From positions 1 to 25,788 of IMG/VR virus record IMGVR_UViG_3300006109_000033: a DNA stretch of 25,788 nucleotides, one strand, 5' to 3'. Shown here in pieces: positions 1 to 25,788 of the stretch (within the stretch, counting starts at the first letter, position 1; the number at the start of each line of letters is the position of its first letter). The notes below the pieces were generated by a model. The model did not search any database. It saw only the letters and a list, made by a program, of their open reading frames with translations, and was not told the DNA's origin. The translations under genes were made by a program, and so were the position numbers. The stretch is from a virus.

Positions 1-1338
1 CGGTACTTCTTGAACAACTCCGTTATACGCTAGGAATCGGTCAACGCCACACCAGAAGTAAATACCGTCATACTCAATAACGCATTGAGATGAAAGTATT
101 GAAGTCTGATTAGTTACAATGTCATACGTCCAGTAGATTGTTGATGTGCCGACGTTAGTTGGGTTATACACTACGCGAATCAAAGAATCTAATGACCAAA
201 ATAAACCCGCAGGTGCAGTAGTACCGCCGCGTACGGGTAAGCCTTTAACAATCTTTGTAGCTGCTACGTTATTCTCGTTTGAATCTGCTCCCACCCAGTT
301 TTGCAGGTCTCCCGCTGAATTGTTTTTAAGTAAACCATTATTACCATAAACAAACAGGTAAGGGTAAAGCATTACGCATCCGCCTGAAACAGCAACATTA
401 TTATCAAACGTAAATGAGGTTGGACTGCCAGTAACCGCATTATTAATTGTTACAGTGGTTAATGGGGTAGGGGAACTAGTAACGACAACCGCAGTTACGA
501 CTGTGTTAGCAGCTATTCCGAGCCCAGTTACTGTTTGACCGACTGCGATTAGAAAATTTTCACTAGGTATGGAAATAGTCGTGCTGGAGGCTGTTCCAGT
601 TGCAGTAAACACTCCAACTTTAGACATTCCTCCACCAGGAAATGCTCCGTACAAAACAGGAGTATTTACAGTGCTGTCAATATCTTCTAAGTTTTGTCCT
701 GGATGAGCAATGATTGTCAATTCACCAGAGCCGCTTGAATCATAAGAAATATCAAATTGCCAAAGATTATTGCTATTCGCGGTAAATGCGCTCAATACGG
801 TAATACCGAGTTGAAATCCTGAACCTGTTCCTCCGATTGATGAAGGAGCCGCGCTCAATATGTCAGTAGACAAATAACCAGATCCCGCATAGGCGATTGT
901 GACCGAAGTTACTTTATTACTTGAAACAGTGATATTAGCAAGAGCTCCTGTGCCTGAACCGCCAGTTAAAGCCACATTGGTGTAAGTGCCATTAGTGTAG
1001 GCACTACCTTGATTGGCTATTGTGGAAGTTGCAATTGAACCGTAGAAACCAATTGGATAAGGTCCTGAACCTACTCCGTCATCATTGTCAGTCTGCCAAT
1101 ACTGCAGTGAATCAGAATATCCGCCATAAACGTAGTTTTCTCCGTTTTGTGATTGCATAATCATCCCACGAGTGACACCAGGAGCATTCAGAAATATACC
1201 TTTGTAACCCCAGATCTTACGAGGGCGACCGCGCTGAAAGCGCACCCATACGCCATCAACGTAGCAGGGAGCATCAAAGAGAGTTCCGTCTCTTTGAATC
1301 CCAGGAGCTACCGATAGGTTATATACGTCAGTGGTCAA
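1..1338 (-). CDS. Tail hub/nozzle-like protein (P22 gp10-like N-terminus), partial
   Basis: The frame is open for 446 codons from a TTG at 1338 to the left edge, so the C-terminus is missing. Residues 11-47 contain APGIQRDG, then VDGVWVRFQRGRPRKIWGY. This resembles the start of P22 gp10-type tail accessory proteins, where an RF-x-G-x-P-x-KI-x-G(W/Y) signature precedes a beta-rich body; such proteins seal the portal/connector channel. Two Gly/Thr-rich modules interrupt the body: about 105-181 (TNGTYTNVALTGGSGTGA) and about 241-300 (IAVGQTVTGLGI). The last visible part (FWCGVDRFLAYNGVVQEV) looks like a propeller-type repeat. The TTG overlaps the upstream stop (TTGA). A strong GGAGGT at 1349-1344 lies five bases before it, and no in-frame ATG occurs until about codon 59, which favours the TTG start. 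The family assignment rests on motif memory; a general tail structural protein is the fallback. Confidence 0.6.
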   Translation of the reverse strand, partial: MTTDVYNLSVAPGIQRDGTLFDAPCYVDGVWVRFQRGRPRKIWGYKGIFLNAPGVTRGMIMQSQNGENYVYGGYSDSLQYWQTDNDDGVGSGPYPIGFYGSIATSTIANQGSAYTNGTYTNVALTGGSGTGALANITVSSNKVTSVTIAYAGSGYLSTDILSAAPSSIGGTGSGFQLGITVLSAFTANSNNLWQFDISYDSSGSGELTIIAHPGQNLEDIDSTVNTPVLYGAFPGGGMSKVGVFTATGTASSTTISIPSENFLIAVGQTVTGLGIAANTVVTAVVVTSSPTPLTTVTINNAVTGSPTSFTFDNNVAVSGGCVMLYPYLFVYGNNGLLKNNSAGDLQNWVGADSNENNVAATKIVKGLPVRGGTTAPAGLFWSLDSLIRVVYNPTNVGTSTIYWTYDIVTNQTSILSSQCVIEYDGIYFWCGVDRFLAYNGVVQEVP

Positions 1339-2552
1339 AAGCTACCTCCACCAATTCCGTTAGGTACAGCTAAACCTGTTGAACTAAAAGTAGCAGCGAG
1401 CGCATTGGCAACCACAACACTGAGGTTACTAGACGCGGGTAAATATAAACCAGTATTAGCATCGCCAGTGAACTTGAGAGATGGAGTAGAAAGAGACCCA
1501 TTACCGAGAGTTAATGACGTAATAGAACTAGATGAACCAGAGGCAGCGTTATATACATTGGTTCCGTCACAAATTAAAAGCAATGACGTCCCTTGAGGCA
1601 CATTTACGACCGCTGCACCTATGGCTGAAGTCTTAACTGTAAAACTAAATGAACCTAAAGTGTTATTAGTTACAGTATACAGTTGAACCGTAGGGGGAAC
1701 AATGATGATTTGATTTGAAGTTAAAGTGCCAGTGAACTCTTGAATGAGGTTAGATGCTTGAGAGGCAGTCTCGGTTAAAGTTCCACCAGTGACCACAACG
1801 GATAATTGAGTAAAAGCAAATTGAGTAGCCTGACCGTATCCAAATGTATTCCATCCGCTACCGTTAGAAACTACTACAAAAGACTCAGTAATTTGTAATT
1901 GGTCGCTCACGTTACCGTCAATAGTGTCAGAACCGACTGGGGCAATGGTAAGGATACCTGAACCGTTGTTACGGAACATGCAGAACCAATTCGCACCTAC
2001 GCTTGAGGCAGAAGGTAGAGTTAAAGTTCCCGCACCACCTTGCCATACTGCAAATTGGGCACGAGCCGTAGCAGTTAAAGCTGAACTAGCGTAGTAATTA
2101 GTAACTGAGTAAGACTGATTCAAAGTAGGACCAATCGCGGTCAAACCGTAACCCGCGAGGGTAGCGGCATCGGCAGCTGAAGTTCCCGCGCCGAATGTGA
2201 CGTTAGACCAAGTTCCGTTAATAGTTGAATTGTCAGTCAAATAAAGGTAAAAAGCTACTCCAGAGTTTACTGAAAGCAGTGTATCACCGCCATTGTCAGT
2301 AACAGTAAAAGGGTTTGAACCAATGTTACGAATGATTACCGCTTGACCTACTGAGACTTGCGCCGCAGGTGGCATAATCAAGTCTAAGCCGACAGTAGCC
2401 GCAGTTACTTCAATAATATTCGCAGCTACGTCAACAGTGTCATTACCGTTGATTGGCCATTCTAAATACGTATTGGCAGAAATGGTAAGGTCAATGTACC
2501 CGACTTGAGAAGGGGAGATTGTCGCGCCTGTAAAAGGTGAGGTGTATTCCAT
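1335..2552 (-). CDS. Fibre-like virion structural protein
   Basis: 405 residues, rich in Ser, Thr, Gly, Asn and Val with almost no charge, as in beta-structured phage fibres. Three related beta-sandwich-like stretches follow one another. Each carries signatures such as GQAVIIRNIGSNPFTV, ILTIAPVGSDTIDG, or VVNVPQGTSLLLICDGTNVY. A segment at about 120-147 (FGAGTSAADAATLAGYGLTA) looks like a linker module common in phage fibres. The C-terminal part (TGDANTGLYLP, then LAATFSSTG) is a fibre-type end, and the protein finishes NGIGGGSF. That tail is nearly shared with the 767-residue fibre at 6930-9233 (TGVGGGNF). It lies between an adaptor-like gene and the tail-hub-like gene, so it is likely part of the tail tip. 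No enzyme motif is visible. Confidence 0.7.
   Translation of the reverse strand: MEYTSPFTGATISPSQVGYIDLTISANTYLEWPINGNDTVDVAANIIEVTAATVGLDLIMPPAAQVSVGQAVIIRNIGSNPFTVTDNGGDTLLSVNSGVAFYLYLTDNSTINGTWSNVTFGAGTSAADAATLAGYGLTAIGPTLNQSYSVTNYYASSALTATARAQFAVWQGGAGTLTLPSASSVGANWFCMFRNNGSGILTIAPVGSDTIDGNVSDQLQITESFVVVSNGSGWNTFGYGQATQFAFTQLSVVVTGGTLTETASQASNLIQEFTGTLTSNQIIIVPPTVQLYTVTNNTLGSFSFTVKTSAIGAAVVNVPQGTSLLLICDGTNVYNAASGSSSSITSLTLGNGSLSTPSLKFTGDANTGLYLPASSNLSVVVANALAATFSSTGLAVPNGIGGGSF
1344..1349 (-). promoter_or_regulatory. Ribosome binding site deciding a TTG start
   Basis: GGAGGT on the minus strand, five bases before the TTG at 1338. It lies inside the last codons (GGGSF) of the upstream fibre gene. 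The match to the anti-Shine-Dalgarno sequence is excellent, and no ATG is nearby, so this site is the main reason for choosing TTG. Confidence 0.6.
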
Positions 2553-2554
2553 GA

Positions 2555-3190
2555 TTAAGAGTCCTGAGCAATAGCTTGTCTATCGGCGATACGTAATTTA
2601 TCTTCATTGGTCAATGCAGTGATTGCTTCGGTGTACTTTTGTTGAAAGATTACACGCTGATCGTTCTTAAGAAACGGCATAGCCTGAAGCAGTGTTCCAT
2701 AAAGCATAGCATTAGGTGCATTGCGTGTAAGCCAATTTGTTTGATTTTCTGAAGATAACGGTTGAATTCGTTCATAATACAATACCTCAAAAGCATAATT
2801 TTGATCTGGGGTGGGTGCTACCAGCCAATTGTCATAATCATAATCAGCGTAATAAAGTGGAGTGCTCTCGCTAGTACTACTCGGAGCATAGTTAATTAGG
2901 TATTCATACTTACGCAGGAAAATAGGCTGCTTCTTACCATTTACGGTAATGTTGAATGAAGTTGTTTTGCGCCATCTTGCAGGCTTCGGGATAACAGGAT
3001 TTCCAGCCATCATAACGGATTCGGCAACTTGTTGCTGTCCTAATGACTTCATCATCTCCGCGATTTCAAATTCAGCGAGCATGATGAAGTTAGGAATCTG
3101 CTCAACAACGGATGCATCTTTACGCTCTAAGTACTGAAGTACGTTAGAGGTCAAATTGTCATACGTCATTGCGTAGGCTGGAGTGCTCAT
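2555..3190 (-). CDS. Phage adaptor protein (SU10-adaptor-like)
   Basis: 211 residues. The N-terminal half is helical (AYAMTYDNLTSNVLQYLERK, then a helix ending MMKSLGQQQVAES). A beta-containing middle follows with WRKTTSFNI, YADYDYDNWLVAPTP and YAFEVLYYERIQPLS. A helical end contains NWLTRNAPNAMLYGTLLQA and PFLKNDQR. This order and the YYADYDYDNW...YYER...NWL...LYG...FLKND signature match my recollection of the podovirus adaptor family typified by phage SU10, whose members form a ring under the portal for tail attachment. It sits directly after the endolysin gene and before a fibre-like gene. A weak AGGA ribosome site precedes the ATG by about seven bases. Head-tail adaptor is the best reading; the exact ring position is inference. 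Confidence 0.65.
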   Translation of the reverse strand: MSTPAYAMTYDNLTSNVLQYLERKDASVVEQIPNFIMLAEFEIAEMMKSLGQQQVAESVMMAGNPVIPKPARWRKTTSFNITVNGKKQPIFLRKYEYLINYAPSSTSESTPLYYADYDYDNWLVAPTPDQNYAFEVLYYERIQPLSSENQTNWLTRNAPNAMLYGTLLQAMPFLKNDQRVIFQQKYTEAITALTNEDKLRIADRQAIAQDS

Positions 3191-3193
3191 ATA

Positions 3194-3706
3194 TTATCCT
3201 AATAACCGACTAGCATTACCGCGTACAGTGTCAATGCGGGCGAGCCAACCTTTACCGAACGTAGGGAAGGTTGGTAATGATTCATAGAACTCTTTTTTAG
3301 CTTTTGAGAATCGAGTGATTAAATCATTTTTGTCCATGACTTCAATATTCTGAAGTGTGACTGGACCAATTGCACCGTCCTCAGGTACGCCGATAGCCTT
3401 TTGGAGCGTCTTTATCGCCCTGCCAGGACCAGCGTTTACCGCAAAATCAAACATGAGGTAATCGATGCCTGAAGGTAGGTCGTCACACTTGCATGCGTCC
3501 CAGTATTTCTTCTCATACAACGGAGCTACGTCATCTTTGTCAAGATTACGCATTTCTTTTTCGCTTGTAGCACGCCCTTTGAACTGTGCCCAAGTAGCGG
3601 CAGTGACTCCGAGGTTAGTCATTCCACCTGGATCTTTTGGGTTGTTTACAAATCCACCCTCAGATTCAAGCAGCATGTCTAAAGACTTTTCAAAGTTTTG
3701 AATCAT
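3194..3706 (-). CDS. Endolysin, GH108-type muramidase
   Basis: 170 residues. The N-terminus has the glycoside hydrolase 108 signature: SEGGFVNNPKDPGGMTNLGV at 15-34, with E16 the probable catalytic acid. The second half has the companion features YEKKYWDACKCDDLP, FDFAVNAGPGRA and VPEDGAIGPVTL, the substrate-binding part usually fused in this family. It should cut the glycan strands of peptidoglycan. No signal peptide or membrane anchor is visible, so release through a holin is expected. The ATG overlaps the stop of the spanin gene (ATGA). Full length for a single-domain enzyme of this class. Confidence 0.88.
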   Translation of the reverse strand: MIQNFEKSLDMLLESEGGFVNNPKDPGGMTNLGVTAATWAQFKGRATSEKEMRNLDKDDVAPLYEKKYWDACKCDDLPSGIDYLMFDFAVNAGPGRAIKTLQKAIGVPEDGAIGPVTLQNIEVMDKNDLITRFSKAKKEFYESLPTFPTFGKGWLARIDTVRGNASRLLG

Positions 3707-4098
3707 AGACCTGACTGTTCCTTAATCCAATCTTGCAGGCTTACTACTTGCTGCGTGGTAATGGCGCAATCAAGTTTAAGGTCGGAGGAGCTAACATTAG
3801 TTCCGCTGGAGGAGAGGGAAAGGCTGGACATTGGACTGCCACTGGAGTTGCGCATCCCGTCATAATAAGTGTGAATAGCAGATAACTTAGCCTCGTATGC
3901 ATTTGATATTCCTTTATTGATTAGCGCTTGTTCTTTAACTTTTGATTCATTCTGCGCGATTTGTTTTTCTGCAATTGCTTTAATCTCTGACTTATACTCC
4001 TCAAAACGAGAATGCTCAATATAACCATAAGCACACCCGCATAGAAGTAAACTAACCACGACAATTTTGACATAGGTAACAATCGAGAGAGGAAACAT
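3703..4098 (-). CDS. Rz: Rz-like inner-membrane spanin
   Basis: 131 residues. A short N-terminus leads into one membrane segment (about 6-26, IVTYVKIVVVSLLLCGCAYG). A charged periplasmic helix follows, likely coiled coil (about 32-80, rich in Glu, Lys, Ala, Gln), then a Ser-rich stretch and a C-terminal DCAITTQQVVSLQDWIKEQ of the kind seen in Rz-type proteins. Spanins fuse inner and outer membranes in the last step of lysis of Gram-negative hosts. The assignment is strengthened by an out-of-frame Rz1 lipoprotein gene inside this one (3744-3902). The LLLCGC run could be mistaken for a lipobox, but Cys at -2 does not fit. It starts at a TAATG junction with the holin-like gene and ends in an ATGA junction with the endolysin. 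Confidence 0.82.
   Translation of the reverse strand: MFPLSIVTYVKIVVVSLLLCGCAYGYIEHSRFEEYKSEIKAIAEKQIAQNESKVKEQALINKGISNAYEAKLSAIHTYYDGMRNSSGSPMSSLSLSSSGTNVSSSDLKLDCAITTQQVVSLQDWIKEQSGL
3744..3902 (-). CDS. Rz1: Rz1-like outer-membrane spanin lipoprotein embedded in Rz
   Basis: 52 codons, ATG at 3902 to TAG at 3744, in the +1 frame inside Rz. The N-terminus is a short lipoprotein signal peptide (MHTRLSYLLFTLIMTGC) with lipobox I-M-T-G before Cys17. The mature part is Pro-rich (CPAFPSPPAELMLAPP, later APLP), the classic composition of Rz1 proteins such as that of lambda. A good ribosome site (AAAGGA at 3915-3910) lies seven bases before the ATG. Lipidated Rz1 sits in the outer membrane and binds Rz across the periplasm. 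Signal peptide, lipobox, Pro-rich tail, ribosome site and nesting in Rz agree, so I am fairly sure despite the small size. Confidence 0.85.
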   Translation of the reverse strand: MHTRLSYLLFTLIMTGCATPVAVQCPAFPSPPAELMLAPPTLNLIAPLPRSK

Positions 4099-4319
4099 TA
4101 TTGAGGCTCCGCATCTTTTTTCATCATTACACTTGCTCCGCCAGCACCCGAGATGATACCTAATGATTCAGCTAATTCTCTAAGACTTACAGCAGTGTGA
4201 AATACTTGATAAAAAGCCAAAGCAATGACGGCAAGAATACCAAAAAGCCAAGTAACCCGACCAATATCATAAGTGGCATTATCTTTCCCTGTCAATAAGT
4301 GCTTAAAGAAATCATTCAT
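4098..4319 (-). CDS. Probable holin (small one-segment membrane protein)
   Basis: 73 residues. A polar N-terminus (MNDFFKHLLTGKDNATYDIG) is followed by one strong hydrophobic segment at about 22-43 (TWLFGILAVIALAFYQVF). A Gly-rich stretch (LGIISGAGGASVMM) and a charged tail (KKDAEPQ) follow. Size, the single membrane span, charged C-terminus and position immediately before Rz/Rz1 and the endolysin fit a phage holin, which would permeabilise the inner membrane and release the endolysin. No family name can be assigned from sequence alone. The neighbouring 84-residue membrane protein could share or hold this role. Starts overlap in ATGA with that gene, and the stop overlaps Rz in TAATG. Confidence 0.6.
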   Translation of the reverse strand: MNDFFKHLLTGKDNATYDIGRVTWLFGILAVIALAFYQVFHTAVSLRELAESLGIISGAGGASVMMKKDAEPQ

Positions 4320-4570
4320 TTATCAGCCTTATTGTCAATTTTATCTTCAATACGGTCTAATTTTAAAAACAGACTAGAGATTGTTCTTTGAAACTCTTCT
4401 CGAGTTACGTAGCTACCCGCGACCATTACTTCAATTTTAGCGACTTTATCAATTAAGGCAGAATCAGCAATTTTTAATTCATAAATAGAATCCCAGAGCA
4501 CTTTTAAAATCCAACCGCCTAGTGCTCCGCATAATAGGACAATATAGTTTATTAGTGTCTGGGCTTCCAT
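4316..4570 (-). CDS. Membrane-anchored coiled-coil protein of the lysis region
   Basis: 84 residues. An N-terminal membrane segment at about 6-26 (LINYIVLLCGALGGWILKVL) is followed by a heptad-like helix containing KIADSALIDKVAKIEVMV and, after a break at GSYVTREEF, a second one ending LKLDRIEDKIDNKADK. Many phages carry such small anchor-plus-coil proteins near lysis genes, some likened to XhlA-type accessory proteins. It is translationally coupled to the holin-like gene (ATGA). It may assist or antagonise the holin, but nothing in the sequence proves this. Confidence 0.6.
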   Translation of the reverse strand: MEAQTLINYIVLLCGALGGWILKVLWDSIYELKIADSALIDKVAKIEVMVAGSYVTREEFQRTISSLFLKLDRIEDKIDNKADK

Positions 4571-4573
4571 TTG

Positions 4574-4873
4574 TTACTCTGCTTTTGCTGGCTCTTCAGT
4601 TTCTGCAGGTGCTTCTTCTACGGCTTCTACTGGAGCTGGCTCTTCAACTTCTGGTGCTACTTCTGCTTCAACTGGTGCGGCTTCTGCAACGGCTGGAACT
4701 TCTTGACCGATTGTCAATTCACCATTAGGAGCGATTGGAGCAGGAGGAGGCACAACAGCCGCTGTAGGCTCGCTATATTTGCTTTTGACAAATGCGATGA
4801 ACAATGCGATGTCTGCTTTAGCTTTGCTCTCAAAAGAGCTTAAATGTGTTTCGAGTTCGTTCAAGAAGTTCAT
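4574..4873 (-). CDS. Small acidic Ala/Pro/Glu-rich protein, unknown function
   Basis: 99 residues in two parts. Residues 1-33 form an amphipathic helix (MNFLNELETHLSSFESKAKA, then DIALFIAFVKSKY). The rest, from about 37, is low-complexity Ala, Pro, Val and Glu with repeats of the type APVEAEVAPEVEEPAPVEAV, strongly acidic and probably disordered. The upstream 57-residue gene ends in a similar Ala/Pro/Glu tail. I do not recognise a family. It lies between the fibre genes and the holin-like gene. The same strand and a four-base gap to the next gene favour it as real over the antisense reading, which is only a Leu/Cys-rich shadow of the repeats. Confidence 0.65.
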   Translation of the reverse strand: MNFLNELETHLSSFESKAKADIALFIAFVKSKYSEPTAAVVPPPAPIAPNGELTIGQEVPAVAEAAPVEAEVAPEVEEPAPVEAVEEAPAETEEPAKAE

Positions 4874-4882
4874 AATGTTTCC

Positions 4883-5056
4883 TTATGCAGCTGGGGTTTC
4901 TGGAGTTGGTTCAGCTGGAGCGGCAGGTGTTGCACCTTGAGCAGCAGCTTGGGTTTGAATACCGTTAATCAATGCAGCAACTTCTACAAATGGGCGTGAG
5001 CCGAGGTATTGAAGAATACCGTTTACTAAGTCGGTTGATAGAGTAAGTTTGTCCAT
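4883..5056 (-). CDS. 57-residue protein with Ala/Pro-rich tail, unknown function
   Basis: 58 codons from ATG at 5056 to TAA at 4883. It begins MDKLTLSTDLVNGILQYLGS, a short helix-forming region (to about residue 34, LINGIQTQ), and ends in a disordered-looking tail (APAEPTPETPAA). AGGA lies eight bases before the ATG. It fills the otherwise empty gap between the 72- and 99-residue genes, and its tail resembles that of the 99-residue product, suggesting related or duplicated small proteins. No family recognised. Confidence 0.65.
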   Translation of the reverse strand: MDKLTLSTDLVNGILQYLGSRPFVEVAALINGIQTQAAAQGATPAAPAEPTPETPAA

Positions 5057-5068
5057 TTTTTAAGTCCT

Positions 5069-5098
5069 AAAAAATTTGCCAGCAAGGTGGGCTGCTGG
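5069..5098 (-). terminator. Possible intrinsic terminator after the 72-residue gene
   Basis: On the minus strand CCAGCA and TGCTGG pair around an eight-base loop (5098-5079). CAAA follows, then six T (5074-5069). The stem is only six pairs and the T run starts four bases late, so it would be weak or leaky. It lies ten bases past the stop of the gene at 5109 and just before the 57-residue gene. Confidence 0.4.
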
Positions 5099-5108
5099 TT
5101 TGCCCTAA

Positions 5109-5327
5109 TTACTTAATAGCGTTTTCAAATGGCGTTAAATCATGCTCGCCATAAAACTCTGCACCTTTAGCAATTTGAATTTCCAAGTGAGCTACATTAC
5201 GCTTAACTGTATCAAGCCACTCAGTTTCTTCCATGTCAGTTGGTTTCCCAGCGTTAAGTAGGTTTACGCTATCAAGTGCTGCGGAATAACTGCGTTGTAC
5301 TTCTTGTTCAGGTGTTAGTTCTAACAT
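5109..5327 (-). CDS. Small conserved-looking phage protein, unknown function
   Basis: 72 residues, MLELTPEQEVQRSYSAALDS then VNLLNAGKPTDMEETEWLDT, an all-helical, acidic protein without membrane segment or cysteines. The combination of LTPEQEVQRSY and VKRNVAHLEIQIAK recalls small proteins often found behind tail-fibre genes in phages, but I know no function for them. It starts one base after the S74 fibre stop, so it is probably translated with it. An accessory or assembly role for the fibre is only suggested by position. Confidence 0.65.
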   Translation of the reverse strand: MLELTPEQEVQRSYSAALDSVNLLNAGKPTDMEETEWLDTVKRNVAHLEIQIAKGAEFYGEHDLTPFENAIK

Positions 5328-5328
5328 A

Positions 5329-6888
5329 TTATGCCTTTGTGAGTGCGGTTACTTGTGCTTGTAGGGATACTACTGTTGCGTTGAGTTCTTGGATTGCTTT
5401 AATCATTGCTGGTACTAAAGCTGAAGTATCTACTTGCCAAGTTTTTTTAATTTCTTGTTCGTTGTCACCCTGTACTACACACTCAGGCGCAACATCAATT
5501 AGTTCTTGTGCAATTACTCCAAAATCTGAATGACTGTCAGTTTCTTTCCAATCAAAACTTCGAATTTTTACAGAATTAATTTTTGCTAATGCTGAAGGTG
5601 CATCAACAATATTTTCTTTAAGTCTTTTGTCAGATGTTGTTCCATATGCAGTTAAATTAGCCGTTCTATTATAGGAAATAGCACCTTTTACAGTTGCTGA
5701 TGTTTCTGTAAAAAAGTTAATAAATATTGAATTACCTGCAGTTTCTTGTGCCCATACATCCAAAACATTGTAAGTTCCTGAAGTTACTGGGTTATTTCTA
5801 AATGAAGCACAAACTGCATCAGTAGAAGCTGGCGAAGAAAAATTTGCAAATCTAACCGCACTTACAAGTTGTGTTGTAGTTCCTACAAAAAATTGACCAC
5901 TACTATTAAAAAATCCTCTAGGATTACCAGAACCATCAGATAACACAATGTAGTTACTTGCTGTACGGATGTCTAGACCGCCTTGGTTGCCTGAAAATGC
6001 ACCGAGAATAGTGTTGTTAGAACCTGTTGTTACATAGTATCCACATGGAGCGTTTGCACCACCACTAGCACCAACAAATGTATTACTTGTCCCAGTCGTT
6101 AAAGAATACCCAGCTGCTTGACCTACAATAGTATTATAAGAACCGTTAGAAGTATACCCAGCTTGTCCCCCAACAAACACATTTGAAGAAGCAGTACTAT
6201 TTGTATATCCAGCTTGAAAACCTAAATATGTTCCATTTAATGCGGTTGTTCCACTATACCCAGCTTGATAACCTACTGCGGTGTTGTTAGATGCGGTGGT
6301 GTTTGAATAAAGGGCTGATGCACCAATACCTACATTTGAACCGCCAGTAGTATTTGAATACAAAGAGCTGCTGCCTAATGAGCTATTTGAACTTCCTGTA
6401 GTAAGACCAATTCCAGAATATTTACCAATACTAGTATTATCTGTTCCGCTTGTTATGTTCCAAAGTGCATTAGCACCAACTGCTGTATTTGAAGTTCCTG
6501 TTACACCTGCACTATTAGCTCCCAATGCAGCAGAACCCAACGCTGTATTTGTATTTATACTACCGCTACCCTTACCAACAGTAAGACCTGAAATAGAGGC
6601 ATCATTAGCTGTAGTAAGTGTTGTGCCGTTAAATGTTAGGTTTGCGCTACCTACTACTAAGCCACTAGAGTTATATAAGACTTGAGTGGTTGTAGACGAG
6701 CCTACACCACCTTTAGTGCCAATAACTTGCACTATTCCGCTAGAATCTTTGTAAAAAAGCTTACCGTCAGCAATATTGATTGCTAGCTCTGCACCTTGAG
6801 TGCTATTTGTCAAATTCCCAGCCGTCGGCACATTCGTGGTCGTCGAGCTAGAGTAAATTTGTAGGGGTGTAAATCCGCTTTGTGGCAT
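5329..6888 (-). CDS. Tail fibre with endosialidase-type (S74) intramolecular chaperone
   Basis: 519 residues. The N-terminus (FTPLQIYSSSTTTNVPTAGN, then KLFYKDSSGIVQVIG) is of the phage fibre attachment type. Residues about 113-300 hold some ten tandem units of the form SNTAVGxxAGxxTTGxxN, resembling the YadA-head-like left-handed beta-solenoid. The C-terminal 101 residues are an S74 domain: S419DKRLKENI, then FGVIAQEL and a final coiled coil (IQELNATVVSLQAQVTAL). Ser419 and Lys424 occupy the positions used for autocleavage in endosialidase chaperones, so the end probably trimerises the fibre and cuts itself off. It is preceded by a promoter-like core (6935-6907) and AAAGGA seven bases before the ATG, so it may have its own expression control. 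Confidence 0.87.
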   Translation of the reverse strand: MPQSGFTPLQIYSSSTTTNVPTAGNLTNSTQGAELAINIADGKLFYKDSSGIVQVIGTKGGVGSSTTTQVLYNSSGLVVGSANLTFNGTTLTTANDASISGLTVGKGSGSINTNTALGSAALGANSAGVTGTSNTAVGANALWNITSGTDNTSIGKYSGIGLTTGSSNSSLGSSSLYSNTTGGSNVGIGASALYSNTTASNNTAVGYQAGYSGTTALNGTYLGFQAGYTNSTASSNVFVGGQAGYTSNGSYNTIVGQAAGYSLTTGTSNTFVGASGGANAPCGYYVTTGSNNTILGAFSGNQGGLDIRTASNYIVLSDGSGNPRGFFNSSGQFFVGTTTQLVSAVRFANFSSPASTDAVCASFRNNPVTSGTYNVLDVWAQETAGNSIFINFFTETSATVKGAISYNRTANLTAYGTTSDKRLKENIVDAPSALAKINSVKIRSFDWKETDSHSDFGVIAQELIDVAPECVVQGDNEQEIKKTWQVDTSALVPAMIKAIQELNATVVSLQAQVTALTKA

Positions 6889-6906
6889 AATTAAATCCTT
6901 TGTGAA

Positions 6907-6935
6907 ATTATAGCTTCAAATCAATATAATTAAAA
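6907..6935 (-). promoter_or_regulatory. Sigma70-like promoter before the S74 fibre gene
   Basis: On the minus strand TTTTAA (6935-6930), a 17-base spacer ending GAAGC, then a perfect TATAAT (6912-6907). The -35 box matches TTGACA poorly (three of six). The same -35, spacing and GCTATAATT core occur before the decoration/capsid genes (16155-16127), which is the main support. Confidence 0.5.
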
Positions 6936-9233
6936 ATTTCCACCGCCAACGCCAGTGGTGAATGTTCCGCTACCCGTTACAGTAAGAGCAGAACCGCTAA
7001 ATTGCAAATTTGAACTTGACGCAAATGCGCTCGTTCCGTTACCGTAAGGTATGTAACCCGATGTTAAAGTGGTTAGACCCGTACCGCCGTTAGGCACTCC
7101 TAAAGTGCCGAGAAGAGTAAGTAATTGGGCATTTGTAGCTACTGTGTGGGCTGAAGTGCCGTTTCCGTATAAAATACCTGTTAGAGTTCCCGCTTCACCC
7201 GTACCACCGTTAACCGCGTTTAAAACACCCGCTAGGGTAATAGCTCCGCTAGTCGCGGTAGAAGGTGTTAAGCCCGTCGTACCACCACTGAACGTAGTAA
7301 CCGCTACGCCACTCAAAGTAGACCATTGCGGAGCAGTTCCAGTAGAGGTCAAAATCTGATTGGCTGAACCAATTGCTAGCGTGTTATACGCAGAAGTACC
7401 ATTTCCGTAAACTAACGAGCCAGCAGTCAAGCTGGTCAAACCTGTGCCGCCGTTAGCTACTGGAGTTGTGCCGAGTAATGACAAAAGTTGAGCAGTAGTA
7501 GCTGCGGTAGCGTATCCAGTGGTATTGTTAGCATAAACAAAGCCAGTCAATCCGCCGACTTGTAGGTTAGTAGTAATTAGATTTGTAAATGATTCAGTGG
7601 TTGAGCCAGGAATTTTCTGCCATGCACCGTTACTGAATATTGCCCAGTCACCAATGTTCCAGCCTGATACGCCGTTCAAAGTAGTGTTACCAGCAGTCGT
7701 TACAACGTAGTAATAACCAGACGTACCCACGCTAGAAGTCAAAGTAGGACTATTGGTATTAGCGTTCCATGTGCCTTGATAAGCAGGCGCATTACTAGCT
7801 TGAGTGCTGATTGATGTGATTTGACCTTGAGTGTTGACAGTAAGTACAGGAACCACAGATGAAGATCCGTATGTACCTGCCGTTACGCCAGTGGTGGCAA
7901 TAGCTATAGTAACTGGAGCCGACCCGTTAAAACTAGTGCCAGACAGTCCAGTGCCGATTGTTAGAGCACTGGTTGTGGTAGCAGTAATCGTTCCACTAGC
8001 ACCGAGGGCTACGGTAACACCGTTATAAGTAACTGAACTATTTGTCAATCCAGTATTAGGGATTGTAGCGTTGATCTGGCTAGGTGCAATACTGATATTT
8101 ACGTTAGCGGCGAGGGTTAATTGACCCTGAGGATTAACTGTAAAAGTCGGTACAGCACCCGCGCTACCGTATGAACCAGCGGAGACGGCAGTGTTAGCAA
8201 TTGCGATTGTTCCAGTAGAAGTAATTGGACCACCAGTTAAACCAGTGCCAGTCGCTACTGAGGTAACACCAGTACCCGTAGTAATTGAACCCCAAGCACC
8301 GTTAGCGTAACCTTCAAAGGTCGCGGTATCAGTGTTGTAACGCAGTGTGCCGTTACCTAATCCAGGTCTTTGAGCAGTAGTACCGATAGGTACGACTACG
8401 CCGCCCACACCAGGAAGTGTAGGATTGTTTACAATACTTACCGTTGGAGTGGTAGTATTGTTTACTACGTTAATTTGATTTGCTGTACCGTTGACTTGAG
8501 TTACAGTTCCGCTACCAGTACCGAGTATTTGCCATACGCCACCCTCATAAAACTCAAAAGCGGAAAGAGTAGTATTGTAACGAATCTGACCCGCGTTAGG
8601 GGCAATAGGTCTTTGTGACGTAGTTCCGTTCGGTACAGTAATACCGCCAGTACCAGGAAACACCGCATCATTAGCGAATGAAATTGTAGGATTACCACTA
8701 ACTCCGTTGCCGCTGGCTACGTTAATCTGATTTGTGGTTCCAGCAATGCTCAGAGGACTGAGAGTGCTTCCGTTTGAAAATAATAAGCCAGTGCCACCGA
8801 GGTTAGCGAGGGAGTAGAGAAGCCCCGTAACGGCAAGTGTAGGGTTACCACTCACACCGTTACCGTTTGTTACTGAGAGTCCTGCTCCGCTAACTGAAAG
8901 CACTCGAGCAGCTACTGTGCCAGCCGCTGTTTTTGCAACTAAGCCGTAACCCGCGTTCTCAAGTGAACCAGATGTGCCATTCAGAAATAATGAATACTTA
9001 CCTTGAGCACCGCCATCAGTGAACCCAAGACCAAGACCAGTTCCGATATAACGACTATTAGGCAGGGTCGGCTCATTGTTTACTGTCAGGAATGTTTGAG
9101 TTTGTGAAGGACTAGAAACTAATTGATTAACCGTCGCTTGAACAGTCTCACCATTTTGAACAATAGGTACTAATTCAGCACCAGTGATTGCTGATGAAGC
9201 TGTTGGTAGCTGACTGATTCGTATGTTTGCCAT
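6930..9233 (-). CDS. Long repetitive tail fibre
   Basis: 767 residues, very rich in Gly, Thr, Asn, Ser and Val and poor in charge. The N-terminus (ISQLPTASSAITGAELVPIV then QNGETVQATV) is a signature I associate with the virion-attachment end of phage fibres. Residues 191-240 and 272-321 are two copies of a module with GTTxQRP, RYNT, FExY and GxW. GNGVSGNPT occurs twice (124-132, 175-183). The C-terminal third has three copies of NGGTG followed by YGNGTSA. The protein ends TGVGGGNF, almost the same tail as the 405-residue protein at 1335-2552. It probably forms a trimeric shaft, with no visible enzymatic domain. A weak ribosome site precedes the start, and the zinc-ribbon gene lies directly upstream. 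Confidence 0.82.
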   Translation of the reverse strand: MANIRISQLPTASSAITGAELVPIVQNGETVQATVNQLVSSPSQTQTFLTVNNEPTLPNSRYIGTGLGLGFTDGGAQGKYSLFLNGTSGSLENAGYGLVAKTAAGTVAARVLSVSGAGLSVTNGNGVSGNPTLAVTGLLYSLANLGGTGLLFSNGSTLSPLSIAGTTNQINVASGNGVSGNPTISFANDAVFPGTGGITVPNGTTSQRPIAPNAGQIRYNTTLSAFEFYEGGVWQILGTGSGTVTQVNGTANQINVVNNTTTPTVSIVNNPTLPGVGGVVVPIGTTAQRPGLGNGTLRYNTDTATFEGYANGAWGSITTGTGVTSVATGTGLTGGPITSTGTIAIANTAVSAGSYGSAGAVPTFTVNPQGQLTLAANVNISIAPSQINATIPNTGLTNSSVTYNGVTVALGASGTITATTTSALTIGTGLSGTSFNGSAPVTIAIATTGVTAGTYGSSSVVPVLTVNTQGQITSISTQASNAPAYQGTWNANTNSPTLTSSVGTSGYYYVVTTAGNTTLNGVSGWNIGDWAIFSNGAWQKIPGSTTESFTNLITTNLQVGGLTGFVYANNTTGYATAATTAQLLSLLGTTPVANGGTGLTSLTAGSLVYGNGTSAYNTLAIGSANQILTSTGTAPQWSTLSGVAVTTFSGGTTGLTPSTATSGAITLAGVLNAVNGGTGEAGTLTGILYGNGTSAHTVATNAQLLTLLGTLGVPNGGTGLTTLTSGYIPYGNGTSAFASSSNLQFSGSALTVTGSGTFTTGVGGGNF

Positions 9234-9245
9234 AATTAATCTTTA

Positions 9246-9614
9246 CTAAGGTGCAAGGTTATCGAGGTTTCCATCAATATCATCCTCTGAGGTTTCAGGA
9301 GCAATACCCCATTCACCAGCAGTGCCTTGCGTTACGTTGTTTGGTGAATTTACGACGTTAGGATCCGTCGTAATAGCGTCATTATACTGTGCAACGTCAG
9401 CATCTGGGCGCGGAAACCGAATTGTGATTTTTTCAGGCTGACGTGCAGGTAGGCGATAAGGATCAAACTGGTCAGAACAACCATTTTGACACACTCTTAA
9501 AGCAGGAATATTGCCGTCAGGAATAATATCTGAATACGCACGCTTCATTTTGCAGCGATCGCATATTGCAATACTGAGCGTATTATTACCTAACGTATCA
9601 AGCCATTTAGGCAT
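9246..9614 (-). CDS. Small zinc-ribbon protein in the tail region
   Basis: 122 residues. Cys18-x2-Cys21 and Cys42-x3-Cys46 (ICDRCKMK and VCQNGCSD) form a probable four-Cys zinc ribbon. A short basic segment follows (PYRLPARQPEKITIRFPRP, about 52-70), then a Pro/Asn/acidic tail that looks disordered. Small proteins of this make-up are common near connector and fibre genes of phages; their role is unknown to me. The first eight bases overlap the end of the homing endonuclease gene, so the endonuclease insertion sits flush against this start. Confidence 0.65.
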   Translation of the reverse strand: MPKWLDTLGNNTLSIAICDRCKMKRAYSDIIPDGNIPALRVCQNGCSDQFDPYRLPARQPEKITIRFPRPDADVAQYNDAITTDPNVVNSPNNVTQGTAGEWGIAPETSEDDIDGNLDNLAP

Positions 9615-10200
9615 TTGAATCTTTCTTTTTAGCCCAAACCTGCCTTAACTTTTCTTTTTGCTCTTCTGACATTCGCCTACCTTTATGCGCTTCTGATATT
9701 TTACGTTTTGTTTCCGCGCTAAGTGTTTTACCTAAGTTTACTTCTCTCATCTTTTGAATTTGTTCAAAAGATTTAGGTTTTCCTGACAGTGCTAATTTTA
9801 TTTTAGCTTTATGTTCTTCAGTTTTAAGAACACCTTTACCAGCTAGGCTCATTTTTAAACGAGTTTCATCTGAAAAAGAAGTTTTTCTTCTGTTAACCCA
9901 TGCTTTTTTCATTTTATTACTAATCGCTTCATCTATAGCGACCATTGGCCATGCTGAACGATTGTAACAAGTTTCTTTTTCTTTAAGTAGTTGAATGATA
10001 ATCTGGCGTTCTAACTTAGCGCAATCATTCAAAAAACCTTTAGCGATTATTTGGCGAGTAAAGTCCTGAGGTTTTTCTTTGTATTCTTTAAGCATAGGTT
10101 CAGACGAGCAAATATACCCATCATTTTCAAAACCTTTATGAACCCCTACATATACTTTAGAGGTTTTATGGTCTGACCAAGAATATACAAAAGAATCCAT
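9607..10200 (-). CDS. GIY-YIG-type homing endonuclease with NUMOD3 repeats
   Basis: 197 residues. The N-terminal 80 residues look like a diverged GIY-YIG nuclease: FVYSWSDHKTSKVYVGVHKG at 4-23, then ENDGYICSS, and LERQIIIQLLKEKETCYN, with E64 the possible metal ligand. From 108 on there are four or five NUMOD3-like DNA-binding units (SDETRLKMSLAGKG, KTEEHKAKIKLALSGK, SAETKRKISEAHKGR, then SEEQKEKLRQVW). This architecture is typical of free-standing homing endonucleases of phages. It lies between two virion genes, beginning two bases after one and overlapping the next by eight bases. Sampled lines look more AT-rich than the flanking genes, consistent with later arrival. Not a virion protein. 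Confidence 0.85.
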   Translation of the reverse strand: MDSFVYSWSDHKTSKVYVGVHKGFENDGYICSSEPMLKEYKEKPQDFTRQIIAKGFLNDCAKLERQIIIQLLKEKETCYNRSAWPMVAIDEAISNKMKKAWVNRRKTSFSDETRLKMSLAGKGVLKTEEHKAKIKLALSGKPKSFEQIQKMREVNLGKTLSAETKRKISEAHKGRRMSEEQKEKLRQVWAKKKDSNA

Positions 10201-10202
10201 AT

Positions 10203-11261
10203 TTATTTTGTGTAATAACTTATATTCGGGCTAAAGTAAACAGGACTTTTATCTCTATTTTCATTTTGCGCCATCAATAAATGTTTTTCATATTGTTGTT
10301 CAAGGTAAATTATACGCTGTGGATCTACTTGAGGCAATTCTTGAGCCATTTGCCATGCTAATCCATTTTGAATTGCAAACAGCATGTATTGCGGAATCTC
10401 AATTTCACCATTCAAATCACCTACGTCTTGAATATAGCGATTAAGCCAGAGTTCAATCTGAGGTTGAATGGAGTTAGGTACTGGCCAGACTTCCATGTTA
10501 GGTTGGTTAATAGTTCTATTAAACCAATATTGCAGTGGGCGTAACGCTTGAAATTGACGATTAGGCAGGTTTGAGTAATCATCCCTGTTCATACGTGCCA
10601 TTGGGATTGCCACAGGCATTGTACCGAATTGAACTTGACGCATGCCCATGTCAATACCAGCAACCTGCTGAATTCTCCAATACGGCAGCGTAGCCGTAGC
10701 TTCTAAATCATAATAGAGCCATTGACCAGAAACCCAATTTACAGCTCCAGGAGCTTCAATAGTTTCCCATGTAACTCCGTCGCTTGAGGCTTGAATCTCA
10801 ATAGTTACTGAACCAGTTACCGCAGAGAGAATACCAACAGTGTTAATATAAAGCGGATTACCAGAGCCGCCATTAATACCAATAGCGCCAGTGTTATTGG
10901 TGAGTTGGCAGACGTTTTGTCCTGTACCGTCAAATGCATTAGCAGTAACGCCAGATGTACTATATGAGCCAGTAGTGATATTGCTAGTTGTACGATAGTT
11001 AGCGTTCAATACGTCAACAGTACCGAGGGGTAAATAGTAATAAGTTTGATCAGGAATCAAACCAATGACCACTTTGTTAATCGCCCAGTAGTTAATACCC
11101 CAGTTAGCGAGGCTAGACAAGAGGTAATATAAACTAGTCTTTGCAGCGCTAACTTGTTCTACTGTGAGTTCCTCAGCCAACTTACCCGCGCGACGAGCAC
11201 CATGATCAATCAGATCTTGAACTGATACGACTGTTTGACTTACAGTTCCAGAAGTGGACAT
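10203..11261 (-). CDS. Head-tail connector (P22 gp4-like) with inserted beta domain
   Basis: 352 residues. N-terminal helices (QDLIDHGARRAGKLAEELTV, then the SLYYLLSSLANWGINYWA helix at 43-60) and the second half (RMNRDDYSNLPNR, ALRPLQYWFNRTINQP, MEVWPVPN, LWLNRYIQDVGDL, IEIPQYMLFAIQNGLAWQMA) match the pattern of P22 gp4/lambda-like podovirus connector proteins that bind the portal. Between them, about 95-212, is a beta-rich segment (VTIEIQASSDGVTWE then WLYYDLEATATLPYWRIQQV) that looks like a discoidin-type beta-sandwich. Start follows the stop of the Lys-rich gene without gap (TAAATG). A tail-tube-like adaptor is the alternative. Confidence 0.7.
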   Translation of the reverse strand: MSTSGTVSQTVVSVQDLIDHGARRAGKLAEELTVEQVSAAKTSLYYLLSSLANWGINYWAINKVVIGLIPDQTYYYLPLGTVDVLNANYRTTSNITTGSYSTSGVTANAFDGTGQNVCQLTNNTGAIGINGGSGNPLYINTVGILSAVTGSVTIEIQASSDGVTWETIEAPGAVNWVSGQWLYYDLEATATLPYWRIQQVAGIDMGMRQVQFGTMPVAIPMARMNRDDYSNLPNRQFQALRPLQYWFNRTINQPNMEVWPVPNSIQPQIELWLNRYIQDVGDLNGEIEIPQYMLFAIQNGLAWQMAQELPQVDPQRIIYLEQQYEKHLLMAQNENRDKSPVYFSPNISYYTK

Positions 11262-11630
11262 TTACCACCCCGCAATCTTCTTGACTTTTCCGCCAGTCTT
11301 TTTAGCAAGTATTTTATTCGCCTTAGCATCAATTTTAGCTTCACTTGATTTAGACAATTTTCTAGCTTTAACTTCTTGACTTGCTCTAGCTTTTGCATTA
11401 CCCGCATGAGCGCGATCAGGCATTGGATATTTACGCTCTCCTGGTAAACCAAATTCAGATTTAGGCAATGATTTACGAGTTTTTGTAGTTAATACTCCGC
11501 CCGTCTTTTTCGCTGCACGTTTCTCTGAGTAAGCAATTGCCACTGCTTGTTTCTGCGGTTTACCCGCTTTAATTTCAGTAGCAACATTCTTACCAAATGC
11601 AACTTTAGATTTTGATTTGATTAATGGCAT
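11262..11630 (-). CDS. Small Lys/Ala-rich protein with Gly-Gly motif, unknown function
   Basis: 122 residues, highly basic. It starts [20 protein letters not shown], followed by [20 protein letters not shown], a signature I recall from many phage and plasmid small proteins. The middle has [20 protein letters not shown] (60-79), an LPxERKYPxPDxxHAxNA motif seen in other small proteins. The end is [13 protein letters not shown], related to the basic Gly-Gly motif shared by three other proteins here. It could bind nucleic acid or the capsid interior; neither is shown. The start lies three bases after the upstream stop, with only a weak ribosome site. Confidence 0.7.
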
Positions 11631-11632
11631 GA

Positions 11633-12382
11633 TTATGGAGTTACGTTAGCAGCTACATCAGATTGAATTAAGTAACCTTCTACACCGAGGTTGATTGCAG
11701 CAGTACTTGCGCTAGTTACAAATAAAAACTGAAGGTCAGTCTTACCTGAGAACTTACGAGGCATAACCCTATCAACATTGTAAGCAGTTACAAACGGAGC
11801 ATTCTGACTAACGATATTTACGCCGTTAAAAGTGCTCAAATTTTGGTAAGTGATATAGTTAGCATTATTACCGTTAAATGACGAATTGGCGCTTACACGC
11901 TCTAAATAAAAGTCAAATCCGTTAGGTACGGTATAAATAGACATCAAGCTACGACCGAATCCTACGTTAATTTGAGCGTAAGTGGTTCCGCTATTCTTTG
12001 CAGTAACGATACCAGTCGCATTACCAGAAGTAGTAATTAACGCATTAATACGTAAATACAAACCTGTTGTAGTAGAAGTTCCAGACGCATTCAATGTCAC
12101 TATTTCAGACAATGAATTGTAATTTGCATCAAGACCTTGAATTAGAATCTTAACACCTGCATCCGTAGCGCCAGCGGCACTAGCTATGGTCATTGCCGCA
12201 GCAGAGCTAGAAAAAGTATATGCGGTAGCATTTTCCCAAAGAGGAATCTTTGTAGTGGTAACGGATGATTGATATCCGTAAATGTTTACAGTGCTGTGAC
12301 CATAAATCTGACCACGAGCAACTTGTACGTTAAACGGCTCATACGCACCTTTAACGGTTGCTGACGAAACTGTTGCAGTCAT
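11633..12382 (-). CDS. Beta-rich virion structural protein
   Basis: 249 residues. The N-terminal [73 protein letters not shown] and [15 protein letters not shown] make a pattern I associate with structural proteins of marine and freshwater phages. I know no established family name. Low charge, Thr/Ser/Asn-rich, no signal peptide or membrane span. It is placed between the His-rich protein and the Lys-rich protein. A GGAG site eight bases before ATG supports this start, and a strong stem-loop precedes it (12425-12408). Confidence 0.7.
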
Positions 12383-12407
12383 ATCTCATTCTCCAAAATT
12401 TAAGAAG

Positions 12408-12425
12408 GCGGGGGCGAACCCCCGC
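12408..12425 (-). terminator. Strong GC stem-loop, possible terminator or mRNA boundary
   Basis: On the minus strand GCGGGGG, loop TTCG, CCCCCGC: seven perfect all-GC pairs around a UUCG tetraloop, seven bases beyond the stop of the His-rich gene. What follows, CTTCTTAAATTTT, is T-rich but broken, so termination may be partial. It could instead protect or separate mRNA segments. Confidence 0.55.
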
Positions 12426-12431
12426 GCAATC

Positions 12432-13394
12432 TTAGTAATTACACTTCTTAGCTTTACCACCAGTAGCCTTATGAGCCTTGCCACCGTGCGCCATGTGTTC
12501 CTTGTGGGAAACATGTCCACCGTGGGCGTGGTGTTTAGCGGCATGTTCATGCATGGATTTGTGTCCAGCATGTTCGTGTTTGCTTTTGGAGTGATGAGCA
12601 ACATGTCCACCGTGTTTATAACCCGCTGGACCTTCTTTGATAGAACCTGTGCCTGATTTCTTTGTAGGTATTTTGGATCCATCATTGATCTTAGAAATAT
12701 ACTCTTTAGCAGTAGCCAAGCCACCTTTAGCAAATTTCTTCAAAGCGCCACCGTGCCTGTAACCTTTGCCTTCAAGACCTTCAGTTTTGGTATTAAAAGA
12801 CTTAACCTGCTTCGCTTGATGCACTTTGTCTTTGATATCAATCTTTGGCTTCAAAGTTGTTTTGGTTTCAAAACGGTCAATAGCCGCGCCACCGTCTTTC
12901 ATTTTACCGCCTGAGCACATAGCTTTGTGGTGCTCATGCATCTTTTTATGATGCGCAGAACCACCTTCTTTGTGCTTAGCAGCGTGGTGCTTAGCCATAG
13001 CTTTGTGATGCTCATGTGAACCAACAGGATGACCAGATACATGATGAACCTTACCGCCTTTTTTGTATCCAGGACCTTCTACACCTTCGGTCATACGCTT
13101 AGAATCACGACGAGTAGCTTCAATCCCACCAGCTAGACCGCCCATTACGTTCGGACCAGCCTTTGGAGCGCGACCACCAGCTTTTAAACCATGATGAGCT
13201 TTAGAAGCCTTTTCATGTTCATGATGCTTGAGTTCTTTTTCAACGCGCTTGATTTCAGCTTCTTCGTTACGAATATGACCGCCTTTGGCATGCTTTTTAG
13301 CATGACCACCGCGCTTCATACCGTCGCCAACTTCATCAACTGAAGGCTCGGTTGTGAACATTTTTGGTTCACGGATAAATTTACTAGTTGCCAT
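12432..13394 (-). CDS. His/Lys/Gly-rich basic protein with repeated Gly-Gly motif
   Basis: 320 residues with about 41 histidines (13%), many lysines and glycines, and two cysteines (160, 318). The motif MKRGGHAKKHAKGG (26-39) recurs as YRHGGALKKFAKGG (212-225) and, shorter, at 110-118 and 259-268 after EG-rich spacers (GVEGPGYKKGG, GLEGKGYRHGG, KEGPAGYKHGG). His clusters such as HEHHKAMAKHHAAKH (128-142) and MHEHHKAM repeat each other. Residues 1-24 and about 171-205 are more ordinary. No known family is recognised. The composition suggests binding of DNA or divalent metals, possibly inside the head. Location among virion genes and a good AGGAGA site nine bases before ATG support expression. 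A same-strand overlapping frame is a shadow. Confidence 0.78.
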   Translation of the reverse strand: MATSKFIREPKMFTTEPSVDEVGDGMKRGGHAKKHAKGGHIRNEEAEIKRVEKELKHHEHEKASKAHHGLKAGGRAPKAGPNVMGGLAGGIEATRRDSKRMTEGVEGPGYKKGGKVHHVSGHPVGSHEHHKAMAKHHAAKHKEGGSAHHKKMHEHHKAMCSGGKMKDGGAAIDRFETKTTLKPKIDIKDKVHQAKQVKSFNTKTEGLEGKGYRHGGALKKFAKGGLATAKEYISKINDGSKIPTKKSGTGSIKEGPAGYKHGGHVAHHSKSKHEHAGHKSMHEHAAKHHAHGGHVSHKEHMAHGGKAHKATGGKAKKCNY

Positions 13395-13410
13395 GGTGTT
13401 TTATCTCCTA

Positions 13411-14394
13411 TTAGGCTTGGTTTACACCGAGTGCACCGAGGCGAGTAGCGTTTGGACCAACCGCAATCGCAGGTACAGCCAATGAACATACTAAACGACG
13501 AACACCGTTAGTCGCGCTTGAAGGAGTGTAAGTTCCACGAACGTCACCAGTAGTCGAAGTAGCTGGGTTAGTCATATCAGCAACAGTTGCAGTTCCAGTA
13601 TCTTCAGCTAATGCGCTAGCCCAACCTGCGCTGATGATGTAACCAACGTCAGTAAAGCGAATAGGGCAACCGAGTACATCAGTAGTACCTACTGACACAG
13701 CAACGGTAGTACCAGCGCTAACGGAGATAGAAGAAATCTGATAGAATGCTTTTTTACCAGGAGTGGTTGTAGAAGCAACAGTGCCAGACGCGATAACTTC
13801 AGTCATAGCTTGACCATAGTAGTCATAACCAGACACGGTGAAGTTTGCACTAGCTGGGCTACCTGAACCAGTAGTTACGCTTACGGCACGTGGGCAATCC
13901 AATTGGATTACAGTTGTACCGTCAGTACGTACTACAGATTGAGTGCTTGTACCAGCTGCTAAAGTAGCAGAACCAGCGGCAGCATAAATAACAGCTGCAG
14001 AAATGTTTGCAACTTGTTTAGCTTCAGGAATAACGTCCCAGATATAAATACGACCGAGAGGACCAACGCCGAGGGACATTGGAGCTGGATCGCCAAGCAG
14101 GTAGTTACCAGAAGCAGTTACAGTAATAGAACCAGTAGCAGATGAAGAAGCACTCAAATTGTAAGTGCCAGTTGTACCTGAACCAGTCGCGAAAGAGGTA
14201 ATATAAGAACCAGAAGTAATACCAGTACCAGTAACATATTGACCAACGGTCAATGGGTCACCAGATTGCAACGCGGTTACAGTCAACACTGTACCAGTTA
14301 CAGAACCAGTAACTACAGAAGCGGTTGCATTTTTTGCAGTGCCCATAAAGGTGGGCGCGGAACCTAGAAATAGGTCATCACTAAATTGTGGCAT
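13411..14394 (-). CDS. Virion structural protein with inserted VGQ module
   Basis: 327 residues, Ala/Thr/Ser/Gly/Val-rich. The first 22 residues ([20 protein letters not shown]) lead into a module at about 24-95 ([38 protein letters not shown]), the type also seen in the left-edge gene. The body continues [38 protein letters not shown], then beta-rich [44 protein letters not shown]. It lies just after the major capsid gene, across a terminator. I have no family name; a head decoration or head-completion protein is plausible. AAGGAG eight bases before ATG supports the start. Confidence 0.7.
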
Positions 14395-14431
14395 GTGTCT
14401 TTCTCCTTGAAAAGCTTAGACATATTACATT

Positions 14432-14464
14432 AAGAAAAAGGGGCTAGGCTTTTGACCCAGCCCC
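14432..14464 (-). terminator. Intrinsic terminator after the major capsid gene
   Basis: On the minus strand GGGGCTGGG, loop TCAAAAG, CCTAGCCCC, then TTTTTCTT. The stem has eight pairs with one mismatch and is immediately followed by the T run, a textbook rho-independent terminator ten bases past the capsid stop. It closes a two-gene unit that starts at the promoter near 16127. Confidence 0.85.
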
Positions 14465-14473
14465 TGTATTACA

Positions 14474-15388
14474 TTAGACTCCAGGTGTGCCGTACATAGC
14501 ACGTGGGTCTGTCCAGCTTGGCCAATAACGCTCGGTTGCCTTGTAACGCATGGAGTCGGTTTCGAAATCGCCTTCCATGGTTTTCTCAAGAGCACGACGC
14601 ATCATCAACTTCATACCTTCTGGGGCATCAGTTTGAACCCACCAGTTAGTCGCAGAAGTCAAACGGCTAATTACTGAAGCACCTTCTGGCAACAATCCAA
14701 TTGATTTGATTGGGTTGATGTCATTGTTTGCTGTACCAGTACGTAGCACTGACTTCAACAACACTTCGGCTTGGAACACGTTGCCAGGAGCCACAACCAA
14801 TTTCAATGGTTGTAGGCGGATCTTCTTACCGTTGTTGTCAACGGCTTGACGAACCTGAATCAACATTTGCTCAAGTGAAGTCTGGGACAAGTTAGCAGCA
14901 GTACCTAGCAAGTTGCTAAATGTGCCGTTAACGATTGGGTGAGCAGAAGAACTCAATGCAACGCCGTCACCACCAGTGTATGAACTATTGAACGCGCGGT
15001 TCAAAATGTTCGCACAGAGGAGTTCCTTAGTTTCAACGAGTGACTGGGCTAAGTGCTTAGCATATACTTGACCAATACGGATGTGGTCTCCGTCTTCAAC
15101 TAAAACCTTAGTCAAAGCGAATGCCAAACCAAATACTTGGTAAACATAGCGTTGCAAGAATAACACACCACCTTGTTGATAGGTTACTGGGCTGCCATCA
15201 GGTAACTGAGGAGCTGCACCAAAACCGTACAATACTGGTTCTTCGTGGTAGTTACGTGGAATGCCTGCTTGTTCACGGAAAACTGTGGACCATTCATCGG
15301 CACGTTGATCATAAACTCCGTCAAATGCTTCGTTGAGGATTGGCTCAACTATTGAACGGAAGTCCGTACTGCGCATCGGGGCTGCCAT
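14474..15388 (-). CDS. Major capsid protein (HK97-fold candidate)
   Basis: 304 residues. Order: MRSTDFRSIVEPILNEAFDG at the N-terminus, an E-loop-like region (YQQGGVLFLQRYVYQVFGLA), a long helix with VYAKHLAQSLVETKELLCAN, ILNRAF, then P-domain-like strands (KLVVAPGNVFQAEVLL, INPIKSIGLLPEG, NWWVQTDAPEGMKLMMRRAL) and a C-terminus with FETDSMRYKATERYWPSW. This is the usual pattern of a small phage major capsid protein without long N-terminal prohead arm. Neighbours (probable scaffold, co-chaperonin, decoration) agree. A very strong ribosome site, AAAGGAGG at 15404-15397 eight bases before ATG, and the promoter/terminator bounding are what a highly expressed capsid gene should have. Confidence 0.87.
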   Translation of the reverse strand: MAAPMRSTDFRSIVEPILNEAFDGVYDQRADEWSTVFREQAGIPRNYHEEPVLYGFGAAPQLPDGSPVTYQQGGVLFLQRYVYQVFGLAFALTKVLVEDGDHIRIGQVYAKHLAQSLVETKELLCANILNRAFNSSYTGGDGVALSSSAHPIVNGTFSNLLGTAANLSQTSLEQMLIQVRQAVDNNGKKIRLQPLKLVVAPGNVFQAEVLLKSVLRTGTANNDINPIKSIGLLPEGASVISRLTSATNWWVQTDAPEGMKLMMRRALEKTMEGDFETDSMRYKATERYWPSWTDPRAMYGTPGV

Positions 15389-15402
15389 AGTTCAGTCCTC
15401 CT

Positions 15403-15981
15403 TTAGATAGCGTTAGAAACAGCGATAAACTGAGGTTTAGAGATTTGTATACGAACGATTGTATACGCATCACCCCAAGCATTATCAACATAGGGAGCCA
15501 AATCAACAACACGCATTTGGCCATTGTTACCTGAGCCTACTGCAGAAGCAGAGCCAAGGGTACATTGGGACAAACCAGTAGTTGTAGAACCAGCGGTGAG
15601 ATTGGTAAAGTTATACTCATTACCAACTGAGGTCTGAGCCATAGAGCCATCAGCTTGAATTTCATAAACGATTTGTTGGTCGTTGTAGAAGTAAGCGATG
15701 ATGCTACCTGCAATAGCGGTAGTGCTTGCTGGCCAATAGTTAGAAACACGACGGCGACCAGTTGTATCTGTCCACTCAACACCTTGGAATGAACCAGAGA
15801 ATGCTTCGGTAGAAGTTACAGGCTGAATAACACCATTGTTTGCGTAATACTCGACGGGTTGACCCTTCAAAATGTTTGAAGCGTAGCCCGATGGGATACC
15901 ATTTGCTAATGCCTGTGCACGTTCCAAGCCTGTTGGAAAGAATGCAGGGCGCAAGCCAAATGGAGCGGAAATAGCTGACAT
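15403..15981 (-). CDS. Capsid decoration-like structural protein
   Basis: 192 residues from the ATG at 15981. The longer reading from 16032 adds 17 residues without a good ribosome site; AAGGAG six bases before 15981 decides. The protein starts MSAISAPFGLRPAFFPTG and has SGYASNILKGQPVEYYANNG, FQGVEWTDTTGRRRVSNYWP, IIAYFYNDQQIVYEIQADGS, then YVDNAWGDAYTIVRIQ. I recall this pattern from structural proteins encoded next to major capsid genes, but no family name. Its stop overlaps the capsid ribosome site, so the two are co-transcribed and coupled. Decoration of the shell is inferred from position; a head-completion role is possible. Confidence 0.75.
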   Translation of the reverse strand: MSAISAPFGLRPAFFPTGLERAQALANGIPSGYASNILKGQPVEYYANNGVIQPVTSTEAFSGSFQGVEWTDTTGRRRVSNYWPASTTAIAGSIIAYFYNDQQIVYEIQADGSMAQTSVGNEYNFTNLTAGSTTTGLSQCTLGSASAVGSGNNGQMRVVDLAPYVDNAWGDAYTIVRIQISKPQFIAVSNAI

Positions 15982-15987
15982 AGTTTG

Positions 15988-15993
15988 CTCCTT
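15988..15993 (-). promoter_or_regulatory. Ribosome binding site fixing the decoration-protein start
   Basis: AAGGAG on the minus strand with six bases (CAAACT) to the ATG at 15981. The upstream in-frame ATG at 16032 has no comparable site, so this places translation initiation at residue 18 of the longest frame. Confidence 0.75.
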
Positions 15994-16095
15994 AAAGCGG
16001 TTAATAGGATTTTGGTTTTTAGCTTTGTTCAAAGCCGACTTGGCAAAATCACATTTAGCGCGATTTTAAGGGTGCCTCTACTTCTAATTTAGACT

Positions 16096-16114
16096 AAGCT
16101 GCGTGAAGCAACTT
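16096..16114 (-). promoter_or_regulatory. Stem-loop near the 5' end of the capsid transcript
   Basis: On the minus strand AAGTTGC, loop TTCAC, GCAGCTT form seven pairs with one G-T. It starts about twelve bases after the TATAAT at 16132-16127, so it would lie at the very start of the mRNA, where such hairpins can slow RNA decay. That role is inference. Confidence 0.4.
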
Positions 16115-16126
16115 GAATTTGAAAGA

Positions 16127-16155
16127 ATTATAGCTCAATTTTGGAATAGTTAAAA
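16127..16155 (-). promoter_or_regulatory. Sigma70-like promoter of the decoration/capsid unit
   Basis: TTTTAA (16155-16150), 17-base spacer ending TTGAGC, perfect TATAAT (16132-16127), on the minus strand. It lies in the only gap of about 200 bases in this gene-dense window and 146 bases before the decoration gene. It shares boxes and spacing with the site at 6935-6907. The remainder of the gap (15982-16187) holds the two stem-loops listed and no other gene that I can see. Confidence 0.55.
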
Positions 16156-16179
16156 TTTTATTTTTAACTACCCCAAAAT
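16138..16179. repeat. Long imperfect inverted repeat overlapping the capsid promoter
   Basis: Outer arms ATTTTGG (16138-16144) and CCAAAAT (16173-16179), two mismatched bases on each side, inner arms TAGTTAAAA (16147-16155) and TTTTAACTA (16162-16170), loop of six. Sixteen pairs in all. One inner arm contains the -35 box of the promoter, so it could be an operator. As an RNA it lacks a T run and is a poor terminator. Confidence 0.5.
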
Positions 16180-16187
16180 CTACTCAA

Positions 16188-16724
16188 TTACTCAAATAAT
16201 GGAGCTTGACGGCTGAGGTCAAATTCCATACCATCTCCTTCAATTTGACCAAGGCGTTTTCCGTTGGAATCCTTAGCGTTGAGGAGTTGTTCCTGTTGAA
16301 CTTTGATCTTTGTTTGCTCATCCATTGGGGCATCATGGTGCATTTCACGCATAATGTCTTGATAAACCTCAAGAGGAATCTTATAAGCAAGCATTTCATT
16401 AACAGCGATAAAGCCTTCATGCTCACCAGACTTGATTTTCAAATGATCGTAACCTGAAGGCAAGTCATCCAGAGTAACTGGAGTGTAACCCATTCTCAAA
16501 CGCTTATGAATTGGGTCATACTGGTTAGTAGTTGAAAGCCAGCATGTGTGAAATCCAGGAATCTCAGGGAGCGTCGGTAACGCTTCTTGAAACCACTCAG
16601 AACGGAACATACGGCGACGTTCTTCTGAAGATGCCATAGAATCAGCAGGGTTAGCACGTGTATCATCACCACCGCGACTCTCACGACCTGCGGTTGTATT
16701 CTTTTTTAAACGATTGTCAGTCAT
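16188..16724 (-). CDS. Head-region protein of unknown function
   Basis: 178 residues, soluble. The N-terminus is charged and probably disordered (ESRGGDDTRANPADSMASSE). A core then has RMFRSEWFQEALPTLPEIPG, FHTCWLSTTNQYDPIHKRLR, MGYTPVTLDDLPSGYDHLKI and EGFIAVNEMLAYKIPLEVYQ. Residues 120-160 are helical and Gln/Lys-rich. I associate the PGFHTCWLSTTNxxDPIxKR pattern with phage genes just before the capsid gene but know no function. It may aid head assembly. It starts two bases after the scaffold-like gene stop and is the last gene before the capsid promoter. Confidence 0.65.
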   Translation of the reverse strand: MTDNRLKKNTTAGRESRGGDDTRANPADSMASSEERRRMFRSEWFQEALPTLPEIPGFHTCWLSTTNQYDPIHKRLRMGYTPVTLDDLPSGYDHLKIKSGEHEGFIAVNEMLAYKIPLEVYQDIMREMHHDAPMDEQTKIKVQQEQLLNAKDSNGKRLGQIEGDGMEFDLSRQAPLFE

Positions 16725-16726
16725 AA

Positions 16727-17683
16727 TTAACCTCTATTCTTTTGTTGACGGTCATAATCAGCAAAACGCTTGATCATTTTTTGGCGAGCCTCAGGATTAT
16801 CCCAAGCACCTGCCTCTTTCATTGCTGCAACACGCTCTGGACTAATCCTGAATTCATTGGATTTTGTAGTCGCAGTAGACTCCCTGCCTGAACTAGTCAT
16901 TACTGAACGTGGACGTGCAGTTTGCTTTGCAGCTTGACTTTGTTTAGGAACGTAACGAGCCATACGGTCACTTAATTCATCCCAGTAATCTTCAGTTGAA
17001 GGGTCATATCCTTCATCTGTCAATTTTTTGTCAATGATTTGAGCCATTTGGGATTCTTCGTTATTACCGTGTGGGTCGTACCATGGATTATCTTCCATCC
17101 AATCAGCTGCCATTTTTTGCACCATAGGGTCAGGTACTTGAATGTTCTGCTGCTGGGGTTGAGTCATCTGACGAGTAGCATTTGCCTTTACGTTTTCTAG
17201 GGATTCTAGTTTGCGCTTGGCTTCATACCACAGTTCTTGAGCACGTGTTACGCCTTGACCGTCATTTTGACCGACTGCCTCGGTAAGTTTCATTTTTGCG
17301 TACTCTACTTGAACTCCTGCGTCATCAATCGCTTTATCAATCCGCGCTAATTCTGCTCCTGAAGTCTTCTTTTCAACAGCCGCAAGGCGATTGGCGAGGG
17401 CTTCATTCTGCTTTTTTAGTGCATTAATCAGAGAGCTGGATTCTTTTGCTTTTTCCCTGTGAAGTTGCTTCTTTAGACGACGTTCTTCCCGACGGGCTTC
17501 ACGAATTTTCTCTCGTTCTTCAGCATCGGCAGAATTATCGCCATCATTAGCGTCATCATTTTGATGATCATCCGCTTTTACGTCTTGCGGATTGTCTTCT
17601 CCTTCAGGTAGCAATACCGCTGCGCCACCGTCTTGTAATTCTTCTACCGCTAATTGCGCTTCCATCTTATCAGTTGGATTCAT
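16727..17683 (-). CDS. Probable scaffolding protein
   Basis: 318 residues. The first 52 residues are very acidic (DHQNDDANDGDNSADAEERE at 39-58). A strongly charged coiled-coil follows, about 53-165 (REKIREARREERRLKKQLHR, then INALKKQNEALANRLAAVEK). The C-terminal part has MAADWMEDNPWYDP, GYDPSTEDYWDELSDRMARY and a basic end (RISPERVAAMKEAGAWDN, then KMIKRFADYDRQQ). Acidic, coiled-coil proteins with a basic C-terminal capsid-binding end between portal and capsid genes are usually internal scaffolds that shape the prohead. No protease motif is visible. A clear AAAGGAA site precedes the ATG. Confidence 0.7.
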   Translation of the reverse strand: MNPTDKMEAQLAVEELQDGGAAVLLPEGEDNPQDVKADDHQNDDANDGDNSADAEEREKIREARREERRLKKQLHREKAKESSSLINALKKQNEALANRLAAVEKKTSGAELARIDKAIDDAGVQVEYAKMKLTEAVGQNDGQGVTRAQELWYEAKRKLESLENVKANATRQMTQPQQQNIQVPDPMVQKMAADWMEDNPWYDPHGNNEESQMAQIIDKKLTDEGYDPSTEDYWDELSDRMARYVPKQSQAAKQTARPRSVMTSSGRESTATTKSNEFRISPERVAAMKEAGAWDNPEARQKMIKRFADYDRQQKNRG

Positions 17684-17703
17684 ACTAGTTTTCCTTTCAA
17701 AAC

Positions 17704-18126
17704 TTAAATGAAGGCTTTGATAGCTCGGGGATCTCCCGTTATCTTGCCGATTAGTTCATGATCATTAAAGAACGTAAACAGTGCTTTACCCTTTAGACCA
17801 TTTTCATCCGTGTAGTCTACTTCCCATCTGTCCCCGCCCCACTTAATAACACGGACATAATCACCGACTTCGCACCATGCACCTTCTGGCCAGTCTTCAT
17901 TACTGTCGCGTTTTTTAAATGCGATTGGTCCCACGGCTAATACCTTGCCGACTTGGGTGTTCCACTTTTCAGTTTCTTTGGTTTCTTCAGGCAGGAGGAT
18001 TCCAGCACTGGACATTTTCTCTTTGACGGCGCGTAATTGAACTAATATACGTGCCCCTAGAGGTTTGATCATGGGATCAACTTGAGGGAATGCTTCATCT
18101 AACGTCTGCTCTACATCAAAAGTCAT
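17704..18126 (-). CDS. GroES-like co-chaperonin
   Basis: 140 residues against about 97 in bacterial GroES. The core starts near 21 with PLGARILVQL, followed by the mobile loop at 36-52 (KMSSAGILLPEETKETE). ILL at 43-45 matches the hydrophobic tripeptide that docks to GroEL. Then VGKVLAVGP (59-67), EVGDYVRV (86-93) and FNDHELIGKI near the end fit the GroES beta-barrel. Extra residues lie at the N-terminus (1-20) and around 71-83. Phages such as T4 (gp31) make their own co-chaperonin so that host GroEL can fold their capsid protein; its place just before scaffold and capsid genes suits that. AGGAGA lies before the ATG. Confidence 0.85.
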   Translation of the reverse strand: MTFDVEQTLDEAFPQVDPMIKPLGARILVQLRAVKEKMSSAGILLPEETKETEKWNTQVGKVLAVGPIAFKKRDSNEDWPEGAWCEVGDYVRVIKWGGDRWEVDYTDENGLKGKALFTFFNDHELIGKITGDPRAIKAFI

Positions 18127-18140
18127 GCGACTCTCCTATT

Positions 18141-18158
18141 AAAAGCGCCATACGGCGC
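18141..18158 (-). terminator. Short terminator-like hairpin before the GroES-like gene
   Basis: GCGCC, loop GTAT, GGCGC, then TTTTAAT on the minus strand. The stem has only five pairs, but all are GC, and the T run follows at once. It is placed eight bases past the stop of the 62-residue gene. Probably leaky. Confidence 0.45.
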
Positions 18159-18166
18159 GGGTTGTA

Positions 18167-18355
18167 CTACAAATCCTTTTCTGATTCTTGCATTAGTTGA
18201 TCGATCATAATCAAGACTTCACCAAGTCCCATATTCTGACCAACTAAACGATGATAGCTTTCTATATTGATTGCTCCACCATCAGCAAGAGAAAGGGCGA
18301 TTTCAAGTCGCCGATTCTTTATCAAGCCGATTAAGTCTCCGATATTAACGCCCAC
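18167..18355 (-). CDS. Small helical protein, unknown function (GTG start)
   Basis: 62 residues, MGVNIGDLIGLIKNRRLEIA, LSLADGGAINIESYHRLVGQ, then LGEVLIMIDQLMQESEKDL. Probably two or three helices, no cysteine or membrane segment. The start is GTG at 18355, since the next ATG would remove two thirds of the protein. It overlaps the end of the 74-residue gene by 11 bases. The AAAGGCGG that encodes KKGG there sits eight bases before the GTG and may serve as its ribosome site. No family recognised, but the pattern is of the small phage proteins found near portals. Confidence 0.6.
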   Translation of the reverse strand: MGVNIGDLIGLIKNRRLEIALSLADGGAINIESYHRLVGQNMGLGEVLIMIDQLMQESEKDL

Positions 18356-18569
18356 GTGCTGCGCCGCCTTTTTTCATTGTAGCGATGCGCGGCTTACCCG
18401 TCAACATGTTTGGTTTGAGCGGGCTACCTTTAGCTGGCAGGTTTGCCACTTTAGATTCAGCTACCGCGCCACCATTAGCGTACTTCTTTACTTTACCGCC
18501 TTTTTTCATTACGTTACCTTCGGTAACTCCCATTGCCATTTTCTTATGGGCGTTGATTGCTTCAGACAT
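18345..18569 (-). CDS. Small basic protein with Gly-Gly motif
   Basis: 74 residues, MSEAINAHKKMAMGVTEGNV, then MKKGGKVKKYANGG at 21-34, a Pro/Lys stretch (LPAKGSPLKPNMLTGKPR), and MKKGGAARGR at the end. The motif is the same as in the His-rich protein and in the C-terminal part of the 936-residue protein. Highly basic, no membrane segment. Starts eight bases inside the end of the portal gene, with AAGGAG six bases before the ATG. Function unknown; capsid or DNA association is inferred from charge and place. Confidence 0.7.
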   Translation of the reverse strand: MSEAINAHKKMAMGVTEGNVMKKGGKVKKYANGGAVAESKVANLPAKGSPLKPNMLTGKPRIATMKKGGAARGR

Positions 18570-21168
18570 TTGATTCTCCTTGAGGTTGTTGAGTTACTGC
18601 TTGCTGTTGGATTGCTGCTTGTTGAGCTTGTTGCTCTGCCTGCTGCATAGCTTGCAGGTGTTCTTGATTCGCTAATTGGGCTTCATGCGCACGTTCGGCT
18701 TCGGCTTGCTTAGCTTCGAATTGTTTTTCAATAGTCATTGTCGCTGCGTCGTTAGTTAGCTTAGCAGTTTCAATTTGCTGAGTGCTTACGATGCTAGCTT
18801 CCTTCTCTTGAGCGTCTTGATTCTGCTTTTGCGCTTTCAATTCTAAATCAGCTTTGTCGTAAGCAGCCTTGCGTTGAGTTTCCGCCATTGCTGCATCGCC
18901 CATAACCTTGACCTGCGCCATGACGTTCGGGTCGGTAGGCATTTGAGGTTGCTGTTGTAAGCCTTTGAGCATCTGAAGCATCTGTTGAATACCATTAGCT
19001 ACGTCCGAAAGCTGCTGTTTAGAGTCTGCATGAACGTGCTCAGTAGAAGCCGCGAGTAGTTTCTGCGCCTCAGCCATGATTGGTTGCACTTTGAGAACGT
19101 CAAAATGCTTACCGAGTGCCGCGCTAGTGTAACCATCGCACTGCTTGAGGTACCAGAGAGTTAAATGCTGCTTCAAATGTTCAAGACATGCAGGGATGAA
19201 CGTAGGTGCGACAATCGGGTTAGAACCAAAGATTGGGTCTTGAGCGTAATTCAAATGAGACAGGAAGTGAGCGATGTGATCCTGCGCGGGGAATGCGCCG
19301 ACAGGCTTACCGAGCGTCATAGATACGTTCTCCAACGCTGGGTTCATATCTTCTACTTCATGTGGATCTGGCAGTACGCCGTTGACGTCAGGAATCTTGA
19401 TCTGTTTGAGGATGCGCTTCTCAACTTCTAAGCGATTGTACAGGTCAGGATTAGACTGAGCACGAGCTGCGAGGGTTTGAATCTGCGCATAGCGTTGTGA
19501 CTCAGCAAAAATATGCGGGTCAGAAACAGGAATGATATCCGTGTTACGCTCAAAATCATCTTTAGTGACTCCGAGTTCTTGAGCCATGTCATTCTTGGAA
19601 TACTCATCCATGTACCAGCGGTTAAGACGAGCGAGTATCATCAAAACTTTTTTCTGTGATTCGTGCAGTCTAGCATGTACCGAGCTAAACACTACTGAAC
19701 CTTGCTCAATCAGGGCTTGGGCAGTACCGACAGGCATAGTATTACTTGCGTCAGCAATTTTTTCTTCACTCGTGGAGACTACACCTTTTGCAGCGGCATC
19801 TAACCAACCCAATAATTGGAACAAAACAGGACTAGGTTGATTGAAAGGCACAGGCATTGCAATCTTACGAATGTCATCTACTCCTGGAGCACCTTCAATC
19901 TCAGAAACCTGAGTAGGCTCTATGGTCGTTGATTGACCTGAGATTTTTGCTCCCTTGAGTTTGAGCATTGTGGGGGCGGTGTTAATGTGCGCGGAGTCGA
20001 GCAGAGCGCGTAATGCACCAGTAAGAGCAGCAGATAACCCACCAATAAGATGAGGTAAGCCAATAGCATAAGCACCACGCCAAGGTATGAATTTAAACTC
20101 AATAATCCAGTCCAGCTTACTGAGGGTATCATCACCATCCTCCCAATTTCGATAGAGTCCAACTACAGTACGCTCGTTCTCATCAATCATCATGATGTAC
20201 GGAGCACGTTCACCTTTAGAGAAGTCATCAGCTTCTAATTCTAACCATGTCGCAATATGGTAAACACGACGGATACCGTCAATGTTGTCAGCTTGAGACT
20301 TACGACCTTCAATCTTATTGTTTGCTTTTTCAGCTTTGCTTTCTTCTGGCTCTTGAGAGGCACGGAAGATGTCTGTGTCAATGTAAAGACCAGATGAAAC
20401 ACGTAACTCATATTCCTCTTGAGTTATGTCTTGCACCTCGGTTACGCGTTGGGCAGTGTAAAAGTTACCAGCGGCGAACGGAAGATAAATATTATCAATC
20501 GGGACGAACTCAGCGCGTGGGCGTTTCTGCTGCGCATCATGCCACATCTTGAGGTACTGACTACCCCCGAGTGGGAGTTGTGAGGTTAATTGTTCTTCCT
20601 CATCTCTAAACTCAGGAATCTGCTCAGTAAGTTGCCAATTCATATAATCACGCTTACGCTCTGCTTTAGAGACTTTTTGCTCGCTAGCTTCGCCAATAAT
20701 CTTTGTACGTACTGGTCCGTCAGGTGGGAATAATTCCTTAATCGCCCGAGCCGAGAAGTCAACACAGGACTCCGCCATGACTGGGTGAACGACCTTACTA
20801 GCACCTTGAAACTGAGCACCACCAGGAGCATCATGCCCTAAGCCTGTTCTACGCAAGCCTTCTTCATACTGTTTGTCTCTGTCCTCGCGAGCTTCTTTAT
20901 CTTTCTCGATTAAGTCAAGATACTTTAATCCTAAGCTCGCAGTGTCCCATGAGTCAAGAGTGTCTGCTAGGTTCTCATAGAAGTCTGGGGACTCATCTGG
21001 TCCTTTAGTAGTCAAGCGTACAATAGCTGAGCCGTCTTCCTGCTCTTCTACCTCGGACTCTTCTTCTGGAATGTCAAATATAGAATCCTCATCATCTTGA
21101 GAAGCAGGCTCACCGTTTAAAGGGGCGATGTGGCGATCGTATTCTTGTTCGATTGGCATTTCAGGCAT
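18562..21168 (-). CDS. Portal protein
   Basis: 868 residues, larger than the 725 of the P22 portal. The acidic N-terminus (to about 60) is followed by DTASLGLKYLDLIEKDKEAR, GGAQFQGASKVVHPVMAESC and RAIKELFPPDGPVRTKI, a wing/stem region (LDWIIEFKFIPWRGAYAIGL, PHLIGGLSAALTGALRALLD at 371-390), and NTMPVGTAQALIEQGSVVFS (477-496), all fitting P22-type portals. Residues 525-700 are helical. The end from about 720 is a Gln/Ala/Glu-rich coiled coil ending QQAQQAAIQQQAVTQQPQ, like the barrel extension of podovirus portals. The portal forms the dodecameric DNA gate and packaging-motor dock. The start overlaps the upstream gene in TAATG. Confidence 0.85.
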   Translation of the reverse strand: MPEMPIEQEYDRHIAPLNGEPASQDDEDSIFDIPEEESEVEEQEDGSAIVRLTTKGPDESPDFYENLADTLDSWDTASLGLKYLDLIEKDKEAREDRDKQYEEGLRRTGLGHDAPGGAQFQGASKVVHPVMAESCVDFSARAIKELFPPDGPVRTKIIGEASEQKVSKAERKRDYMNWQLTEQIPEFRDEEEQLTSQLPLGGSQYLKMWHDAQQKRPRAEFVPIDNIYLPFAAGNFYTAQRVTEVQDITQEEYELRVSSGLYIDTDIFRASQEPEESKAEKANNKIEGRKSQADNIDGIRRVYHIATWLELEADDFSKGERAPYIMMIDENERTVVGLYRNWEDGDDTLSKLDWIIEFKFIPWRGAYAIGLPHLIGGLSAALTGALRALLDSAHINTAPTMLKLKGAKISGQSTTIEPTQVSEIEGAPGVDDIRKIAMPVPFNQPSPVLFQLLGWLDAAAKGVVSTSEEKIADASNTMPVGTAQALIEQGSVVFSSVHARLHESQKKVLMILARLNRWYMDEYSKNDMAQELGVTKDDFERNTDIIPVSDPHIFAESQRYAQIQTLAARAQSNPDLYNRLEVEKRILKQIKIPDVNGVLPDPHEVEDMNPALENVSMTLGKPVGAFPAQDHIAHFLSHLNYAQDPIFGSNPIVAPTFIPACLEHLKQHLTLWYLKQCDGYTSAALGKHFDVLKVQPIMAEAQKLLAASTEHVHADSKQQLSDVANGIQQMLQMLKGLQQQPQMPTDPNVMAQVKVMGDAAMAETQRKAAYDKADLELKAQKQNQDAQEKEASIVSTQQIETAKLTNDAATMTIEKQFEAKQAEAERAHEAQLANQEHLQAMQQAEQQAQQAAIQQQAVTQQPQGESNV

Positions 21169-23978
21169 TATTTATTCCTAAGTATTGTGAGGCGCATTTC
21201 GTCTATTGACGGAATTTTAACTGATCCACCGTTTTTGTAAACTGGATTTTTTGCGCTAATTTCATTTTTGAGTAGCCCGTCACCTCCAAAGCCGCCCCCG
21301 CCGCCTCCTGCTCCACTGCCGACTCTAGCAGGGTTACTTCTGAAGGTTGCAGGGTTTTCAGTTTGAAAAGCATGCTGTCTTAATTGTTCACGATTCATAT
21401 CAACTTTGGGTTGACGCATTGGGTCTTGCTTATTTAAAAACTCTTGAACGCGAATTTCTTCATTTGTAGGAGCAACGTATTCAGGTTTAGGTTCTAATGA
21501 TTCATTATATCTGTCTTGATATGACATGTGATCTCCCCAATGTTCAGGCACAGGATTTAATCGTGCGTTGTGAAGATAATCAGCTTGATTTTTTGTGATG
21601 CGATTTTCATCTAAACCTTTTTGAATGTCTTCAGGATAAATTGGGTCAGGAGTTCCACCTTCAGCAAACTTTTGAATGCGTCCACCGTTCTTATGACCTT
21701 CTGGCGGTAGCCTACCTTGATCCCGCATGCGTTGTTGCAGTGTGCGTGGCTCATTAGCTTTACGCTCTGCCTCGTTAGCTCGGCTCTTCTCGAATAACTC
21801 ATTGCGCATTTGCTCAGGAGTTTTTGCGAATGGCTTTTCTGGGCGCGTCATGATGTGTTTGATTTCTTCATCAGAGGCAAACCGCTTTAACTCACCTGAA
21901 TTCAGAGCTTTAACAATTTTTGGGTCTAAATTCTCAGGACGTATTACGCCATTTTTAAGGTCAATGACGCCGATGTTGTCTAAGTCATTAGCGCTATAAA
22001 CTTTATCTGCTTCTTTATTGAGCCAGTCTTTGATGTAGGTGCGATATTTATCGGAGACTGCTTTGTTGCCTTTACCTTTAATCTGCTCGATGTTGAGCAT
22101 GGGGTTATTCTTGAAGTACTTCTCACCTTCTTGAATCTGTACGCCAGTGTAATGATGAAGCCAACCCATAGAGTCTTTTGGGTAACCTGCTTTGACTGTT
22201 TCGTCATGAGCCTTTTTATCAATCTGCGCTTTGACGTCATCAGGAATCAACGCAGGATTGTACGTCTGCCGACTCGGAGTCGCTTCTACAGTGGCATGTG
22301 CCCCGCCTTTCTCATCACGTAGTGAGAAGATGCGGGACTCACCCGATGCCACGGAGTCAGTATAACCTCCGACGCAGTGACCCATTTGTTCACCTTCATT
22401 TTTGAGAGCCTTGTCTAGCTTATTACGTGCTAAATTTGAGTTATATTTATATATAAGATTTTCTGGCGTTTTAGCGTATGGTGAGTGCATTATCTCAGTA
22501 CCATCTTGGGTTCCAATTCCAAGTAACCCATCTCCAGCGTCAATTACTTTTAATCCGTGGGGTAATTCTAAAGGAGCATCTGGCATCTTGAGTTCATGAA
22601 TGTTATATCCGTTACCACTTTCATGTACAATTGGGAAGTCTTTGAGACTATCCTTTGCAGCCTTGGACATTTGGTCTGCTCGCCACTTATTGATCTTTGC
22701 TACATGCTTGACGGCATGCGGCACGGTCATCTTGTCAAGTGTTTCGGGCTTCAAGCGTAAATGCTCAGGTAGGTCAGAGTTGTGACTGATTGAATTCTTA
22801 AGTTCATCGGTCAAGTGCTCAAACCCGAGGCGACGGGAATTAGTATTCAATTCATGCACGATGGCATCAGGATTACGAGCTGCAAGCTCTCCGAGGTCAC
22901 TGCTATAATTATTTTTACCAGGAGTTATGAATTGCGCGGGAGTATTGTTGATTGCTTGATCAGCTCGGTTCTCCCAGTCTTTTGCCTCGGGCGATTTTGC
23001 GAATCCTGACTCAGGCATACCCGCCTTTTGTCTTTGCTCTTTGAGCCAGAAGATCGGTTCAAAATCTTGAGTGCCAATGTCAGGTATGTGGCTGATGCCT
23101 TGTTCATGTAGTGCCAGAACTGGATCAGTCGGTGTCCCCATCTCATTACGAGTGTAGTTCTTAAGTTTTGTGTCTACCCACTTGTTGATTGCAATCTCAT
23201 TCATGACTTCTTTGACCTGCTCAGGTGAGTAACCGACTTTTTCAAGTTCAGCAATGTGCTCGGCTACCTTCGCTGGATTGGTGTTGTCACGAATGAAATC
23301 AAACTTACTACTTCCGGCGTTTTGAATAGGATATTTTAGGGCGTCAAGACGATTGACTGAGTTCTGCGCCCAGTTACCGCCTTTGTTCTTGACGGCAGAC
23401 ATGATCTGCGGATTTACGAGGTCAGCGGGAACTCCTGGGATCAAACTTTGACCCGCCATAATACGCTCACCAGCAGCATTGCCGAGCATGCGACCAGCGG
23501 GCGCGAGGGCAGGCACGCCCATCGCCGCGATTGAAACAGGCTCGCCAGATTCATAACCTCGGTTATACGCCATACCCGCAGGAGTAAATAAGGAGTTCGG
23601 GTTCTGAGCGGGCAAGCCAGTAGCGGAAGCTGCAAAACCTGTTTGCTCCGGTAATGGGTTCTTACCCGTTAGCATCTCTGTGAATGCGGCGGGATTTGTC
23701 AACAGGCGTTGCGCTTGAGCGGGAAGGTTAGCGAGGTAATTAGCAGCCTCATCAAGAGTCGGTAATGAATCCAAAACCGAAGGGCTGGGCGCGGGAGTAG
23801 GGTAACTGGTTTGATACTGAGGAGAAGCTACTTGAGTAGCGTATTGCATCTCATCAACGCTAGGGGCTTGAGTACCCAATCCGCTTTGACCACCTAGCAA
23901 GCCAGCCTGCTGCATGGCTGCGAGCTGGGCGCCAGTTATGCCTGTGACGTTTACTGATGAGGACGGATCATTATCCAT
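21168..23978 (-). CDS. Large multidomain protein with a PcfJ-like domain
   Basis: 936 residues. 1-130 is Pro/Gln/Ala-rich and probably disordered. About 190-500 has helical segments without recognised family. 530-653 carries PcfJ-family marks: GHCVGGYTDSVASGESRIFS (533-552), LRDE, HATVEA (561-566), then IEQIKGKGNKAVSDKYRTYI (630-649). 762-775 is the basic Gly-Gly motif (HKNGGRIQKFAEGG), 888-900 a Gly-rich linker, and YKNGGSVKIP lies near the end. PcfJ is known from Enterococcus pheromone plasmids and is widespread in mobile elements; its biochemical role is unclear. Between terminase and portal it may be packaged with DNA and delivered, or act in packaging; inference. A TATAAT-like core sits in the gap before it. 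Confidence 0.75.
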   Translation of the reverse strand: MDNDPSSSVNVTGITGAQLAAMQQAGLLGGQSGLGTQAPSVDEMQYATQVASPQYQTSYPTPAPSPSVLDSLPTLDEAANYLANLPAQAQRLLTNPAAFTEMLTGKNPLPEQTGFAASATGLPAQNPNSLFTPAGMAYNRGYESGEPVSIAAMGVPALAPAGRMLGNAAGERIMAGQSLIPGVPADLVNPQIMSAVKNKGGNWAQNSVNRLDALKYPIQNAGSSKFDFIRDNTNPAKVAEHIAELEKVGYSPEQVKEVMNEIAINKWVDTKLKNYTRNEMGTPTDPVLALHEQGISHIPDIGTQDFEPIFWLKEQRQKAGMPESGFAKSPEAKDWENRADQAINNTPAQFITPGKNNYSSDLGELAARNPDAIVHELNTNSRRLGFEHLTDELKNSISHNSDLPEHLRLKPETLDKMTVPHAVKHVAKINKWRADQMSKAAKDSLKDFPIVHESGNGYNIHELKMPDAPLELPHGLKVIDAGDGLLGIGTQDGTEIMHSPYAKTPENLIYKYNSNLARNKLDKALKNEGEQMGHCVGGYTDSVASGESRIFSLRDEKGGAHATVEATPSRQTYNPALIPDDVKAQIDKKAHDETVKAGYPKDSMGWLHHYTGVQIQEGEKYFKNNPMLNIEQIKGKGNKAVSDKYRTYIKDWLNKEADKVYSANDLDNIGVIDLKNGVIRPENLDPKIVKALNSGELKRFASDEEIKHIMTRPEKPFAKTPEQMRNELFEKSRANEAERKANEPRTLQQRMRDQGRLPPEGHKNGGRIQKFAEGGTPDPIYPEDIQKGLDENRITKNQADYLHNARLNPVPEHWGDHMSYQDRYNESLEPKPEYVAPTNEEIRVQEFLNKQDPMRQPKVDMNREQLRQHAFQTENPATFRSNPARVGSGAGGGGGGFGGDGLLKNEISAKNPVYKNGGSVKIPSIDEMRLTILRNK

Positions 23979-24005
23979 GAGATTGACCTAAAGGGATTTC
24001 TGCAA

Positions 24006-24011
24006 ATTATA
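24006..24011 (-). promoter_or_regulatory. Isolated TATAAT core after the terminase gene
   Basis: GCTATAATT on the minus strand, directly after the terminase stop and 28 bases before the next gene. The core equals that of the promoters at 16127 and 6907, but no -35-like box lies 16-18 bases upstream. Weak on its own; listed because the core is shared. Confidence 0.25.
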
Positions 24012-24016
24012 GCTCA

Positions 24017-25444
24017 TCAAACGGCATACGGGTTGATTCTGCGCGGTTGGGTCTCATCAACGTACATATCTGAGTTGTCAGGTACGTAGTCAGTAGTGAG
24101 GAAGCCCGCATCCCTCAAGTAGCGCAGAGCCTGCGACGTAGCGTCAACGAGGTCATCATGCCTTACCTCTGGGAATGCGCAGAGTTGATTGACGAGTGGA
24201 TCACACCAAGTCCTATGCACCTTCGCCTTTGTTTCACTCTCGGGCAGGTAGACCAATCCACGAGCAATGATTGGCGAGACGATGTTGAGTCGCTGAGTCT
24301 TGTCGGCATGTCCAGGATTGTAAGCACGGACGGGCAGCCCAGCGCGTTGTAAGTCTTGAATGAGTGAGATGCCTGCGGACTTGTCCTCGATCAAAACTAG
24401 ATCCACCTTCTTCCCGTTACCCCACTCGTCGTCATCTCCGTAGATTGAGCCGTACTCCTCAACGACTCTCGGTCTCAAGTCGGGATACTGCATGTGCTCG
24501 GTCCAGCAATCAATGACCATGGCGGACATCGGCTTATCTGGGCTGGGCTTAAAGATGCCGAGTACTACGCAGGCAGTCGGGTCGTTCGCGGTCTTGTCGC
24601 TCGTTGCGCAGTCGTAGCTTTGCACCACGTACTGAAACTGAGGCAATGGGCGGTCAGCTGGCCAGAGTTTGAACCACTGACGTTTGATGATGCCTGACTC
24701 CTCAGGGTCAATCAACTCGGCGTATAGCTCTTGACGCCCAAGGGTTGTTCCTTCGTATTGGAGGATCTGCTTCTTGAACGTCGGGGCGAGGTTATCGATG
24801 TTGTCATACGTAGAGGCTGACACGTAAGCAACGTCATCACCGTCACGCGCGACGAGGTCAACGATCAATGGCTTTGGCTTTGGAGTAGTCGTGCAGATCA
24901 ACTTAGGATGTTGTCCTAGGCGCATACCGAACTGAATCATGTCCCATGACTCGTCAAGGTAGTCCCATGCTGCTAACTCGTCCAGCCATCCGTGATGAAA
25001 CTGCGGACCACGGAAGCGTCCAGGCTCACTGGCGGGAATACCTTTGATGAGCGAGCCGTTGATGAGGGTCAACTCGTTGAGCGATGACTTATAACCGTTG
25101 GGCGCGATGATCTCATGCGGTATGACGTTCAGGATTCCCGACTCACCCTCAAAGCACGTATCCCTAACGTCGGCAGACGTGGGCGCGGAGACGAGGTAAC
25201 GAATGTTCGGCTGATCCCATGCTGTCCACCAGCACTCCTCAGCTGCGGTTCGGGTCTTCCCTGCGCCGCGCCCCGCGAGTAGCAACCAGATTGACCACCA
25301 ATCCCCTGCGGGTTCTATTTGATGGTTACCTGCCACAGCGAGCCACTGCATCCGTTTGAGCATCGCTGCTCTGTGCGGTGCGGGCAGGGCATCTAGCGGG
25401 TTGGGTTTTGACAACTCCCGCTTTACAATCTCAGCAATGTTCAT
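24017..25444 (-). CDS. terL: Terminase large subunit
   Basis: 475 residues, full length for the class. ATPase: Walker A LAGRGAGKT (56-64), Walker B-like HGWLDELA (151-158) with D155/E156, coupling motif LICTTTPKP (182-190). Nuclease: first acid in SYDCATSD (D278), second in LVLIEDKSAG (349-358, E353/D354), third in RHDDLVDATS (D430/D431, D434). The nuclease part has the form of the C-terminal domain common in T4-type large terminases. It translocates DNA through the portal and cuts the concatemer. Packaging strategy (headful versus fixed ends) cannot be told from this. It overlaps the preceding gene in ATGA; no typical small terminase precedes it in the window. Confidence 0.93.
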   Translation of the reverse strand: MNIAEIVKRELSKPNPLDALPAPHRAAMLKRMQWLAVAGNHQIEPAGDWWSIWLLLAGRGAGKTRTAAEECWWTAWDQPNIRYLVSAPTSADVRDTCFEGESGILNVIPHEIIAPNGYKSSLNELTLINGSLIKGIPASEPGRFRGPQFHHGWLDELAAWDYLDESWDMIQFGMRLGQHPKLICTTTPKPKPLIVDLVARDGDDVAYVSASTYDNIDNLAPTFKKQILQYEGTTLGRQELYAELIDPEESGIIKRQWFKLWPADRPLPQFQYVVQSYDCATSDKTANDPTACVVLGIFKPSPDKPMSAMVIDCWTEHMQYPDLRPRVVEEYGSIYGDDDEWGNGKKVDLVLIEDKSAGISLIQDLQRAGLPVRAYNPGHADKTQRLNIVSPIIARGLVYLPESETKAKVHRTWCDPLVNQLCAFPEVRHDDLVDATSQALRYLRDAGFLTTDYVPDNSDMYVDETQPRRINPYAV

Positions 25445-25467
25445 CCTATGCCGTGGAACTTCTCAAT
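25441..25467. repeat. Repeated gene-junction sequence (copy 1; copy 2 at 25677-25703)
   Basis: Both copies read, on the plus strand, TCAT, two variable bases, TAT, one base, CCGTGGAAC, two bases, CTCAA. They encode the FHGI end of one small gene plus the start of the next. The match spans stop and start, so the junction and the protein end were probably duplicated as a unit. Confidence 0.5.
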
Positions 25468-25680
25468 CTTACGTACGAACTCCAGAACCTTTACCGCGTT
25501 GTAGTCTCCGTCAATCGTTGAGAGCGGTATGCCGAACAGTTCTTGAATATCAGCAAAGGACATCGGACGCATCGGGTCTCGGGCGCGTTCAGGCTTTACG
25601 CAGTGGCAAAACGGAAGCGTCACTCCCGTCATCAAACCTTGAATGGGGATTAAACCCCCGCAGTTAGTACATGTGCTCAT
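25441..25680 (-). CDS. Small Cys-rich protein before terminase
   Basis: 79 residues. Four cysteines in the first 27 (C4, C7, C25, C27; MSTCTNCGG and PFCHC) suggest a zinc-binding knob. Residues 35-79 carry RDPMRPMSFADIQELFGIPL and end VRKIEKFHGIG. The C-terminal part is related to the product of the next upstream gene, which reads KPMSFTEAEELIAANQG and ends RAVERFHGIS. Both ends overlap neighbouring genes in ATGA. A small terminase role is conceivable from location, but length and motifs do not show it. Confidence 0.65.
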   Translation of the reverse strand: MSTCTNCGGLIPIQGLMTGVTLPFCHCVKPERARDPMRPMSFADIQELFGIPLSTIDGDYNAVKVLEFVRKIEKFHGIG

Positions 25681-25788
25681 GATATTCCGTGGAACCGCTC
25701 AACAGCGCGGATTGCAGCAAAAGTCAATCCCTGATTCGCGGCAATCAATTCTTCTGCCTCAGTGAACGACATTGGCTTAGTCTTGATT
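25677..25788 (-). CDS. Small paralogue of the preceding-terminase gene, partial
   Basis: The frame is open from the right edge to a TGA at 25677. The visible 36 residues read IKTKPMSFTEAEELIAANQG then LTFAAIRAVERFHGIS. PMSF, an acidic EL region and the FHGI end match the C-terminus of the next gene. The start may be the Met in PMSF or lie beyond the edge. Stop and next start overlap in ATGA. Function unknown. Confidence 0.6.
   Translation of the reverse strand, partial: IKTKPMSFTEAEELIAANQGLTFAAIRAVERFHGIS

What the first reader, a model, noticed from the sequence alone, without database searches (positions are those of the whole stretch)
12432..13394. A 320-residue His-rich, repetitive basic protein among virion genes
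About 13% His with Lys and Gly, repeated HEHHKAM-type clusters and three EGxxY(K/R)xGG units. It resembles no structural phage family I know. Possible roles: a DNA-condensing internal head protein, a metal (Zn, Ni, Fe) store, or a pH-switched protein, since His near neutrality could change charge during packaging or ejection. Good ribosome site and placement 1 kb after the capsid gene argue for high expression.
Basis: partly seen in the sequence, partly recalled or inferred. Interest (0 to 1): 0.68.

Follow-up and report, generated by a model that had tools for sequence, protein, structure and literature searches.

The report
His-rich, Gly-Gly-repeat phage virion-region protein
The window holds a real, conserved, disordered and strongly positive phage protein whose lasting feature is a repeated Gly-Gly peptide that also tags other virion-region proteins and likely injected effectors, while the histidine richness is a later add-on, so the locus hints at an undescribed sorting code inside phage particles.

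Summary
12432-13394 encodes a 320-aa protein (12.8% His, 17% Lys, 15% Gly). It is under purifying selection (dN/dS 0.11-0.20), has 77 related loci in viral contigs, and matches no Pfam, PHROG, NCBIfam or PDB family. AlphaFold gives no ordered fold.

Histidine is not the family's defining feature: homologs in the same slot have 1-3% His, and the His-rich stretches are mostly extra segments that were gained or lost several times. What is constant is a cationic, disordered chain with repeats of the type [FY]-K-x-GG-x-V-K-K-[FY]-A-x-GG.

The same short motif occurs in otherwise unrelated virion-region proteins of these phages: a 74-aa protein after the portal, small head-tail proteins, a tape-measure-like protein in the ejection-gene cluster, and the C-terminal tail of the polyvalent (PcfJ, and in relatives ADP-ribosyltransferase) protein before the portal. 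Of the late-gene classes compared, only the capsid gene and this gene regularly end in a GC-rich hairpin.

Best reading: an abundant virion protein, probably internal, that binds a shared partner or DNA through multivalent Gly-Gly motifs and works like the T4 internal-protein/targeting-sequence system without being homologous to it. Partner and location are inferred.

The parts
12432..13394 (-). gene for the 320-aa His-rich Gly-Gly-repeat protein
13329..13379 (-). residues 6-22, conserved N-terminal block (F)xREPKxxTTEPSxDEV
   Evidence: invariant columns in alignment; His-poor group has KMxTTEPSVxLKLKKGG
13278..13319 (-). residues 26-39, Gly-Gly unit MKRGGHAKKHAKGG
13179..13265 (-). residues 44-72, conserved charged helix ending SKAHHGLK (low-confidence helix 44-66 in the model)
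13053..13079 (-). residues 106-114, EGPGYKKGG unit
12915..13046 (-). residues 117-160, His-rich module (low-confidence helices 126-159); absent from His-poor homologs
12720..12773 (-). residues 208-225, EGKGYRHGGALKKFAKGG unit
12606..12635 (-). residues 254-263, EGPAGYKHGG unit
12465..12605 (-). residues 264-310, C-terminal His-rich stretch, followed by conserved C-terminal ...KCNY
12408..12425 (-). GC-rich UUCG hairpin just after the stop codon, terminator-like
14439..14465 (-). terminator-like hairpin after the major capsid gene
14474..15388 (-). major capsid protein
   Evidence: Pfam PF25209, PHROGs 4523/133
18345..18569 (-). 74-aa post-portal protein with MKKGGKVKKYANGG at residues 21-34
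21168..23978 (-). 936-aa polyvalent-type protein (PcfJ domain) between terminase and portal, with Gly-Gly motifs near its C-terminus
21654..21695 (-). Gly-Gly motif HKNGGRIQKFAEGG (residues 762-775) of the 936-aa protein
21171..21239 (-). C-terminal tag YKNGGSVKIPSIDEMRLTILRNK (residues 914-936), shared by otherwise divergent pre-portal proteins of relatives
11262..11630 (-). 122-aa MPLIKSKS-type protein (PHROGs 2423 and 16160); orthologs carry Gly-Gly motifs

Best explanation
The gene makes an abundant, intrinsically disordered, strongly cationic virion protein, probably located inside the particle. Its functional units are repeated Gly-Gly linear motifs. The same motif sits on other virion-region proteins of these phages, including the tail of the likely injected polyvalent protein and a tape-measure-like protein of the ejection cluster. 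I infer that all of them bind one common partner (head lining, core, portal/ejection apparatus or packaged DNA) and that this protein is the multivalent, high-copy member that fills or organises the interior, comparable in working to T4 internal proteins sharing a capsid-targeting sequence with Alt. The His-rich segments are optional modules that probably tune binding, for example through protonation. Shown: the family, its conservation, predicted disorder, constant positive charge, the motif shared across non-homologous proteins, and the hairpin. Inferred: location in the virion, common partner, high copy number, role of His.
For: Purifying selection, dN/dS 0.11-0.20. No ordered fold: mean pLDDT 43.9, no residue at 70 or above. 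Net charge constant: mean +33 in His-rich, +40 in His-poor members. In six near-complete relatives there were 41 strict motif hits against about 0.9 expected from shuffles: 26 in this family, 14 in other virion-region proteins, 1 in a DNA polymerase. Unrelated carriers prefer a GG-to-GG spacing of 9 residues: 143 seen, 16 expected. The pre-portal proteins differ in effector domains (PcfJ, ART-PolyVal, GP88), yet most share a C-terminal GG...SIDEMR tag. The 588-aa carrier matches tape-measure PHROGs and lies in the ejection-gene cluster. MPSKS-type carriers match 'virion structural protein' PHROGs. A hairpin follows this gene in 44 of 47 loci and the capsid gene in 26 of 30, against 0 of 27 and 0 of 33 for two neighbouring genes, 6% of other genes and 1.4% of shuffles.
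Against: No virion proteomics or structure is known to me for any member; no cultured phage in the collection carries the family. Relatives with 37-77% identical capsid proteins (Caulobacter GB2A, Roseobacter CRP-901, Alcaligenes QDWS535, Planktothrix Pag-Yong1) lack the family and the strict motif in the stretches examined, so it is not essential to this head type. The motif is short and was defined from these same phages. The partner is unknown. The hairpin may be an mRNA end or stabiliser and does not prove abundance.
Confidence: 0.45

Rival explanations
1. It is simply a DNA-condensing, protamine-like internal protein: Lys/His-rich disordered chains neutralise packaged DNA, and the Gly-Gly motifs are DNA-contacting or flexible spacers with no protein partner.
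For: Net +33 to +40, disordered, pI 10; probable high expression; other motif carriers are also often Lys-rich.
Against: The motif is specific in spacing and flanking residues and occurs as one or two copies at the ends of large polyvalent proteins, which does not look like bulk neutralisation. Many tailed phages package DNA without such a protein.
Confidence: 0.22
2. It is a neck or capsid-surface decoration or linker protein: the disordered chain bridges the beta-rich virion proteins encoded on either side.
For: It lies between two phage-structural-looking genes (13411-14394 and 11633-12382) and before the tail adaptor; a conserved C-terminal Cys in 51 of 69 members could cross-link.
Against: The neighbour genes differ between relatives while this gene stays; the motif shared with the likely injected polyvalent protein fits an internal place better.
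Confidence: 0.14
3. It is an assembly factor (scaffold-like or chaperone-like) that recruits motif-bearing proteins to the growing head and is absent from the mature virion.
For: Encoded among head-assembly genes including a GroES-like co-chaperonin; multivalent motifs fit a transient hub.
Against: A separate charged protein (16727-17683) is better placed for the scaffold role (position before the capsid gene; inference only).
Confidence: 0.13
4. It is a metal store or pH switch: clustered His bind Zn/Ni/Fe or change charge near neutrality to time DNA release.
For: His is 81% conserved per His column within the His-rich group, about as well as Gly; His-rich segments also arose in an unrelated Gly-Gly-motif family, the MPSS(S/T)KQH proteins; parsimony needs about four changes of His state, three of them forced by well-supported branches.
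Against: Homologs with 1-3% His hold the same genomic slot, so this cannot be the family's core function; no known metal-binding family matched.
Confidence: 0.06

Closest known systems
T4 internal proteins IPI-III and Alt with their capsid-targeting sequence (PMC9026906, PMC7411985)
   Same: Several unrelated head proteins, one an ADP-ribosyltransferase, share a short peptide that sends them into the head; the internal proteins are small and present in hundreds of copies.
   Different: The T4 signal is an N-terminal propeptide of about 10 residues cut off by gp21; here the motif is internal or C-terminal, repeated, Gly-Gly based, with no sign of removal. Homology was not shown.
Polyvalent proteins of phages (Iyer et al. 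2017, PMC5512222)
   Same: The 936-aa pre-portal protein has PcfJ, and close relatives ART-PolyVal, domains; the paper predicts packaging and injection for phage members.
   Different: The His-rich protein has no catalytic domain; only the Gly-Gly motif links it to them. A search of the paper's text found no shared packaging motif.
Viral DNA-condensing cationic proteins (ascovirus P64, PMC6163548; adenovirus core proteins)
   Same: Strongly positive proteins of a DNA virus particle.
   Different: No sequence relation was found; no DNA binding has been tested here.
Podovirus ejection proteins (T7 gp14-16, P22 gp7/16/20; PMC8954989)
   Same: The phage has a P22-like layout with an ejection cluster, one of whose proteins carries the motif.
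   Different: The His-rich protein is encoded near the capsid gene, not in that cluster, and lacks transglycosylase or helical-tube features.

Membership tests
T4-type capsid-targeted internal proteins | short targeting peptide shared by otherwise unrelated head proteins | tested here: inconclusive
   Gly-Gly motif is shared by non-homologous virion-region proteins; that it targets anything was not tested
T4-type capsid-targeted internal proteins | N-terminal propeptide with a prohead-protease site | tested here: not met
   motifs are internal or C-terminal in most carriers
T4-type capsid-targeted internal proteins | present in the mature head and ejected with DNA | not testable with these tools
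   needs virion proteomics
Polyvalent proteins | several catalytic or conflict domains in one chain | tested here: not met
   no domain in the 320-aa protein; such domains are in the neighbouring 936-aa protein and relatives
Viral DNA-condensing cationic proteins | strong net positive charge, low order | tested here: met
   +33, pI 10, pLDDT 43.9
Viral DNA-condensing cationic proteins | binds and condenses genome DNA | not testable with these tools
   needs biochemistry
His-rich metal-binding proteins | His content conserved as the functional core | tested here: not met
   His 1-3% in about a third of distinct homologs with unchanged Lys, Gly and motif
Known Pfam, PHROG or NCBIfam family | profile match | tested here: not met
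   none for the window protein or for 16 His-poor and related members against PHROGs

The most novel reading that the evidence does not exclude
The Gly-Gly motif is a general virion-cargo code of many aquatic phages: a disordered, multivalent Gly-Gly-repeat protein made at high level forms the interior hub that captures motif-tagged proteins (swappable injected effectors, tape-measure/ejection proteins, small head-tail proteins), and His-rich modules make the hub's charge respond to pH.
Probability: 0.18. Interest if true: 0.8.

Novelty: new variant of a known kind. Interest (0 to 1): 0.52.

Why it matters
Outside T4-like phages it is mostly unknown how phages choose which non-structural proteins to load into the particle and inject. 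A short peptide shared by a likely injected polyvalent protein, by ejection-cluster proteins and by a repeat protein with many Gly-Gly pairs gives a concrete, testable candidate for such a sorting signal. It would also help annotate a large set of hypothetical proteins in uncultivated aquatic phages.

Tried and rejected
Frame artefact: rejected (plus strand has stops; dN/dS, relatives). Histidine as the family's hallmark: rejected. Known family: none in Pfam, PHROGs or NCBIfam; PDB gave only a chance photosystem hit at E = 0.89. Known RNA element: none in Rfam. Fold of the protein: none predicted. Fold of the motif-bearing C-terminal region of the 588-aa protein: low confidence, mean pLDDT 41.6, not used. 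Solved structures for the capsid, its two beta-rich neighbours and the tail adaptor: no sequence match. Cultured carriers of the family: none. Link of His content to habitat: could not be tested; the sample identifiers appear in no held paper. Host: three related contigs sit in Betaproteobacteria MAGs, which is binning evidence only.

Full report
OBSERVATION. The frame lies on the minus strand, 13394 down to 12432; the plus strand is closed by stops. The 320-aa product is 12.8% His, 17.2% Lys and 15% Gly, with pI 10 and net +33. It has 77 related loci in viral contigs, from 100% to about 36% identity, and dN/dS of 0.11-0.20 against ten relatives; the neighbouring capsid gene is lower, at 0-0.08. 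It is therefore a real, constrained gene. It matches nothing in Pfam, PHROGs, NCBIfam or the PDB beyond chance.

WHAT IS CONSERVED. Homologs split into a His-rich group (8-19% His) and a His-poor group (about 1-3%) in the same genomic slot: after the capsid gene, usually with one beta-rich gene between, and upstream of the tail adaptor. Lys (15-16%), Gly (15-16%) and net charge (mean +33 and +40) do not differ much. On a capsid-protein tree the His state needs four changes, three of them forced by well-supported branches. Over half of the His columns of the window protein are gaps in the two His-poor members of the closer alignment, so the His-rich parts are largely modules. Within the His-rich group, however, His columns are 81% conserved. 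A second, unrelated family in other phages (MPSS(S/T)KQH type) also carries His-rich segments between Gly-Gly motifs. Thus His is an optional but selected addition, not the core.

THE MOTIF. The core is [FYLM]-K-x-GG-x-V-K-K-[FYH]-A-x-GG. In six near-complete relatives a strict motif occurred 41 times against about 0.9 expected from shuffles: 26 in this family, 14 in other virion-region proteins and 1 in a DNA polymerase. The regular expression was written after seeing the motif in these phages, so the count is not independent of its discovery. The preference for a 9-residue GG-to-GG spacing in unrelated carriers, 143 against 16, was not built into their selection.

THE CARRIERS. (a) A 74-126-aa protein directly after the portal. 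(b) [13 protein letters not shown] proteins near the tail adaptor; the MPSKS N-terminus matches PHROGs named virion structural protein and a small phiKZ-like phage protein annotated as structural. (c) A 588-aa protein matching tape-measure PHROGs, in a gene cluster that in a relative holds a stabilisation protein and a transglycosylase. (d) The large protein between terminase and portal: the window copy has a PcfJ domain, relatives also ART-PolyVal or GP88 domains. Most of these differ in length and domain content but end in K-x-GG-x-[VI]-x-S-[IL]-D-E-M-R or a close variant; one relative (L128) has the Gly-Gly motif but not this ending. Iyer et al. (PMC5512222) predict that phage polyvalent proteins are packaged and injected.

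EXPRESSION SIGNALS. An AGGAG lies 10 nt before the start and is kept in relatives. A GC-rich hairpin follows the stop in 44 of 47 loci, and the remaining three have shorter or larger-looped versions by eye. The capsid gene has one in 26 of 30; the gene between them 0 of 27, the tail adaptor 0 of 33, other genes 97 of 1599, shuffles 1.4%. Three of six stem pairs show compensatory changes. I infer a transcript end or stabiliser marking a strongly expressed unit.

STRUCTURE. AlphaFold with 17 relatives gives mean pLDDT 43.9 and only low-confidence helices at 44-66 and 126-159, which suggests disorder.

INTERPRETATION. The simplest account that covers disorder, constant charge, repeated motif, likely high expression and motif sharing with probable injected and ejection-cluster proteins is a multivalent, probably internal virion protein. 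In working it resembles the T4 system, where internal proteins and the ADP-ribosyltransferase Alt share a capsid-targeting sequence (PMC9026906, PMC7411985), but the signal differs in sequence, place and apparent lack of processing. Pure DNA condensation, a surface or neck linker, and a transient assembly factor are not excluded. Relatives with 37-77% identical capsid proteins lack the family and the strict motif in the stretches examined, so it is dispensable for this head type.

LIMITS. All carriers of the family found here are uncultivated sequences (IMG/VR contigs, one metagenome-assembled record, MAG contigs). Host is unknown; three related contigs lie in Betaproteobacteria MAGs. No statement about habitat is made.

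Noticed in passing
window 21168-23978 (-); L206, L208, L093, L212, L213: The pre-portal polyvalent protein keeps a common core and C-terminal tag in close relatives while an ADP-ribosyltransferase-like segment is present or absent just before the Gly-Gly motif (L206 and L208 have it, the window does not).
   Followed up: partly
window 12408-12425 and 14439-14465 (-): Of the late-gene classes compared, only the capsid gene and the Gly-Gly protein gene regularly end in GC-rich hairpins; the capsid one looks like a full terminator.
   Followed up: yes
family members, C-terminus (e.g. KCNY, GGxC): 51 of 69 family rows (including partial and near-duplicate copies) have a Cys within the last 6 residues although they average only 1.4 Cys in all; enriched also in other motif carriers (46 of 134 against 13% background).
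   Followed up: partly
window 11262-11630 (-); L050 9986-10549: MPLIKSKS-type protein carries short conserved blocks (PHROGs 2423 and 16160); the 187-aa ortholog matches 451 phage records, including Pseudomonas phages, cyanophages and pelagiphages.
   Followed up: no
L118, L201, L202, L203: The N-terminal 29 residues MPSKSKAQHNLMEAVAHN... recur in short proteins of phiKZ-like phages and in a small protein between portal and capsid genes of Stenotrophomonas phage BUCT555.
   Followed up: no
L094, L097, L103, L173: A second, unrelated Gly-Gly-motif family in other phages also has His-rich segments.
   Followed up: partly
window 9607-10200 (-): A 197-aa protein resembling a GIY-YIG/NUMOD homing endonuclease (by eye) sits between tail genes.
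   Followed up: no
window 17704-18126 (-): A GroES-like co-chaperonin (PHROG 3188) is encoded between portal and capsid genes; relatives annotated in GenBank keep one in the same place.
   Followed up: no
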